Shown piece after piece: positions 1-64,000 of a stretch of DNA of 64,000 bases (positions are counted from its first letter, which is position 1; each line of letters opens with the position of its first letter). The notes beneath the pieces were generated by a model. It did not search any database. It saw only the letters and a program-made list of their open reading frames with translations, and was not told the origin of the DNA. The stretch is from contig NZ_CP007174.1 of NCBI RefSeq assembly GCF_000730285.1, forward strand, positions 434,001 to 498,000, read 5' to 3'. The position numbers and the translations under genes are program-made. The DNA is from Candidatus Nitrososphaera evergladensis SR1. Lineage in GTDB: Archaea; Thermoproteota; Nitrososphaeria; Nitrososphaerales; Nitrososphaeraceae.

Positions 1-118
1 GCGGATTGTTCAAGAAAAAGATAGCTCGAGGCGGCGACTTTAATGTAACGGATGGTGGCTCGTTTGAGCTTTCATCCAGAACATCCAGATCTCTGGGACC
101 AGACATTGCCCGGTCCAT
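1..118 (-). CDS. partial CDS at the left edge, next gene of the injection-system operon
   Basis: An open frame starts with ATG at 118 and runs leftwards off the window, so only about 39 residues are visible (MDRAMSGPRDLDVLDESS...). It begins 37 bases after the stop of the spike gene on the same strand, which suggests continuation of the operon. In Afp-like loci the gene after the spike is often a gp25-like or PAAR-type baseplate component, but nothing in these residues is diagnostic. Start and identity are uncertain. Confidence 0.4.
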   Translation of the reverse strand, partial: MDRAMSGPRDLDVLDESSNEPPSVTLKSPPRAIFFLNNP

Positions 119-155
119 CTACAGTAGCATTCAAAAGGCCGTCTAGCTGCCTGCT

Positions 156-668
156 CTATGTTACTTCCAGCGCGCCATCGTTGACCGACACGCTGGAGGA
201 TGTCATCTTTATTTTTGCCGCATTGTTAGAAAGCTCTATCCATTCAGAGTTCATGACTATCTTGAGGCCCGACGCCGTTTCTATGGTAATGATGTCTTGG
301 CCCTCTCTGTCGTCAATCTTGATGGTGCCAGACTCTGTCTTTATCATCTTTATCTTGTGGGCCTCTTGCGCGCTGGCAAGGCCATTAACAGGAGATTCGT
401 CCGGATTCCAGAAACAGCCCGTCCAAATCGGCTTGTCGGGGTCACCTTCCTCGAATTCTACCCATACGTTGGCGTCTACAGGAGGCACAAAAAAGAAGCC
501 TGCGTCTGGGGCACAGTACGGCAAGCTGGGCTCGGCCCATCCGCTCATCTCGTCTCCGTATATCGACGTGGTTAGCTTGACTCGGATCCTGCCCTTGAGC
601 TTTGGATCGGCATTGTCGGCTACCTTGCCTCTGAACTTGCCATAGACGCGTTTCCTGCCTTCTATCAT
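156..668 (-). CDS. phage baseplate assembly protein V / VgrG-like spike (gp5 OB-fold family)
   Basis: The 170-residue protein has the layout of gpV/Afp8-type spikes. An OB-fold segment covers about residues 8-95, with the typical LKGRIRVKL strand, the GWAEPSLPY and GFFFVPP turns, and WVEFEEGDPDKPIWTGCFW. A short beta-helical repeat tail follows (KIKMIKTESGTIKIDDREG). The family forms the trimeric membrane-piercing tip of contractile tails. Its ATG overlaps the stop of the upstream hub gene by four bases (ATGA), so the two are probably translationally coupled, as expected for proteins that form a hub-spike complex. The tail is shorter than in T6SS VgrG and carries no visible effector domain. 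Confidence 0.88.
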   Translation of the reverse strand: MIEGRKRVYGKFRGKVADNADPKLKGRIRVKLTTSIYGDEMSGWAEPSLPYCAPDAGFFFVPPVDANVWVEFEEGDPDKPIWTGCFWNPDESPVNGLASAQEAHKIKMIKTESGTIKIDDREGQDIITIETASGLKIVMNSEWIELSNNAAKIKMTSSSVSVNDGALEVT

Positions 669-1804
669 GTGCTGAGCACCGACGCTGTCGAGCCAAGACC
701 ATCGCGCACAAGCTTGAACGACTGCTTGTACTCGCCTTTCTTGATCTCGTGCTTTACCTCCTTGACGTAGTAATAGCCGTCGTGCAAAAAGCCGACGCCT
801 CTTAGGCCGACCAGCTTGCGCGCCTGCAGAACGCCGCCATAAGCAAGCGAGTCAAGTGTACCCGTGGCAATGACAGCGTCTGTGGACTCGTCGGTCTCAG
901 CCTGAGCTTCGCTCATTGCCTGCGCTGCGCTTGCGCTGCTTCTGTTGTATTTCTTCTTTTGTACTCTTGACGCCTGCATAGAAAGAACTGGATAAAGAGA
1001 AAGCGGCGGAAGGCTGCTTCCTGTCACCGTAACGGGTACCTCTTTGTTCGTGACGATATCAACTGTCTTGCCTGTAACAATCGTCGGCTCTGTCACATTG
1101 TACTGAAAGCTGATTGCCTTGAGATTGCTTTCCGAACCCATGTCTAGAGTCAGGGCCTTTTGCGGCGCGCCAGTGTACTTCCTTGGACCCCAGTACGCTC
1201 TGCTCTTGTTAGTAAGAAGGGCCGGCTCTAGGAAGAAAACATAATTGTATTTTCTTGCAAGGTCCTTGATGTGGTCGAGGTCCGTTGACTGCTGGGAAGG
1301 GACCTGGTCTGCTTCGGGATGCCGCACTGGCGACTGCACCTCATGGATGTCCGGCTCAATTCCATGCTGCGTGTACTTGGCGATTATTTTTTCCACGATC
1401 GATTTATCATCCAGACTCGAGTGAGTCGTTGGGCTCTCGTCTTTGCTCATAAAAAAGCTCAGATCCTCGCCTGTTACGACCATCCTAGTTTGTCCTGGCT
1501 GCTGGCTCGGGCTCAGTTGCTTGGTTGTAATTATTCCATTTATGAGGTTCGTCTGGATGCCGCCAAATGTTACAATTATCCTGACTTGGTTGAACGGATT
1601 GAGCAACGGATTTGCGATAAGGGCATAGTCTTGAAGATCCTGCCTGCTCCTGCCAACATTAAAGATGATCTCAAAGCCGTCTGGAGCAATGTCTCTATTT
1701 GTGACCTCGATTGATTCAACAGCGCTGGCGACAGCCTCTGGAACAGGAGTTGGGATGGTGGGTCCTGCCATCAATATGACGTAAACGTTTGTCAGACCTT
1801 CCAT
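665..1804 (-). CDS. phage late control gene D-like baseplate hub protein (gp27/Afp8 hub)
   Basis: The 379-residue protein resembles gpD hubs of contractile tails and extracellular contractile injection systems. Supporting segments are the N-terminal beta region (INGIITTKQLSP, TRMVVTGEDLSFFM), the central IVEKIIAKYTQHGIEPDI helix with the DLDHIKDLARKYNYVFFLE motif, and the C-terminal YYVKEVKHEIKKGEYKQSF strand pair usual in this family. It forms the trimeric adaptor between the inner tube and the spike. The start is the ATG at 1804, 19 bases after the LysM gene. An alanine- and serine-rich linker occupies about residues 290-310. Confidence 0.88.
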   Translation of the reverse strand: MEGLTNVYVILMAGPTIPTPVPEAVASAVESIEVTNRDIAPDGFEIIFNVGRSRQDLQDYALIANPLLNPFNQVRIIVTFGGIQTNLINGIITTKQLSPSQQPGQTRMVVTGEDLSFFMSKDESPTTHSSLDDKSIVEKIIAKYTQHGIEPDIHEVQSPVRHPEADQVPSQQSTDLDHIKDLARKYNYVFFLEPALLTNKSRAYWGPRKYTGAPQKALTLDMGSESNLKAISFQYNVTEPTIVTGKTVDIVTNKEVPVTVTGSSLPPLSLYPVLSMQASRVQKKKYNRSSASAAQAMSEAQAETDESTDAVIATGTLDSLAYGGVLQARKLVGLRGVGFLHDGYYYVKEVKHEIKKGEYKQSFKLVRDGLGSTASVLST

Positions 1805-1823
1805 GGAGGAACTCGCACCTTTC

Positions 1824-2111
1824 TTATCTCCACGGCCTTGCTATTCTTAGCATAAAGCCCGGCTCTTCGGTCAAGTCGAGTGGGTGCATTGCATCATTGG
1901 CGTCGCAAATCTGCCAGAACTGCTCTGGGTCTCCAAACACCCGCGAAGAAATTCTATCCAGCCTGTCGCCGGCCGAGACCGTCAATGCCTGCAACAAGGG
2001 CATTTCTTCGCCCTTTGGAAGAAAGCGCCTCTTCTTGTACGCAACAACGTTTCCGTCCTTTGCAAGGCTTGCATCTTCAATGTTGTAGTATCTGCTGGTG
2101 GGCTGGAACAA
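1824..2111 (-). CDS. LysM-domain tail protein of a contractile injection system
   Basis: This 95-residue protein has a C-terminal LysM-like module. The segment SAGDRLDRISSRVFGDPEQF is followed by WQICDANDAMHPLDLTEEPG, and it ends in a strand resembling the IPRP end of tail LysM proteins. In phage and Afp-type particles such proteins bind the inner tube or baseplate rather than free peptidoglycan, which archaea lack. It lies one base after the tube-protein gene on the same strand. In Afp7-type proteins the tube-adaptor domain and LysM are commonly one polypeptide; here they are separate genes. Confidence 0.82.
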   Translation of the reverse strand: MFQPTSRYYNIEDASLAKDGNVVAYKKRRFLPKGEEMPLLQALTVSAGDRLDRISSRVFGDPEQFWQICDANDAMHPLDLTEEPGFMLRIARPWR

Positions 2112-2112
2112 T

Positions 2113-2877
2113 TCACAGCGCTCCTGATATTGTCCCGGACACGCTTGTGATGGACCCTATTGCGGCCATCGTTTCCTTTAGAATCTGGTGTGACAAGAAT
2201 ACCGAATAGCCCGGATGGGTTACCCTGAAATCGTTGTACGTGAGCACATCGAGTGAAACCGATACTTCGGCCACTATCGGGTTGAGAAGCTGATCATAGT
2301 ACTGTTCGGTGATGGTAAAGTTCGAGATCTTGACCGGCACTACTCTGCTTGGACCCCAGACAAAAAGCGTAAATGGTCCTTCCGGAGGCGCTATCTCTAT
2401 GGCACCCGTAGCCGCAAGCGCGTTCTTTTCGATCGCCCAAGAGCTCTTCGGATAGATCATCATCTCTAGGGCAGAAAGCTGAGGGTAGATGCCCATGGCG
2501 ACCGTAGATGGATTTTGCTCCGGCTTTTCTAGCCGATCCGCCGCGTCAATTTCTATCTTTAGCGTGATTGTTTCCTTTGGCGGTCCCGTGAGTCTCTGAG
2601 TCTCCACGGTGCTAATCGTCTGTTGCAGCCTGTTGGACTGAACCTGGCGAGTGAGAGTCTCGGGATTATACTGAAAAATTATGACCTGTGGTACAAAGCC
2701 TGCGGGATCGTACGATATGAGAGCACCCTTGATCAGTCTGGGTGAGCGGGGAAAACTCGACAATACCTGATTCGCATTTGTCCTGGAATTATAAAAAGGC
2801 TCTTGTACCCTTATAAGGTCAGCCAAATTACTGTAAGAGTCAAAGCTTTGAAATTGTTGTTTGCATTTATCGACCAC
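2113..2877 (-). CDS. contractile injection system tube/adaptor protein, N-terminal domain (Afp7-like)
   Basis: The 254-residue protein shows the pattern of the CIS_tube domain: GALISYDPAGFVPQVIIFQY followed by NPETLTRQ, then a conserved middle (LKIEIDAADRLEKPEQN, YPQLSALEMMIYP), GPFTLFVWGPSRVVPVKI, and a terminal AEVSVSLDVLTYNDF. The family caps the inner tube or links tube and baseplate. The longest frame begins with GTG at 2875-2877; no ATG precedes the conserved core, so the start is uncertain and could be internal. It is the first visible gene of the minus-strand operon, with a 12-bp inverted repeat about 60 bases upstream. Confidence 0.82.
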   Translation of the reverse strand: MVDKCKQQFQSFDSYSNLADLIRVQEPFYNSRTNANQVLSSFPRSPRLIKGALISYDPAGFVPQVIIFQYNPETLTRQVQSNRLQQTISTVETQRLTGPPKETITLKIEIDAADRLEKPEQNPSTVAMGIYPQLSALEMMIYPKSSWAIEKNALAATGAIEIAPPEGPFTLFVWGPSRVVPVKISNFTITEQYYDQLLNPIVAEVSVSLDVLTYNDFRVTHPGYSVFLSHQILKETMAAIGSITSVSGTISGAL

Positions 2878-2938
2878 GTCGTATCATATTAGAAGATTCT
2901 CAAAATGGATAACAGGTGTGCTTTATACTGATAGGTAT

Positions 2939-2970
2939 TCTTCTAATCTTATGAATAGAAGATTAGAAGA
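2939..2970. promoter_or_regulatory. perfect 12-bp inverted repeat upstream of the injection-system genes
   Basis: The arms TCTTCTAATCTT (2939-2950) and AAGATTAGAAGA (2959-2970) are perfect reverse complements separated by eight bases. The element lies about 60 bases before the start of the tube-protein gene in an otherwise gene-free stretch (2878-3239). It could be an operator for a dimeric regulator or a transcript hairpin; the sequence alone does not decide. Confidence 0.5.
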
Positions 2971-3239
2971 TATTTGATGCAATGTTGGTCTGTCGTCAAA
3001 TTCGAGTGAATGCCCTTGCAGTAATGTCTGGGCACATTGCGATACAAAGCCGGTTTCTAAATTGCCATTTTGTCCAGCTGGTCACCATGACAAAGTATCT
3101 CTGCTGTAACAAATTTCTCCGCTAGTGCAGTTAGCGAAACACGTATATGATGCTACCTAGATTTTTTCTGCGCTCGCAATCGAGAGGGGATAATGTTAAG
3201 ATACATAGTTCTGTATGAACACGACGTTTTCCTACATGT

Positions 3240-4140
3240 TTGAGATACTCCTTGCCATCAATGTTTGACCATAGGCCGTCGCTGCTGCTACGACAAAATA
3301 ATAACATCAAACGCAAAGTACTGTTTGCTTCTGGGTTATTCCTGATTGTCTTGGTGCTCCTATCCACAACTATTCAAGCACCGCCCAATGCGGCAGTGGC
3401 AGGTGCATACTACCCATTCAAAATTGATGGGCCAAATTCAGTTGTCGGCTTCAATTACTGGAAAATGATGTGGCACTATGATGATGCCAAGACGGAAAAG
3501 CAAAATCTAAAAGCGTTTCAGACCTGGTGGTGCATAGATTCTAAAGGAAGTATGCTAAAGAATTGCAACAACAAAGAAGCAGAGCCTGTCGTCCGCGACA
3601 TGAAAGGGCTCATGTTATTTGTCAAAGAACACACGCTGCAAATAATCAGCATCAAGGTCACCGAGTTCTAGGCAAGTCATCCCAACGACCCGCATAACTA
3701 TGAAACCACCCACAAGGACAAGACAACAAAGGAAGACATCAAAAAATGGTTCCTGGCCGCGTACGGTGGTAAAGATGGAAGAACGCAGAGACTCTACGAG
3801 AGTTACGAAAAATTGGCATTCCATTCTAACAAGAATCTTTCAGATGAACAGAATCTAGAGGCGTTCAAAGAGTGGTGGTGCAAAGGAGTAGCGGAAGCAG
3901 TGGGAGCGAATGGCCGATTGGTAAGAGAAGATCTAATGTGCTCAGGCGGTGAAAATGATCCTTCAAAGTCGATTATAGTATGCAATTCAATGACTATCGC
4001 ATCGATATGGTCCTCTTTGTCAAAGCAATGCATCCCTTGGATTCAGAACACAGAATAACAAAGAGCGTGATAAAGGACTGGGTGTGGACGGAATACAATC
4101 GCTCTCTTTATGTGGGAGGGGCAGGCAAGGCCTTGCAAAG
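3240..4140 (+). pseudogene. broken exported W-rich tandem-repeat protein (in-frame amber plus frameshift)
   Basis: The frame opens at 3240 with a basic start and hydrophobic segment (residues about 25-50) ending near NAAVAGAYYPF, a plausible signal peptide. It stops at TAG 3669-3671, yet the same frame continues without interruption to 4058 with clear homology to the first part. The repeat NYWKMMWHYDDAKTEKQNL + KAFQTWWC is echoed by YEKLAFHSNKNLSDEQNLEAF + KEWWC. After about 3960 the similarity moves to another frame: QFNDYRIDMVLFVKAMHPLD and TKSVIKDWVWTEYN match IISIKVTEF-stop-ASHPND and TKEDIKKWFLAAYG of repeat one. One nonsense codon and one frameshift therefore break a two-repeat secreted protein. 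The function is unknown. A second relic lies at 14.1-14.5 kb. Confidence 0.7.
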
Positions 4141-4328
4141 GAATGTGTGTATGTATATGTATGTCTGTTTCCGTATGCATGTGTGTGTGCGCATGCGGGT
4201 TGATACAATATCTGAGTGTCTCGAGAATATCCAGATATGACAGCTAATCTTTTCTGCCTTTCGTAAAGCGTTTGCGCCTCCCTCCTTACCCTCTCCTCCC
4301 TCAGAAAGTCATAGTTCTTTTGCCATTT

Positions 4329-5102
4329 CTATAACTGCACTGATCTGCCGGCTTTGTTCCAGTGAAAAAGAAAGAGATCTCGGCACCACTTGCAAAATAC
4401 AGGATCCGTGCCATTAAATCCACCATTGAAGTCGAGCCTTCCTGTGCTGTCTGGAAAAACCACTCCGGCTAATCTTTCGTTCAAGGCTGTTCCCAGTTTG
4501 ATGTCTTTAGGATCTTCCATTAGTCGGTACTCAATTCTACCTTTATTGGCTCCTACAGATTTCCGCAAGTTTGCCCAGTCGTCCCTACTGCCATGGGGAA
4601 CAATTATTTTCCATGTAACAGAGCTACTCTCAAGCTTGCCGCTGTTGATAACGTAGTTCTGGTTACCCAGAAGATGGTCCGCCATTAGCCAGATATATTC
4701 CTCCGCATCTTTCACTACCCGTTGTGTATGCGCCAAAACTGCGCCTACTTTATCTACATATCTTGATTGTTGGAGTTCGCCTATTCGCTCTATGAATTCC
4801 GCGGGCAGAGACGTTATATCATGCGAAAGAAAGTATTCCCTATTTTGTGTCATGAAGTGGATTGACGGTACAAGCTTCAGAATTGTCTCGCCAAACAAAG
4901 TCAGACCAAAAAAGCTATCAGAGTCCTTCTCTATGAGCTTTGCATCTCGAAGGCGCATTAGGTGCTTGGAAGTCTCTTGAGGTGTGGCTGAAATCTTGGC
5001 CGTGAGCTGGCTCAATCTAAGTCTTTCATTTCTGATTTCAGAGAGTAAGGTTAACCGGTCTCTGTTGGCAAGAATGAAAAGAAATTCTGCAAGCTCTTCC
5101 AA
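4329..5102 (-). CDS. winged-helix transcriptional regulator, FilR1/DUF1724 type
   Basis: The 257-residue protein begins with an ArsR-like winged helix (residues about 1-75: FLFILANRDRLTLLSEI, ISATPQETSKHLMRLRDAKL, then a wing around DSFFGLTLFGETIL). The C-terminal part (VTWKIIVPHGSRDDW, LGTALNERLAGVVFPDSTGR, DPVFCKWCRDLFLFHW) matches the FilR1 middle domain (DUF1724) of archaeal regulators. The family represses or senses by an unknown ligand. It is convergent with the W-rich relic to its left and transcribed away from the small membrane gene at 5291. The target genes are not known. Confidence 0.85.
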   Translation of the reverse strand: MEELAEFLFILANRDRLTLLSEIRNERLRLSQLTAKISATPQETSKHLMRLRDAKLIEKDSDSFFGLTLFGETILKLVPSIHFMTQNREYFLSHDITSLPAEFIERIGELQQSRYVDKVGAVLAHTQRVVKDAEEYIWLMADHLLGNQNYVINSGKLESSSVTWKIIVPHGSRDDWANLRKSVGANKGRIEYRLMEDPKDIKLGTALNERLAGVVFPDSTGRLDFNGGFNGTDPVFCKWCRDLFLFHWNKAGRSVQL

Positions 5103-5290
5103 ATCCTGTATTTCTTCAACGTGCCGGTTGATATTTAACGCTCTCGTTGAAGAGACCTAATCTAGCCCTGCATCGATATCTGATGCATGGAAACCATTTC
5201 CAAAAGTTTACAGGACAAACTGGAATCTAATAAAACTAACATAAGCTCTACTTCCAAGTGGAGGCTTGAAAGAGATGGAGGTGTCGATTT

Positions 5291-5515
5291 GTGACATATC
5301 CCAGCAATGATTCTGCATCCACACAAAAACCCAGTCTGGCATGGTATCTATTGCCAATTTTCCTAAACTGGGTAGGAGGATTGATAATGTACCTTGCAAT
5401 AAGAAATAGGTCGCAAGAGATGGCAAAAAAAGGTCTTTTTCTGAGCTTGGCACTTACCGCAGCAGCAGTAGCAATTTATCTGGTCATGTCATTCACAGTG
5501 CGCGCATTATTTTGA
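5291..5515 (+). CDS. small two-helix membrane protein
   Basis: The 74-residue protein starts with GTG at 5291. It has two hydrophobic segments, SLAWYLLPIFLNWVGGLIMY (about residues 15-34) and FLSLALTAAAVAIYLVMSF (about 50-69), joined by a basic loop (RNRSQEMAKK). The W-Y-L-P-I-F-x3-G-G-L-I pattern recurs in short integral membrane proteins that I associate with Nitrososphaerales, whose role is unknown. It stands alone and is divergent from the FilR1-type regulator, which makes it a possible target of that regulator (inference). Confidence 0.65.
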   Translation: MTYPSNDSASTQKPSLAWYLLPIFLNWVGGLIMYLAIRNRSQEMAKKGLFLSLALTAAAVAIYLVMSFTVRALF

Positions 5516-5759
5516 ATCCTGCAAGAATCCATAATCAGTAGTAGTCTATCCTAAGACAGTACTGCGTTAATTGGCCGAGAGAAAAAATATGACAGCCAGC
5601 CCTAAATAAAGAAGATAGAGTAAATCTGACAGAAGCACTACGGCCACTCCCTATCATCTCTTCTTATCTATGAATATACCATGGCATCTTAATAGATCCT
5701 TTGTTCGATAAGATGTAGTCGCCAATAGTAGTGAGGGTCGCGACTGGTCGAATCACAGC

Positions 5760-6794
5760 ATGTTTGACAAGTGGGTTGGAAAACTGATGGAAGGCGGCAG
5801 CCGCGTTTACGCTGGCATGTCGTCGAAGCATGAATCAATATCCGAAGAAGAAGAAAAAGAAGAAATAGAAAAGTTCAGGACAGAACTTGCGGAAATGAAG
5901 TTAAAAGTGCGAACAAATCCTCAAGAGGTAGAGGAATGGTTTGATAAAGCAAACCGGTTTGTTCACTCGACTCAGGACAAACAACAAGAGTCCTCAACAT
6001 CTACTACTTCTGATGCGGCGCCGGCAACAGAGGACAATAGTAATTATACCAATAATACCAATACGGCTTATAAGGAAAACAACCACATTTCGGCAAACGT
6101 TATCGATGTTATTGTTGATGATAATAATAATGATGATTATTATTCAGAAACAGGAGGACAAGCGCCGCAGAAACAACAGATACAGGAGGAGCAGCAGAAT
6201 CATCGTCATCAACAAGAACAAGAATTGACGGAATTACTCGAAGAATCCGCAGAAATCGCACTTGACAAAATTTCACAGCTAACGATTACTGCGAAGGACA
6301 GGCTCTCACCGATTGCAAGGTCAGGCATCTCTCAACTCAATGTATTCAAGGAGGAGGGAAATGATCTCAAAAAACTACTTTCATCGAAGGAAATCATCAT
6401 TTACAAGACAGATGCCATCGCTATCATGCTCCGCAAGTATGGAGGAATTATCGAATTTTTAGATGCTTATGACAAGCTAATCCGAGAAGGCTATGTACTA
6501 GATCACAGCGAACCAATCGAGAGCTTCTTCTTCGAAATTCCAATTAATGGAATAAAGACAAGGCTGGGCAAGCTGTATTATTTCCATCATCGCAAGTATA
6601 CTGCCGCAGCTATGCCTCCCTTTGAGCCATCACCATCTTCCTCATCAGCAACGGCAGTGACCGACGGCGGTCGTGATGATAACTCTTGCAAGAAATATGT
6701 GGCGGCCGTATTCTTGAAGGGATCTACTGCTACTACTGCTACTAGTAGTACGTCGAATCTGGCTAGAGGGCGCCAAGAACACCAAGAAGGGTAA
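5760..6794 (+). CDS. unrecognised acidic, low-complexity protein (344 aa)
   Basis: The N-terminus (MFDKWVGKLMEGGSRVYAG) is followed by a charged coiled-coil-like segment (EEEEKEEIEKFRTELAEMKL). A long Asn/Asp/Gln-rich stretch encoded by AAT/GAT/CAA repeats covers about residues 80-160. The more conserved-looking C-terminal half includes AEIALDKISQLTITAKDRLS and SKEIIIYKTDAIAIMLRKYG, and the segment around GGIIEFLDAYDKLIREGY looks like a small winged-helix or SHOCT-like fold. The last 40 residues are again low-complexity and overlap in another frame with a dehydrogenase tail (next feature), so the C-terminus may be run-on sequence. I do not recognise the family. Confidence 0.6.
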   Translation: MFDKWVGKLMEGGSRVYAGMSSKHESISEEEEKEEIEKFRTELAEMKLKVRTNPQEVEEWFDKANRFVHSTQDKQQESSTSTTSDAAPATEDNSNYTNNTNTAYKENNHISANVIDVIVDDNNNDDYYSETGGQAPQKQQIQEEQQNHRHQQEQELTELLEESAEIALDKISQLTITAKDRLSPIARSGISQLNVFKEEGNDLKKLLSSKEIIIYKTDAIAIMLRKYGGIIEFLDAYDKLIREGYVLDHSEPIESFFFEIPINGIKTRLGKLYYFHHRKYTAAAMPPFEPSPSSSSATAVTDGGRDDNSCKKYVAAVFLKGSTATTATSSTSNLARGRQEHQEG

Positions 6795-6915
6795 TAGGCA
6801 GTACATCGAAGTTATCCCCATCCAGAGGGTCAACGACGCTTATGAGAGAATAATGCTCAAATCCGATGTGAAATACCGGTTCTCCATTGATATAGCCTCT
6901 CTTAAATCACAGTAA
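6769..6915 (+). pseudogene. C-terminal fragment of a zinc-type alcohol dehydrogenase
   Basis: In the frame ending at TAA 6913-6915 the translation contains YIEVIPIQRVNDAYERIMLK followed by SDVKYRFSIDIASLKSQ. This is the terminal signature of medium-chain Zn-dependent alcohol/cinnamyl alcohol dehydrogenases (typically VNDAYERM-x-KSDVKYRFVIDMASL). No Rossmann domain, zinc ligands or start codon precede it, so only about 45 residues survive. The frame overlaps the last 26 bases of the preceding gene in another phase. Confidence 0.6.
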
Positions 6916-7245
6916 AACAAGGCATCTCGGGCTTCTATCCCTTCCTGCCGCATCAAGCTAATAATCGTGGTGTGTTTTTACGCAAACGCCAACCTGCCAG
7001 CTAAAATCTATAACAGGCGTTAGTGGTAGTGATAGTAGTAGTAGCAGCCATTCATCAACTGCGGCATATATCTGAATGGCGTCAAAGCCACGACTACAAT
7101 TACCGACCAGAAATATAGTCTGCCACATAGTACCCGCACCTCGCTCTCCTCCCCCTCCCCTTCTCTGTAATTGCTAGGCTTTAGATGCTGTTGATAAAGA
7201 AGCTTGCTTAATTATTGCAACAAATGCTATTAATGTGATACTTTT
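6916..7245. other. gene-free stretch
   Basis: No frame here has coding character. It holds a short GTA/GTAGTAG microsatellite near 7020-7045 and a pyrimidine-rich tract near 7140-7170 (ctcctccccctcccc). Nothing else is recognised. Confidence 0.5.
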
Positions 7246-7323
7246 CTCTAGCTATATGCAATATTTGGTCATTATACCCATTATTTTGCATCGGTCTTAA
7301 ATCAAACTTTGGTTAGACAGCGC
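7246..7323 (+). repeat. upstream module shared with the Gly-rich gene at 58.9 kb
   Basis: This stretch matches 58863-58939 almost base for base, including a 33-base identical core starting aatatttggtcattatac (7260-7292) and a TATA-like cttaaatc at about 7296-7303. The two copies precede a broken and an intact gene of the same family at the same distance, so it is a duplicated promoter/upstream region. The TATA-like position fits initiation just before the start codon. Confidence 0.75.
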
Positions 7324-7356
7324 TCGATAATAAACAGCAGTCACTTGAAAAGCAAA

Positions 7357-7612
7357 ATGTTGTTGATGAGCATGGTGCTGGGCTTGCTTCGCAATCGCAT
7401 CATATGCGATATCTTTGCCCGATGCGTTTGCGTCAAGAGGCGGAGGTGATGGTGGCGACGATGGAGACTGAGGCAGCGGAGGCGACCGAGTATTCTGTCC
7501 ATGCCATGGTAGTGGAGGAAATGGGGGAAACAGTGGATACTACAATGACGATGACGATGACGACCGCAAGCATCCCGGCAAGCCACACAAGCCCCATCCA
7601 AAATATCGCTAA
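7357..7612 (+). pseudogene. degenerate Gly-rich exported protein (paralog of the gene at 58944)
   Basis: ATG 7357 opens a signal segment (MLLMSMVLGLL) nearly identical to the intact paralog's MLLMSLVLGLAIASYAISL. A small insertion around 7383 then shifts the frame. In the corrected frame one reads AIASYAISLPDAFAS and a Gly-rich stretch, hits a TGA, and continues with CPCHGSGGNGGNSG, an Asp run and a basic tail (KHPGKPHKPHPKYR) to TAA at 7610-7612. Every segment has its counterpart in the 58944 gene, so this is a relic with at least one frameshift and one nonsense codon. Confidence 0.8.
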
Positions 7613-8388
7613 GAAAATGTCCGGAGCAAAGAAACACATACACATGCACTTCCTCTTCCTTTATCTTGCAGTGGAGTGAACACAAGAGAACTAGGCAGAA
7701 AGTCGAAGGAAGAGAGAGAATGTGTGGTAGAGACTAGGGGCCAAAATATGTGGAGAAAAAGTTGTGAACCTGCAAGAAAAGTGCCGACTCTGTTGCGTGT
7801 TATTGCAACAACATACTCTCACACACATATACGCACAATCTCGCTCCTCCGTTTTTATCTCACATCATGTGCATATCGTACGGCACAAGCCCATCAGGGC
7901 GCAGCATAAATGCTAGAATCGTAGCTTCGTGTCTATATTCTGCAGAAACGGCTTTTGCTACCCTGAAGAGCTTCACAAAAGATATGGTAGATGAGTTTTC
8001 AAGGTAATAACCTTCTGTCTTCTTTAGTGTAGACTATCCTGCTCTTTCTTATTTGAGGGATTATGTCGACTAACTCTTCTTCTATGGGTGCATAAGTAAT
8101 TTGGCAGACACACCTCATTGGTGCTTTAAAAAAAGCAGTATAGCTGCAACACGTATCTACCTGCGCGCTAGAGACGTGCATATATATACATGTGCAAGCT
8201 CCGGGCAGCTTGCAGAGTCTTTGCCGTGTAATACTGGAAATGATGAAAAAGATTTTTGCTGTCGTTTGTATTGGTATACTGGATAGGTTTTTCACTTGAG
8301 TGAGGTATAACCCCAGGCTTTGTAACACCTATGAGCCAACAAGTGATATACATTGATCTGCAAATGCTTTGCAGTGGATAGCTAAGAA
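7613..8388. other. long stretch without a supported gene
   Basis: Several short open frames exist on both strands, but none has a recognisable domain, consistent composition or ribosome binding site. The segment holds AT-rich stretches (for example atatatatacatgtg near 8180) and may contain decayed coding sequence. Confidence 0.4.
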
Positions 8389-8667
8389 ATGCGAGGAGTT
8401 GGCGGCTGCTTTTCAGTTGCTGTTACTGTTACTGTTGCTCTTGCTCTTGCTCTTTTAACAGCACTTGGTGCCACTCATTCTTCGTCAATTCTTGCCAATG
8501 CTCAAATTCCTCCGGGTGTCGAGCCTGAACCTGTAAAGGTTCCCAATCCCTTAACGCCGCGTAATCAAACGGGCGAGGTTATAGACATCATTATCGGAAA
8601 CCTGAACGTAACTTTACCACAACCAAAAGACAATGCAACAACAGTAATACCGCCGCCGGGAGGATGA
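8389..8667 (+). CDS. small exported protein with proline-rich mature part
   Basis: The 92-residue protein has a clear signal peptide (basic start, then a hydrophobic core in residues about 10-30, with likely cleavage after ILANA near residue 38). The mature chain is short, Pro/Asn-rich and carries two N-glycosylation sequons (NVT, NAT), ending in VIPPPGG. The organisation resembles the minus-strand protein at 11962, which also ends its hydrophobic part with an ANAQ motif followed by Pro/Asn repeats. It lies just upstream of the Gly-rich cluster. The function is unknown. Confidence 0.6.
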   Translation: MRGVGGCFSVAVTVTVALALALLTALGATHSSSILANAQIPPGVEPEPVKVPNPLTPRNQTGEVIDIIIGNLNVTLPQPKDNATTVIPPPGG

Positions 8668-8956
8668 AATGTGGGATTTCCTAGACTGTCTTTTTAAAAC
8701 ATGATATATAACAATGGCCGACCATCTGTTCAAGTCGTCTCTATGACGAGATACTTGTATGAAAACGCGATCTAGTAGCCCGTTCTCACTTTCTCTCTTT
8801 TTACCATCTCTTCAGCGAGAAAAATAAAAAAGAGGTTGTATTTTTTCTCGCAGAGCTGTATCCTGTGAGCTTCAAAAGTCACAGACATCTGTCTCCTCAA
8901 ATGCCGAGTATTCAAACATAACCCTGAATTTTTTAAATCTAATCTTAAGTATCAGT
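8668..8956. other. AT-rich intergenic region before the Gly-rich genes
   Basis: No coding frame is supported. Together with the following 61-bp repeat it forms the gene-free gap of about 370 bases upstream of the collagen-like gene. It contains T-rich tracts near 8690 and 8845 that could end transcription of the small exported protein. Confidence 0.4.
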
Positions 8957-9017
8957 TTCCTATATATTATATAATATTATTACTTACATAAGCAGCTGTC
9001 TTAAGCCTTTAAAGCAA
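8957..9017 (+). repeat. 61-bp upstream element, copy 1
   Basis: The 61 bases are identical to 10616-10676 and end exactly 21 bases before the ATG of the collagen-like gene, the same spacing as the other copy. The element holds an AT-rich block (tatatattatataatatt) and near its 3' end the sequence gcctttaaagc, a good archaeal TATA box placed about 26-30 bases before the start codon. This suggests a nearly leaderless transcript. The identical upstream part implies shared regulation of the two Gly-rich genes. Confidence 0.85.
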
Positions 9018-9038
9018 CCCTGCCTAGAATTCTATGGC

Positions 9039-10022
9039 ATGGCGAATCATTCAGTTGAGGGAAACAAACTGATATTTTATTCTGCATTTGCTGCTTTAGG
9101 CTTGGCACTCGTGCCGTTTGGCTTTACTCTTTCTAACAATTTAGCTTCCTCTCAGGCCGCTGGAATTTCAGACATTTTCACTTGCTATATTAACGACGGC
9201 AAGTCCGCGCAGGCAGCTTCTGGCGGACAGCCTGGTCAGCCCGGTGAACCCGGCGCGGGTCCAACCGGTGGTCAAGGTGGCGCAGGCGGAGCTGGAGGTC
9301 AGGGTGGAACTGCTGGACTTCACACACTTAATTGCTCGACCTTGACTGGAGAAATCCTCAATTGCTATAATGTTACCTCGATTGCGAATACAAATAGTAC
9401 ACAGAGAGGTCCTAGCGGACAGCCTGGTCAGCCCGGTGAACCCGGCGCGGGTCCAACCGGAGGCGCTGGAGGTGAACCTGGCGAGCCCGGTCAGGGCGGT
9501 GAAGGGCCTGGTGGCGGCGCTGGAGGTGATGCCGGCAGCGGAGGTGCAGGCGGAGCTGGCGGCATTCTTGGTAGTGGCGGTGCAGGCGGCCAAGGTGGCG
9601 CAGGCGGAGCTGGAGGTCAGGGTGGAACTGCTGGACTTCACACACTTAATTGCTCGACCTTGACTGGAGAAATCCTCAATTGCTATAATGTTACCTCGAT
9701 TGCGAATACAAATAGTACACAGAGAGGTCCTAGCGGACAGCCTGGTCAGCCCGGTGAACCCGGCGCGGGTCCAACCGGTGGTCAAGGTGGCGCAGGCGGA
9801 GCTGGCGGTGCAGGCGGCCAAGGTGGGAGTAGCAGCATTCTTGACACCGCTGGCAATGGAAATCCTCTGATCTGCATCAACAACAGTAGCGGCATTCTTG
9901 GTAGTGGCGGTGCAGGCGGCGCTGGCGGACAGCCTGGTCAGCCCGGTGAACCCGGCGCGGGTCCAACCGGTGGTCAAGGTGGCGCAGGCGGCGCTGGCGG
10001 TGCAGGCGGCCAAGGTGGCTAA
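9039..10022 (+). CDS. exported collagen-like Gly-rich protein with internal duplications
   Basis: The 327-residue protein has an N-terminal hydrophobic segment (residues about 10-38, FYSAFAALGLALVPFGFTL) for export or anchoring. The mature part is built from collagen-like GQPGQPGEPGAGPTGG triplet tracts and GGAGGAGGQGG glycine tracts. These alternate with a short non-repetitive module containing LNCSTLTGEILNCYNVTS, which has two cysteines and sequons and occurs twice. The gene contains an exact 188-base direct repeat. It is probably a cell-surface or matrix protein. No enzyme domain is seen, and no sortase-like motif is visible at the C-terminus, which ends in GGAGGQGG. Confidence 0.85.
   Translation: MANHSVEGNKLIFYSAFAALGLALVPFGFTLSNNLASSQAAGISDIFTCYINDGKSAQAASGGQPGQPGEPGAGPTGGQGGAGGAGGQGGTAGLHTLNCSTLTGEILNCYNVTSIANTNSTQRGPSGQPGQPGEPGAGPTGGAGGEPGEPGQGGEGPGGGAGGDAGSGGAGGAGGILGSGGAGGQGGAGGAGGQGGTAGLHTLNCSTLTGEILNCYNVTSIANTNSTQRGPSGQPGQPGEPGAGPTGGQGGAGGAGGAGGQGGSSSILDTAGNGNPLICINNSSGILGSGGAGGAGGQPGQPGEPGAGPTGGQGGAGGAGGAGGQGG
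9273..9460 (+). repeat. 188-base direct repeat, copy 1 (within the collagen-like gene)
   Basis: Bases 9273-9460 and 9591-9778 read identically, 318 bases apart and in the same reading frame. The unit encodes a Gly tract, the two-cysteine module and a collagen-like tract. Perfect identity points to recent duplication or ongoing homogenisation. Confidence 0.9.
9591..9778 (+). repeat. 188-base direct repeat, copy 2
   Basis: This is the second exact copy of 9273-9460. A third, partial echo of the collagen-like tract follows at about 9925-10020. Recombination between the two copies would remove or add 106 codons without breaking the frame. Confidence 0.9.
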
Positions 10023-10615
10023 GCTCTAAGAGAAGGTGTTCCCTACTCCTATTCATCCTTACTATTTGATTCTCTAACAGACAGTTATGTTTCACCTGGT
10101 ATTTGAGCGAAAGTGATCTCTATGAAACAAAATTAGTATATGCTATTTTTACACATCGTCAAGTTGCAGAACTATGTGGGTATATTCGTTGTCTAAATTA
10201 TTACACCTGCAAGTAAAAACTTCTGGCCAATGAGAATATAGATATATACTATATATTCATGGCCTCCCGTTGTGCTGTTATATCTCCTCTCTCTCTTGTT
10301 TTAGACCTGCAATTCGGCATGCCTTTTTCCTAGCTGCTAATTAGGTCATTCTTTTACTCTGTCTCTTCCCAGTATATTTTTTTGTATCCGCTTGTGATCT
10401 TGCCAAACTATATATACATTCATGAGATGACAAAAAAGTAATTCTAGTAATGATTAGTCTCCAAACAAACAGACGAAGTTACTTGTACGTAGAATGAAAA
10501 TCTTTTTGGTTATTACTAATTACAAGAATCTCTTCAATGACAAGTGAAACATGATATGGCCTGAAGTAAGATCTAAGTAACAAACACAGAATTCTATAAT
10601 TCAAATGTTTTTACC
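10023..10615. other. AT-rich gap between the two Gly-rich genes
   Basis: About 590 bases lack any supported gene. The stretch is AT-rich, with a palindromic-looking block near 10240-10260 (atatatactatatatt). It may hold transcription ends and part of the upstream control region of the next gene, but no RNA gene is recognised. Confidence 0.45.
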
Positions 10616-10676
10616 TTCCTATATATTATATAATATTATTACTTACATAAGCAGCTGTCTTAAGCCTTTAAAGCAA
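10616..10676 (+). repeat. 61-bp upstream element, copy 2
   Basis: The stretch is identical to 8957-9017 and lies 21 bases before the ATG of the second Gly-rich gene. It again contains the AT-rich block and the gcctttaaagc TATA-like motif. The identity ends abruptly at both sides, which suggests a functional module or a recent gene conversion. Confidence 0.85.
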
Positions 10677-10697
10677 GCCTATATGGAATTATAGTCA

Positions 10698-11738
<1,041 letters not shown>

Positions 11739-11961
11739 TGTCGACAAATCTCGGGAGAGGGGACGATAATGTATCGCCTCTCTCCTTCTGTCTCTTTTTA
11801 TATTTTCCTAACGAGACTTGTTGCTTATGGTTCTCCTTCTTCTACTCTCTAGAGAAGTACTTGTTTGTTCTCAAATATGGGTCGAATTAAGTTCTTTTTG
11901 GATTTCCTGCCGATGCTGATGTCATCAACATCATAATATCCACATCACAATACAACTGGGG

Positions 11962-12186
11962 TCAATCAGTCTGGTGATATGATATGGGATTAGGTATTGG
12001 CAGAGGATTCGGAGGGATTATTGGGTTTGCTTTACTACCAATACGCACTTGCGCATTTGCCAGTGGATCCTGAGACAGATTCACGCCACATGCAGTAATC
12101 CATACCTGAACAAGAGCAGTTGCTATCATCAGTGTCAAACCTATCAATAAGGTGCTCCCTTTCACATAAGGACGACGATACTCCAA
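11962..12186 (-). CDS. small exported protein (74 aa)
   Basis: Residues about 10-32 (STLLIGLTLMIATALVQVWI) form a hydrophobic segment after a basic start, and the region around PLANAQ is a plausible cleavage site. The mature part is only about 30 residues and ends in PP-N-P-x-P-I-P-N-P repeats, much like the protein at 8389. The ATG at 12186 is the only good start. The function is unknown, and the coding call rests on this resemblance and on composition. Confidence 0.5.
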   Translation of the reverse strand: MEYRRPYVKGSTLLIGLTLMIATALVQVWITACGVNLSQDPLANAQVRIGSKANPIIPPNPLPIPNPISYHQTD

Positions 12187-12619
12187 ACCTTACATCACAT
12201 ACACACATACATATCCAGTGCGTACTATATTATTCCCTAGGTCACATTTCTAATAACGCTAGATTTGACGCACCAAGAAATATGACTATTTATCCACTCG
12301 TGTGAGCAGAGTTCGCCAGAATAGTCGATTCTATATATGGGACAAAACAGCAGAGACGTGATCTTTTTCTTCTGTTCGTGGCGTGTGTCTGTGTGCGTAT
12401 ATATATATATATCCAAGAATGCGCCGACAATGCTTCAAGTTGTCATAATAATAGTAGTAGCCTGTAACTAATGAGACCTGGTTGGCAAACCTACCTGCCT
12501 ACATATCGTAGCATAAAAAAGATTTGCTATTTGGAGCAAATCATACTATCTGATGTTATAGTTTTGCCTTCGGACCACTTTAAATATTGTATTCAGATGT
12601 TGAGCAGTACTGTGAAATT
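12187..12619. other. intergenic region with promoter of the HtrA-like gene
   Basis: No gene is supported in this 430-base stretch. It contains a short TA microsatellite (about 12399-12412). At about 12579-12587 it carries a TATA-like ctttaaata positioned about 35 bases before the ATG at 12620, which argues that the longer frame beginning at TTG 12587 is not the real start. Confidence 0.5.
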
Positions 12620-14038
12620 ATGATCAAAGCAGAGTTTCGAGGTCGGGTCATAACTGAGACAACTGCAGTGACAGTCTTTTACCTTATGGCCTCCTCCTCT
12701 CTTCTCGGTATCGTCATGCTTTCTTCGCTATATCTGGAACATGGGCGGCTGCAGCATGTATATGCCCAGCAAGTGGCATTAAGCGAAAATACTGCGGTGG
12801 AACTAGCAAAGCCCGCGGTAGTTAAAATTTATAATTTTGCCTCTATTTCATTATCTGTTCAAGCAGCGGGTGTAAAGGTGCAGAGTCTGCAAGGTGCACT
12901 TGACCAGCTTTTAAGCCAAGGTAAGCTTGACATACAAGACAGCCGGGCTGTGCTAGATGCTCTAATTGAGGTGATATATCAAGACCCTGGCAGATATCTT
13001 GCTCCATTACCAGATACCTTGAACCTTTCTGCATCGATGAATGCCACCGGCTCTGGTTTTATAGTTACGCCTGACGGCTATATTGTAAGCAATGCACATG
13101 TTGTGCGATTTCCTGACTATGACATTGAGCAAACGATTAGAAATGATAGGGATACATTTTTTGCGACATTTTTGCCGCAGGTATTTGCCGACACTAGCGG
13201 AACACTGGAAAATATTTTTGTCCCAATGTTTCCGAACGTCGCATCACTTCAGCTTACTCCTGAAGAAGAGAACGGCCTGCTGCTTGCTTTTATCCAGTAT
13301 TACCATAATGCGCCTTATCATATAACTGGCTTTGAGCCAAATGTATTTGCAGAGATGAGAGTGTCAATACCGGGAGTACTGACAGGGGGAAAATTAGTAC
13401 CTGCCGAAGTCATTCCGAGTGCTACTGGAAAGGCTGAGGGTAAAGATGTGGCAGTTCTAAAAGTAGAGGGTAACGATAACCTACCCACCGTGGCGCTTGG
13501 CGATGAGAATTCTCTAGCATCTTTGGATGACATAATCGCAATAGGATTCCCCGGTTCAGTTTCAATCTTTCCCGACCTTTTGGCGCAAGGCATCCAACCT
13601 TCAATAACAAGGGGCCAGTTTAGCGGATTTCAGCCCACCATCTTTGGATTTAGTCTTGTTCAAACATCCACACCAATATCCCACGGCAGTAGCGGTGGTC
13701 CTGCCGTGGATTCATCAGGGAGAGTGGTAGGAATTACAACTTCTACCAGCATTAACCCTGTTACCGGGCAAGAAGAAAATTCCGCATTTAATTTCTTGAT
13801 TCCTGTTAGTATAGTCAAAGATTTCCTGAATAGAATAAACGTTCATGCGCAGGAAAGCCAATTCACAAAAATGTATAGGCAGGCACTACTCGAGTTTGAA
13901 GCGCAGAATTACTCGCGGTCTCTGGAAATCTTGGAGCAGCTGAACAGGATTGCGCCTGGTAATCCTGAGGTTCAGAATCTTATTTCATTGGTACAGACTC
14001 GGATGCTACTGCTTGAAAATCAAGAACACCAAGCGTAA
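12620..14038 (+). CDS. HtrA/DegP-family trypsin-like serine protease, membrane-anchored, with TPR-like tail
   Basis: From ATG 12620 the protein has 472 residues. An N-terminal hydrophobic segment (residues about 17-39) anchors or exports it. The trypsin-like domain shows the triad: His160 in VSNAHVV, Asp276 in GKDVAVLKV and Ser358 in HGSSGGPAVD. About 100 residues are inserted between the His and Asp motifs, longer than usual for S1C proteases. After the protease domain no PDZ domain is evident; a helical stretch (MYRQALLEFEAQNYSRSLEI) looks like one TPR. The family degrades or chaperones misfolded proteins outside the membrane. It stands alone between surface-protein genes. Confidence 0.88.
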   Translation: MIKAEFRGRVITETTAVTVFYLMASSSLLGIVMLSSLYLEHGRLQHVYAQQVALSENTAVELAKPAVVKIYNFASISLSVQAAGVKVQSLQGALDQLLSQGKLDIQDSRAVLDALIEVIYQDPGRYLAPLPDTLNLSASMNATGSGFIVTPDGYIVSNAHVVRFPDYDIEQTIRNDRDTFFATFLPQVFADTSGTLENIFVPMFPNVASLQLTPEEENGLLLAFIQYYHNAPYHITGFEPNVFAEMRVSIPGVLTGGKLVPAEVIPSATGKAEGKDVAVLKVEGNDNLPTVALGDENSLASLDDIIAIGFPGSVSIFPDLLAQGIQPSITRGQFSGFQPTIFGFSLVQTSTPISHGSSGGPAVDSSGRVVGITTSTSINPVTGQEENSAFNFLIPVSIVKDFLNRINVHAQESQFTKMYRQALLEFEAQNYSRSLEILEQLNRIAPGNPEVQNLISLVQTRMLLLENQEHQA

Positions 14039-14084
14039 TAACAACAGCCGTAGCAACAAGACAAAACCCTCGCTGTTCTAAAGA

Positions 14085-14493
14085 TGATGGTGCTTCAAAG
14101 CTGCCTCCTGCCATATAATTCAACGACCATTGCATCGATATTATCATCTTTGTCAATGGCAGAGACAAGGTCCTTGGCATCATTATTATCCTCGGACGGG
14201 ATTTCTTTGTCTTCCTCCTCTCTCTTTCGCGATCGCCAGTCCGACGTGCATATGTGACTGTATGAAGCAAATAAGAAGCCACCAAAGCTCCATAGCCTCT
14301 ATTGCTCAAAAAGCGCACGCATATACTGCATCAATGCCCACAATTGGGAAGAGAAATCAAACAATGGTACCGTTATAACTATTCGTCGGCTGAAAAATTG
14401 CCTCAATAACATATGCTAGCCGATGGCAAGTTAGCAGAGCCTGCGGGTGCTTACTACAATATTGAGCATGAATTTCAGTTAGATTACCCGTGA
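14085..14493 (+). pseudogene. second relic of the W-rich repeat protein
   Basis: Bases 14086-14160 align with 3960-4030 of the first relic: attcaacgac-cat-tgcatcgatat-tatcatctttgtcaa against attcaatgac-tat-cgcatcgatat-ggtcctctttgtcaa. The translation FNDHCIDIIIFVNG mirrors FNDYRIDMVLFVKA. Downstream, EIKQWYRYNYSSAEKLPQ recalls the DIKKWFLAAYGG element, then a stop, then EPAGAYYNIEHEF, which recalls AGAYYPF of the first copy. No continuous frame remains. Boundaries are approximate. Confidence 0.5.
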
Positions 14494-14597
14494 GTCGAAC
14501 AGCGTACGAATAGTCAACAGCAGTACCTTGTTCAGTATTTTTTAATACGATCTTATGCGAGATAAAAATAAGAAAAGAAGGAGAGGTGCATCATAAA

Positions 14598-15431
14598 ATG
14601 GCAAATCATTTCTGGGTTGGTTCGCTTTGCCTACGGGCGCCGCCATCACCCTCCTTCTCCTCCACAACCCTGACCTCGGTGTTCTCGTCAATAGCTGCTC
14701 GAATCAAACCACCACCTTCGCCGTCCTACCCATCTAACGTCATTGCAGTTTCTGACACTCTGACTATCTTGGAAGACCTCGGAAACCATATCCCTGACAA
14801 GTCCTGGATGCTTTACCTGCTTGAACTATTTGACAAGAATACAGCGGCAGCTGTGGAGCTTGACCTGATATGTCAGTTCAATGATAGGGACAATTTTTGG
14901 GCAATCTTTAGGGGGATCAATCGATACAAGTTTACCAAAGTCCTTCCTGCCGTGGGCCACTCTTATCTCCGTGAGATAATAATGAAAAAGGAAAAGAAGT
15001 CGATTGAATTTTCATTAACAGACCTCGGTACGAAACAGAATGAAACTTTTTCTTTCGATGTCTCTTCAGAAGATAAGAGATTTTCGTATCAAGGGGGCAA
15101 TCATTTTACAGGAATAGAATGGTGGAACAAGGCTAGCGGCAGTAATGGCAACACTCCATTCCCAATCAGATACAAAGTGGAAGTCTCGAACCTAAGTTTC
15201 GGCCAAGCCACTGATGGGACGCCAACTAGGCCGCCGATCGATTATCGTCCATATAACATGTTGATACCAAATAGGGATGACGTTAGTAGGGTGAAAAATT
15301 ATCCTGTTTCATTTGAAAACCCGGCTGTCAAGGATGATGGAAAAAGTATTCGATATGCTGTCGCTTCTGGAGAGACGATTGCAGGTATTCGCTTTATCTG
15401 TGATCTGCGTGGTATACCTGAAGCCATCTAA
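14598..15431 (+). CDS. unrecognised, probably exported protein (277 aa)
   Basis: ATG 14598 (MANHFWVGSL...) is preferred over the in-frame GTG at 14586. A Ser/Thr/Pro-rich N-terminal region (residues about 10-50) could follow a weak signal. The body looks like a beta-sandwich rich in aromatic residues (VELDLICQFNDRDNFWAIF, HFTGIEWWNKASGSNG, NLSFGQATDG). Motifs such as RDNFWAIFRGINRYKFTKV suggest a lectin-like or carbohydrate-binding fold, but I do not recognise the family. The W-rich relic ends just before it. Confidence 0.6.
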   Translation: MANHFWVGSLCLRAPPSPSFSSTTLTSVFSSIAARIKPPPSPSYPSNVIAVSDTLTILEDLGNHIPDKSWMLYLLELFDKNTAAAVELDLICQFNDRDNFWAIFRGINRYKFTKVLPAVGHSYLREIIMKKEKKSIEFSLTDLGTKQNETFSFDVSSEDKRFSYQGGNHFTGIEWWNKASGSNGNTPFPIRYKVEVSNLSFGQATDGTPTRPPIDYRPYNMLIPNRDDVSRVKNYPVSFENPAVKDDGKSIRYAVASGETIAGIRFICDLRGIPEAI

Positions 15432-15605
15432 AAGGTTCTGTATCATTCGCGTCGGTTGGTTTGACAATGAGAGTGATGAAAAATGCTATCCGATGGTAAT
15501 GCGACAGGACCGATGAGACGCATGATTTTGGGAGTCAGGCTGTGTTCTTTGGTTAGGCAAGGCTTATCTGCGATGATTACGAGGCTTCATCATGGGTAAA
15601 GTCTG

Positions 15606-15821
15606 ATGCAGGAGCAAGAAGCGGCCGAAGTCACTGATTTGCGTTCACTTGGGATTAATCCGAAAAGAAAGAAGGAACTTAATGACAAAAAAGAACTTGA
15701 GGAGCTGGCCGATAACATCAAACAATCAATGTTCCAAGATTACAAGACTGCTTGTAGCAGAAAAGGCCGCAAATACGAAAAGGAAGCGAAATCGACTCTA
15801 ATTGCTAGTGTTCTTTTTTAG
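15606..15821 (+). CDS. small charged helical protein, possibly truncated
   Basis: The 71-residue frame from ATG 15606 is rich in Lys and Glu and predicted to be helical (LNDKKELEELADNIKQSM). Composition is that of a real protein up to about CSRKGRKYEKEAKS, after which the last residues (STLIASVLF) look like run-on sequence into an AT-rich tail. No family is recognised. It could be a fragment of a larger gene. Confidence 0.35.
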   Translation: MQEQEAAEVTDLRSLGINPKRKKELNDKKELEELADNIKQSMFQDYKTACSRKGRKYEKEAKSTLIASVLF

Positions 15822-15885
15822 AATTTATTTAATGCGCGAAAATATTTTTAGAGCTAGAGAAATCTAGCTGATGCCATGTTCAAGT

Positions 15886-16121
15886 TCATAGCGACCATTT
15901 GACACACTTTTCTAGAAAACGCCTCCCATACGTGCGGCTTGTGAAATCTTTTACTCTGTTCATGATGGGGAACCCCTCAGTCACACTGGCTCCGTATCTA
16001 GAATGTTTCTCTGGTTTGTGGCGTTGCCGCTCTCCCTGTACAACACGTATAGAATTGTTGCCGCCAGGCACATCGAGGCTTTGCTGCCCCGGATTCTGAT
16101 CCACGCAATGGTGCGCACGAT
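15886..16121 (-). pseudogene. relic of a transcription factor B C-terminal cyclin repeat
   Basis: On the minus strand one frame reads IVRTIAWIRIRGSKASMCLA then ATILYVLYRESGNATNQRNI, resembling the GKNPVGLAATVLYVSCL...TQREI helix pair of TFB. Immediately downstream, in a neighbouring frame, GASVTEGFPIMNRVKDF resembles AGVTEVTVRNRFKDL, the HTH of the second cyclin repeat. The order and spacing match the intact TFB at 16.7 kb. A frameshift and missing N-terminal parts make it a relic. The assignment rests on short similarities and is tentative. Confidence 0.45.
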
Positions 16122-16264
16122 AGACACATCGCCTGCCTGCAAACATGATGCGCACCGAGAAAAACAAGGGAAATATTATTACAAAAATGAATCTCCTTTT
16201 TGCACATCTTGCTTTCAAAGGCTACTCCTTCACATTCTCTAAATACATATTAGATTACAACAAA

Positions 16265-16567
16265 CTATTCTATTAGATCCAGGGCAAATTTCAGGTCGTC
16301 AATCTCCCTCTGGATAATCCGACTTTCTGGCTCATCAGCATATTTCAAAAGACGTTCGCATGCTTGAAGCTCTGCAACTATGATCTCCTTCCTGTCAAGA
16401 CAGAGCGCATGGTATGTATCGACAAAGGAATATGCCACCCTGCCAGAAGATGTGCAACCGCATGTTTTTGCGATAAGAATATGGTTTACTTCAGAATTCC
16501 CTATGTTCATCTGAAGAGCAGTGGTCTCATGGTATATACGACGTTCTGGATTAAAGTTAAGCGGCAC
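16265..16567 (-). CDS. conserved-looking small protein (100 aa), unknown
   Basis: The protein has an N-terminal half with possible metal ligands (ILIAKTCGCTSSGR) and a C-terminal helical half (KEIIVAELQACERLLKYAD then IIQREIDDLKFALDLI) that may form a short coiled coil. Amino-acid composition and a clean ATG at 16567 support coding. It is divergent from the TFB gene, and the two share a 140-base intergenic region with an inverted ACGTAT/ATACGT pair at 16644-16666. No family is recognised. Confidence 0.65.
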   Translation of the reverse strand: MPLNFNPERRIYHETTALQMNIGNSEVNHILIAKTCGCTSSGRVAYSFVDTYHALCLDRKEIIVAELQACERLLKYADEPESRIIQREIDDLKFALDLIE

Positions 16568-16710
16568 TAACTTATTTTACATTAATTGCTCACAAGAAAT
16601 TTTCATGCCGCATTGTTACTAGGATTGTTTATATAGTCGAATCACGTATGTAAAACACTAATACGTAACATGTTCTGAGAAGTTAATTCTTCTCCTCACC
16701 CGTCATTGTA

Positions 16711-17634
16711 ATGGAAACTTCAGCAATCCTATGTTGTATGTGTAACAGTCGACGCATGGTCACAGATCCAGAGTCTGGCGAGATCATATGTAGCAGGTGC
16801 GGCCTTGTATCGCAAGATATGTTGACAGATGGCCGTGCGGAATGGCGAGTCTTTGGCTTGGATGACAATAATAATAATAAAAATAACAATCGGCAAAGGG
16901 TCGGCTCACCAAATTCCCTTGCGTTTCATGATATGGGACTGTCTACCATCATCGGAACGGATAGCAGAGACTCCACTGGACACAAATTAGATGCATCTAT
17001 GAATTCTGCGATGCAAAGGTTAAGGACGTGGGATTTCAGAAGCCTGTCCAGTTCCTCCGCCAATAGAAATCGGATGAAGGCCTTCAGCGAACTTGGCAGG
17101 TTAAAGGATAAGCTTGGTTTGTCGGATGCAATAGTGGAAAAGACCGCTTACATTTACAGAAAGGCTCAACAGAAGCAGCTGATAAAGGGAAGGGCCATCC
17201 CATCCATATTGGCCGCAGCCCTATACATAGCATGCAGAGAGATGGGAGCTCCAAGGTCACTTCACGAGACGGCTGAAATCACCAATGTCAAATCCAAGGC
17301 ACTTTCACACCACTATAAGTTACTAATTCGTGAACTTGACATCAAGGTTCCATTGATAGATCCTGTGAGGTATATCGCAAAGATAGCAAATAAGACAAGA
17401 ATTCAAGAAAAGACGCAGAGAACTGCCATTGATATAATGAACAATATCGTCAAGAAAGAGATATCGGCCGGAAAGAACCCTGTAGGACTTGCCGCAACTG
17501 TCCTGTACGTATCTTGTTTGGACAACGATGAGAAGATAACCCAGAGAGAGATCGCGGATGCGGCAGGCGTAACCGAGGTAACTGTCAGAAACAGATTCAA
17601 AGATCTGAAGGTCCACCTTCTCTGTGTGAATTAG
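16711..17634 (+). CDS. tfb: transcription initiation factor B (TFB)
   Basis: The 307-residue protein has the TFIIB layout. A zinc ribbon uses Cys8/Cys11 and Cys27/Cys30 (CCMC...CSRC). A B-reader/linker region follows, then two cyclin repeats: the first around LGRLKDKLGLSDAIVEKTAY and IPSILAAALYIACREMGAP, the second around GKNPVGLAATVLYVSCL. The terminal helix-turn-helix ADAAGVTEVTVRNRFKDL recognises the BRE. TFB recruits RNA polymerase to TBP-bound promoters. The linker contains an Asn run (DDNNNNKNNN, about residues 50-60) encoded by AAT repeats. Thaumarchaea usually encode several TFBs; this one is next to a TFB relic. Confidence 0.95.
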   Translation: METSAILCCMCNSRRMVTDPESGEIICSRCGLVSQDMLTDGRAEWRVFGLDDNNNNKNNNRQRVGSPNSLAFHDMGLSTIIGTDSRDSTGHKLDASMNSAMQRLRTWDFRSLSSSSANRNRMKAFSELGRLKDKLGLSDAIVEKTAYIYRKAQQKQLIKGRAIPSILAAALYIACREMGAPRSLHETAEITNVKSKALSHHYKLLIRELDIKVPLIDPVRYIAKIANKTRIQEKTQRTAIDIMNNIVKKEISAGKNPVGLAATVLYVSCLDNDEKITQREIADAAGVTEVTVRNRFKDLKVHLLCVN

Positions 17635-17652
17635 ATGGAGTAGAGATGATAA

Positions 17653-17829
17653 ATGCCCATGTTGATGTTAAAGTGCAAGAGTTGTGGAGAGGTGTTTCCA
17701 GGGATCTACGTGCCTGAAGGAAGTACTGACAATTTTAAATCAATTGCTACAAGTTCGGATCCGCTGCACATTTGTTCTAGAGGACACAAGAACATGTACC
17801 TCACAGAAGATTACATGGATTGGTCCTAA
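17653..17829 (+). CDS. small zinc-binding protein (58 aa)
   Basis: ATG 17653 opens MPMLMLKCKSCGEVFPGIY and the frame ends at TAA 17827-17829. An N-terminal CxxC (LKCKSCG) and a downstream LHICSRGHKN could complete a zinc site, followed by MYLTEDYMDW. This compact pattern is common in tiny thaumarchaeal zinc-ribbon proteins of unknown role. It begins 18 bases after TFB and overlaps, in another frame, only the non-conserved extension upstream of HflX. That supports the later HflX start and suggests a TFB-zinc protein-HflX transcript. Confidence 0.65.
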   Translation: MPMLMLKCKSCGEVFPGIYVPEGSTDNFKSIATSSDPLHICSRGHKNMYLTEDYMDWS

Positions 17830-17917
17830 GAAGTTGTCATCCTCCTTCCCCTCATCCGCATCGTCCTTACATCCATCATCATCATCATCATCATCATCCT
17901 TCTTGGCGAGCAAGCCA

Positions 17918-18994
17918 ATGAGGCCTGTAGTTCTTGTAAGCTATCCTGATCCCTTCGCAGCAGAAGAAGCAAAAAGCCTTGTAGAATCCGCGGATCGCTC
18001 TATCGCCGGCATGTTTACTCAAAAATATCTGAACCATTCGCGATATGGGGTTGGCTCGGGTAAAGCTGAGGAGATAAAAGAATTTGTCAAAGAATCCAAA
18101 GCAGAACAGATAGTGGTTGATGAACACCTTACATCGAGACAAATATACAATCTTGAAAAGCTTGCAGGCGTGCAGGTGATTGACAGAGAGCGCCTGATAC
18201 TTGACATATTTTATTCTCGGGCCACTTCAACAGAGGCAAAGCTGCAGATTGAACTTGCAGAAATCGAGTACGAAATGCCACGCGTCCGGGAAAACGCTAA
18301 ACTGACTTCTGGCGGCGAGCGCGCCGGCAAGGGGGGCATGGGAGAGTATGTAGTAGATGTACGATTCAGAGATTTGAAGAGACGTATGTCATTTATCAAA
18401 GAGAAATTAAAGAATGCTCAGCGAAAGCGCGAACTCTACCATCAACAGAGGGTAAGAATCGGGACGCCTGTCGTTTCGCTAGTGGGATATACCAGTTCAG
18501 GCAAGACCACATTGTTCAATCTGCTGACGGGCGAACACAAGCAAACTTCTAGCAATCTGTTTACAACTCTCTCAACGACAACTCGATCATTAAGAATCCA
18601 TAATGAGCACGAAGTATTGCTCACCGATACTGTTGGCTTTATCAGCAGACTCCCAACATACATGATAGATGCATTCAAATCAACGCTGGAAGAATCGCTC
18701 GCGGCAGATTTGATTCTGCTGCTGATAGATGTTTCGGAAGGTCTTCGGGAAATTAGAATAAAGTACACTGCTTGTAGAAGCGTACTTGAAGAGCTAAAAG
18801 CAGATAGATCGAAGGTTCTTGTCGTGTTTACAAAGTATGACAGCCTAGCAAATCCAGAAGAGACGACTAGGCAGATTGCGGAGGATTTAGGAATACCGAA
18901 TCCGGTCGCCATATCTTCGAAAAGTGGCTATGGGATTAGTAAGCTCAGGACAATGATCGGCCAGCATCAGTATGTTATCAGTGCAAGCAAGTGA
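17918..18994 (+). CDS. hflX: GTPase HflX
   Basis: From ATG 17918 (MRPVVLVSYPDP) the protein has 358 residues; the longer in-frame region upstream is Ser-rich repeat and overlaps the zinc-protein gene. The HflX N-terminal domain spans about residues 1-120, with the basic helical linker up to about 180 (RDLKRRMSFIKEKLKNAQRK). The G domain has G1 GYTSSGKT (190-197), G3 DTVG (237-240) and G4 TKYD. HflX binds the large ribosomal subunit and splits or rescues stalled ribosomes under stress. The upstream (TCA)n run at about 17875-17898 is a microsatellite. Confidence 0.93.
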   Translation: MRPVVLVSYPDPFAAEEAKSLVESADRSIAGMFTQKYLNHSRYGVGSGKAEEIKEFVKESKAEQIVVDEHLTSRQIYNLEKLAGVQVIDRERLILDIFYSRATSTEAKLQIELAEIEYEMPRVRENAKLTSGGERAGKGGMGEYVVDVRFRDLKRRMSFIKEKLKNAQRKRELYHQQRVRIGTPVVSLVGYTSSGKTTLFNLLTGEHKQTSSNLFTTLSTTTRSLRIHNEHEVLLTDTVGFISRLPTYMIDAFKSTLEESLAADLILLLIDVSEGLREIRIKYTACRSVLEELKADRSKVLVVFTKYDSLANPEETTRQIAEDLGIPNPVAISSKSGYGISKLRTMIGQHQYVISASK

Positions 18995-19396
18995 GACTAT
19001 TATGTGACATTTATGTCGGTGCTTTGAAGCGACGATACGCTAAATGGCCTGCTTAACTAGAGATGGCTTTTGCACGTTTACGTGTTGTTTGTGCATTTTT
19101 CCTCCCCTCCCCCCAGCCAGAGTCAAGAGTACACATTTGGAACCCGGCCAGTTTAACTATAGCAAGTATAAGGCAATTTGCACATGCTAATTCGACCAGC
19201 CATACGCCCTGTGTTTCTGGTATTTCTAGAGTTTGCGACTCGATAATGAGAGAAAGGAGAGAAAGAAGCGTATATCACTGTAAATACAGAGAGGAATATT
19301 TCCACCCCCGCCAGCCCTCATGATGGGGACTGCCTAGGCGGGCATGTATAGTCATGCACTTAAGCGCGGCGTGCGTAAGTATAACTGGTCCTTAAC
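18995..19396. other. gap before aIF1A with a possible structured RNA segment
   Basis: No protein-coding gene is supported in 400 bases. At about 19304-19346 the sequence cccccgcc...ccctcatgatgggg...gcctaggcggg can fold into a nested stem-loop, and a RUGAUGA-like box lies in the loop. This could be a small RNA or only the 5' region of the aIF1A transcript; evidence is weak. Confidence 0.3.
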
Positions 19397-19708
19397 ATAG
19401 GAAAGAGAAGAGTCCTCAATGAAGCTCAGTTGAAAGAGATGATGGTGCCCGGCCAAGGTCAGCTTTTTGGACGCGTAATAAAGTTGGTCGGAGGAGATAA
19501 CATCGTAGTGAAATGCACCGACGGCAAGGTAAGGACTTGCAGGATCAGAGGCAAGATAAAGCGCAGGATGTGGATCCGTGACAACGACTTGGTGCTTGTC
19601 GCGCCGTGGGATTTCCAGTCTGAAAGGGCAGACATCATCTGGCGCTACATCTCGGCGCACGCTGAGAAGATCAAGCAAGATGGTCATCTGGCAGGTCTTG
19701 ATACATAA
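19397..19708 (+). CDS. eif1A: translation initiation factor aIF1A, apparent AUA start
   Basis: The protein shows the IF1/eIF1A OB fold (GQLFGRVIKLVGGDNIVVKC, TCRIRGKIKRRMWIRDND, VLVAPWDFQ). It promotes mRNA and initiator tRNA binding in the 30S P site. The family begins MGKRR/K-V-L/I-N-E-x-Q-L. That N-terminus is encoded here as GKRRVLNEAQLKEM, but the codon before GKRR is ATA (19397-19399), and the frame upstream to the stop at 19382 holds no ATG, GTG or TTG. The next conventional start is TTG 19430, which would remove the conserved tail. The gene ends two bases before the thermosome ATG. Confidence 0.9.
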   Translation: MGKRRVLNEAQLKEMMVPGQGQLFGRVIKLVGGDNIVVKCTDGKVRTCRIRGKIKRRMWIRDNDLVLVAPWDFQSERADIIWRYISAHAEKIKQDGHLAGLDT

Positions 19709-19710
19709 TT

Positions 19711-21387
19711 ATGTCATCATCACTATCTTTGGTGGGAAACACAAGAGACGGCGTTCCAGTAGTTTTGTTGAAGGAAGGGACTTCTGATACAAGGGGCAGA
19801 GATGCTCTTAGGAATAACATAGAGGCAGCAAAGATCATTGCGTCGATGCTAAGGTCTGTCCTTGGCCCACGCGGAATGGACAAGATGCTTGTAGACTCTA
19901 CTGGAAATGTAACAATAACAAACGACGGAGCCACTATTCTAAAAGAAATGGACGTGCAGCATCCTGCGGCCAAGATGATGGTCGAAATAGCCAAAGCAGT
20001 GGACAATGAGGTTGGCGATGGGACCACTTCTTCGGTAATAATTGCCGGCGCCTTGCTGGAAAAAGCAGAAGAGCTAATCAAGCAAGGAATTCATCCAACC
20101 GTAATTGTTGATGGTTACCGCAAGGCAATGAGGCGGTCTATTGACATCCTGAACGAAATCGCCGAAGATGTAAACGTGGATGATCATGATGAGGTTCTTA
20201 GGGAGGTGGCAAGAACCAGTATGGAATCAAAAATCGTTTCTGTTGACAGCAATGTTCTTTCAGACCTTGCGGTAAAAGCCATACTTGCAGTGGCAGAAAA
20301 GCCAGGGCATATTGGAATCCAAAAGGAAGATGATGATAATAATAATAACTATTTCATGCCCGTAGATCTTGACAACGTAAAAGTACAAAGGAAACCGGGG
20401 GGTGCAATGTCTGATTCAAGCCTCATCGAAGGCATCATCGTTGACAAAGAAATCGCACACCCTGATATGCCGAGGGTGATTAAAGACGCCAAGATTCTTC
20501 TTCTAAATTCTCCATTAGAGATCGAAAAGACCGAATTTGAGGCCAAAATTAGCATAGACCGCCCAGAGCAGATGAAGATGTTCCTTGAAGAAGAAACCGC
20601 CATGATGAAAACGATGGTGGAGAAAATAGCAAACACAGGTGCGAATATCGTAATCTGCCAGAAAGGAATAGACGATGTGGCTCTAGGTTATCTGGCAAAG
20701 GCAAACATTTCAGCATTAAAGAGAGTGAAGGAATCAGACATCAACGCGTTGGCAAAAGCCACTGGTGCAAGGGCTGTTACAAATCTAGATGATCCATCCA
20801 CAAACGATCTTGGATTTGCGCAGCTAGTCGAGGAAAGGAAGATAGAGACCGATAAATGGGTATTTGTCGAAAAATGCAAGAATCCTAAAGCAGTGTCGAT
20901 ACTTATCAGAGGTGGCTCTGAGAGAGTGGTTGAAGAAGCAGAACGGTCCGTGCACGACGCGCTCATGGTCGTAAAAGATGTCGTGCAGAAACCAGCGGTT
21001 GTTGCAGGAGGAGGATCTTCAGAGGCGTACATCGCACAGAAACTGAGGGCGTGGGCAACTGGCGTTTCGGGAAGAGAGCACTACGCTATCTTGGGATTTG
21101 CAGACGCCATCGAGTCGATTCCAATTGCATTGGCAGAAAATGCTGGTATGGACGTAATCGATATTCTTGCAGAAATGCACTCAAAGCAATTATCTGAAAA
21201 CAATCCATGGATGGGGGTGGATGTAAAAGGATTAAAGCTTGCAAACATGAGCAAGAAAAATATCATAGAACCACTGGAGGTAAAAGAGCAGGTGTTAAAA
21301 TCGGCTACAGAGACAGCCGCGATGCTATTAAGGATAGACGACATACTTTCGGCATCACACACTGATGGAGGGAGAGTGGGGCGATAA
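19711..21387 (+). CDS. thsA: thermosome subunit (group II chaperonin)
   Basis: The 558-residue protein is full length for the family, with the equatorial motifs LGPRGMDKMLVD and NDGATILKEMD, the ATP loop GDGTTS (residues 102-107) and GGGSSEAYIAQKLR near the C-terminus. It forms the ATP-driven folding chamber of archaea. The apical/intermediate region carries an insertion DDDNNNN (about residues 207-213) encoded by GAT/AAT repeats. The C-terminus ends in GGRVGR and lacks the long GGM repeats of some thermosomes. It follows aIF1A by two bases, so both probably share one transcript. Confidence 0.97.
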   Translation: MSSSLSLVGNTRDGVPVVLLKEGTSDTRGRDALRNNIEAAKIIASMLRSVLGPRGMDKMLVDSTGNVTITNDGATILKEMDVQHPAAKMMVEIAKAVDNEVGDGTTSSVIIAGALLEKAEELIKQGIHPTVIVDGYRKAMRRSIDILNEIAEDVNVDDHDEVLREVARTSMESKIVSVDSNVLSDLAVKAILAVAEKPGHIGIQKEDDDNNNNYFMPVDLDNVKVQRKPGGAMSDSSLIEGIIVDKEIAHPDMPRVIKDAKILLLNSPLEIEKTEFEAKISIDRPEQMKMFLEEETAMMKTMVEKIANTGANIVICQKGIDDVALGYLAKANISALKRVKESDINALAKATGARAVTNLDDPSTNDLGFAQLVEERKIETDKWVFVEKCKNPKAVSILIRGGSERVVEEAERSVHDALMVVKDVVQKPAVVAGGGSSEAYIAQKLRAWATGVSGREHYAILGFADAIESIPIALAENAGMDVIDILAEMHSKQLSENNPWMGVDVKGLKLANMSKKNIIEPLEVKEQVLKSATETAAMLLRIDDILSASHTDGGRVGR

Positions 21388-21516
21388 TGATTTTTCTGCA
21401 TATGCCGCCAGACAAGAAGAGATTTTATTCGGCTAACTGTAACTGAATTATCTTACGGCATTGGCACATGTGCACATGCACAGGGGCAGAGGCCGTACGG
21501 GGAGGAAAGACCTGGA

Positions 21517-23685
21517 TTATCCATAGTGTGACATCGCTGCCTTCCCATCGGGCTTCATCTCTCTTTGTTTTCTGATTTTCTTTACTGCCTCCTCAAAGTG
21601 GCGCATAGTTATCTCTGCCTCGGATATGTGCTTCGTCGCCTCTGCGGGCGTAGGGTAATTTGCAAGATACTCCTGGACTACTATCGACACTGCCGTGTTT
21701 ACTACGGCACTCACGTCCGCACCGCTAAACCCCTCTGTCAGGGTCGCAATCTGTTCCAGATTCATTTCAGGTCCCACATCTTTTCCCTTTGCGTGAATAC
21801 GTAATATACTCAGTCTTGTCTTGCCATCGGGGTTTGGAACAAAGACTATTTTGTCGAATCTTCCAGGCCTTAACAAAGCCTTGTCGATCATATCAGGCCT
21901 GTTGGTGGCAGCTACCACGACTACGCCTTGAAGTTCATTGATGCCATCCAATTCCGTCAATATCTGCGATACTACTCCACCCCCACCGTTGGAACCTTCA
22001 TGCCCCCTGGATGCGGCTATTGAGTCTATTTCGTCAAAAAAGATTATACATGGAGATGCCTGTCGGGCTCTGCGGAATATTTCGCGGATCCCTCTTTCAG
22101 ATTCTCCCACCCATTTACTCATCAATTCCGGACCCCTTACGTTGATAAAGTTAGCTTCAGATTCTGTTGCCACCGCCTTGGCAAGCAGCGTCTTTCCAGT
22201 ACCTGACGGTCCATAAAGGATGATGCCTCTTGGCACGCGGTAGCCAAGTGTCGAATAGAGGTCGGGATACTTTAACGGCCATTCTACTGCCTCTTGCAAT
22301 TCTTGTTTTACCTCTTCGAGTCCGCCAATATCTTTCCAATTCACATCAGGAGAGTCCAAAAAGACCTCCCTCATTGCTGAGGGCATGACATCTTTTATGG
22401 ATTGTTCAAAGTCCGCCTTGGTTATTATCAGCCGGCCGAGGTCTTCTGGGGATATCTTTTCATCCTCCAAGTCGAGCTCCGGCAACATTCTGCGCAGACA
22501 TTTCATGGCCGCTTCTTTGCAGAGATACTCCAGGTCTGCACCAACAAACCCGTGAGTAACTGCCGCCACCTTGGATAGGTCCACGTCTTCATATAGTGGC
22601 ATATTGTGGGCATGGATCTGGAGGATTTCCAGTCGGCCGCGCTTGTCTGGCACCCTGATCTCTATCTCTCTGTCAAACCTTCCGGGGCGCCTTAAGGCTG
22701 GATCCAACGCATTTTGCCTGTTGGTTGCGGCAATTACGATAACCTTTCCTCTTGTCTCAAGTCCGTCCATTAGAGACAGCATCTGAGAGACGACCCTTCT
22801 TTCAACTTCTCCCATTACTTCCTCTCTTTTTGGGGCAATCGAATCGATCTCGTCGATAAAGATGATAGAGGGCGCTTTGTCCTTTGCCTCCTTGAATATT
22901 TCCCTAACTCGAGCTTCTGATTCTCCGTAGAACTTGCTCATAATCTCAGGACCCGAGATGCTGAGAAAGTGCGCATTGGTCTCATTGGCTACTGCCTTGG
23001 CAAGCAATGTCTTGCCTGTTCCTGGTGGACCATAGAGCAGCACGCCCTTTGGAGCTTCGATGCCCAGTTTCTCGAATATCTCGGGGTGCCTGAGCGGGAG
23101 CTCTATCATCTCGCGGACCTTCTGGATCTCTTCCTTCAGGCCGCCGATGTCCTCGTACGTAACATGTGCGATTCCGCCCAGGGCCTTCTCGCCTGCTGTA
23201 ATGTGGAATATTGTCCTTTTGTTAGAGAGAGTTGGAACAGATGCAGGTACGATGCTTATTACTTCAAAGGCAAGCCTTCCTCCAAAATATGGTACCGTAA
23301 CCTTGTCGCCCTTAACAATTGGGAGATTGTCTAGTGCGTCTGTGAGATACCTTTCGTCAATCTCGGGTATGGATTCCATGGGAGCCAGTGTTACCTTCTC
23401 CGCAGGAACCGCCTTTACCTTTGTTATGGTTACCGCATCGCCTATTGCTACTCCGGAATTGTTTCTCGCCAGACCGTCTATTCTAATCACCTTCCTGCCT
23501 TCGTCGCTTGGGTAAAGGGGCATGCATTTGGCAACGATCAATCGCTTTCCCCCTGCAATCTCTATGATATCGCCTGCTGATGCATTAAGCGATTCTAGAG
23601 CTTCATAATCTATACGCGCAACCCCGCGCCCTACGTCCCTCGTATAAGCTTCAAGGATCTTTAACGATAGAGGATTTTTCTTCAT
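21517..23685 (-). CDS. cdc48: Cdc48/VAT-type AAA+ ATPase (two AAA domains)
   Basis: Starting at ATG 23685 ([14 protein letters not shown]) the protein has 722 residues. An N-terminal double-psi barrel/Nc domain (residues about 1-165) precedes D1, with Walker A GPPGTGKT (219-226), Walker B IIFIDE (about 274-279) and [13 protein letters not shown]2 has Walker A GPSGTGKT (492-499; Ser instead of the usual second Pro), Walker B IIFFDE and arginine finger LRPGRFDK. The hexamer unfolds substrates and feeds the proteasome. The N-terminal extension before ATG 23685 is not conserved. It is convergent with the thermosome gene. Confidence 0.95.
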
Positions 23686-24005
23686 AATAGTGATCATATA
23701 GATTGAACATGAACGAGTCCTTAAAGCCTTGTATTTGCAATCTAAGTTCAAGCAACTCCATTAGAACCCAAAGAATGCAAAATGATTCACTTAATTTCCA
23801 AGAACGATAGCGGTGTACTGGTTATTTATCCATAGCAGAGGCAACATCAAGGTACCAAAATATTTTGATGCTCTTCAGAATGTCAATCATCCTTTCATTG
23901 AGATCTGGGGCAAGTAGATATGAATGTAAGGGTTCATGCTACTATTCACGCAGGCATGATTATTTTTGTTACTAATGATAGTTTAACACATTTTCCTTTA
24001 AAGAT
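23686..24005. other. gene-free stretch upstream of Cdc48
   Basis: About 320 bases without a supported gene separate the minus-strand Cdc48 start from the plus-strand small genes. It should contain two divergent promoters, but I see no repeat or obvious operator. Confidence 0.4.
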
Positions 24006-24170
24006 ATGACAAAAGGCAAGAACAACAATAGTTCAATTGAAGTCGCTCCTCGAACTCAGGATATTTACAGAAATGCCATTGTTATTAGCGAAGACTTTCC
24101 AACGGGGAAAATCCCTAAGGCAATCCTCACTCCATCTCTCTCTCTTTCCTGTTTAAATTTGTGTGCATAG
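24006..24170 (+). CDS. possible small protein (54 aa)
   Basis: ATG 24006 opens MTKGKNNNSSIEVAPRTQ and continues through DIYRNAIVISEDFPTGKIPK before a low-complexity end (TPSLSLSCLNLCA) at TAG 24168-24170. The middle part has ordinary protein composition and resembles a short regulatory peptide. The final CT-rich stretch looks non-coding, so the gene may be truncated or the real 3' end lost. No family is recognised. Confidence 0.35.
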   Translation: MTKGKNNNSSIEVAPRTQDIYRNAIVISEDFPTGKIPKAILTPSLSLSCLNLCA

Positions 24171-24243
24171 TCCACGTTAGTATGCGGGCTATTATTTGAT
24201 TGAGGAAGCATTAAGAGCAATGCGGGTCATCTAATATGCACAT

Positions 24244-24426
24244 ATGTCACAAACACAAACAGCAGCAACAAAATACAATGATGCCAATACAGACGCAAGA
24301 ACAGCTCTACTGCGCACAGCAAACGTCGAAGAAAACCAGATTGCAACACTAGCAAAATCACGATTCGAGACTTTGCCAAAAGATGTGCAAGAAAAACTGA
24401 GTAGTAGTCCCGTTTCTTCAGCCTAG
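24244..24426 (+). CDS. small helical protein (60 aa)
   Basis: The chain is Thr/Ala-rich and helical (NTDARTALLRTANVEENQIA, then TLPKDVQEKLSSSP). An imperfect hairpin with a U-rich tail follows directly, consistent with a discrete short transcript. The next small protein (24579) contains a comparable block (SNIDARVAMLQTLNSSLPEG), which suggests two diverged copies of one small family. The function is unknown. Confidence 0.6.
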   Translation: MSQTQTAATKYNDANTDARTALLRTANVEENQIATLAKSRFETLPKDVQEKLSSSPVSSA

Positions 24427-24437
24427 CCCAACCAAGA

Positions 24438-24464
24438 ACCGGCAGCAATCAAGCTGCTACCGGT
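24438..24464 (+). terminator. probable hairpin terminator
   Basis: ACCGGCAGC pairs with GCTG and CCGGT across a six-base loop, with a three-base bulge on the 3' side, giving nine pairs. The run gttattttctt follows. It lies 12 bases after the stop of the small gene at 24244. Confidence 0.45.
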
Positions 24465-24578
24465 GTTATTTTCTTGATGTTGTGCAAAAAAAAAAACACA
24501 TTCTTGATGTTCCCTAGCGCATGTTGTGCCGCCTACACGCAAGGCTGCAATTAATCTTGACTCTATCGAGTCCCCTTG

Positions 24579-24848
24579 ATGCTACACTTTGGAAGTCTCG
24601 GTACGTCTGCTTATAAGCGAGATATGGTTAATGTATTGTGTACAATGATAACCTTTAGACAGAATATTCTAATTCAAATTTCTGCCGTTAGAGAAGCATC
24701 AAACATCGATGCGCGCGTTGCGATGCTGCAGACACTGAACAGTTCGTTACCTGAAGGAATACGACTGCGCTTGCCTTCAATGTTCACAAACGCCTATGTA
24801 AAAAGAGCTTTGGAAACTATTGAAGACAAATTCATCGATTCGATTTAG
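24579..24848 (+). CDS. small helical protein (89 aa)
   Basis: The frame from ATG 24579 encodes an N-terminal stretch of uncertain reality (a later ATG near 24624 is possible) and a well-formed helical region: NILIQISAVREASNIDARVA, MLQTLNSSLPEGIRLRLPSM, then VKRALETIEDKFIDSI. The N-x-DAR-x-A-x-L-x-T pattern and the later LP motif recall the preceding 60-residue protein. It ends about 60 bases before the UspA start and may be co-transcribed with it. The family is unknown. Confidence 0.55.
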   Translation: MLHFGSLGTSAYKRDMVNVLCTMITFRQNILIQISAVREASNIDARVAMLQTLNSSLPEGIRLRLPSMFTNAYVKRALETIEDKFIDSI

Positions 24849-24907
24849 AGTAATAATAGGATACTGTGCAGTTTGGTTTGCCAGTTGCTATACATCTCGC
24901 TTTCCCA

Positions 24908-25357
24908 ATGAAAATGACAAAGGAATTTGAGAAAATCCTTGTGGCAGTTGACGGATCTGATCAGTCAATGAGAGCGGTCGACATCGCTATATCGCTTGCA
25001 AAAAAATACGAGTCTGCATTGACCGCTCTTTACGTTATTCACATACCTTTTGGCGAAAGCCTCTATCCGCGTTCAGCTTGGCATAAGGACTTTATTGACG
25101 ATATCAATAAAGATACTGGCGGGTGGTTTGCAGAAATCCAGAGGCGAGGAAAGGAAAATGGAGTTGAAATTAGCTCCGAAATGAAAGAGACTGCAGAATC
25201 GGTTCCAGCAGAAATAACAAGATATGCCAAAGAGGATAAGATTGACCTTATTGTGGTTGGTTCGAAAGGTAAGTCAGAGCTTGAGAAAATGTTCCTTGGC
25301 AGCGTTGCAGCAGGTGTACTGGCCTATGCGCCGTGTCCAGTACTGGTCGTAAGATGA
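24908..25357 (+). CDS. universal stress protein, UspA family
   Basis: From ATG 24908 (MKMTKEFEKILVAVDGSDQS) the protein has 149 residues, the normal single-domain length. It has the Rossmann-like Usp fold with the ATP-binding signature G-x2-G-x9-G-S (VVGSKGKSELEKMFLGS) and the final strand CPVLVVR. Members bind ATP or AMP and act in stress resistance; the exact role cannot be read from sequence. The in-frame extension upstream lacks Usp similarity. Confidence 0.93.
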   Translation: MKMTKEFEKILVAVDGSDQSMRAVDIAISLAKKYESALTALYVIHIPFGESLYPRSAWHKDFIDDINKDTGGWFAEIQRRGKENGVEISSEMKETAESVPAEITRYAKEDKIDLIVVGSKGKSELEKMFLGSVAAGVLAYAPCPVLVVR

Positions 25358-25385
25358 ATTGCATGCATCTCTATCTCGTTCATAG

Positions 25386-25679
25386 TTATTGCAACTTGAT
25401 TATCTCGTCCCACGTCCCGGTTAGCGAGAACATGAAATACTTGTCGTGATCGCCCGACTCAAACTGTAGTATATCTCCAGCTGCAATCTGAGTCTTGAAC
25501 ACCCGGTTCAGGTATTGCATGAAGCTTGGCCCTGCAACTATGCTCTTGGCCTCATGCTCAAATGGCGGGTTGTAGTATTTTTTCAAAGTCTCCGCAAGTC
25601 CAATACTGCCGATTCGCTCGACTAAATCTGACAAATCAATGAAGGTTGAATTTCTCTTGTACACTCTAATTTTTGCCAT
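25386..25679 (-). CDS. conserved-looking small protein (97 aa), unknown
   Basis: A clean ATG start gives MAKIRVYKRNSTFIDLSDLV, followed by a mixed alpha/beta chain (YNPPFEHEAKSIVAGPSFMQ, then AAGDILQFESGDHDKYFMF). Composition and length are those of a real globular protein. It is convergent with UspA. I do not recognise a domain. Confidence 0.65.
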   Translation of the reverse strand: MAKIRVYKRNSTFIDLSDLVERIGSIGLAETLKKYYNPPFEHEAKSIVAGPSFMQYLNRVFKTQIAAGDILQFESGDHDKYFMFSLTGTWDEIIKLQ

Positions 25680-25795
25680 TTACAAGATACATTCTCCTAT
25701 GTCTTATAGAAAGATATCTGCAGAATATGGGCTTATCCAAGCCTTGACAGATTGCCTTTTATGAAAGGGTTCACATCATCAAATGAAAAGAAAAT

Positions 25796-25939
25796 ATGAT
25801 GCGAGTTTGCAAATCATGTGGCAAAGAATTCCAAGACTTTACCGAAGGAATCATATATGCAACGTCGACACAAAGTCCGTTATATTTCTGTTCTGAACTT
25901 TGCTGCAAGAATTACTTGAACAAAACCGTAAAAGGGTGA
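25796..25939 (+). CDS. tiny zinc-finger-like protein (47 aa)
   Basis: ATG 25796 opens MMRVCKSCGKEFQDFTEG and the frame ends at TGA 25937-25939. An N-terminal CxxC (VCKSCG) and a C-terminal cysteine group (LYFCSELCCKNYL) make a treble-clef-like zinc site likely. It belongs to the group of very small zinc proteins scattered through this window (17653, 26642, 46990, 53478, 60964). The function is unknown. Confidence 0.6.
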   Translation: MMRVCKSCGKEFQDFTEGIIYATSTQSPLYFCSELCCKNYLNKTVKG

Positions 25940-26080
25940 GAGACACTCTTGTTATGGTTTGCTCAATATATCGACGGGAATACATCTACGATGTTTTTTT
26001 ATTATTATTCCTAGTCCAACACCGCGTGTCCAGTAATCCTAATCAAGAATTCTCCATTCTCTATTGTGGCAAGTAACCGA

Positions 26081-26272
26081 CTAGCCATTATCGTCGTCAT
26101 CATCTTCCTTTTGCTTTTCTAATTCGTTGATTTTGTCCATCAGTTCAGTCTGATTTTTCTCTAGCGACTCCACCCTTTGCCTCAAGTTCTTGACTATCAG
26201 GCTTAATCTGCTGATTTCCATGACGGAGCTTGAAGTAAGTGCGTCTAGCTGGTCATATTCTCGTTCGTCCAT
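26081..26272 (-). CDS. small coiled-coil protein (63 aa)
   Basis: The protein is a single amphipathic helix with leucine/isoleucine heptads (ISRLSLIVKNLRQRVESLEK then MDKINELEKQKED) and an acidic tail of five aspartates encoded by GAT repeats. ATG 26272 is the only start. Such proteins often form dimers and act as adaptors; nothing more specific can be said. Confidence 0.6.
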   Translation of the reverse strand: MDEREYDQLDALTSSSVMEISRLSLIVKNLRQRVESLEKNQTELMDKINELEKQKEDDDDDNG

Positions 26273-26641
26273 ATTTTTTACCTCTACTCTCCTAAGAGCA
26301 TGTATCCTCCTATCCTCTTAAGCTTTGGCTTGCAGTTCTTTTTTGGCCGTTCGGAAGTGTGTGGCATATTCTTGGACATGACCAAGTGAAAAGAATTGGC
26401 AACCCTACAAGCGCCGCTCTCGGAGTTACAAATTGGTCCAGGATTGTTACGTTGGGCGAAAGCCCTTCCAGCAATGTGTGTATTGATTGTATGCAAACAA
26501 AAACTGCAACATCAGGCCATAGAATATTACAACATTGGTGCTCGGTGCAGCCTATGACTTGTCTTTTATGAACACGTCACCCTTTGCCTCCATTCCTTCT
26601 AGAAACAGTGAAACCCCTTACAGTCATTTTCATGGTGTAAG
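26273..26641. other. stretch without a convincing gene
   Basis: Short frames occur on both strands, but none shows family motifs or plausible start context. The segment separates two minus-strand small genes. Confidence 0.35.
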
Positions 26642-26809
26642 CTATCTGTTAGATGACAAGAAGCGAGAGCTATCCAAGAAGGCTAATCCTTCGCCATCTA
26701 TTGCTTCATCAAAACATCTGCGACAGAAATCTTGGTCACCGATAAGACGCTGCTCGAAGGATAAAGCGTCGGAATTTATAGGGTTAAAGCATTGAATACA
26801 ATCTTTCAT
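26642..26809 (-). CDS. tiny zinc-ribbon protein (55 aa)
   Basis: On the minus strand ATG 26809-26807 opens MKDCIQCFNPINSDALSFEQ, continues with LIGDQDFCRRCFDEAIDGEG and ends in a Ser/Arg tail. The two CxxC pairs (CIQC, CRRC) about 24 residues apart make a classical zinc ribbon. A GGAGG motif five bases upstream of the ATG supports the start. It is one of several minute zinc proteins here, and its partner is unknown. Confidence 0.65.
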   Translation of the reverse strand: MKDCIQCFNPINSDALSFEQRLIGDQDFCRRCFDEAIDGEGLAFLDSSRFLSSNR

Positions 26810-27164
26810 AATTCCTCCAGCTTCTCCAGAACCTAATTAACAAGAAGCAGGTCACATGTAAGAGTCTTGTGCTTTTTCAGAATCTTATGCTCTAGTTGCC
26901 TTTTGTAGACGAGGAGGAGTACGGTCAGCTCCATGACGGTCGGCATTGGCAAAATCACTACCTGCCAAGTCCGCATTTGGGGCCGGAATGCAACATGGTA
27001 CCTTTCAGCCTCACCGAGAAACAGGTGCAGCTTCACTGGGACTTCCCGCGCATTGCAGCGAAGCTTTTTTCTTCTCCCTTCCTCGTTGGCAGGTGCTCCT
27101 TCGAAGGAGCAAAAATTGCCAACCTTTAAAGTGTCAGGATGCGACCTATTCTCTTGTATATATA
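26810..27164. other. upstream region of aIF2-alpha
   Basis: Frames continuing upstream of aIF2-alpha and on the opposite strand exist but show no conserved motif and lack ATG starts. The stretch includes a perfect 16-bp palindrome (27095-27110) and a TATA-like tatatatat block just before the assigned TTG start. Confidence 0.4.
27095..27110. promoter_or_regulatory. perfect 16-bp palindrome GCTCCTTCGAAGGAGC
   Basis: The palindrome lies 55 bases before the assigned start of aIF2-alpha, upstream of the TATA-like block. It could be an operator bound by a dimeric regulator. A hairpin with a TTCG-type loop is also possible if it is transcribed. Confidence 0.45.
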
Positions 27165-28019
27165 TTGTCTTCAAGGTCTGAGATCAAACCATCGCATGAG
27201 CAGCCACTTCCCGAGGAGGGTGATATTGTAATTGCCACCATAAAGGATGTCACAGGTCATGGGGCCTATGTTAGCCTAGACGAATATGACGGGCTTACCG
27301 GCTTTCTGGGTATCAGAGAGGTTGCAACGGGGTGGGTACGTAATATTCAGAGATACATTAGGCCGAGGCAAAAGGCTGTTCTAAAAGTAATAAGGGTTAA
27401 CAAGGCACGGGCAGAAGTTGACACATCTTTAAAGCAGGTTTCTGGGGAGGAAAGAAAAGAGAAACTCATTGAAATAAAGAAAAGCGAAAAGGCGTCTGGC
27501 TTTATGGACACTATCAAGGTCGTGGCAGGCCTGAATGATGCCCAACTGCAGCAAATCACAGACCTTGCCCTTCAAAAGTATGATGACCTCTATTCTCTAT
27601 TTGAGACAGTTGCAATAAAGGGAATAGATTCCATCAAGAATCTCGGCTTTGATGCTAAAGTACTGGAGGCTATAGAAGGAGAGAGCAAAAAGATACAGGT
27701 TCCCCTTGTGGAGGTAAGGGGAATACTGGAGATTTCTTCTAAAAAACCTGATGGCATCGAGATAATAAAAAATATTCTGCTGGATGCTGAAAAAAGCAAG
27801 AGCGGAAGCAGCGGTGGGAGAGCCGAAATTAACATAGCGTACATCGGCGCGCCAAAATACCGACTTACAATCAAGGCAGAGAATTTCAAGATAGCAGAAA
27901 AGGCACTTACTAACGCCACTGAAAAGATAGAGAATGCAATGAGAAAGCATAATGGTACCTTTAGTTTTACACGCGAGGAATCAAAAAAGAAGGCATCGTC
28001 GGCAAATACAACAACATGA
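27165..28019 (+). CDS. eif2A: translation initiation factor aIF2, alpha subunit
   Basis: The protein has an N-terminal S1 domain ([59 protein letters not shown]), a helical middle domain and a C-terminal alpha/beta domain ([20 protein letters not shown]). The family binds initiator tRNA with the beta and gamma subunits. It usually starts shortly before L/LPEEGDIV. The only in-frame start in that place is TTG 27165, preceded by a TATA-like stretch, giving 284 residues. Longer in-frame sequence upstream is not conserved. No beta or gamma gene is adjacent. Confidence 0.93.
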
Positions 28020-28262
28020 CTATGACGGTGATGATGATGACGATGAGGAGGGAGCAACAAAATAAGGATCAAAAAAGGAGGAGCCGCAGAGATCCACGCG
28101 ATCTTCTAATAATATCGCCCACGCGCTCGCTCACCGACTCCTGGCGGTGGCGGCAGTAGTAGTAATGATGTCAACGACAGCAGTATTTTCGGAAGCAATG
28201 TTGTGTTGGCAACGGCGTGGGTGAAAAGAAAAATAGTAGCATCATATACCGCGTCAATACTC

Positions 28263-28655
<393 letters not shown>

Positions 28656-29119
28656 CGTTGGATCTCGCTCTGTTGCAAATGGCTACTACTGCCACTACTG
28701 CTGAAGTCGCGGCTCCATGCAGGCAGGTCAAGAAGTTTCTCCCGTTGCCATGTTGATAATGAATATGTGTATTTCATGCTACTAATGCGGAAAAAGATGT
28801 CAGCAATACGTCGTTTAGGGTAATTGATTGCCACTAGTTGTCGATAGAATGAGGTGCGCTGCGAAGCATTCACGAGGCTTCGTTATCTGTTCAAAATGGG
28901 AAGAAGAAGGGCAAGAGAGAGGCAGAGAGGGGCAAATGAAGGTTGATAAAAATGGACATGGATGCAATATCTGCACGTGCTCGTCTTCTCTCGTTCTATT
29001 TTTATTGCGGTACTATGGCTAATGGCGGTCTTGTGCCGGCCGGTGACGAGTATAGTAGTATATCTTCCTGTAAGCGCCTGTATACATATGTGACGAAAGA
29101 AGATTTAGCAGTCAGAAAT
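28656..29119. other. stretch without a supported gene
   Basis: Low-complexity purine-rich segments (about 28905-28945) and short frames are present. No domain, RNA gene or repeat family is recognised. Confidence 0.35.
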
Positions 29120-29728
29120 TCAGTACCTTTCTAACACTAGCCCTGATCCTTCAAAGTATTTTGGGGCAAATACTGCCGCGTGATGGTGTTGCATATGATT
29201 TAGAAACCATTCTGCACGAACCTGAGAAGGCACCTTGTCAACTGGATAGGGACACATAAACAGACCGCCTTGGTAATCGTCAAAGAAGCGGGAGTGGATG
29301 GTACGTTCTACCAGCATGTTCGCCCTTGCATCATCCTCACTTTCTACTTCCTTTATAAATCGAGATACCAGCCTTATTGGGGGCTTTTTTCTCCCAACGA
29401 TTTTGTTTTTTAGATTCTCTATTCCTCTTTCAAAGCCTGATGGGTCGTCGCGCGGATCGGATATTTTCAGGATGTGCAAAAAGCCTGCAGGCTCAAATTT
29501 GCTCACGTCAATCCCGTGTTTTATCATCTCTGTCCGAATCCTTTCAATATCGGCATCGCCTCCGTGGGTTGTATAGATGCAGTGCTGTGATTTTGCCAAT
29601 CCATTTTTCAAAAAGGCATACTCTATCTCTCTTGCATATTCTTCGTCCTCGTAAAAGAGCGCAATATGCATTGGCTTGCTGTCTAGCGTCACTATGAAGT
29701 CTAGAGGATGAGTAATTGTTGTCGTCAT
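29120..29728 (-). CDS. MEDS-domain sensor protein, second gene of a pair
   Basis: The 202-residue protein matches MEDS (DcmR-type sensory) domains: an N-terminal HIALFYEDEEYAREIEYAFL segment, a QHCIYTTHGGDADIERIRTE core and a C-terminal RAEWFLNHMQHHHAAVFAPK-like end. MEDS modules resemble the RecA-like fold of circadian and DcmR regulators and are thought to sense hydrocarbon derivatives or redox cues. Its ATG overlaps the stop of the upstream gene by one base (TAATG), so the two are translationally coupled. No DNA-binding or kinase domain is fused. Confidence 0.75.
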   Translation of the reverse strand: MTTTITHPLDFIVTLDSKPMHIALFYEDEEYAREIEYAFLKNGLAKSQHCIYTTHGGDADIERIRTEMIKHGIDVSKFEPAGFLHILKISDPRDDPSGFERGIENLKNKIVGRKKPPIRLVSRFIKEVESEDDARANMLVERTIHSRFFDDYQGGLFMCPYPVDKVPSQVRAEWFLNHMQHHHAAVFAPKYFEGSGLVLERY

Positions 29729-30630
29729 TATATTTGATGAAGCCCTCCGTTATGACAAATAGCAAGAGGAGTTCGATGCGGTTCATCAATTGGTTTTTCG
29801 TAGGGGCACATGACAGTTATCGGCATAGAAAATTGCTGTATAGTATGATGCCATAGGTTTTCTATTTGCAAACACTCCTCAAATCGACCCTTGCTGAAGA
29901 GCCGGCCAGCAAAAGTGCCAACTATATTCAGTCCCGACATTTGCTTTTGGATGGCTCGCTGTTTCACTCGGTTCAAGCTATCTACGACTGGTTGAGATGA
30001 TAACGATGATGAAGAGAAAGAATCTATGTCGCCATACAACTCGTCATGTGTCACTATGACTATGCTGTCATCGTCAGAGAAGCCCGTTGTACTTTTGCCA
30101 TAATAATGATGACCCTCTGAAGAGTTCAAAAAAGATTCAAACAGACGTTTCTCATCTTCTGATATGACAAGCACATTTAGGCAATTATTCTGAACTCCTC
30201 GCTGAAGGAAGGTAACAAGTAGAGTTGGAAACTCATCCTTGCGAGTGTAACTCATGGTAAAATGGTCCCTATCCCGAGCGTTGTGGAGGATTGCAATAGG
30301 GTCGTTTCTCTTGAGTATTTTTTCTACAAGAGTAGACAAGTCCCCCGTTTGAGAATATTGGAAATTATTGTTATTATAGTCGTTTGGAAGTGAGAAGGCT
30401 GCCAAGAGTTTATTTCCCGCCTTCTCCATCAAGGGGGCTGCGCTGTCCTTAAAAGTTTGATGAAGAGAATCTTCCAGAACTCTGACATTGCCCACTACCG
30501 TTTCAGGATGGGAAAAGTCTATGCCGGTCCTACTCTGGATATGCAATGCAATTACTTCGTATATCGTAGCGCCTAGAGATGCCCTAAGAGTGGACCTGAT
30601 GGTGTCTGCAATTTTCAGATCAGGTTGCAA
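29728..30630 (-). CDS. MEDS-like sensor with N-terminal helical domain, first gene of a pair
   Basis: Residues about 1-100 form a helical domain (DTIRSTLRASLGATIYEVIA, GIDFSHPETVVGNVRVLEDS). This is reminiscent of a small domain found in thaumarchaeal sensors (weak recollection). From about residue 115 a MEDS-like core follows (PIAILHNARDRDHFTMSY, LLVTFLQRGVQNNCLNVLVI) with SDDDSIVIVTHDELY and the end MSGLNIVGTFAGRLFSKGRF plus LQIENLWHH, typical of MEDS. Low-complexity inserts (YNNNN, SFSSSSLSS) are present. Together with the downstream MEDS gene it probably forms one sensory unit. Confidence 0.7.
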   Translation of the reverse strand: MQPDLKIADTIRSTLRASLGATIYEVIALHIQSRTGIDFSHPETVVGNVRVLEDSLHQTFKDSAAPLMEKAGNKLLAAFSLPNDYNNNNFQYSQTGDLSTLVEKILKRNDPIAILHNARDRDHFTMSYTRKDEFPTLLVTFLQRGVQNNCLNVLVISEDEKRLFESFLNSSEGHHYYGKSTTGFSDDDSIVIVTHDELYGDIDSFSSSSLSSQPVVDSLNRVKQRAIQKQMSGLNIVGTFAGRLFSKGRFEECLQIENLWHHTIQQFSMPITVMCPYEKPIDEPHRTPLAICHNGGLHQI

Positions 30631-30843
30631 TCGATGACGTCCAGAAGCGGCTCCGACAGACTAAAATTTCTTTTTGATTTGAGATTCTTGCTCTATCTTC
30701 CGGGAATTTCAATTGTATCTTAAAAAGGCTCATCTTTACGCTCCATTGAGCTGGAGACACAACAGGATTTAAAGCAAGCACTATAGTGTGTAATGCGAAT
30801 GCTGTTTTGTTTTTAACCAAAATTCTGCAACATCTCTGATCAC

Positions 30844-31050
30844 TTATTGTTGCGCTAATTGTGAGGCATCCTTTACGGCAGGAGATGTTCTCTTAGATGG
30901 CAATTGAGCGGCAAGCGATTCTTCAACCTCTGCTTTCCCGGTAAAATACATCCGTTCCTTCGCCCAGTACCGCCTTGTTGTCCTTTAGCCTGATGGAGCA
31001 TCCATATCCCTTCAGCAGTTTCACATTGTAATGGTTCTTCTTGCCTAGAA
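30844..31050 (-). pseudogene. fragment resembling the N-terminus of archaeal Cas1
   Basis: On the minus strand one frame reads KNHYNVKLLKGYGCSIRLKD then NKAVLGEGTDVF. A one-base shift in a T run near 30947 opens FTGKAEVEESLAAQLP, ending at TAA 30844-30846. The HYN-x-KLLKGYG-x-SI-x-LKDN-x-x-VL...D-x-FTGK-x-E-x-EE arrangement recalls the first 50 residues of some archaeal Cas1 proteins, as I remember them. No catalytic domain, cas genes or repeat array follow, so it is a relic from a CRISPR locus or a casposon. The assignment rests on memory of family sequences. Confidence 0.5.
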
Positions 31051-31372
31051 GTGTCAAGTTATTTTTCGCGGCAGCTGGCCAAAATAATACTCCAGCCACT
31101 GAGCTTTAGCTTTTACGAGGCCGCGCGGATTTTCACGCTCAACGTGAGGGATACTATTTTTACTCCTTGTCGATAAAAGGGAACGCCCCATTTTCACGCT
31201 AAGTTGTGCCGCTTTTTGCATGGCCCAAAATGGGTTGTACACAGGCCGAAATACCGCTGATGTGGCAGTAGTTAGCTGGCCGTAAAAAGGCCAAAGAATT
31301 AATTTCGCCTTCATTTGACTATTCGGCAAGAGAACCAAAATCTTTTAAGAAATATTGGCATTCTCAACGATT
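31051..31372. other. gap with short dispersed repeats
   Basis: No convincing gene is present. The motif attttcacgct occurs twice (about 31133 and 31192), and agctggcc with a following A-rich stretch occurs near 31073 and 31270. This gives the region a rearranged look between the Cas1-like relic and the next gene. Confidence 0.35.
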
Positions 31373-32359
31373 ATGATACGCACCCCTTTGTGCGATGTCC
31401 TGAACATTCAATATCCTATCATACAAGCAGCCATAGCGCCTTACACTACGGCGGAATTAGTGTCAGCGGTGTCAAATGCAGGAGGAATGGGAAGCATCGG
31501 GAGCGCCTTGCGTTCTATGGATGATCTGAGAATGCAGGTTGCCAGAACTAAAGAGTTAACTAGTCGTCCGTTTGCAATCAACTTTACAATAACGACATTT
31601 AACGAAGATATTTTCAATTACGTCGTAAGTGAAGCAAAGCCACGCATTGTGTCTTCTGCTCTGGGAAATCCAAAAGAATTGGTCAAAAGGGTGCATGACG
31701 CTGGTCTCCTATTCATGCATCAAGTACATACGGTAAAACAAGCACGTCAAGCGGCAGAATTAGGAGTAGACGTTATTATTGCGCAAGGCAGCGAGGCAGG
31801 CGGTTTTACCGGCAATGTAAGCTCACTTTCATTAGTGCCACAAGTCGTTGATGCCGTGGCCGATAAGAAAATACCGGTCATTGCTGCTGGAGGGATTGCG
31901 GACGGAAGAGGTCTAGCTGCAGCTTTGATGTTGGGCGCACAGGGTGTAAATATGGGGACACGATTCCTGGCATCGTCCGAAGCCTCACTCGTTGGCCCAG
32001 AATGGCAGAAGCAAATAATTTCAGCAGAATCAGAAGATGCAATTAAAGTAAACTTCCTTGACTCTGTCTTTCCTGTTGCAAACCCCGATGCGTATGGCGA
32101 GATCGCTCCACGTGCACTACGTACTCGATTCATAGAAGAATGGAATATAAAATCTGGCGAAGCAAAATCACAGGCTCCACAGTTAAGAAGTACGATATTA
32201 ACTGGCATAAAGGAAGGAAGGAGCCACGAACTTGTACCCTTCTCAGGACAGTCGGCAGGACTAATTCGGAATGTTCTTCCAGCAAAGGAGATCATTACCA
32301 ATATAATGAATGAGGCTGAAGAAAGAATCAGGTCATTGAAGGCAAATGCATTATCATAG
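31373..32359 (+). CDS. nitronate monooxygenase family (2-nitropropane dioxygenase-like) flavoprotein
   Basis: ATG 31373 (MIRTPLCDVLNIQYPIIQA) gives 328 residues. The TIM-barrel NMO motifs are present: PIIQAAIA at the start, NAGGMGSIGS, the QGSEAGGFTGN loop that holds the catalytic His in class I enzymes (here Glu-Ala, without His), PVIAAGGIADGRGLAAAL and GAQGVNMGTRFLAS for FMN phosphate binding. The family oxidises alkyl nitronates with FMN. Lack of the His suggests a class II or related enoyl-reductase-like member, so the substrate is open. It is co-directional with an alpha/beta hydrolase. Confidence 0.85.
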   Translation: MIRTPLCDVLNIQYPIIQAAIAPYTTAELVSAVSNAGGMGSIGSALRSMDDLRMQVARTKELTSRPFAINFTITTFNEDIFNYVVSEAKPRIVSSALGNPKELVKRVHDAGLLFMHQVHTVKQARQAAELGVDVIIAQGSEAGGFTGNVSSLSLVPQVVDAVADKKIPVIAAGGIADGRGLAAALMLGAQGVNMGTRFLASSEASLVGPEWQKQIISAESEDAIKVNFLDSVFPVANPDAYGEIAPRALRTRFIEEWNIKSGEAKSQAPQLRSTILTGIKEGRSHELVPFSGQSAGLIRNVLPAKEIITNIMNEAEERIRSLKANALS

Positions 32360-32533
32360 CTGAAATAAAAGCCCGTCGTCACAGCCATCATACATCTCCA
32401 ATGTTCTTTCTTTAGGCCAAAAAGCAGGCAGGATCGTGCATAAAAACGGAAACTCTTTTTCTACACAAAGACCACGGCGCAATATCATTCGTCGATTCCT
32501 TATATTCTTCGAATACCAATAGTTCGATAAGTT

Positions 32534-33403
32534 ATGACCGCTAATTTACCTGCTACGAAATCCGTCGAGGTCAACGGTACCAGACTGCATTATGTAGAGT
32601 TGGGATCTGACAACAAGCAATCAGTAGTTTTCGTGCATGGAGCTGTGGCTGATTATAGGATTTGGCAGGGACAGATTGAGCCTTTCTCTCATCATTACAG
32701 AGTCATAGCATACAGCAGGCGGCATAACTATCCAAATGAGTTTCAGGAGGGATTCCAATACACTGCCGATAACGATGGAATCACACAGTTTGCTTCAGAC
32801 TTGGCTGAGCTTATACGCAACCTCAATCTTGCTCCGGCCCATCTAGTGGGTCACTCTGATGGGGGATTTACAACCTTGCTTTCTGCATGCAAAAATCCAG
32901 AATTGGTAGGATCATTAGTGCTTGGCGAACCCCCTGCGATTCCACTAGTCTTCAAGAGTAATGACAAGAAAGATGTACAGCTAGCGCAAGCATTAGTCGA
33001 TAATGTATTGAAACCGGCTGGAGAAGCGATGGCAAAAGGAGATTTCGAAAAGGGTGTGCGAATATTCATAGACGGAGTAATGTCAAAGGGCTTCTTTGAC
33101 CAGCTTCCTCCTCCAGTAAGAACATCAATGGTAAGTAACGCTCCGGGGTTTCTAAAACAGCTGCCAAATCCAATGCCCTCAGGTCTTAGTGTCAACGACC
33201 TGGATCGTGCGTCCCTTGTGCCGACCTTATTCGTAAGAGGAGAATTAAGTCCAGAGTTTTTCCAAAGGGCTACAGAGATTATCAAATCCCGTATGAAAAG
33301 GTCAGAGGAGGTCTTTATCGAGGGTGCAACGCATGAACTTGGAATAATGACGCAGCCGCAGACGTTCAATTCTAAGGTTCTGGAATTTCTACAAAAGAAC
33401 TGA
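32534..33403 (+). CDS. alpha/beta hydrolase
   Basis: The 289-residue protein has the alpha/beta hydrolase fold: oxyanion-hole FVHGA (residues 33-37), the nucleophile elbow VGHSDGG with Ser108, and the catalytic His267 in EGATHELG; the acid is probably near RGELSPE (about 236-240). It resembles haloperoxidase/esterase-like members that act on small esters or epoxides; the substrate cannot be read. A 174-base gap separates it from the nitronate monooxygenase-like gene on the same strand. Confidence 0.9.
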   Translation: MTANLPATKSVEVNGTRLHYVELGSDNKQSVVFVHGAVADYRIWQGQIEPFSHHYRVIAYSRRHNYPNEFQEGFQYTADNDGITQFASDLAELIRNLNLAPAHLVGHSDGGFTTLLSACKNPELVGSLVLGEPPAIPLVFKSNDKKDVQLAQALVDNVLKPAGEAMAKGDFEKGVRIFIDGVMSKGFFDQLPPPVRTSMVSNAPGFLKQLPNPMPSGLSVNDLDRASLVPTLFVRGELSPEFFQRATEIIKSRMKRSEEVFIEGATHELGIMTQPQTFNSKVLEFLQKN

Positions 33404-33644
33404 CATCTCCAGAATTACGATTAGTTTCGAGATAAAAGGTGTCGAGCCAAACTGTTCCATCATTATTCCACTATAACAGATAGTGGCACAAAAACGAGCG
33501 TGGAAGGAGGAGTTCCCTTTTTGCTCATCAGCTAAGAACTCATTGGGGTTGGAACCCAATATTTGGGATGAAACCCTTTGACCCTTTATTCTTCATCATT
33601 ATGGTCCGATAACAATAATGCTACGAAGCGACGATGATGCCGCC

Positions 33645-34058
33645 TCAGGTGGGTGGGGCGGAGTCAATCTTGCCTCTAAACTCCTGCATAACATAAGGTC
33701 GTTTGTTTTCATATATGACAAGGGCATTATCTGCAGGATCGCGGAACGTGCAGCATGGACCGGGAGGAATTTCAACCCTGCTTTCTTCCTTCCAGCCTCT
33801 TGATTTTAGTTGTCTGGCTGCGTTTTCAAGGTTCTCCACCTGATATATCAACATCACATCATTCTTTTTGATGTGATCCGCAAGTAGAACATATGGCCTC
33901 TTTTCGTCCTTTGAAAGTTCAATACATGCAACCCAAACTCCGTAGGCATGTATTTTCCATAGCAGTTTGCCTCCAAGCACTTGTGTGTAGTATTTCACCG
34001 AAGACTCGATATCAGGCGCAGGAACATACAAAAAGTCAAGGGACTTGAACATCATCAT
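33645..34058 (-). CDS. VOC (glyoxalase/bleomycin-resistance/dioxygenase) superfamily protein
   Basis: The 137-residue protein shows two beta-alpha-beta3 modules: SLDFLYVPAPDIESSVKYYT + QVLGGKLLW, and VMLIYQVENLENAARQLKSR + PPGPCCTFRDPADNALVIYE. The final Glu of the second module is a usual metal ligand. The family includes glyoxalases, dioxygenases and resistance proteins; which reaction applies is unknown. It is convergent with the alpha/beta hydrolase. Confidence 0.85.
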   Translation of the reverse strand: MMMFKSLDFLYVPAPDIESSVKYYTQVLGGKLLWKIHAYGVWVACIELSKDEKRPYVLLADHIKKNDVMLIYQVENLENAARQLKSRGWKEESRVEIPPGPCCTFRDPADNALVIYENKRPYVMQEFRGKIDSAPPT

Positions 34059-34579
34059 CTTCCTTACTGCAGAGATTGAAATGAACTTTTAGGGAGGGGA
34101 AACGGATCAAATGGAGACTGCCAAAGACCCAAAAAGAGCCAATCGATAGAACCCCTAATTTTCAAAGGTCTAGTCCCTGTATGGAGATAGAACCCTAAAT
34201 ACAAAAAATAAAAAGGCATTGGAGACTGAAGTAATCAGAGTGAACAAGGACACATTAGATTCTGGCCCCAAGTTTATGAGCAAATACCACTTCGATTTCC
34301 TCCTTTCGGCAGGCTGTAAAAAAACAAGGCGACAACGGCATACGACGCTTACGGCGAAAGGAATCTTCGACTTTGGCAGCCCAAGAAGAAGATAATGATG
34401 TACCTACTTGACAGGATCAGAAAATCGACTGAGAAAGTCAAGTCTGATGTATGCGAGATTGATGTGCTTGAGTTCTCGGAAGGTGTGATGACGAGATGAA
34501 ATCAGAGAATCTTGTCATAAACCAGATACAATGAGAGATTAGCTTGGCAGTTTAGTTATTATTATTATTTTTTTTATTG
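34059..34579. other. gene-poor stretch with remnants of reading frames
   Basis: Short frames such as one starting at about 34278 (MSKYHFDFLLSAGC...) and one at about 34395 (MMYLLDRIRKSTEKVKSD...) have protein-like composition but are only 35-40 codons long and unrelated to known families. They may be remains of a larger gene. Nothing else is seen. Confidence 0.35.
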
Positions 34580-36454
34580 CTATTCGAATTCGCGTTGGTG
34601 TGCTGCTTTGACATGTACTTTGAGAAAGTCTGACAATGGTCCTTTGATTTCTTTAACATTCTGTTTAAACAATACCATTTCTGCCGCCTCCGCCGCCACA
34701 AAAGCCGTCCCAGATACTTCCTTTCCTTCCTTCTTCCTGCAATAGATATTTGCTTTCCATCTTTCATCATCAAGCTTTGGAAAGTCAGATCTATGGTGGG
34801 CTCCTCTGCTCTCTTGTCGCATCAAGGCACTTCTGATTATGGCCTCGCAAGCAACCAGAGATGACTTTACCTGCAGGGTCATAACAATATTTTCAGAATT
34901 ATTGTCATCAACTTTGGATACTTCTACAATGTTGTCTTTGGAATAAAACTTGTCCTTTAATTCCAAAATTCCTTTCAATCCATTTTGGAGTCTTGTCTCT
35001 TCTCTTATTATTCCTGCATTCTGTTTCATTATCTCTTGTATTTCGTTATGAAATTTAATTGGTTCTTTAACTACAAAGATTATTCCTTCATCATGATAAT
35101 TATCGTCGTCATTAGTTTTCTTTGCATCTTCTCTTCCTCCTTCTCCCGCGACGCCTTCTTTTTGTTGCTTTGCTAGTCTTGCCGCTTCCTCACCAGCAAT
35201 TTTTCCAAAAACCATTGTGTCTAGCAAGCTATTTCCACCTAAACGATTAGCGCCATGAATCTGACTTATTACTTCTCCAACAGCAAATAAACCCCTAATC
35301 CTCGTTCTGCACTTTATGTCTGCTACGACTCCACCCATAGAATAGTGTGCAGTGGGCGCAACCTCCATTTTCTCCTTGGATATATCAATTCCATCAAGTT
35401 CTAGGAATTGTTGATACATCGTGGGAAGCCTGTCTTGAATTACTTCCTTTCGTAGATGAGTAACATCTAACCAAACTCCACCGTGCTCCGTACCTCTTCC
35501 AGAAATTATTTCATTATAATTAGCACGAGCCACCACATCACGTGGTGCTAGCTCCATTCTTTCAGGATCATAATTCTTCATAAACCTCTCACCTTTTGAA
35601 TTTAACAAAATGCCTCCTTCACCACGTATTGCTTCTGTGGCCAGCACGCCCACTGCTTTTTCGGGCCAAACCATTCCAGTAGGATGGAACTGCACCATCT
35701 CCATATCTACTAGATCTACACCTGCTTCATATGCTAAAGCTACGCCTTCTCCGTAGTTTTCAAAAAGCCTGGAACTGCTGACCGGGTAGACCCGTGTGTA
35801 TCCGCCGGCTGCAATGACTAAAGATTTGCATACAAATCTTACAAGCCCTTTATTTTCGATATCTATGCCAAGTGCTCCATTTACTTCACCATGATAATCA
35901 TCATCGTCATTTCCATCATCATTATTACTACTATCGTTTGACTTTAATAATTTCGTAATGTAAACATTGTCTATCATTTTGATTTTCCGCTGATTTACTT
36001 GCTCCATCAACACCCGAATTATTTCCTGGCCCGTCGAATCTCCGTAAAATACAGTCCTTCTATATGTGTGAGCTCCAAAAAACCGCTGCGTTAGCCTGCC
36101 ATCTTTTTCTCTGTGAAATCTGGCACCCCAGTTTACTAGTTCCATTATGGCGTCGGGTGCATTTTTGCAAAGTACCTCGACTTTTTCATAGTCAGCAATG
36201 AACTCGCCTTCCCTCAGTGTGTCACTTGCATGTACCATCCAGTTATCTTCCGGATCCATGGTGCCAAGCGCCGCATTGATGCCTCCTCTTGCAAGTGTTG
36301 TATGAGGATCACCTCTTTTACTTCTACTAACTATGAGGACATTGGTGCCAGCATCATGAGCTGCAATTGCAGCTCGAAGACCCGCAGACCCGCCACCTAG
36401 AACTAAAACATCGCATAGAAAGTAGTTCGATTCTTTTTTAGCATGATCCGCCAT
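34580..36454 (-). CDS. sdhA: succinate dehydrogenase/fumarate reductase flavoprotein subunit, orphan
   Basis: The 624-residue protein has the FAD dinucleotide fold (VLVLGGGSAGLRAAIAAHDA), the covalent-flavin motif HTTLARGGINAAL with His51, FGAHTYRRT, the substrate motif QFHPTG, TAHYSMGGV, and the terminal GANRLGGNSLLDTMVFG. The flavin-linking His argues against L-aspartate oxidase, which lacks it. The enzyme oxidises succinate, feeding electrons to the respiratory chain. SdhB, C and D are not adjacent, which is unusual for an operon-coded complex. Two Asn/Asp-rich inserts (about residues 173-190 and 440-456) come from GAT/AAT repeats. Confidence 0.92.
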   Translation of the reverse strand: MADHAKKESNYFLCDVLVLGGGSAGLRAAIAAHDAGTNVLIVSRSKRGDPHTTLARGGINAALGTMDPEDNWMVHASDTLREGEFIADYEKVEVLCKNAPDAIMELVNWGARFHREKDGRLTQRFFGAHTYRRTVFYGDSTGQEIIRVLMEQVNQRKIKMIDNVYITKLLKSNDSSNNDDGNDDDDYHGEVNGALGIDIENKGLVRFVCKSLVIAAGGYTRVYPVSSSRLFENYGEGVALAYEAGVDLVDMEMVQFHPTGMVWPEKAVGVLATEAIRGEGGILLNSKGERFMKNYDPERMELAPRDVVARANYNEIISGRGTEHGGVWLDVTHLRKEVIQDRLPTMYQQFLELDGIDISKEKMEVAPTAHYSMGGVVADIKCRTRIRGLFAVGEVISQIHGANRLGGNSLLDTMVFGKIAGEEAARLAKQQKEGVAGEGGREDAKKTNDDDNYHDEGIIFVVKEPIKFHNEIQEIMKQNAGIIREETRLQNGLKGILELKDKFYSKDNIVEVSKVDDNNSENIVMTLQVKSSLVACEAIIRSALMRQESRGAHHRSDFPKLDDERWKANIYCRKKEGKEVSGTAFVAAEAAEMVLFKQNVKEIKGPLSDFLKVHVKAAHQREFE

Positions 36455-36874
36455 TTTTTGTGGATCAAGTCATCTTCAGCAAAGTGTTATTTAACTACGA
36501 GAGCTCACAGCTTCGAGGAAAAAGTAATGAAACCAAAAAGCTATTATTATCATTGATCTGAGATTGATAACAACACTGGCAGATTGACTAGTGCAAACAC
36601 GAAAATCAACTATCATAACGGATCAGCTTGGAAAGGATGATTTGATATCTCTGATCCGATATTGAACAAGGGGACAGCTTCTACGAACGAGAAGCGAGCC
36701 GCATTTAACCTGCACGGGTGGTTGTTGCCGCCGGCGGTTAAGACACTAGAACAAAAATGCCATTTTTCAATCGTTGAAGAAGAAGAGTTAGCACGCGCGA
36801 AATGTTAAAGATCGCCTTAAAAACGATGGTGCCGTTGTTCCAATATATCGAAGGAGGTACAATAGTAGATAGAC
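36455..36874. other. intergenic region between divergent genes
   Basis: About 420 bases without a supported gene. It must hold the promoter of the flavoprotein (minus) and of the gene at 36875 (plus). A GGAGGT motif at about 36852-36857 lies 17 bases before the ATG of the latter, further away than a normal ribosome binding site. Confidence 0.4.
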
Positions 36875-37270
36875 ATGGTAGACAACCTGAAAAAAATATG
36901 CAATGAGATACTATCACTCGACAAGTCAATTCGCTTTGCAGGCATCACAAACAAGATGGGAAAGGTAGTCGCTCATCAGTTCAGGGAAGGCGTGACTCCA
37001 ATGCTTACATTTGAAGAGCTGGAAGGTTCTGCCATAAAATCCGTGCTTCGTATGAAGACAAGAGAGGATTACGAAGCAAAGCTGGGAAGAGCCGTGTACA
37101 CATTCACTTTGTATGACAAGGTGAAGAGGGCATCTATTCCATTGCAACACGAGGACTATGCTCTTCTAATAGCATCATTTGAAAAAGATGCCTCTCATGA
37201 AAGCATAATACTGTCAAAGATATTGCCTGTTTTACAGAACGAAGGGCTTATCAAGAGGCATCATCAGTAA
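36875..37270 (+). CDS. thaumarchaeal DUF6659-like protein
   Basis: The 131-residue protein (KKICNEILSLDKSIRFAGIT, NKMGKVVAHQFREGVTPML, YTFTLYDKVKRASIPL, DYALLIASFEKDA) has the roadblock/profilin-like pattern of a small family that I know as DUF6659 from Thaumarchaeota. The sequence recurs in the 53776 protein of this window with the same element order. The name is from memory and the function is unknown; a role in signalling or surface sensing is only a guess. Confidence 0.7.
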   Translation: MVDNLKKICNEILSLDKSIRFAGITNKMGKVVAHQFREGVTPMLTFEELEGSAIKSVLRMKTREDYEAKLGRAVYTFTLYDKVKRASIPLQHEDYALLIASFEKDASHESIILSKILPVLQNEGLIKRHHQ

Positions 37271-37458
37271 AACAAGCCTTCCAGAAAATACGCATTGAGT
37301 TTCTTCTTCATCCACTCGTATAACTGAGTGGCGGGGGCATACGGCCAAATGCAAAGTTCGTCGAACTTCCGCCTGTGTACTTGCTCACTTGGGATATTTT
37401 TTGTGAATTCCCAACCGACAGTAGAGGAGACATCGTACTGGCGCACAAGATGCGGGCA

Positions 37459-37758
37459 TCAGGACAAGGCGACCGCCCGCTGCCAACCCTTTATGTCCAC
37501 CTCTCTGTTCCTTGGACCGTAAATAGTGGTGTTGTGCGTAGGGTATTTCTTCTTGGCGTCAGCAGCCTCTTGGTAGGTGTCAAAGTGCCCAATCAGGGTA
37601 AGCGCATCATCCTCATCCTGTATGGACCATGGGTCAATTCGGACAAGGTTGTATCCTCTCCTTGGAGTCAAAGCGTTCATTTGTTCATACATCCTATTGA
37701 CAAGCGTCTTCTTTTTCCTCCCTCCGTTATTGTTATCAGGCTCCTCCCAATCTCTCAT
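37459..37758 (-). CDS. conserved-looking small protein (99 aa), unknown
   Basis: Residues about 15-99 form a globular sequence (MYEQMNALTPRRGYNLVRID, DDALTLIGHFDTYQEAADAK, YPTHNTTIYGPR). The pattern L-I-G-x-F-x-T-Y-x-E-A x-x-A resembles short proteins that read as an alpha/beta plait. The N-terminus contains an Asn/Lys run. It is convergent with the gene at 36875. No family is recognised. Confidence 0.65.
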   Translation of the reverse strand: MRDWEEPDNNNGGRKKKTLVNRMYEQMNALTPRRGYNLVRIDPWSIQDEDDALTLIGHFDTYQEAADAKKKYPTHNTTIYGPRNREVDIKGWQRAVALS

Positions 37759-37976
37759 GTCTACCTCGCTCCCACGAGTTCGCCTTGATTCTATAATATT
37801 CGGAGATTGAGTATATCGGAATTAATTCCATTTTGTATCGAAAAGATGAATACTAAAGGCAACAGCCCGCCCGCCCTCTGCACCCCTCGTTGGCATATGT
37901 ATGTGTGTAGGCAGAACGGAAGAAAGGGAAGAGCAATAGTTTCAAAAGTGATTAATGCATAAGTCATGATGATATC

Positions 37977-38150
37977 ATGTCACCAGCAACAAAGAGCTTT
38001 GACACAGAAGAGATGAAAGAGAATCTTGAATTCGTGGTGATTCACTTGGCAGAGCATGCAGACTTTAGAGGAGAAATAAAGGAGCTTGACAAGGACTGTG
38101 TTATTTGTCAGCACTATTTCTCAGATGAGCTGTCTGAGCACCGAGTTTAA
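37977..38150 (+). CDS. short member of the HADFRG small-protein family, perhaps truncated
   Basis: ATG 37977 gives 57 residues: MSPATKSFDTEEMKENLEF then VVIHLAEHADFRGEIKELDK and DCVICQHYFSDEL. It aligns with the 48103 protein (IEVIIRHVSHHADFRGQIMR). The stop at 38148 comes about 15 residues earlier than in the paralog. The next frame continues with STEFKKLVF, so a late frameshift may have shortened it. The function is unknown. Confidence 0.55.
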   Translation: MSPATKSFDTEEMKENLEFVVIHLAEHADFRGEIKELDKDCVICQHYFSDELSEHRV

Positions 38151-38224
38151 GAAGCTTGTATTTTGAACAGCGTCAGCTGTTAATCCGTCATTCCAGATAT
38201 ACGTATGCATATGAGTCAGAGAGC

Positions 38225-38497
38225 TCACCTGCTGCCCATGTTGACTTTGCAGATCTGAAGCTCCGCCAGATTATTTTCTGTAATGCCGTCAGGAGCTGTT
38301 GTGATGTATTTGCGCCGTCCTTTCTGCACATGTTTAACTGGTGCCTTTATGCCGTTCTCTTCGGTATAGAACGCATACTTGTTTGTAGCAATCCAGTTCC
38401 AAATTTGTTCAACCGTAAACTGGTCTACTCCTATAGCTACCTTTGCAAGTCTTCCGGATGCGTCGTTTACCTTGCAACGAATGCGGAATTCTTCCAT
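38225..38497 (-). CDS. DUF3892-family protein
   Basis: The 90-residue protein follows the DUF3892 pattern: an N-terminal I-R-C-K-V strand, GRLAKVAIGVDQFTVEQIWN, an aromatic YAFYTEENGIKAPVKHVQKG segment, the YITTAPDGITENNLAELQIC end. Members are small and mostly uncharacterised. It stands alone between plus-strand small genes. Confidence 0.8.
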   Translation of the reverse strand: MEEFRIRCKVNDASGRLAKVAIGVDQFTVEQIWNWIATNKYAFYTEENGIKAPVKHVQKGRRKYITTAPDGITENNLAELQICKVNMGSR

Positions 38498-38766
38498 AAC
38501 TAGATTAGGAATTAGCTTCTTTATAAGAATATTATATCAGTCGTGCTTCTACGAGAAGAATTGTTGTGACCGGCAAGGTAACCATCCTTAGAAGCCAAGC
38601 CACACATCACAGGACCTGCAGGTTAAACTCCCTGCAAAAAAATCTCCGCGATTCTTCTAACAAACGAGCGAGCAAGCAAGTAGGGTTATTTATTATCGTA
38701 AAAGATTCGTGCATTATTTTATAGGACATACGCTTTATTAGCATCAGATCTCAAAAAAATAAAGAT

Positions 38767-39870
38767 ATGTTCTCCGACGGATCAAGTCTACGTGTCTTTG
38801 TTGCAATAGTCTTGGCTTCAGGTCTTGTAACTGCAGGGCTAGTTCACGTATCTTTCGCTGAAATTCAAATAGCCGGCGGTAATAATAACAATAATAGCGA
38901 CAACAATAACAACAATACATATTCCAATTTACAATTCGGAATAGAAAATATAGAATTTCCTAATGGCTGGGCAAGAACAGTACAAGAACAAAATAGCACG
39001 GCTGGAACGCCCGATGAAATAACAATTACTCTAAAACTTGAAAATGCAACAGGAACGACAACGCAATCCTCCTCTCCGCCTGGTGTTGCAAATCCATTTT
39101 CTTTATTCTCATCGTTCTCGTCTCCCACTAATGGCAATATTAGTAGCAGTCTTGACAATGACAACAACAATGGTGCTGCTGCCAATGATCCCTTTTCTCC
39201 AACTATTACAATAAAATTGCAAAAAGGTGATGCGTTGCAAAGGCAACTCGCTACAGAGCAAAATCAAACAGAAGGACAAGAAATAGACTTGTTTGCTCAA
39301 AATCCATATTGCAAACCATTGAATCCTAACGATGACAATGGCACTGGTAATAGTGGCAATAACAATAATAATACTGCAATAATAAACGGCCACAATTTTA
39401 CAGTAACAGAACAAGAATGTGACATGGCTCCAATACTCAAGTTATTCTTGGGAGCCTTCTTTGCTGGCTTTGCTAATCTTGCTAATAATAATACCAACCT
39501 GAACAACAATAATAGCAGCAGTATCCTTGACAACAATAATACTGCTAATGGTTCAAGCGGTACGAATACAACTGGTACCAATCAAGAAACTACTACTGCC
39601 AATAGTGCCTCCACTACCAATACCACCACTGCCACTGGTACAGATGCTGATAAGATTGCCAATTTCCTAGACACGCTACACAACATAACAACAACCGAAA
39701 AGAGATACACCTACACCTCAGCTTCTTCTAACCTCAGAGTAGAGCTGTCATACTCGGCACTTACCTTTGTATCAATAGAGGACTTTGAGATAAAAGCTAA
39801 GCACTATCAAAGATATCTCCCAGTCTTTGAAAATATAGTGCATAGTGTTAAGATACAGCAAGAAGAATGA
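38767..39870 (+). CDS. exported Asn-rich, sequon-rich protein with PsbP-like end
   Basis: A signal peptide (residues about 8-31, VFVAIVLASGLVTAGLVHVS) is followed by alternating Asn runs and globular pieces. The globular parts are FGIENIEFPNGWARTVQEQN near residue 58 and a C-terminal region (LRVELSYSALTFVSIEDFEI, LPVFENIVHSVKIQ). This strand-turn-final-helix layout resembles PsbP-like proteins often exported by Thaumarchaeota. More than ten N-glycosylation sequons are present. The Asn tracts are encoded by AAT/AAC repeats. It is probably on the cell surface; ligand unknown. Confidence 0.75.
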   Translation: MFSDGSSLRVFVAIVLASGLVTAGLVHVSFAEIQIAGGNNNNNSDNNNNNTYSNLQFGIENIEFPNGWARTVQEQNSTAGTPDEITITLKLENATGTTTQSSSPPGVANPFSLFSSFSSPTNGNISSSLDNDNNNGAAANDPFSPTITIKLQKGDALQRQLATEQNQTEGQEIDLFAQNPYCKPLNPNDDNGTGNSGNNNNNTAIINGHNFTVTEQECDMAPILKLFLGAFFAGFANLANNNTNLNNNNSSSILDNNNTANGSSGTNTTGTNQETTTANSASTTNTTTATGTDADKIANFLDTLHNITTTEKRYTYTSASSNLRVELSYSALTFVSIEDFEIKAKHYQRYLPVFENIVHSVKIQQEE

Positions 39871-40101
39871 GATAGTGATAGTAGTAGCAACAGCATATCA
39901 GTGATGATGTTGACAATTATTTGATGGCAATAGTATGTTGGCAGCTGCTACTCCTCTGCACCATGATCGCCCCTCCCCACTTCATTATCATCACAGTTAC
40001 CACTACGGTCCTTTAACAGCAAAAAATGCATGGCATTGATATAGTACTAAAAGAATAGACGAGAAAGAAGCAGAGCGACGTGTCGCCTCCGCCCGGTCCT
40101 G

Positions 40102-40338
40102 CTACTTTACATTATATACAATCGCAGTCAATATTGCAAAGACGCCGGAAATTGTACCCAAGTTCCTGACTATGCTTCGCAGCTCTTCTTGAGAATCTGC
40201 CTTTACCTTCAGGATGGCATCATACGGGCCGCTAGTTTCATGCGATTCTAAAACGCCTTTTACCTTTCTTATGCTCTGCAAGGTCTCTTTCACTGATTGG
40301 TAATCGCATTTTATCAGACACAAGGCAAGTGTCATCAA
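40102..40338 (-). CDS. stand-alone Lrp/AsnC RAM ligand-binding domain
   Basis: The 78-residue protein consists of one RAM domain: ALCLIKCDYQSVKETLQSIR, the V-x-G-V-x-E-S-H-x-T-S-G-x-Y-D-A motif (GVLESHETSGPYDAILKVKA) and IVRNLGTISGVFAILTAIVY. No helix-turn-helix is fused. Such proteins may modulate full-length Lrp regulators by forming mixed oligomers and sensing amino acids. It begins with ATG 40338 or the following ATG. Confidence 0.85.
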   Translation of the reverse strand: MMTLALCLIKCDYQSVKETLQSIRKVKGVLESHETSGPYDAILKVKADSQEELRSIVRNLGTISGVFAILTAIVYNVK

Positions 40339-40457
40339 CTAGATATGGAGACATCCGATGATAAAGACTCTTTCGTTTCTTTATACTTGGATAATTTTCT
40401 AGATCATTTCTATAATTAGTATGTTTATCCAGAAACCCGTGAAAAATCCGGACGTGG

Positions 40458-40739
40458 GTGCTCAAACGAGACACGAATTCACGAGGGGTGGAGGGGAAAA
40501 AAGCGGATCTCTTTCAACCGGCGACTATCTGCTTCGGCGATGCTTCCTTTGACTTCAACATCAAGCAGGTCATCCAAGCTGGCGACATCGCATTGATGCG
40601 CACCGAGTGGAAGATGTCCTCACCGTCCCGGCAAATGTCCGTGTATGCAATCGAAGTGGCACGAAGCCAGCCGGACGGCAGTACGTGGCGATGGCTCATA
40701 GGCAACCCCTTTACCGTTGGCAGGAACGCCGGTTTTTGA
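40458..40739 (+). pseudogene. 5'-truncated SnoaL/ketosteroid-isomerase-like gene
   Basis: From residue about 18 the chain matches the second half of SnoaL/DUF4440 domains: FDFNIKQVIQAGDIALMRTE, SVYAIEVARSQPDGSTWRWL, IGNPFTVGR. The first half of the domain (the helices that form the cavity) is missing. The frame opens only with a GTG at 40458 in unrelated sequence. It is probably a gene remnant, although a very short variant cannot be excluded. Confidence 0.5.
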
Positions 40740-40767
40740 AAGGCGCGGAAAAACCATGAGCACTTCG

Positions 40768-41082
40768 TTATGTGAGAATAAGACATTTCAGGCACGAGAT
40801 CTTCTGGTTACCCTCAAGCTTGAGGTTCTTCTTAGGCTCAATTATGGTATTCCTAAATAATTCAGAATTTATAAAATTGTAAACACAAAAGCAAAGAAAG
40901 ATAAGATCTAGGAATTTGAGGAATGGAATCTGGCCTGCGAGAGCCAATAACAGCAATAAGAGCATAGGTTGTACTACAGGTACAATATAGCTCGCATCGG
41001 GCAATTCAATAATGAGGCAGAAATGCACTCCGACAATAATGATGCGCAATCCTTCGTGGCATAAGGGATGTTTTAGTGCCAA
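40768..41082 (-). CDS. possible small membrane protein, low confidence
   Basis: The minus-strand frame has two or three hydrophobic stretches (LRIIIVGVHFCLIIELPDAS, PMLLLLLLALAGQIPFL, FLDLIFLCFCVYNFIN) and a polar end with CLKCLILT. It starts only with TTG; an internal ATG would give about 60 residues. Composition is compatible with a membrane protein, but no family is recognised. If it is not a gene, 40740-41215 is a gene-free stretch. Confidence 0.3.
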   Translation of the reverse strand: MALKHPLCHEGLRIIIVGVHFCLIIELPDASYIVPVVQPMLLLLLLALAGQIPFLKFLDLIFLCFCVYNFINSELFRNTIIEPKKNLKLEGNQKISCLKCLILT

Positions 41083-41215
41083 GAGAATGACCTTCCATAC
41101 ATCCTAAAATATCATCAAGTCCGAAATAGCCGCGTAGATTAGTAGAAGCAAGACAGCGAGGGAGGGAGAGAGTCCTAATGATGAAAGTGACGATAAAAAA
41201 AGTAAAAAAAGTATT

Positions 41216-42445
41216 ATGATGCTATTGATGCCGTGCACATCAACAAAAGCTGCAGCAGCCGTTACCTTGCTTGTCATGGCCGTTGTCATCTTCTCTGTAG
41301 TGGTGTCCCCAAACCTATTGTCCCCAGTCGCTGCTCAGAATCTCTCGGAGCAGCAACAACAACGACAAGAAGCAGAATCAAGACTGAAAGTAGAGACTGT
41401 CGCCTCTAATCTCCATATCCCCTGGTCAATCGCCTTTGCCTCCGACGGAAGAATCTTTTTTACAGAAAGGGCGGGGAATGTGCAAGTGATAGAAGCAAAC
41501 GGCACGCTTGCAAAACAGCCCGTTGCAAAGATCGGCGCCGTTGCTGCAATTGGAGAGGGTGGCCTCTTGGGTCTGGCCCTGGACCCGGATTTTGAAAAGA
41601 ACCACTTTGTCTATCTCTACTACACATACTCTACTATTCCATTTTTTGGCTCTGCCAATCGAGTCTCAAAATTTACCGAAAAGGATAACGCGCTGGTTAA
41701 TGAACAGATCCTTCTGGACAAAATTCCAGCCGCGTCAAATCATGATGGTGGCAGGATCAAGTTTGGCCCCGATGGAAAGCTCTACGTGGCCACTGGAGAC
41801 GCTGCGAATGGAAGCTCGTCGCAGGACCTTGGCTCTCTGGCAGGCAAGATCTTGCGGATCAATTCGGACGGAACCATTCCTGCGGATAATCCCTTTTCCA
41901 ACTCGCCCGTTTACTCGTACGGTCATAGAAATCCACAGGGATTTGACTGGGATCCATCGACGGGCAAGCTTGTAGAGGCCGAGCATGGGCCATCAGGTGA
42001 GAAGGGTCTCTTCGCACACGATGAAGTTAATGTAATCGAACCTGGAAAAAACTATGGATGGCCCAATGTTATTGGAAAGGCCAATGATACTAGATACGTA
42101 GATCCAGTCCTGGAAACCGGTAATGTCACGTGGGCCCCTTCTGGCGCAAGCTTTTATCATGGAGATAAAATCCCTGAGTGGAAAAACAAGTTCCTTGTGG
42201 CGACCCTGAGGGGGCAGCATCTTGAAGTAATGCAGCTGGACACCAGCGCAGAAAACAATAAAGAAGCAGCATCATCATCGTCAGTAGTCATATCGAGCGA
42301 AGCAATCTTTCAGAATATGTACGGGAGGCTGCGCGATGTTCAAGAGGGACCCGATGGCTATGTCTATGTCTTGACAAGCAACACAGATGGAAGAGGCTCG
42401 CCTGCAGTTGATGACGACAAGATTCTTCGAATATCGCCACAATAA
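41216..42445 (+). CDS. exported PQQ-type sugar (aldose) dehydrogenase, soluble GDH family
   Basis: The 409-residue protein begins with a signal peptide (residues about 11-40, ending SPVAAQ). The beta-propeller of the GSDH family follows: HIPWSIAFASDGRIFFTERA, GEGGLLGLALDPDF, the active-site NHDGGRIKFGPDGKLYVATG with His176, SYGHRNPQGFDWDP, GLFAHDEVNVIEPGKNYGWP and a final ILRISPQ. Members use PQQ and calcium to oxidise sugars outside the membrane. No PQQ biosynthesis genes are in view, so the cofactor is an inference from the family. Confidence 0.9.
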   Translation: MMLLMPCTSTKAAAAVTLLVMAVVIFSVVVSPNLLSPVAAQNLSEQQQQRQEAESRLKVETVASNLHIPWSIAFASDGRIFFTERAGNVQVIEANGTLAKQPVAKIGAVAAIGEGGLLGLALDPDFEKNHFVYLYYTYSTIPFFGSANRVSKFTEKDNALVNEQILLDKIPAASNHDGGRIKFGPDGKLYVATGDAANGSSSQDLGSLAGKILRINSDGTIPADNPFSNSPVYSYGHRNPQGFDWDPSTGKLVEAEHGPSGEKGLFAHDEVNVIEPGKNYGWPNVIGKANDTRYVDPVLETGNVTWAPSGASFYHGDKIPEWKNKFLVATLRGQHLEVMQLDTSAENNKEAASSSSVVISSEAIFQNMYGRLRDVQEGPDGYVYVLTSNTDGRGSPAVDDDKILRISPQ

Positions 42446-42488
42446 CTTTTCTTTGTTTTTTCGGGTTCTCCAGCAACACTGACGCTAG

Positions 42489-43043
42489 CTAGCTTAACTC
42501 GTCCTTTACGTCCTTCCCATATTGCTTGAGCAGTTTATGGATCTTCGGTTCGATGACAAACCTGCAATACTGAGCATCCTGATGATATTCGTAGTATTTC
42601 TTGTGGTAATCTTCTGCGACGTAAAATTTCTTAAAAGGTACTATCTCTGTCACAATGGGGTCTTTGTAAACGCCGCTAGCCTCAAGCTCTCTCTTTGAAT
42701 TCTCTGCAATCTCCCTTTGTTTATCATCGTGGTAAAATATTGCTGACCTGTACTGCGTGCCCACATCATTGCCTTGTCTATTAAGGGTAGTTGGATCGTG
42801 GGTATGCCAGAAAACATCAAGCAGTTTTTCAAAAGAAATAACTGTTGGATCAAATTCTATTTGAGCGGCTTCTGCATGACCCGTCCTTCCCGTGCATACA
42901 GCTTCGTACGATGGATTTTCTACCTTTCCTCCTGAATAGCCTGGCAGGACCGATTTTACGCCTTTTAGCCGTCTGAATATTGCCTCAGAACACCAGAAGC
43001 AGCCATTGGCAAGCGTAGCGATTTCAGTTGTCATCATCATCAT
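42489..43043 (-). CDS. msrA: peptide methionine sulfoxide reductase MsrA
   Basis: From ATG 43043 the protein has 184 residues. The catalytic motif is GCFWCSEAIF with Cys15, followed by PGYSGG, GHAEAAQIEFDP, FW-x-x-HDPTT and the C-terminal EDYHKKYYEYH. It reduces the S-form of oxidised methionine. Four consecutive ATG codons leave the exact start open. The first overlaps the TGA of MsrB by one base (TGATG), so the two are coupled. This repair pair sits next to the Rieske-flavodoxin fusion. Confidence 0.95.
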   Translation of the reverse strand: MMMMTTEIATLANGCFWCSEAIFRRLKGVKSVLPGYSGGKVENPSYEAVCTGRTGHAEAAQIEFDPTVISFEKLLDVFWHTHDPTTLNRQGNDVGTQYRSAIFYHDDKQREIAENSKRELEASGVYKDPIVTEIVPFKKFYVAEDYHKKYYEYHQDAQYCRFVIEPKIHKLLKQYGKDVKDELS

Positions 43044-43432
43044 CACTTGTCGTCTTCTTCTTTATCACGTCCTCGTGCAGGGATAAAACGTATTGACAGT
43101 GAATTGACGCACTCTCTAGTGTTCTTGGCTGTCAGCCCTTCTCCGATAAATTCATGCCCCAAGTGAGCGCCGCATTTTGCGCACTCTATCTCCATTCTTA
43201 CTCCATCTGGATCTGGCAGGCGTTTTATGGCATTGGGAAAACTGTCATCAAAAGCGGGCCATCCGCAGCCTGCATCAAACTTGCTCTTGGACGAAAAAAG
43301 AGGTTGGTTGCATCGCCGGCATACGTATGTGCCCTCTTTGTAAAAATTGTCATATTCACCAGAGAAAGGGCGCTCCGTTCCCTTGCGTACTATTATTCTT
43401 TCTTCTTCTGGAGTTAGATTGTTGTAACTCAT
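43043..43432 (-). CDS. msrB: peptide methionine sulfoxide reductase MsrB
   Basis: The 129-residue protein has zinc ligands Cys38/Cys41 and Cys84/Cys87 (CRRC, CAKC), the family motif FDAGCGWPAF and the catalytic Cys108 in RECVNSLSIRF. It reduces the R-form of methionine sulfoxide. It is the first gene of an msrB-msrA pair on the minus strand and is complete in length. Confidence 0.95.
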   Translation of the reverse strand: MSYNNLTPEEERIIVRKGTERPFSGEYDNFYKEGTYVCRRCNQPLFSSKSKFDAGCGWPAFDDSFPNAIKRLPDPDGVRMEIECAKCGAHLGHEFIGEGLTAKNTRECVNSLSIRFIPARGRDKEEDDK

Positions 43433-43617
43433 AGTGTATGTGTACTACTTTTTCCACTCTTCGCGCCTTTATGTCTTTTATTTGCCTTACAAAAAACCTG
43501 CGCAGGGAGAGTGCGAGAAGCCTCGGAATAAGCCAAGCTTTTGACTTGCTTGTCCAATTCAAGTCACTGATAGTTATGTATGTATGTATGCATGTGTGTG
43601 TTTCTGGACATAAGCAC

Positions 43618-44871
43618 CTACTCGTGCGTAGAGCCGACCGACTCGCGAATCGTCGCCCCATTATTATTACTATTATTCTTTGAATCAATTGTTATTACTT
43701 TCTCATCGTACCTGTTCTTTTTGATTAGACGCGACATTTCTACCGCGCCGCTAACTGTTCGCATGATGTCTTGCTTGAAAGCCAGAGATTTTGCATTATC
43801 CGAGACATTGTTCTCAGTATCCTCTGCGTACCAGCCCCGGCTCCATCCAGAGAACGGGAATTTGCCAAATACGAATCCCAGCTGCGACCAAAATGACAAG
43901 AGTTCGCCGGCGACATGCTGCACGTTATCCTGTCCGCCCGTTATGATAAAGGCGCTCACCTTGTCGCGTATCAAGTAGTTGTTGTGCGTAATTATCTGGT
44001 TCTGCACGCAGTTCATGCGCTGGACCATTTGGTAGTACAGAGAGCTGGCGCTTCCCCAGCGGATTGGTGTCGCGACAATGACCACGTCTGCCCACACTAT
44101 CATTCTCTGATAGATTTCTATCATCTGGTCTTTCTCATCCATCTCTGATATCGAGCACGGAAAGATGCAAGCCTTGGCGTTTTTGGAGTAATAGCCTTCG
44201 CAGTGACGAAAGTTGAGCTGCCTGAGCTTGAGCATGACGGTTTCTGCGCCGTATTTCCTCTTCGCATAATCTAACGCAAACTGTAGAGATGATTCAGAAG
44301 TACTTTTTCGAGGCGTTACCTCGTCGTTCATGTTAGTTGTAGAGAGACCTAGGACGCGAACTTTTGTCGCGTTGTCATCATCAACTGGCAGAACCTGCGA
44401 ACTTTCAACATTTCTAATATGTTGCTTGACTGCACTTTCGAGTTCCTGATATGCCTTGTGGGGTTTGGATATTCTCTTTCCGACGGCTTTGGGAATAGGG
44501 CTTACATAGATTCTTCCCTCCAAGACCCGTACCGGATACGAGCTTATGCTGTCACCACCTTTGTGCGCAGACTTGCCATTCCTGACAGAATATTTCCAGC
44601 CGTGCCAGGGGCACGTAATAATGTCGCCTTTGAGGGCGCCTTCATTTAGAGGTCCACCCTTGTGCACGCAGACGTTTGATATCGCAAAGAAGGCACCATC
44701 CACGTTGAAAACGGCGATTTCGATTTTGCTATTGCGGTCGCTGCTACCGCCGCCTCCGCCACGGTCGCCATTTGTTGTTATTGTAAACGCTCTTGACTGC
44801 CCCTGTGATATTTGGTCAGCGCGACAGATGTATTGAAAATTATTATTGTTACTATTTTCATCGTCGAGCAT
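43618..44871 (-). CDS. Rieske [2Fe-2S] domain fused to an NADPH-dependent FMN reductase/flavodoxin-like domain
   Basis: The 417-residue protein starts with a Rieske domain whose ligands are Cys68/His70 (CVHKGG) and Cys87/His90 (CPWHGW). A Gly/Ser-rich insertion (about residues 35-48) precedes them. After a linker, residues about 165-390 form an FMN-reductase domain: VRVLGLSTTNMN, FALDYAKRKYGAETVMLKLR, DVVIVATPIRWGSASSLYYQ, VSAFIITGGQDNVQHVAGEL. The fusion could pass electrons between a [2Fe-2S] cluster and FMN. The acceptor is unknown. It lies upstream of msrBA on the same strand with a gap of about 185 bases. Confidence 0.88.
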   Translation of the reverse strand: MLDDENSNNNNFQYICRADQISQGQSRAFTITTNGDRGGGGGSSDRNSKIEIAVFNVDGAFFAISNVCVHKGGPLNEGALKGDIITCPWHGWKYSVRNGKSAHKGGDSISSYPVRVLEGRIYVSPIPKAVGKRISKPHKAYQELESAVKQHIRNVESSQVLPVDDDNATKVRVLGLSTTNMNDEVTPRKSTSESSLQFALDYAKRKYGAETVMLKLRQLNFRHCEGYYSKNAKACIFPCSISEMDEKDQMIEIYQRMIVWADVVIVATPIRWGSASSLYYQMVQRMNCVQNQIITHNNYLIRDKVSAFIITGGQDNVQHVAGELLSFWSQLGFVFGKFPFSGWSRGWYAEDTENNVSDNAKSLAFKQDIMRTVSGAVEMSRLIKKNRYDEKVITIDSKNNSNNNGATIRESVGSTHE

Positions 44872-44926
44872 ATCTGCTCATCTCTGTATATACATCTCTC
44901 CAGCCTCGCTTTTCTTTTTTCCTGTT

Positions 44927-45034
44927 ATGGCAAGGAAGCAAAAAATTAGACAAGACTTCCAGCTGTATATGTTTGGCCGCCTTCTCACACTCGCAACAGA
45001 GATGGATGCTAAGATAAGTTCCGGTTCATTGTAA
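44927..45034 (+). CDS. possible very small protein (35 aa)
   Basis: ATG 44927 gives MARKQKIRQDFQLYMFGRLL followed by TLATEMDAKISSGSL. The composition is basic then acidic, with a regular helical pattern. It lies between the Rieske fusion (minus) and the exported protein at 45117 (plus). Support is limited to composition and a clean stop. Confidence 0.35.
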   Translation: MARKQKIRQDFQLYMFGRLLTLATEMDAKISSGSL

Positions 45035-45116
45035 TATTATAATTAAAGAGACTGCCAATCAAGTATCTCTTTACATAATAACTTTAAGTCATTACACTCT
45101 TGAAAAAGCCACCACC

Positions 45117-46799
45117 ATGCGAGCCTCATCAAACGTACACGTGATTGTAACCGTCACGTTTATGGTATTGATTTTGGCTGGGTCCTTAGCACACTCGCTC
45201 TTGCCTTCTTTGGGAGTGGGCGCAGCTGAAGGTGCTCAATCCAAGGTCCTTATCGTAAACGCACTCTCGCTGCCGTCAAACGGCAGCAACAAGCCGATAA
45301 GCATACCTGTGGAGATTTGGTCGGGCGACCATCCTCCATCTGTCCCTCCTCCTCCTCCCAATCATGGTCAGGAGAATCAGCAACAGGCACTAAAGAAAGG
45401 AAATACTCCTATGGCTTTTGTAGGCAAAGAGGGAGCGACATATGTCGTCAAGGTAAATGACAACCAGCAATTTACCTTTGACCATTGGAAGGATGGCGAT
45501 ACAAATAGTGTTAAACAGGTAAAGCTTTCAAAATCTCTGCCCGTAATTGAATTGACTGCTTTTTTCAAGAAAAAGACTGAACCACCATCGCCGTCATCCA
45601 CGCTGGTTGTAAACGCTTTGACAGCTAACGGCGAGCCGTTGCATATGTCGGCAACAATCCGGTCCGGAAAAGCGGTTGTGAAAACAGGACTGCTGACTCC
45701 ATTTACGTTTCATGGAACCCCCGGCAAAACCTACACGCTGACTCTCGATGAAAAAAATAATGGCAAAAGTGCTGTGGCGGCATCATCATTATCCTCATTT
45801 CCCATTCTAGGTAACGATGACAGCGGCGGCAACAAGAAGCAGCCTGATCAGTCAAAGAAGGGTGCCCTTCCTCCTCTCAGCGTTATATTCAATCACTGGA
45901 ACGATACAGGAAACACGAACAGAGTCCGCAGCATCACGATGCCAGCAAACGACGGTGGAGTCTTGAAACTAGTGGGAATCTACAACAAAGGCGACAGGGT
46001 AACACTAGAGGACCTTGGGGTGCTGCAGCTTGTGTCCCATGACCTATATAATACGATCCGCGATGGCCCCAATCCAGGCAGCATAGAGGATGAAAGGCTT
46101 AATCTTAGTACCCTGCTTGATCATGGAGATGACCAGATAATTCTAGGAGGGGAGCCAAGGAACAGCGAGAACATAGCAATTCACACGGTGGCAGTAAACC
46201 TTGGCAAGATGTACCTTGGTCTAGTTGGTAGCGGGATTGATCCGGCCGATGCAAGAAACCAGACCATTCAAGTGTACCTTGCCAAGCTTGAAAAGGCATA
46301 CAACCATGCCTTCCACGAGCCGCTGCCTGCCCCTGCTCCTAACCCGCATGAGGAAAAGCCGGACAGCGCAGAGAACCTTACCGGTGACTTGTCTTTGAGG
46401 GCGGTGCACTCGTACGTCCCGGGCCACATCATGGTAAATGGAGTCGACACACCCATACTTGATCCGTCGCTCAGGGGCAAGACTCTTTCCGCCAAGGACA
46501 TGCAGCAGCTGTCAAAGCCGCTTGATGGGACGTTTGACCCCGTGTTCAGAAACGTCACCATATTCCTGCCCCCGCCCAACCCGCCGCCAAACCTCTTCAC
46601 CATAGACCTCTTTGAAAGGGACAGCAGCTTTGCAAAGCAGTTTGGGACAGACGTCTCGTTTGAGGAGTTTATGGGCGAGCTCAAGGACGGCCGGTTCGAC
46701 AAAGACGAACAAGTAATGAACTATCTGAGAGAAGACGTTGCGGCAGGACTACTGTTGTCTTCCTCCGAGGAAGATAATGAGGAGGAGGTGGATGACTGA
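45117..46799 (+). CDS. large exported protein with repeated beta domains, unknown
   Basis: The 560-residue protein has a signal peptide (residues about 9-40, VIVTVTFMVLILAGSLAHSL). Two related beta-rich modules follow: one around KVLIVNALSLPSNG ... FTFDHWKDGDTNSVKQVKLS, the other around STLVVNALTANGEPL ... VIFNHWNDTGNTNRVRSI. The last half is different and rich in Pro and Asp (HTVAVNLGKMYLGLVGSGI, VTIFLPPPNPPPNLF) and ends in an acidic tail. The FDHW/FNHW-x-D repeats suggest an adhesive or carbohydrate-binding fold. I do not recognise the family. Confidence 0.75.
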   Translation: MRASSNVHVIVTVTFMVLILAGSLAHSLLPSLGVGAAEGAQSKVLIVNALSLPSNGSNKPISIPVEIWSGDHPPSVPPPPPNHGQENQQQALKKGNTPMAFVGKEGATYVVKVNDNQQFTFDHWKDGDTNSVKQVKLSKSLPVIELTAFFKKKTEPPSPSSTLVVNALTANGEPLHMSATIRSGKAVVKTGLLTPFTFHGTPGKTYTLTLDEKNNGKSAVAASSLSSFPILGNDDSGGNKKQPDQSKKGALPPLSVIFNHWNDTGNTNRVRSITMPANDGGVLKLVGIYNKGDRVTLEDLGVLQLVSHDLYNTIRDGPNPGSIEDERLNLSTLLDHGDDQIILGGEPRNSENIAIHTVAVNLGKMYLGLVGSGIDPADARNQTIQVYLAKLEKAYNHAFHEPLPAPAPNPHEEKPDSAENLTGDLSLRAVHSYVPGHIMVNGVDTPILDPSLRGKTLSAKDMQQLSKPLDGTFDPVFRNVTIFLPPPNPPPNLFTIDLFERDSSFAKQFGTDVSFEEFMGELKDGRFDKDEQVMNYLREDVAAGLLLSSSEEDNEEEVDD

Positions 46800-46989
46800 A
46801 AGAGGAAGAGAAAGTGATAGAAAGCTCTCATTCTTCCTCCTCTTATCTTTATCTCCATACGATAGAACATGCGTGTGTGTATGCGTATGTCTGTGCTCTT
46901 TTTTACACAGAAGATGGCCACTTAGTTTCCATACAGAGTGAAATTGCCAAACCCATTATAATAACAAAATCGTACTTTTTGTTGTATAT

Positions 46990-47172
46990 ATGAATAATAT
47001 GGACTTCGCGCGTTTCTTTGGAATCGTACGGATCCGGATGGTATTAGCCCGCGGTGAGGCCAGACGAAACAACCATCAAAGAAAGCTATGCGATGTTTGC
47101 AGCCGTCAATTTTCGGCATTTGAAGAGATGGAAGACCATCGCAGAAAGATGCATCCTGATGTCATGGTGTAA
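46990..47172 (+). CDS. small C2H2 zinc-finger protein (60 aa)
   Basis: The C-terminal half is a classical finger: LCDVCSRQFSAFEEMEDHRR followed by KMHPD, with Cys2 and His2 spaced as C-x2-C-x12-H-x4-H. The N-terminal half is basic. The finger type also occurs at the C-terminus of the 53776 protein. Single-finger proteins of this kind may bind nucleic acid or protein partners; the function is unknown. Confidence 0.75.
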   Translation: MNNMDFARFFGIVRIRMVLARGEARRNNHQRKLCDVCSRQFSAFEEMEDHRRKMHPDVMV

Positions 47173-47254
47173 GTCTGCGTTATCATAAGACATAGAGATC
47201 AACCTCACCAACGAATCTCGTAAATACGAGTCTTTGGTATTTTCAGAGTGTCAA

Positions 47255-47905
47255 ATGACAACAACTGCTTCTTCCGGCAATTCTAGGAGTAATAATGATA
47301 CTGCTGCCAGTAGCATCAACGTAATGCCTATTTCGAGCATAATGGTTCAGGACGTGAAAACTGTTAGTGAAGAGCAAACCATCTTGGATGTCTGCAGGGT
47401 CATGCATAATAACAATATTGGCAGCGTGGTGGTAGTAGCCAGTAAAGGGCAAAACAAGAATCCTGCTTCCTACTCATCATCCTCGTCATCATCATCAACA
47501 ACAGATGGAAAACAACCTTCCTTTGACGAACCGACAGGCATCATTACCGAACGCGACATTGTAAGACACATTGCCCTAAAATTAATCGCGATACAAGCGC
47601 CTGTCCACGACGTGATGAGCAAGCCCATAGTTACTGTTAGACCTGAAACTTCGTTGACTGAGGCAATCCAGATAATGCAGACAAGAGATTTTCGGAGGTT
47701 GATTGTGGTAAATAATGAAGGAGGAATCATCGGGATAATCACTGACAAGGATATTTTTCGTGCCATTGCACGGAGTCGAGCATTGATTTCAGGACTCCTG
47801 AGCGAGCAGCAGCCATTGCCGTCATCACCAACAGATAGAGGTGGTCTTCTGGACCAACTGGAGATGGAGGCACTTACTGAGCTATTCAGGCCTAAACTTG
47901 GCTGA
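47255..47905 (+). CDS. CBS-domain pair protein
   Basis: ATG 47255 (MTTTASSG) is preferred over TTG 47234. The protein has two CBS domains: ISSIMVQDVKTVSEEQTILD with IGSVVVVASK...GIITERDIVRHI, and PVHDVMSKPIVTVRPETSLT with IMQTRDFRRLIVVNNEGGII + GIITDKDIFRAI. Such pairs bind adenosyl ligands and sense energy status. A Ser run (TCA/TCC repeats, about 47478-47502) interrupts the first CBS domain, an unusual place for an insertion. Confidence 0.9.
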   Translation: MTTTASSGNSRSNNDTAASSINVMPISSIMVQDVKTVSEEQTILDVCRVMHNNNIGSVVVVASKGQNKNPASYSSSSSSSSTTDGKQPSFDEPTGIITERDIVRHIALKLIAIQAPVHDVMSKPIVTVRPETSLTEAIQIMQTRDFRRLIVVNNEGGIIGIITDKDIFRAIARSRALISGLLSEQQPLPSSPTDRGGLLDQLEMEALTELFRPKLG

Positions 47906-48102
47906 GCGTGTATTGTCCTCTGGTATTATATGTCGACAAGGAAGATAGGACTGAACTTCAGCATCGGCATAACAATCTTTGGTAACCCTCTGCTTTGAGA
48001 GACAATCAACTCCGTTAAGGTAGGGCCTCTGGCAGAAGAATGCAGTGGTAATGATGTGATCGATACTCTGAGAAATGATTGGCACGTGTATACTCTAGTA
48101 AT

Positions 48103-48327
48103 ATGTCAACACCTACAAACGAAGAGTTTCAGGCAGCCAAGATAGGAATTGAAGTCATAATAAGGCACGTATCCCATCATGCCGACTTTAGAGGACAGAT
48201 AATGCGTCTTGATAAGAATGCACAATTTGCCAGAATTACTTTTCAGACGAGCTTGCCAAGCTCTGACCTTATTTTTGGTGCACTATATTTTGCTTCCATC
48301 GATCGGTTCTACACTGAGATAAAGTGA
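48103..48327 (+). CDS. small HADFRG-family protein (74 aa)
   Basis: ATG 48103 (MSTPTNEEFQAAKIGIEV) is chosen over an upstream TTG. The conserved block IIRHVSHHADFRGQIMRLDK matches the 37977 paralog, and the second half continues with ARITFQTSLPSSDLIFGALY. The two genes occur 10 kb apart as single genes. They look like a compact alpha/beta fold, and the family is probably restricted to related archaea (inference). The function is unknown. Confidence 0.65.
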   Translation: MSTPTNEEFQAAKIGIEVIIRHVSHHADFRGQIMRLDKNAQFARITFQTSLPSSDLIFGALYFASIDRFYTEIK

Positions 48328-48428
48328 TCTTACTACAAGATAAGAGTGCGCTGCAGAACCTACAAACGCGCACCATGGATTAAATGTCGTTTTGAATAAG
48401 AACAAGAGGGGAGGGGCATCACTAAACA

Positions 48429-48806
48429 ATGAAACCAAATGTTTTTGCCATGAAGGACTGGCACCTTGAGCATATTGAAAAAGTGGCAGTCAAATTTGCA
48501 AGAGGTCTAGCCTCTACAGCAACATATTCTGAAAAACGCAATCACAAGAAATTTGGCACGGCTACGTTCTGTATAAAGCAGATAGAATATGATATGAAGC
48601 ACGGCGTTGAAAAGAGCGAAGTAATGGAAGTATTTCGCAAAATTAGGCTGGATGAAAAATACGCCAAGTTATGGTCCAATGTTGAAGCACTCAACAGATT
48701 GCAGGAGCTAGAAGACCGTCTTCTGCTAACTGGCGGCCAAGAAATAGTAGGAGCGGCGGCAAAAGATGACCGTTTTCTCTGGCACAAAAACGCCTACAAG
48801 GGTTAA
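48429..48806 (+). CDS. helical conserved-looking protein (125 aa), unknown
   Basis: The protein is mostly alpha-helical (WHLEHIEKVAVKFARGLAST, GTATFCIKQIEYDMKHGVEK, VEALNRLQELEDRLLLTGGQ) with normal composition and a clean ATG. It follows the HADFRG gene by 100 bases on the same strand and may be co-transcribed. No domain is recognised. Confidence 0.65.
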   Translation: MKPNVFAMKDWHLEHIEKVAVKFARGLASTATYSEKRNHKKFGTATFCIKQIEYDMKHGVEKSEVMEVFRKIRLDEKYAKLWSNVEALNRLQELEDRLLLTGGQEIVGAAAKDDRFLWHKNAYKG

Positions 48807-49115
48807 AAGAGAACACAAGAGAGAATGAGATAGCTTTTCTCACTGCTTCTTCTGTCCCTCTCTGCCTGACCTTAAGAACAAATGCATTTCTTTCTACTAC
48901 TGTTGTTATCATCATCTTTTTGGACACGCAAAAAATACGCATCAAGAAAAAGGATTGTCATTATTTTTGGACGATGACGATAGGGTTCTGTCAAGTAGTC
49001 GGGTATCGATTACATTCGGCAAAATGTGAGCACAATTTGCAAGACCGTAAATAGTTCGCTGTTTTGCTGGCGCGCTTTTTTATAATAGGTGTTATGAAGT
49101 AGAATACACACGAAA
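48807..49115. other. intergenic stretch
   Basis: About 310 bases with no supported gene. A TATA-like ttttttataat near 49077-49087 lies about 30 bases before the ATG at 49116 and probably directs that gene. Confidence 0.4.
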
Positions 49116-49382
49116 ATGTCCGCAGACGGTGCTACTACAACTAACAACACCAATCCTTCCTCTTCTTCCCCGCCATCAAAGCCGAAAAGCAACAAGATCG
49201 CATTTGCAGTGATACGGATGCCTGATGGCATAGAGCACGAGATTCCTTTGCCTCCAAAAACATTTAGTTCTGGCAGAGAAGGGTGCTACGCACAAATCCC
49301 AGGATTCTTCTATAATGATGAGGTATATGGTGGGCAGATACAGGTATGGAAAAAGGGGGAAAAGGGACAACAGAAGGCCTGA
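49116..49382 (+). CDS. small protein with disordered N-terminus (88 aa), unknown
   Basis: The first 28 residues are a Thr/Asn/Ser/Pro-rich segment. The remainder is globular (KIAFAVIRMPDGIEHEIPLP, FSSGREGCYAQIPGFFYND, YGGQIQVWKKGEKGQ). The pattern suggests a small beta-barrel. A TATA-like box lies about 30 bases upstream of ATG 49116. It is convergent with the exported protein at 49434. No family is recognised. Confidence 0.65.
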   Translation: MSADGATTTNNTNPSSSSPPSKPKSNKIAFAVIRMPDGIEHEIPLPPKTFSSGREGCYAQIPGFFYNDEVYGGQIQVWKKGEKGQQKA

Positions 49383-49433
49383 GATGATTTTTTCCAGCTA
49401 TTGTCTCTCCCCTATGCCCCGTATGTATTGGCA

Positions 49434-50165
49434 CTACTGCTGCCTTGCTAACGGAGGTGATACGCCTCCTATCTTTTCTATACTGAAGGTAAGTATGTAG
49501 TCACCGGTGCTCGAACGCACACTGATGTTGCCCGAAGGATAGTTTGGTGCCGTATATGCCACATTTACAACTCCTAGCTTCTCATTTGAATTTAGGTGAG
49601 CACCAAGCCACGACGCCACCTTTGATATTTGAGGCCAGTAGTCGCAGACGTAATGGGCGCCAGGTATGGGTTTGCAGGTAGTCTCTGCCCAAGTAGGCAA
49701 CTTTGGTGGCGTCCAGCCTTCCCAATCTTCTTCTATTCCGTATGCCCCAACGTTAATCGCCCCGCCGGGTGCTACATTGATGTCAACATACTTTGATGCA
49801 GGAAGCTTTACGACTTCGCCAGGAGACACGTCGTTCATTCCTCCATCGCAGTCACTTTTGCCGGCCGCAGGGGTGCAAGTATCTATGAAGATTTGCTTGC
49901 CATTGGCTCCTCCAAACATTTTGAATTCGCCATCGCCACTCAGCGCACCCTCATGGTCATTGAGGACCTTCACTTGGATGAATTTTACCCGGTAAGTATC
50001 TTGAAGGATTGGTTTCACAATGACGCGCTGTGCATCGGCCTGTGCGGTCATGCCAAATGACAAGAGGGCTGTTGCGGTTGCTGCTGTCAGTATCACGACG
50101 ACTACTGCTCGCATCGCTAGATGATGACGTTTGTCTTGTTTGTGTGGTTTACTATCCGACGTCAT
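49434..50165 (-). CDS. exported protein, unknown (243 aa)
   Basis: After a basic start the signal peptide runs from about residue 18 to 45 (MRAVVVVILTAATATALLSF, cleavage near AQADAQ). The mature part is beta-rich: TYRVKFIQVKVLNDHEGALS, EFKMFGGANGKQIFIDTC, and SPGEVVKLPASKYVDINVAP. Four cysteines may form disulfides (IDTCTPAAGKSDC, TTCKPIPGAHYVC). The function is unknown; surface location is likely. It is the third gene after the two unusual genes at 51-53 kb on the same strand, though 344 bases apart from them. Confidence 0.75.
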   Translation of the reverse strand: MTSDSKPHKQDKRHHLAMRAVVVVILTAATATALLSFGMTAQADAQRVIVKPILQDTYRVKFIQVKVLNDHEGALSGDGEFKMFGGANGKQIFIDTCTPAAGKSDCDGGMNDVSPGEVVKLPASKYVDINVAPGGAINVGAYGIEEDWEGWTPPKLPTWAETTCKPIPGAHYVCDYWPQISKVASWLGAHLNSNEKLGVVNVAYTAPNYPSGNISVRSSTGDYILTFSIEKIGGVSPPLARQQ

Positions 50166-50509
50166 TTCTCATAATTCACCCTGTTTTGCATGTATAACGT
50201 AACTAAGCTGGCAATTATTTAAGGAAAATGTACATATCTTCAGAACAATTGATGCGTTTGTGATTATATAACAAATTCATGCAAATTTTTGAGTACAAGT
50301 TATTTATTGGTACTGTATCGTTCGCGTTGGACAATGCGATAATAATAACAACAATAGAACAAAAAACGCCTTATCTGCATGATACGTGGTGTGTAGTAAA
50401 AACTCCTTACTCGAGATGGAATTCATTTGCATCTGCCAGAAATGGCACATATACATCATCTACACACTTGTTCCACCTGATCATTTCATTTTCTGCCAAT
50501 CAGTCTGGG
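50166..50509. other. intergenic stretch
   Basis: No gene is supported in this 344-base stretch. A TATA-like aattatttaagg near 50211-50222 (read on the minus strand as ccttaaataatt) lies about 50 bases before the exported-protein start at 50165. Confidence 0.4.
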
Positions 50510-51295
50510 TCAGCTGCCGCCACTTGGCATTAGCCTGTATCTGCGTATGATCTTTTTTTCCTGTCCCTTTTGCTGAGCAATTCTTTGGGCAAGCGTCCCT
50601 TCCTTGCGTGCTAATCTTGAAGGCCTATCCTCCGGTTTTGTCAGCTCGATCTTTATTCGAAAAGGCGTCTTGGACGTAAATACTAATCCCTGCGACGGGT
50701 CGATTCTTATCCTATTTGGATTAATTTGATTCTGCGCGGTACACTCGATCTTGATGGGTTGAGGATTCCTCTGCGTCTTGCCAATTTCCGGGTAGTTCAC
50801 CATAAGTTCTGCCTTGGCATTGTTTAGCGTATTTGTAACAGAGTAAGTTCCAGGCCGAATGATGGTGGTGGAAAAGATGTCATCCTCCTTTAATTCAGAG
50901 CTATCAAATACCTTGACCTGGGAGCCTTTTTCATACTTGCGAATCTCTACTACATAACCGCCAGGCCCTGTGGAGACATAAAATACTCCGTATCCTCCCC
51001 TTCTCAATGTGAAACGATCACTGGCTGTATCCTTTAGATCAACTTTGATCTGTTCGGCGGCTGCAGCATTTGTGTTAGTGGCGGCGGCCGCCTGAGAACT
51101 ACTACTAATAATATTATTATCCTCTACAACTGTAACGGTGAATCTTTGCGTCTTGATGGGTCCCTTCATCACAATGCCTTCGTACTCGCCAGGCTGTGCA
51201 AATCTGTGTATGACGGCGGACAGTATCGAAAGTGATCCGCTGTCTACATTTACTTGGGTGAACAGGTGGCGGTTGATATTATTTATTAGATTCAT
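50510..51295 (-). CDS. unrecognised protein following the 697-codon gene (261 aa)
   Basis: The N-terminal part resembles a short beta domain (LSAVIHRFAQPGEYEGIVMK) that ends in an Ala/Asn-rich linker (about residues 60-85). The rest is beta-rich (RFTLRRGGYGVFYVSTGPGG, IIRPGTYSVTNTLNNAKAEL, RIRIDPSQGLVFTSKTPFRI) with a basic end. It starts four bases after the stop of the upstream gene, so both belong to one transcript. A structural or adhesive role for the pair is possible. No family is recognised. Confidence 0.7.
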   Translation of the reverse strand: MNLINNINRHLFTQVNVDSGSLSILSAVIHRFAQPGEYEGIVMKGPIKTQRFTVTVVEDNNIISSSSQAAAATNTNAAAAEQIKVDLKDTASDRFTLRRGGYGVFYVSTGPGGYVVEIRKYEKGSQVKVFDSSELKEDDIFSTTIIRPGTYSVTNTLNNAKAELMVNYPEIGKTQRNPQPIKIECTAQNQINPNRIRIDPSQGLVFTSKTPFRIKIELTKPEDRPSRLARKEGTLAQRIAQQKGQEKKIIRRYRLMPSGGS

Positions 51296-51299
51296 GTCT

Positions 51300-53294
51300 C
51301 TAATTTCCCACGTCTCCTTCTACTATCATTTCATTACCGCCGCTATTAACTCTGATACCTAAAAACTCGATTGGAATCTTTACCGGGATTAGTGGTGCAA
51401 CAGGATTTGCAGGCGTGGGGACGGGGTTTGCTGGAAGGACCTCCAAGGGGTCCTCGAGCTCAAAGAGCGTTATGGCGATATACTGACTTATGGCATCGAT
51501 GAGCGCTTGAAATATTCCTAGGTTGCCAATCAAGTCCAGCAGGAATTCTCCAACGTCGTCGGGGATGTCCAGGACAGTTCTGATTATCCCTTCAATACCT
51601 CCAAGAACAAAGTCGATAAAGTCTATTGCCCAGTCTGGAAGCCCGAGAGAGCCAAGGAGGTTATCGATTGCGTCGACTATGAGGTTGTGAAATAGATCTC
51701 CTGCGGTGTCGGCTATGTCAATTATGTCAAGATCGATTGGAAGTGTTGGTACCAGAGTAATCTGCCATCTGTTTGACAACCCTCCAGAACCAACGCCGTA
51801 GAACACCTTGGGGATTGCGCTAAAAGTTATTTCAGACGTTATGATTCCGCTTAGGTCAAGCGGTATGGAGATATCCGGGCTACCGCTGAAAAGGTCTATG
51901 GAAGGCGCCCTAACTAGGCATCCGCCAAAGGGGTTGGGAATAATGCAAAATCCCCCTATGGTGACCGTGGGGATGTCAATGCCAATATTGACATGCAGCG
52001 TGTCCCACTTGACATCCAGTTCGCTTACCACTATTGAGCCACTGCTGCGCAGGTCAATCGTGCCACCTTCAAGATGTGCTGCTACCGAGTAAGATGCAGT
52101 GAATATGCCGGAGCTGCCTGTGCCTGATTTGACAAACTTGAAGCCCTTGATGACGGCACCGTAAATCTCCTTGAAGGCTTGTTCGGATATTGCAGCCGTC
52201 AGGTCAAAGGTTCCAGTCCGAGTGCGAGGCCGGACAGTTCTGGTTATTGTTCCTCCTCCTCCGCCACCACCGCCCCCACTACCTCCGCCTCCGCTGCCCG
52301 ATGGAGAAATCACTATGTCAAGATCCACCTTGTCTAAATTGATAAATGTCTTGAGTTGGTCGTCCTCTATTGCAGGGTTGTTAGGGACTGCCGTGGATGC
52401 CGAAACTTGGATATCTCCTGAAACTTGGACATCGTCGCCTGGATTAGGGCTTGGCAGTTCAAATAAGCCAAATGCCAGTTTTGAAATGAATTCTGCAACA
52501 GGGGGAAATATTCCGTGATTCAGGACTAGCCTGGCGTAACATTCGATTGCGTTTTCCATACCTTCCGGCTTTAGGTCTACTATCTCTATGCCGTCCACTC
52601 TGGGCTCTATTCTTTGATTTCCGACCAGCCCTGTTATCTTGCATCCTGCCGTTGCGAACAGGTCAAGGCAAAAACATTCCAGCCGCGTTGCTGGCAAAGT
52701 TATGTTACTGTTATCGCCATCTCGACCCGGCAGGGAAGCGCCGGCATGAGGTCCCAGAATATCCTGCAGAGCTGCATTGGAATTTGATATGATACGACGT
52801 TCTCTGGCAAAGCTACTGGCAAAAGTTGATAGTGATGATGATGTTGTTGCCAATTTTCCGGGCAGCACTATTTCTTTTGATGGGCAGCCAATTCCTGCAC
52901 ACACTCTAAAGTGCACGGCCAGGCGCTGACTTGCAAGAGGACTGAGTTCAGGAGGGAGGCTGAATACGTTCCCTCTGAAAAAGTCCATTTCCCCTTTAGA
53001 AAGTTGAACTCCAAAATTCAGCCCCAAGTTGGTCGGACCTAAAGAAGTATCCTGCGGAAGGCCACTCAATCCAATGACTGGCAGTGGGTCAAGAACCGTG
53101 ACCAGAGGGTTCCGATTTCGAATCACTTCTGGGGCTGCATCGATGCGCTCACAAAGTAATTGAGGGTTGGATGCTACTAACGACGTCCCATAGTTAAAGA
53201 GGGATGGACGCTGGCGCATGATATGCCGAATTACTCTATTAATGCCCTCATCATGGATCGCAGCAAAAATGTCACAGTTATTAGTTAAGGACAT
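51300..53294 (-). CDS. large protein with QRPSLFNYGT-type N-terminus and hydrophobic amphipathic C-terminal part
   Basis: ATG 53294 (MSLTNNCDIFAAIHDEGINR) gives 664 residues; an upstream in-frame extension of 33 codons is not conserved-looking. The N-terminus has VIRHIMRQRPSLFNYGTSLV and later FRVCAGIGCPSKEI. A Gly-rich linker (GSGGGGSGGGGGGGGG) separates it from a beta-rich region (NIGIDIPTVTIGG, SPDISIPLDLSG) and from long aliphatic helices (IVDAIDNLLGSLGLPDWAID, FIDFVLGGIEGIIRTVLDI). I recall similar N-termini in proteins near phage-tail-like gene clusters, and the second half could be a lipid-binding TULIP-like fold. Both points are unverified. No signal peptide is evident. Confidence 0.75.
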   Translation of the reverse strand: MSLTNNCDIFAAIHDEGINRVIRHIMRQRPSLFNYGTSLVASNPQLLCERIDAAPEVIRNRNPLVTVLDPLPVIGLSGLPQDTSLGPTNLGLNFGVQLSKGEMDFFRGNVFSLPPELSPLASQRLAVHFRVCAGIGCPSKEIVLPGKLATTSSSLSTFASSFARERRIISNSNAALQDILGPHAGASLPGRDGDNSNITLPATRLECFCLDLFATAGCKITGLVGNQRIEPRVDGIEIVDLKPEGMENAIECYARLVLNHGIFPPVAEFISKLAFGLFELPSPNPGDDVQVSGDIQVSASTAVPNNPAIEDDQLKTFINLDKVDLDIVISPSGSGGGGSGGGGGGGGGTITRTVRPRTRTGTFDLTAAISEQAFKEIYGAVIKGFKFVKSGTGSSGIFTASYSVAAHLEGGTIDLRSSGSIVVSELDVKWDTLHVNIGIDIPTVTIGGFCIIPNPFGGCLVRAPSIDLFSGSPDISIPLDLSGIITSEITFSAIPKVFYGVGSGGLSNRWQITLVPTLPIDLDIIDIADTAGDLFHNLIVDAIDNLLGSLGLPDWAIDFIDFVLGGIEGIIRTVLDIPDDVGEFLLDLIGNLGIFQALIDAISQYIAITLFELEDPLEVLPANPVPTPANPVAPLIPVKIPIEFLGIRVNSGGNEMIVEGDVGN

Positions 53295-53477
53295 TATTGT
53301 GTGTCCAGATTTGGGACTTTTAACCATTGTGTAGGGAAGTTCGCTTTTATCTTGCCTTTGAAAGTATGTGCCATATACTTTGTAATATAACATGCAGCCG
53401 CAGTGTCTTTCAATATATCATACAAATGAAATTTTCTTTGTAATTAGTTGAAATATTTCTGCAGTGACCGCCGTAAC

Positions 53478-53633
53478 ATGTCATTGACCTGTCCAAAGTG
53501 CTGCACTGTTCTGAATATGAAGTACTTTGACGGCGGCTACTGGGTAGCAAGCAAAGATCCCGTATGGACCTGCAGTTCTTGCAACACATTTTACCGCGCA
53601 AAGGAGCTAAAGAAAAGCCTTTGCAGCGTGTAA
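53478..53633 (+). CDS. tiny zinc-ribbon protein (51 aa)
   Basis: ATG 53478 opens MSLTCPKCCTVLNMKYFDGG, then YWVASKDPVWTCSSCNTFYR. Two CxxC pairs (CPKC, CSSC) about 28 residues apart form a zinc ribbon, and the chain has a basic end (KELKKSL). It belongs to the scattered minute zinc proteins of this window. The ATG ten codons earlier would add a non-conserved leader. Confidence 0.65.
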   Translation: MSLTCPKCCTVLNMKYFDGGYWVASKDPVWTCSSCNTFYRAKELKKSLCSV

Positions 53634-53775
53634 CGAGACAACAACAATAACAATTGCAACTAACTTGAAGGGAAGGGCCGATCGCAGTCTTTTATTACTT
53701 CTTTGTGCCATATCACTATGAGAAAGAGGAACGGAAAAAAGAGAGATAGGTGGTGATGGCCGCGCTCCATTGGTA

Positions 53776-54309
53776 GTGGATTATCAGTTTCTCAACTCGC
53801 TTTGTGAGCAAATTCTAGCGAGGGCTAATTCTATTCGATGGACAGCCATTGCAAGCGACAATGGTGTAATCCTAAGTTCTAAGCAAAGGCCCGGCTTGTT
53901 GCCCCTTTTGACACAGGAGGAAAATGAGGAATATGTCCTCTCCGCGATATCCCGGCATAAGACTAGGACAAAATTTGAAACAAAAATAGGAAAACTAAGG
54001 TATGCCTTTGGAAAGTATGAAGGATTGAATCGTGCTACCATACCAATTACAAAGCATCATTATCTGCTCTTGACTATTGACAAGGAAGAAAAGAATTTTG
54101 ACTCGATAATAACGGAAAAGATCCTTCCGCTCATTGACAATAATATCAATCGGTTCACAGACTCCCCGATGGAAAAGGATCCTGCCAGCGAATATGAATT
54201 AGGTACTTTTAGATGTATCACCTGTGCAAAAGAGTTCTTGACCAAAGAGGATGCCGATGAACACCACTATGAAACTCATAAACAAGAATCAATTCATGCT
54301 AACGAATAG
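53776..54309 (+). CDS. DUF6659-like protein fused to a C2H2 zinc finger
   Basis: The protein starts with GTG 53776 or TTG 53770; no ATG is available. Residues about 1-125 match the 36875 protein in order and motif (LCEQILARANSIRWTAIASD, FETKIGKLRYAFGKYEGLNR then ATIPI, HHYLLLTIDKEEK). The C-terminus adds a finger (FRCITCAKEFLTKEDADEHH then YETH) of the same type as the 46990 protein. The fusion suggests that the DUF6659-like domain works with a nucleic-acid or protein-binding finger. Confidence 0.75.
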   Translation: MDYQFLNSLCEQILARANSIRWTAIASDNGVILSSKQRPGLLPLLTQEENEEYVLSAISRHKTRTKFETKIGKLRYAFGKYEGLNRATIPITKHHYLLLTIDKEEKNFDSIITEKILPLIDNNINRFTDSPMEKDPASEYELGTFRCITCAKEFLTKEDADEHHYETHKQESIHANE

Positions 54310-54510
54310 TCTTGGAGGTACGCGCAAACTACTGGTGGTGGATTTAAACTACCACACACACGCACATAACAAGCAGAAAACTTTCGGAGTACAAAATACC
54401 AAACAACAACCCTGCATGTATCAGTGTGAATATTCTGCGTTCGATGCTGTAACTTGGTTGCAGGATGATGCTAATCTATTTTCACAGGCGACCGGAGGCT
54501 TGATAAAACC

Positions 54511-55566
54511 CTATTGCTGCCTGGTCTGGTTCTGCGGCTGTACAGGTAGCTCAAAAAATGGAAATGCATTGGTACCTAGAGCCAATGGCATCTGTCCGTT
54601 CCACTTGTTTATGGATTGCCACTTAAGATAATCCGGACTCTGTTTCAATTGCTCGTTAATGATCTTGATTGCCTGTGATTCACCATTTGCTTTAGCCACA
54701 TTTGCTCTCGCTTGTGCTTCAGCTTGAACCACAGTCTGGTTTGCAACCACTTGTACTGCCTTGAGGTTGTTCTGTTCAGTTAGATATTTTTGGTAAGCTA
54801 CTACTTTTGCTTCAATTTGATTGGCGAATGCTTCCGAAAATTTAAAGTCAGTTATGAATACTGTCTCAACACTGATGTCTCTCTGAGACAGTGTTTTACG
54901 TATAGTATCAGCAATTACGCCTTTTGCCGTCTCCCTCTTTGTAATCAGCTCTTCTGCATTAAATTTTGCGACGCTTGCCTTGACAGATTCTTGTATGGTA
55001 GGCGAGATTATTCTGTCCGCATAGTCCGCACCTAGCTGTTGGAAGATGGTGTTTACGCCATTCGGATCAATATGGTAGTTTAATGCTATGACCGTCTGCA
55101 CTTCTTGCAAGTCATTTGAGGCCGCAGAGGCATCAGCTTGGAATTTCAACGTTCTCACCTCCATCTGTATTACCTGCTCTGCAAATGGTGTTATGAAATG
55201 TATCCCTTCGCTGAGTACGCGGGGTTCAACAGCACCCAGATAAAGGACGACCCCTCTGTGTCCTGCCTGCACAATAACTACCGATTCAGCGAGGATAATT
55301 ATGACGACTATGACAGTTACAACCGCTGCCACGATTTTTAGCTTGTTTTCTACTCTTGGAAGAGTCGGCATTTTTAATGATGGTATTCCTAGTCCAGACG
55401 GCTGCTGCTGTTGTTGTGACGGTGGTGGATGTTCGTATCTGACTTCCCGTTGTCTGTTGCGTCGCCGCCGCATATAACGCCTAATCCCTATTGAAGAAAG
55501 GACAGCAGCTATAATGAGCAAAATTATGCTGAAAACGAGTGCAGACGGAAACACATCATCCGCCAT
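54511..55566 (-). CDS. SPFH/prohibitin-family membrane protein
   Basis: The 351-residue protein has two membrane segments: one at about residues 8-27 and one at about 75-97 (KIVAAVVTVIVVIIILAESV). The SPFH domain follows (GHRGVVLYLGAVEPRVLSEG + IHFITPF, TVIALNYHIDPNGVNTIFQQ, RDISVETVFITDFKFSEAFA) and a coiled coil (QVVANQTVVQAEAQARANVA). Prohibitin-like proteins form large rings in membranes and act with proteases. The first membrane segment plus a Pro/Gln-rich linker is an extension beyond standard bacterial members. Confidence 0.9.
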   Translation of the reverse strand: MADDVFPSALVFSIILLIIAAVLSSIGIRRYMRRRRNRQREVRYEHPPPSQQQQQPSGLGIPSLKMPTLPRVENKLKIVAAVVTVIVVIIILAESVVIVQAGHRGVVLYLGAVEPRVLSEGIHFITPFAEQVIQMEVRTLKFQADASAASNDLQEVQTVIALNYHIDPNGVNTIFQQLGADYADRIISPTIQESVKASVAKFNAEELITKRETAKGVIADTIRKTLSQRDISVETVFITDFKFSEAFANQIEAKVVAYQKYLTEQNNLKAVQVVANQTVVQAEAQARANVAKANGESQAIKIINEQLKQSPDYLKWQSINKWNGQMPLALGTNAFPFFELPVQPQNQTRQQ

Positions 55567-55643
55567 TGCTTATTATATGCACTCTTAGGCATTTAAGCTA
55601 CATGCGCATAATCGACTTGAGAAGCAAGACGCTTTCTCTCCTT

Positions 55644-55982
55644 TTACTGCAATGGATTTAAAGAATGACCTATGATGGTGTCTCCTTTCATTATGAGGCA
55701 ACATGCACATTTTTGCTGAATGCACAGCCCTGCCTCTTCATGTTTGCATATTGGACATAGGCATGCTTGACGGGTAATCGAGGAAATTTTCTTTTGTTGA
55801 TTCGCCCTTCTGTCGGCATATAACCATAATGTGACAACAGATAATCCAAGTACGAAAAAGATGAGAATTGTGCGTATTGGTATTCGTAGAACGAGTAAAG
55901 AAATGGCAAAGAGTACTGTTCCTATCCCGAGGATTGAAAGCCAGCGTGTTGTAAAGTCCATGTGCGTATGGTCCTCGCTCAA
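55644..55982 (-). CDS. small membrane protein with a cysteine cluster (112 aa)
   Basis: Two membrane helices (WLSILGIGTVLFAISLLVL, ILIFFVLGLSVVTLWLYA) are followed by a cytoplasmic or external tail with seven cysteines: ACLCPICKHEEAGLCIQQKC then ACC. The cluster could bind zinc or an iron-sulfur centre. It lies 77 bases after the SPFH gene's start on the same strand, upstream of it, so both may be co-transcribed. No family is recognised. Confidence 0.65.
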   Translation of the reverse strand: MSEDHTHMDFTTRWLSILGIGTVLFAISLLVLRIPIRTILIFFVLGLSVVTLWLYADRRANQQKKISSITRQACLCPICKHEEAGLCIQQKCACCLIMKGDTIIGHSLNPLQ

Positions 55983-55998
55983 CCACTGATCCTGTCTG

Positions 55999-56286
55999 TT
56001 AAGCGCATGTTATCGCTTCTGCCTCTTCTTCCTCCTCACGTTGCCTATCCTCTGAAATAATAACTTCTGAATTGGATACGTTTTTCTTTTTTTTGCGAAG
56101 CGCCCTGACTTTCTCAAGAATTTCCTTTAATTCGGCTTCTGAAACCTTTGCAATACTCGCATCGCATTTGAGGCCCCTCTCATGAAGTACTTCCTCGGTT
56201 AACGTGATAATCTCATCCTTGTGTTCTTTTTCTTCCTTTGTTAGCATACCTTGGCTCATAAATCTAAAGAAAGCAAAATCACTCAT
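55999..56286 (-). CDS. small charged helical protein (95 aa)
   Basis: ATG 56286 (MSDFAFFRFMSQGMLTKEEK) is preferred over the longer frame. The chain is helical and charged (DEIITLTEEVLHERGLKCDA, VSEAELKEILEKVRALRKKK) and ends in an acidic tail. It starts the run of minus-strand genes that includes the membrane protein and the SPFH protein. The function is unknown. Confidence 0.6.
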   Translation of the reverse strand: MSDFAFFRFMSQGMLTKEEKEHKDEIITLTEEVLHERGLKCDASIAKVSEAELKEILEKVRALRKKKKNVSNSEVIISEDRQREEEEEAEAITCA

Positions 56287-56397
56287 AGTATCTAATTCTG
56301 CAATCTTGCTATTTACCTTATAGTTTAGGAAAATGCGCACTGCCGCTATTGTGGCATCGTCGAATTAACGGGCCGGCCATATTTCTTTGAAACCAAG

Positions 56398-56681
56398 ATG
56401 CTGCTGGCGGTGGCTTTAGAGGTCGTTTTTGTTTCAAGCTCAAGTGCAGCCAGACCAACGATCTCCCTTGCGGCAGATAATGATGATATGCTGCTGTCAA
56501 CAGAGGTCGCTGACAATGGCAATAATAATAGCAGCATCGGTCATGATTGTTGGAAATGGGTACGCTATCCTCTGGCTACGGAGAATGGCAGCAGTTTAAA
56601 ACCTCCTTATCATGCGAGGGCTACGAATGCCATTTGCCAAAATACTACAATGATGAAGTATGCCGCAACGTGCTAGGATAA
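56398..56681 (+). pseudogene. possible frameshifted short exported protein
   Basis: The frame from ATG 56398 begins with a signal-like segment (MLLAVALEVVFVSSSSAARP) and runs to GHDCWKWV near 56555. From there a different frame reads more like a folded mini-protein: GYGEWQQFKTSLSCEGYECH, then LPKYYNDEVCRNVLG, ending at TAA 56679-56681, with three cysteines in order. Joining the two by a one-base shift would give a secreted Cys-rich protein. The evidence is composition only. Confidence 0.4.
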
Positions 56682-56778
56682 ATTTGCGCTCGACAAACGG
56701 CGTGCGCGTCTGCTCCTTTTCGCGCACGCAAAAGGAACAAATAGAGAGTCTCCAAAAAAGGAGCACGGACTGAAAAAA

Positions 56779-57453
56779 ATGTATACGGAACTGATGGTAG
56801 CAGGAGGAGTCTTTTGGTCCATTACATATGTCCTGATAATCCGTCAAGGATTCAAAGACAAGACTTTTGGAATGCCGCTAGCGGCCCTTTGTGCAAACAT
56901 TTCTTGGGAGGCGATATTCTCGATGCTTCATCCCGTTTCACCGCCTCAACTGTACATAAACTATGCATGGTTTGCACTTGATGCGATCATTGTATTTCAG
57001 TTCTTAAAATATGGCAAAAAAGAATTTTTTCCAAAATTCTCTACGGCTCAATTCTATCTTGCATTTTCATTTGGGCTGGTGATGGCCTTCTTTGCCGTAC
57101 TTTTTGTAACATACGAATTTGAGGACTGGCATGGGGCGTACGCGGCTTTTGCACAGAACCTGATGATGTCTGTCTTGTTCATATGGATGTTTTTCAGCCG
57201 CAGCAGTGACGACAATAGTAGTAATAGCCTTAGAGGACAGTCCTTCTACATTGCCCTCTTCAAGATGCTTGGAACCGGCGTTAGCAGCCTTGCATTCTAC
57301 CTGTACCAGCCGATCTCGCACGGGTCATTTCTGATGACATATCTCTACGTTTCCATATTCGTATGCGACGTAATATACACAGGGTTGGTGTACCAACGCT
57401 CCAGGCAGCAAAAGATATCACTACTCTTCTTTGGGCAGTTGTTAAAGAAGTAG
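56779..57453 (+). CDS. seven-helix membrane protein resembling transmembrane terpene cyclases (Pyr4 family)
   Basis: The 224-residue protein has about seven hydrophobic helices. Helix two contains GMPLAALCANISWEAIFSML with Glu44, and the last helix contains SIFVCDVIYTGLVY with Asp197. In the fungal meroterpenoid cyclase Pyr4 one glutamate in a similar N-x-x-W-E motif and one aspartate near the C-terminus are needed to protonate the substrate. The layout NISWE...FALDAIIVFQFLKYGK fits that family. A PQ-loop or other seven-helix fold is an alternative. A hydrophobic insert with Ser/Asn (DDNSSNSL, about residues 144-151) lies in one loop. Confidence 0.6.
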   Translation: MYTELMVAGGVFWSITYVLIIRQGFKDKTFGMPLAALCANISWEAIFSMLHPVSPPQLYINYAWFALDAIIVFQFLKYGKKEFFPKFSTAQFYLAFSFGLVMAFFAVLFVTYEFEDWHGAYAAFAQNLMMSVLFIWMFFSRSSDDNSSNSLRGQSFYIALFKMLGTGVSSLAFYLYQPISHGSFLMTYLYVSIFVCDVIYTGLVYQRSRQQKISLLFFGQLLKK

Positions 57454-58036
57454 GAAAGGATGGGAAGGAAAAAGGTGCGAAAGGCAGGATTTTGAACCTC
57501 CCATACTGACGGGTCGCTTGACAGGCACATCATTTAATATCAAAGAAGCAGGTCTGTGTGGTTTCGAGCCTCTCTGATAAAATCTCTTAATTGGACTGAT
57601 TATTTCAGAAATAGAGCTCCTGCGCAATCTCGTGATTTAGAACTTCAGGGTTCTGCATAATCTCGTTGGCAGGCGATTATTTGGTCTTAGCTTTTTTATC
57701 AAAGCATGTACTTTTCGTCGACAATTGATTTAAGCCGTCTTTAGAACAGATCTATATCGAGGCATTGTAACCTTGTGCGATAATATCAATACCTGGTTAT
57801 CACACATTGTGCGGAGGGCTAGCAGAAATCAAAAGCGAGCCTTCGACCCCAAAGCTGAAGCCGCGCTAATGCATGTGTCTATTTCTACGATGCTTATCAT
57901 CAGGATGAATTGATACAACCATTTTGGCATTTGTCCTCCCTCTCTTTCTACGACCTTCTCTTTATCTGGTGTCTGGAGCCGTTCTGATGCCTGGCTATGC
58001 ACAGTCGCTCTATGTGTGCAGGCAAGGAAGAGGGCG
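57454..58036. other. gene-free stretch with tRNA-like fragments
   Basis: No gene is supported in about 580 bases. On the minus strand, 57480-57530 contains ggttcaaaatcc and tttcgcacc, recalling a T-arm and 3' acceptor end of a tRNA. The loop is one base too long and no matching 5' half is present. It may be a tRNA relic or chance. Confidence 0.35.
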
Positions 58037-58678
58037 CTAGGCTCCGTCCATGCCGTCTCTGCCATCCCTCCCATCTTTGCCATCCATACCGTTTATCGCG
58101 TCCTGCCCGTCTTGACCGTTCTGACCATTATTATTACTTGATTCCGACTGAGTGGCGTTTTCTTCGGTTACTATCGTCGGCACCGTAACAAAGGACTGGT
58201 CGCCTGCAACGCTGTTAATACTGTCGCACTTGAAAAAGGCCGTCTCATTGAACTTATAGTATATTGAGCCGTTGAAAACCTCGTCACATACAAACTCGTT
58301 TCCTTCCGAGTCAAAGTACGACTCGCTCGTCTCATTATATCTGTGCATCGGGTTGTGCCTCTCGTAGAGCATTATCTTCTTCGTCTCATTGGTTCGTGCT
58401 GTCGCCGCCGTCGTTTCGTCGTCGTCGCTGCTGCCGGCTGTGCCACCCTTGCCACCCTCGCCTCCGAGGCCACCATTTTGGCCTTTGCCGTTGAGGCCCG
58501 GATGCCCATCACGGCCATCGTTCGCCGTTTTATTGCTATTCTTTGGGTCATTGTCCCCTCTATTAGGAATTGCAATCACATATTGTAGTGATGTTGCATA
58601 TGACAGAAGACCTAATCCAACAGCTGCAATAGCCACGAAAAGCATGATGTTTTTGCTAGATATGGCATTCCACATCAT
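58037..58678 (-). CDS. exported collagen-like protein (213 aa)
   Basis: A hydrophobic segment (residues about 9-33, NIMLFVAIAAVGLGLLSYAT) leads to DGRDGHPGLNGKGQNGGLGG, collagen-like triplets, and a central globular part with several N-x-T/S sites (YNETSESYFDSEGNEF, GSIYYKFNETAFFKCD). A second collagen-like tail, GMDGKDGRDGRDGMDGA, closes the chain. It is the only Gly-rich gene of the window on the minus strand. Surface or matrix location is likely. Upstream lies a palindromic element (58717-58742). Confidence 0.8.
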   Translation of the reverse strand: MMWNAISSKNIMLFVAIAAVGLGLLSYATSLQYVIAIPNRGDNDPKNSNKTANDGRDGHPGLNGKGQNGGLGGEGGKGGTAGSSDDDETTAATARTNETKKIMLYERHNPMHRYNETSESYFDSEGNEFVCDEVFNGSIYYKFNETAFFKCDSINSVAGDQSFVTVPTIVTEENATQSESSNNNGQNGQDGQDAINGMDGKDGRDGRDGMDGA

Positions 58679-58716
58679 TTAATAGACTATGAGATGCCCC
58701 CTTAAAGCATTGAGAA

Positions 58717-58742
58717 GCGATAATTCATAATACAATTATCGC
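58717..58742. promoter_or_regulatory. 9-bp inverted repeat upstream of two Gly-rich genes
   Basis: GCGATAATT and AATTATCGC are perfect reverse complements with an eight-base spacer. The element lies about 40 bases upstream of the start of the minus-strand collagen-like gene, beyond its likely TATA-like sequence (ctttaag, about 58700-58706). It is about 200 bases upstream of the plus-strand Gly-rich gene. It is a candidate operator. Confidence 0.5.
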
Positions 58743-58862
58743 AAAAACTCTTTTAAGATTATTATTACCTTAAATTAGGTAGAAAGACCAATAGTGTCTT
58801 ACTCTATGAAAGTATAATAATTTCATAATCTATGAAAAAAATACTAGGATAATGATGTTTGA

Positions 58863-58939
58863 CTCTAGCTATCTGTAATATTTGGTCATTATACCCATTA
58901 TTTTGCATCAGTCTTAAATCAAACTTTTGTTAGACAGCG
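58863..58939 (+). repeat. upstream module shared with the broken Gly-rich gene at 7.3 kb
   Basis: This stretch is a near-identical copy of 7246-7323 and precedes the intact paralog. It includes the TATA-like cttaaatc (58913-58920), about 25-30 bases before the ATG at 58944, in keeping with a short or absent leader. Confidence 0.75.
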
Positions 58940-58943
58940 TCTG

Positions 58944-59369
58944 ATGATAAGCAGTCATGTAAAAAGCAAAATGTTGTTGATGAGCCTAGTGCTGGGGCTC
59001 GCAATCGCATCATATGCAATCTCTTTACCTGATGCGTTTGCATCCAATGGCGGCAACGGTGGCAATGGCGGCGATGGAGGAGATAGTTATGGTTCCGGCG
59101 ACGGCGGAAACGGAGGTAACGGCGGCAATGGTGGAGACGGCGGCGACTGCGTCTTCTGTCCCGGACATGGCAGCGGCGGCAACGGAGGTAACGGAGGTAA
59201 CGGTGGAAATGGAGGAGATAGTCACGGTTCCGGTAACGGAGGTAACGGTGGGAATGGCGGCAACGGAGGTAACGGCGGCAATAGCGGATATGATGAAGAC
59301 GACGATGATGACGACAAACACTACAAGCACCCCAAATACCACAAGCACCACAAGCACAAACATCACTGA
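58944..59369 (+). CDS. exported Gly/Asn-rich protein with His/Lys-rich tail (141 aa)
   Basis: A hydrophobic export segment (residues about 10-32, MLLMSLVLGLAIASYAISLP) precedes GGNGGNGGDGG repeats and one non-repetitive CVFCPGHGSGG motif with two cysteines and a histidine. A tail of six aspartates leads into KHYKHPKYHKHHKHKHH. The tail could bind metal or attach the protein to an anionic cell wall. The N-terminal nine residues before the second methionine are also present in the relic's upstream sequence, so the ATG at 58944 is the likely start. Confidence 0.8.
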   Translation: MISSHVKSKMLLMSLVLGLAIASYAISLPDAFASNGGNGGNGGDGGDSYGSGDGGNGGNGGNGGDGGDCVFCPGHGSGGNGGNGGNGGNGGDSHGSGNGGNGGNGGNGGNGGNSGYDEDDDDDDKHYKHPKYHKHHKHKHH

Positions 59370-59753
59370 TACCTAAAGAACAGCAGGCCCCTTCGACAGT
59401 AAAATGGAATAGAAAGGGAGAGGGTAAAAGCAATAGATAGCAGCATTGCAGGCTCTACAGTAAATGTGGTAACTACTGGCGTTACCACTACTTTTTCATT
59501 TTTATGTCATTATTATGACCGTGCCGAATAGACTTGCTTTAACAAAATCAAAGACGTACATTTTTTGCAGGCACAGCCGCAGCGAGAAACGGTATCAAGA
59601 ACAATCGGCACACACAACAAAACCCGCCACCGAAAACCAAATAATTCTTGTACGGGGTGCAGAATACAATCTTCTTCCTATATATGATTTCATTATTTTG
59701 TTATCTGCTAGAATACCTGTTGTGGTTAAAAACAAACCTCGAAATTTAGGACG
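59370..59753. other. intergenic stretch
   Basis: About 380 bases without a supported gene. A-rich tracts lie before the next start; nothing else is recognised. Confidence 0.4.
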
Positions 59754-60728
59754 ATGAATAATACCATCATCAACAACAAAAAAAGATACAAAACGCCGGC
59801 AATCGTCATTTCAATGATGCTTGTCTCCGGCATGTTCTCGATAGCGGCGACCCAAGAGCCAAACCTGGCAGCCGCCCAGACACCGTCACCGGACTTGTTT
59901 GCTTTTAAAAAGAGCGGTACCAAATCCAACAGCACCGAGGTCTATGCAATCCCTGGTACTAACCCTCAGCAGCTGCTACTCCAGACAGGTACTGCTCTTC
60001 CAGAGACGGACGAGACATACGAGTTTGCAGTAGACGATTGGAACCATGATGGCACAGCGGATATAGTCGCCATCAAGATGAGTGACACCAAATCCAACAG
60101 CACAGAAGTCGAGGTCCTAGATGGCGCTTCCAACTTTACCACATTCCTCCTTGACACAGGTACTGCCCTGCCAGACACTGACGAAACGTACGATTTTGGA
60201 TTCGACGACTGGAACAACGACGGCTCTTCAGACTTGGTTGCCATCAAGATGACAAACACTGCAACAAACAGCACAGAGGTGCAGGTACTTGACGGCGCTT
60301 CCAACTTTACTGCGTTCTTGGTTCAGACCAGCACTGCCCTGCCAGAAACAGGTGACGGGTTTGATTTTGCAGTAGACGACTGGAACAACGACGGAACTGC
60401 TGACGTAATAGCCATAAAGATGGCAAACACCCAATCCAACAGCACCGAGATACAGGTTGTATCAGGAGCCGATCCACAAAAGTTCCTTGTCCAGACGAGC
60501 ACAGCCCTGCCGCAAGCCGGCGAGGAATTTGATTTTGCTGCAGATGACTGGAACAACGATGGCACTTCCGACCTTGTCGCCATTAAAATGATTGACACAG
60601 AAACAAACGGCACTGAATTGCACGTAATTTCTGGTGCCAACCCGCAGCAGTTCCTTGTTCAAACAGGCACGGCCTTGCCGGAGACAGGAGAAACATATGA
60701 TTTTGACACATGGAAAGCTCGGTCGTAG
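59754..60728 (+). CDS. exported FG-GAP/VCBS-like repeat protein
   Basis: After a signal peptide (residues about 15-42, TPAIVISMMLVSGMFSIAAT) the chain has repeats of about 54 residues. Each contains S-x-x-T-E-V-x-V, a F-L-L/V-Q/D-T-G/S-T-A-L-P motif and the acidic loop DDWNNDGTADIVAIKM, the calcium-binding D-x-N-x-D-G of FG-GAP/VCBS blades. Four loops are complete. The last repeat stops as TYDFDTWKARS, missing its calcium loop, so the 3' end may have been truncated. Beta-propellers of this type act as adhesins or scaffolds outside the cell. Confidence 0.85.
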   Translation: MNNTIINNKKRYKTPAIVISMMLVSGMFSIAATQEPNLAAAQTPSPDLFAFKKSGTKSNSTEVYAIPGTNPQQLLLQTGTALPETDETYEFAVDDWNHDGTADIVAIKMSDTKSNSTEVEVLDGASNFTTFLLDTGTALPDTDETYDFGFDDWNNDGSSDLVAIKMTNTATNSTEVQVLDGASNFTAFLVQTSTALPETGDGFDFAVDDWNNDGTADVIAIKMANTQSNSTEIQVVSGADPQKFLVQTSTALPQAGEEFDFAADDWNNDGTSDLVAIKMIDTETNGTELHVISGANPQQFLVQTGTALPETGETYDFDTWKARS

Positions 60729-60963
60729 AACGGCAGTAGCGGCGGTGTCATCCCTGTCTGCGGATGAACTGGATTTCACCCGCTGATCCTGATGTGCTCG
60801 CCACGTGGCTAAAAAGAAGAAGGAGGAGCGGGCAAGAAATCTCAAAGAAGGCAGAAAAAGAGGATGAGGAGGCAAGGAGCAAAAATATCCTTATTCGCGT
60901 GCTTCTGTCCCTCTCCTTCTCCCTTTCTGTTCCTTAAAGATCCTGTGTCACTAGAGACCTTTT

Positions 60964-61155
60964 TCAATCAAAGGCATAGTCTCCGCTAGACAAACACTTG
61001 TTACAGATCCTTCGCATTACGATAATACTGCTATCTTGTGTCTCAAAGAGTACCGTTGCCGTTGCAATGTCTCCACATGCATTGCAATAGAAAGGACTTG
61101 ATCTGTTCTTTCTTGGCTCTAGGGGTTTTGTATCAAGGTGTTTTAGCATGACCAT
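60964..61155 (-). CDS. small zinc-ribbon protein (63 aa)
   Basis: ATG 61155 (MVMLKHLDTKPLEPRKNR) is preferred; ATG 61170 would add five residues. Two pairs of cysteines (FYCNACG and ICNKCL), 33 residues apart, form a zinc ribbon around the strand TATVLFETQDSSIIVMRR. This pattern is widespread in short thaumarchaeal proteins of unknown role. Confidence 0.7.
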   Translation of the reverse strand: MVMLKHLDTKPLEPRKNRSSPFYCNACGDIATATVLFETQDSSIIVMRRICNKCLSSGDYAFD

Positions 61156-61350
61156 CGAATAGAAATCCAAGATAATTAAGCCCTGCTTACCGGCTGATCA
61201 TTGATCATTTGAGCAGGGCAAATACATTCTATCTAAAAAATCTGCAACAATGGCAAGTCAGAGCGATTATCTGGAATTTAACCGACCAATTGGTACTGTA
61301 GAGGCTGCCATCAGGCTTTATTCCATGCGTGTGGAACTAATTACTCCCAT

Positions 61351-62568
61351 ATGTCGTTTCTTGACAAAAAAAAGCGTTATGTTTGTGGTAACAGCAACGA
61401 TCCAACAAAAGCAGCAGCTCTGGCCATCTTGACAGTTGCCTTGTTGCTCATGGCAACAATGATGTCGCCTGCCCTTGGCAGACTGGTACAATCTGCCGCA
61501 GCAGTTGAATTGACTGCTGCCACCGACGCCGACGATGATGATGACGGTGATAATAGAAGTGGTACTAGTGGCGATAATGAAGATAATAATAACAATAGCG
61601 AACTGAAACAATATGCACTTCAAAGGATAAACGAAGACAGGGCCAAATTTGGCATCGCTCCTGTCAGCATGGGCGACAATATGGCTGCGCAGGTACATGC
61701 CAAAGATGTTTTAAAAACACGGATGATATCGCATTGGACGACAGACGGAGAAAAGCCGTACATGACATATTCTAGGCTCGGCGGAGAAGGCGCAGTAGCG
61801 CAGAATGTCGCTACTTCTGGTTATCCGCAGGATTATGACGGATGCGTCTCTGGCACCTTGCTATGTGAAAAGACCGATCCGCGCAAAGCGATAGACCAGG
61901 TGGAATACAACATGATGGATAAAGACAAAGAATGCTGCGACGACGGCCACAGAAACAATATTCTCGACAAGCACCATACTCACGTGAGCATTGGAATCGC
62001 GTACGACGACTACTTTTTTGTCATGGTGCAGAACTTTGAGGATAAATACACAGTATGGACGCACAGGATAAGCGAAGAACAAGAGGAGACCGACGCCAAC
62101 AACAACGACGACGATGATAGTGATGACAATTCGGGTCAACAACAGCAAATGGAGATGATAACTATGAGCGGATCATTGGTGGACAATAGAGGCGACAGCA
62201 GCACTGACAACAACAACGACGATGGTGATGGCGGTTTGTCTCTCGTAAATGTGCAAGTCTATTACGACAGCCTGCCGACCCCAGAGATTTACGAGCAACA
62301 TAGATACGACAAGTCATACGGTTTGGGCAAACTCATCGCTCTTGTAGCAGAGCCTGCGCCAGAAGGCACTGCCTATAAACAACCTGACAAATTCTCTATC
62401 ATAGAAGCTCAAAACTGGCAAGCACAAGGTTCGGAATTTGACATCGCCTTCTCTTTGCAGGAACTATCCGATACATATGGAAAGGGAGTTTACACGATAG
62501 TGATGCTTGCCCAGAATTCAGAAGATGAAGTGCTTCCCACATCTGAAACATCTGTTTTCGTGAACTAG
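61351..62568 (+). CDS. exported CAP (SCP/PR-1-like) domain protein
   Basis: The 405-residue protein starts with a membrane/signal segment (residues about 20-43). An acidic linker of Asp and Asn (about 56-82, GAT/AAT repeats) leads to a CAP domain: YALQRINEDRAKFGIAPVSM, MAAQVHAKDVLKTRMISHW, GEGAVAQNVATSGY, DDGHRNNILDKHHTHVSIGI, YFFVMVQNFE. The His-Glu-His cavity residues are in place. After a second acidic, Asn-rich linker, about 110 residues form a separate beta domain (SLVNVQVYYDSLPTPEIYEQ, GVYTIVMLAQNSEDE). CAP proteins are secreted; their ligand here is unknown. Confidence 0.9.
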   Translation: MSFLDKKKRYVCGNSNDPTKAAALAILTVALLLMATMMSPALGRLVQSAAAVELTAATDADDDDDGDNRSGTSGDNEDNNNNSELKQYALQRINEDRAKFGIAPVSMGDNMAAQVHAKDVLKTRMISHWTTDGEKPYMTYSRLGGEGAVAQNVATSGYPQDYDGCVSGTLLCEKTDPRKAIDQVEYNMMDKDKECCDDGHRNNILDKHHTHVSIGIAYDDYFFVMVQNFEDKYTVWTHRISEEQEETDANNNDDDDSDDNSGQQQQMEMITMSGSLVDNRGDSSTDNNNDDGDGGLSLVNVQVYYDSLPTPEIYEQHRYDKSYGLGKLIALVAEPAPEGTAYKQPDKFSIIEAQNWQAQGSEFDIAFSLQELSDTYGKGVYTIVMLAQNSEDEVLPTSETSVFVN

Positions 62569-62826
62569 CAGAGAAATCTCGCGACATTGCTGCTCCGCTG
62601 TATCTTCTGCGAACAAGTGGTGAATACCGTTCTCTCTTTTTCTCTCCTCTCCTCTTTCGAATCCAAGATTGCATGTGTTGCAGGCTCTGTTGCTGGCTTG
62701 CAATCTGTGATAGCGTATGTTGAGGCAATGTCTGAGCTAGCGAAGGGCTGCCTGCTGCCTCCATCTCCTTCCCCTCCTTCCTTGATAGATATTTTCATAA
62801 AATAGAGGCAGCTTGTCTTCAGTATC

Positions 62827-63093
62827 ATGGCACACGTATTAGCAAAACTTAGAGACGTAAAGTTTGAAGATGTCAAAAACATGCTCAAGGCAGACATGCT
62901 AAAGCATGGCGAGCAGGGATTGTATCTAAAGCACGTTTGGCGCAATGCCGATGACTCTGGTGAAGTACTGTTTATTTTTCAAACTAACGACCTGAGTCGC
63001 GCACGCAAATACATAGAATCAATTCATGCGCAGGTGCTCAAGGAAAACCCGCAGGCCAATTTGCCTAAAATGACATACCTGGACGACAGATAA
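62827..63093 (+). CDS. conserved-looking small protein (88 aa), ABM-like fold possible
   Basis: The chain (MAHVLAKLRDVKFEDVKNML, LYLKHVWRNADDSGEVLFIF, QTNDLSRARKYIESIHAQVL, LPKMTYLD) has the beta-alpha-beta-beta-alpha-beta order of small ferredoxin-like or antibiotic-monooxygenase-like proteins. The ATG is clean. The family is unknown to me by name but looks like a common cytosolic thaumarchaeal protein. Confidence 0.7.
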   Translation: MAHVLAKLRDVKFEDVKNMLKADMLKHGEQGLYLKHVWRNADDSGEVLFIFQTNDLSRARKYIESIHAQVLKENPQANLPKMTYLDDR

Positions 63094-63202
63094 AGGCGTA
63101 TCAAAAAAAGAGAATAAGTAAAGGCATACTTGACTCTCCTTCTTCTCTTCTCAATCTAGAGGAGACTGTCGTGTTGCTTAACTATCGACTGGAGGATTAT
63201 GT

Positions 63203-63472
63203 GTGCTAGGGACTCTGGCATATATGCTCCAAGATCGGTATCCCGCAACATCAAAGAAAGTTAAAGCAGCAGTTATCTTGGCCGGAGCTACACTGGTTCT
63301 GGGAGCCTTTCTTGTTCTTTCTACGGCAGTCGCCAACATGATGGCTCCAAAGACAACGGTAGCAAAAGAATCGAATACCGGCGGGGACGACGCTGATAAC
63401 GACAATAATCCTGCTCGCCTGACAGGACCTCTGGTCGTTGGCGAAACTCCATCGTCATATCCTGCATCTTGA
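63203..63472 (+). CDS. small single-helix membrane protein with extracytoplasmic tail (89 aa)
   Basis: GTG 63203 is supported by a GGAGG seven bases upstream (63191-63195); the next choice is ATG 63224. A basic stretch (SKKVK) precedes the membrane helix (AAVILAGATLVLGAFLVLST). The tail of about 40 residues is acidic and Pro/Ser-rich (NTGGDDADNDNNPARLTG). The function is unknown. Confidence 0.65.
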   Translation: MLGTLAYMLQDRYPATSKKVKAAVILAGATLVLGAFLVLSTAVANMMAPKTTVAKESNTGGDDADNDNNPARLTGPLVVGETPSSYPAS

Positions 63473-63504
63473 TGCCCCTTCAAATGACAGGGAAAGAACC
63501 CTAG

Positions 63505-63545
<41 letters not shown>

Positions 63546-63589
63546 TATGACACAAAAGACCCATTATCAGTAAAACACTTTTTCCCCTC

Positions 63590-64000
63590 TCATCGTTCCA
63601 ATTTTTTGAAATAGATCTCGGAATTCACATTGTCGACGGCGCTGCCATTATTATTACTGCCGTTGTTGCTAATGACGTGCTCTTCCCATGCGATGTAGAC
63701 GTTGTCGCCTTCTGCAATTATCTGCGGGAATACGGAATTACCGGCGGTGGTATTGCTGATGTTTATGGTGTCTGAAAATGTTACTTCAAAATCATTGTTG
63801 CTTGTTGCCGATGTAAAGTTGGCCTCTCTAAAGTATATGTCGTATGCCCCCGAAGCATCGTCCATCCAGACCACATAGACATTGCCGCTGCCAGAGACGG
63901 CAATCTCCGGCAGAATCGACTCTCCCGTATTATTGCTCAAGGTCCAGTAATAGTAGGGAAAGGGGTTATTGTTATCTGTCGCATTGCTTTTTGAGAAATA
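63590..64000 (-). CDS. partial CDS: C-terminal part of a propeller-like repeat protein
   Basis: The frame is open to the right edge, so only the last 136 residues are visible. Two repeats of a blade pattern are seen: ESILPEIAVSGSGNVYVVWM + DDASGAYDIYFREANF, and NSVFPQIIAEGDNVYIAWEE + EIYFKKL. This S-x-x-P-x-I-A-x-x-x-x-N-V-Y-V-x-W unit is common in sialidase-like or BNR-type beta-propellers exported by Thaumarchaeota. Asn-rich loops carry sequons. Confidence 0.75.
   Translation of the reverse strand, partial: YFSKSNATDNNNPFPYYYWTLSNNTGESILPEIAVSGSGNVYVVWMDDASGAYDIYFREANFTSATSNNDFEVTFSDTINISNTTAGNSVFPQIIAEGDNVYIAWEEHVISNNGSNNNGSAVDNVNSEIYFKKLER

What the first reader, a model, noticed from the sequence alone, without database searches (positions are those of the whole stretch)
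50510..53294. Unusual two-gene unit that may belong to the injection system
The 664-residue protein has a distinctive N-terminus (GINRVIRHIMRQRPSLFNYG), a poly-Gly linker, a possible lipid-binding region and long amphipathic helices. A second protein follows after four bases. I recall related N-termini near phage-tail-like clusters, so the pair could be a cargo, anchor or release factor for the tail complex at the left edge.
Basis: inference. Interest (0 to 1): 0.6.

Follow-up and report, generated by a model that had tools for sequence, protein, structure and literature searches.

The report
Unnamed tandem lipid-binding protein pair

Summary
Two co-directional minus-strand genes lie at 50510-53294: a 664-aa protein (P1) and, four bases later, a 261-aa protein (P2). 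The guess that P1 is a TULIP (tubular lipid-binding) protein is supported by an AlphaFold2 model whose best PDB matches are LBP, CETP and BPI (E 3e-5 to 3e-4); the model's confidence is modest. No member matches a curated family above its cut-off (Pfam, NCBIfam).

The pair is a conserved module in about 8% of sampled archaeal relatives and, rarely, in Actinomycetota, Chloroflexota, Hydrogenophaga and Bacteroidota. P2 follows P1 in every complete copy. In most bacterial loci P1 is two genes, split at the poly-Gly linker, so it is a three-part module. Archaeal and bacterial copies form separate clades.

The injection-system link is not supported. A complete eCIS does lie about 48 kb away, but 18 of 23 homologue-bearing genomes have no contractile sheath gene, and P1 and P2 carry no eCIS cargo domain. 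One bacterium (Geodermatophilaceae) does have the pair among eCIS cargo genes.

Most likely function: a signal-peptide-less tandem-TULIP carrier of a lipid or other hydrophobic ligand, working with the beta-sandwich partner P2. The ligand is unknown.

The parts
51300..53294 (-). P1: 664-aa tandem TULIP-like protein (likely true start Met34 of the 697-codon ORF ending at 53393)
52251..53294 (-). P1 N-terminal half with linker (residues 1-348), motif GINRVIRHIMRQRPSLFNYG, six near-universal Cys (48, 132, 137, 207, 209, 252); a separate gene in many bacteria
52251..52298 (-). Poly-Gly linker (residues 333-348); the place where P1 is split into two genes in Hydrogenophaga, Bacteroidota and most Chloroflexota
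51300..52220 (-). P1 C-terminal half (about residues 359-664): beta sheet, GGFCIIPNPFGGC loop, hydrophobic/amphipathic helices, conserved LIPVxIPIE segment near the end
50510..51295 (-). P2: 261-aa all-beta partner (beta-sandwich-like, cupredoxin-like at best), starts 4 bases after P1

Best explanation
The pair is a patchily distributed, soluble module that binds a lipid or other hydrophobic molecule. P1 is a pseudodimeric, BPI/LBP/CETP-like tubular lipid-binding protein: two TULIP-like halves, each a beta sheet wrapped around a helix, joined by a flexible Gly linker. P2 is a small beta-sandwich protein always encoded with it, probably its stoichiometric partner or docking subunit. Neither has a signal peptide, so the complex is made in the cytosol and either shuttles a hydrophobic ligand there or is released by a non-Sec route or lysis. 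Shown by computation: gene order, conservation of the pair, the split at the linker, lack of signal peptides, lack of an eCIS cargo domain. Supported but not proven: the TULIP fold. Inferred: ligand binding, P1-P2 complex, cellular site.
For: AF2 model of P1: top four PDB matches are LBP (twice), CETP and BPI, E 3.2e-5 to 2.7e-4, probability 0.80-0.95; ranks 5-20 hold JHBP, Takeout, SPLUNC1, a dust-mite allergen of this fold and OrfX2. The secondary-structure order of both halves (helix, long antiparallel strands, long helix) is that of a TULIP. P2 is next to P1 in all 8 intact archaeal cases and in every bacterial locus that extends far enough, gaps mostly -8 to +4 bases. Splitting into N and C genes at the linker shows that the two halves are autonomous domains. 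No Sec/Tat-like N-terminus in any member examined.
Against: The P1 model is of modest confidence (mean pLDDT 62, pTM 0.45) and TM-scores are low. The N and C profiles do not detectably match each other (hhalign probability 7%) and no PDB or Pfam sequence hit supports TULIP. Six conserved Cys in the N half and a partly co-lost set in the C half could mean a metal site or disulfides, which a cytosolic lipid carrier would not need. No lipid-metabolism gene is a constant neighbour.
Confidence: 0.55

Rival explanations
1. The pair is an accessory or cargo of the extracellular contractile injection system: loaded into or anchoring the particle and delivered into target cells, where the TULIP part binds or disturbs membranes.
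For: A complete eCIS lies in the same genome, ending about 48 kb from the pair. In Geodermatophilaceae URHA0031 the pair sits between two eCIS_core genes about 5 and 8 kb away, with the sheath about 24 kb away. Lack of a signal peptide is usual for eCIS cargo (own knowledge).
Against: 18 of 23 homologue-bearing genomes lack a sheath by the Pfam model, and a second profile built from archaeal sheaths agrees, including complete or near-complete archaeal genomes. No significant enrichment over controls (Fisher p = 0.18 in archaea counting the degraded copy, 0.54 without it; 0/4 vs 13/70 in Chloroflexota). No eCIS_core domain in P1 or P2. No eCIS genes recognised within about 10 kb in the six archaeal neighbourhoods read.
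Confidence: 0.12
2. The pair works like the P47/OrfX TULIP clusters: secreted or lysis-released lipid-binding accessory proteins that protect or deliver a partner effector or enzyme.
For: OrfX2 is among the Foldseek hits. P47/OrfX2 also have two TULIP-like domains and bind lipids in vitro (PMC6791001, PMC7020563). Some copies neighbour secreted-type enzymes: an astacin/matrixin protease, a subtilase, a GH5 cellulase. Patchy distribution.
Against: No constant toxin or enzyme partner; neighbours differ between lineages. No match to any TULIP Pfam family, P47 included, at E <= 1 in any of 16 members.
Confidence: 0.18
3. P1 is not a TULIP but a different metal- or disulfide-stabilised beta protein, with P2 a degenerate cupredoxin; the pair is a redox or metal-handling complex.
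For: Six near-universal Cys in the N half; in the C half the outer two of four Cys are lost together in Nitrososphaera. P2's best fold match is circularly permuted azurin (E 8e-3), and the divergent P2-position protein of G380 weakly matches a copper nitrite reductase (E 0.16).
Against: Foldseek favours TULIP for P1 by orders of magnitude over any other fold. P2 lacks a conserved Cys/Met/His copper set (one Cys in P2).
Confidence: 0.15

Closest known systems
BPI / LBP / CETP (eukaryotic tandem TULIP proteins)
   Same: Predicted two-half tubular lipid-binding architecture; best structural matches
   Different: No sequence similarity, no signal peptide, six conserved N-half Cys, long Gly linker, halves encoded by separate genes in many bacteria, constant P2 partner gene
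P47 / OrfX2 / OrfX3 (bacterial TULIP proteins of orfX-p47 clusters)
   Same: Bacterial, two TULIP-like domains (PMC6791001); OrfX2 appears in the Foldseek list at E 0.29
   Different: No Pfam match to P47 in any member; no toxin cluster; present in archaea; different partner protein
DUF4403 (bacterial pseudodimeric BPI-like family, PMC6791001)
   Same: Full-length BPI-like pseudodimer in prokaryotes
   Different: No Pfam match
eCIS cargo proteins (eCIS_core, PF13699)
   Same: One genomic neighbourhood in Geodermatophilaceae
   Different: No eCIS_core domain; most carriers lack any sheath gene

Membership tests
TULIP superfamily | TULIP super-roll fold (twisted beta sheet around a long helix) | tested here: inconclusive
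   AF2 plus Foldseek: top hits LBP, CETP, BPI (E 3e-5 to 3e-4), but model pLDDT 62 and low TM-scores
TULIP superfamily | Binds lipid/hydrophobic ligand in the tube | not testable with these tools
   Needs purified protein
P47/OrfX (Pfam Clostridium_P47) | Match to the Pfam profile | tested here: not met
   No such match at E <= 1 in 16 members
BPI/LBP/CETP, JHBP, DUF4403 Pfam families | Match to the Pfam profile | tested here: not met
   Only three unrelated weak hits among 16 members
eCIS cargo/accessory | eCIS_core (DUF4157) or structural eCIS domain in the protein | tested here: not met
   No such Pfam match in P1 or P2, whereas an eCIS_core protein of this genome matches at E 1e-34
eCIS cargo/accessory | Gene lies with, and occurs with, the injection cluster | tested here: not met
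   48 kb away here; 18 of 23 carrier genomes lack a sheath; exception G103
Cupredoxin (P2) | Cupredoxin fold | tested here: inconclusive
   Best hit circularly permuted azurin, E 8e-3, prob 0.87, TM 0.15-0.29
Cupredoxin (P2) | Type-1 copper ligands (2 His, Cys, Met) | tested here: not met
   No conserved Cys, no internal conserved Met; only one invariant His

The most novel reading that the evidence does not exclude
A previously undescribed prokaryotic lipid-binding complex: a tandem-TULIP protein family shared by archaea and bacteria, whose halves are encoded fused or split, with a constant beta-sandwich partner. It would be, as far as the papers searched show, the first BPI-type lipid carrier reported in archaea, and it would serve cells with chemically different membranes.
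Probability: 0.5. Interest if true: 0.6.

Novelty: new variant of a known kind. Interest (0 to 1): 0.45.

Why it matters
Known bacterial TULIP lipid carriers are few (P47, OrfX2, YceB, DUF4403, DUF2140, DUF2993 in PMC6791001), and that paper's text does not mention archaea. A small conserved two- or three-gene module in both domains, whose membranes differ in lipid chemistry, would offer a simple system for asking what such carriers bind and whether the TULIP fold predates eukaryotes.

Tried and rejected
Virus, phage or plasmid origin: no relative in IMG/VR, phage or plasmid collections or, at E <= 0.001, among viral predicted structures. The only PHROG hit was one member to a tape-measure family at E 0.002, probably helix composition. 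Defence system: no PADLOC hit. Internal duplication of P1: the N and C profiles do not match. Named family: nothing above a curated cut-off in Pfam or NCBIfam. Constant third partner: neighbours differ (GH5 cellulase in three genomes of one archaeal genus, astacin/matrixin, subtilase, DUF547, P450/Dyp peroxidase). A sheath profile built from six archaeal sheaths gave the same five carriers as the Pfam model, so the missing sheaths are not a sensitivity artefact of the Pfam profile.

Full report
What is there. The window is positions 434001-498000 of a single-contig 2.95 Mb archaeal genome. Size, one contig and a 521-aa sheath protein match Ca. Nitrososphaera evergladensis SR1 (PMC4084955, PMC9230969); this identification is inference. 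The two genes are on the minus strand: P1 51300-53294 (664 aa) and P2 50510-51295 (261 aa), 4 bases apart. The ORF of P1 could start 33 codons earlier, but nearly all homologues begin at the Met at 53294.

Relatives. Nine of 101 archaeal genomes (the own genome included) carry P1, eight intact and one (G044) a degraded remnant with internal stops. Two single-contig genomes of the same genus (G011, G015) lack it. Ten bacterial loci were found among 85,000 species genomes: Nonomuraea, Geodermatophilaceae, Chloroflexota, Hydrogenophaga, Bacteroidota. Samples of whole phyla gave 5 of 400 Chloroflexota, and 1 of 396 Actinomycetota and 1 of 395 Bacteroidota, in the last two only the genome the search was centred on. 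So the family is rare and patchy. It was not found in viruses, phages or plasmids.

A module, not a single gene. P2 follows P1 in every intact copy whose contig reaches far enough, usually with -8 to +4 bases between, 15-156 in three (in the very divergent G380 copy the following 229-aa gene is taken as the P2 counterpart by position only). A P2 profile run over the 101 archaeal genomes finds strong hits in exactly the eight genomes with intact P1, and three marginal hits elsewhere (E about 7e-4). In Hydrogenophaga, both Bacteroidota and most Chloroflexota, P1 is two consecutive genes whose junction is the poly-Gly linker of the archaeal protein (in G318 the N gene is further broken into two ORFs). 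The linker is therefore a tether between two independent domains, and the ancestral unit may be three genes. On a tree of the C half, archaeal and bacterial copies form two sides of one well-supported branch (95/95), so recent transfer between the domains is not indicated; within bacteria the Chloroflexota copies are interleaved with those of other phyla, as expected from transfer. Fused and split forms are mixed among Chloroflexota, so fusion or fission probably happened more than once (reading).

Fold. No Pfam, NCBIfam or PDB sequence match is significant for P1. AlphaFold2 from a 16-row alignment gives mean pLDDT 62, with both halves showing helix, long antiparallel strands and long helix. 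Foldseek ranks LBP, LBP, CETP and BPI first (E 3.2e-5 to 2.7e-4), then JHBP and Takeout, with SPLUNC1, a dust-mite allergen and OrfX2 within the top 20. That so many of the best hits among 350,000 chains belong to one superfamily makes TULIP likely, although the low TM-scores mean the global placement is not reliable. The two halves are not detectably similar in sequence. P2 is modelled better (pLDDT 80) as a mostly beta protein; its best match is a circularly permuted azurin at E 8e-3, and it lacks copper ligands, so cupredoxin-like is a lead only. Six Cys of the N half are conserved in at least 15 of 16 rows; in the C half the outer two of four Cys are missing together in the Nitrososphaera proteins. 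No member has a signal-peptide-like N-terminus.

Injection system. The window begins with the baseplate-spike gene, and the adjoining sequence holds tube, sheath, T4-type baseplate, baseplate J, Pvc16, AAA ATPase and two eCIS_core proteins, roughly genome positions 406-437 kb. This is a complete eCIS. P1/P2 lie about 48 kb beyond its end. Among 23 genomes with the pair or a remnant, five have a sheath: G000, G044 (which holds only the degraded P1), G103, G104 and G105. eCIS_core is present in G000, G103 and G104, with weak hits in two others. The rate is not significantly higher than in controls. The one real link is G103 (Geodermatophilaceae URHA0031), where the pair lies between two eCIS_core genes about 5 and 8 kb away, with the sheath about 24 kb away. 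Sheath controls were not run for Actinomycetota, Bacteroidota or Proteobacteria, and many genomes are drafts.

Mechanism. The best-supported reading is a soluble, BPI-like carrier of a lipid or other hydrophobic molecule working with P2. Gene order, pairing, split and lack of signal peptide are shown; the fold is supported; ligand, complex and site of action are inferred.

Noticed in passing
window 156-2877 (-) and loci L024/L025 (genome 406-437 kb): Complete eCIS in this ammonia-oxidising archaeon: sheath, gp19 tube, CIS_tube, Phage_base_V spike, Baseplate_J, T4_baseplate, DUF6519, Pvc16_N, AAA ATPase, and two eCIS_core proteins of 661 and 1106 aa.
   Followed up: partly
L055-L057 (Geodermatophilaceae URHA0031, contig 75-109 kb): P1/P2 pair among eCIS_core genes with a P450 and a Dyp-type peroxidase next to it; the only carrier with the pair inside an eCIS neighbourhood.
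   Followed up: partly
window 53770-54309 (+) and L048:11293-11679: A DUF6659-like gene stands divergently upstream of P1 in two genomes (35% identity); in the window it carries a weakly matching C2H2-like zinc finger.
   Followed up: partly
window 9039-10022 and 10698-11738 (+): Two Gly-rich repeat proteins with signal-like N-termini, resembling surface repeat proteins.
   Followed up: no
L049, L050, L052 (one archaeal genus): A GH5-cellulase-like gene lies 130-150 bases upstream of P1, same strand, in all three carriers of the genus.
   Followed up: no
L054 (G044 contig 21): Degraded remnant of P1 with three internal stops in a genome that also has a sheath gene.
   Followed up: no
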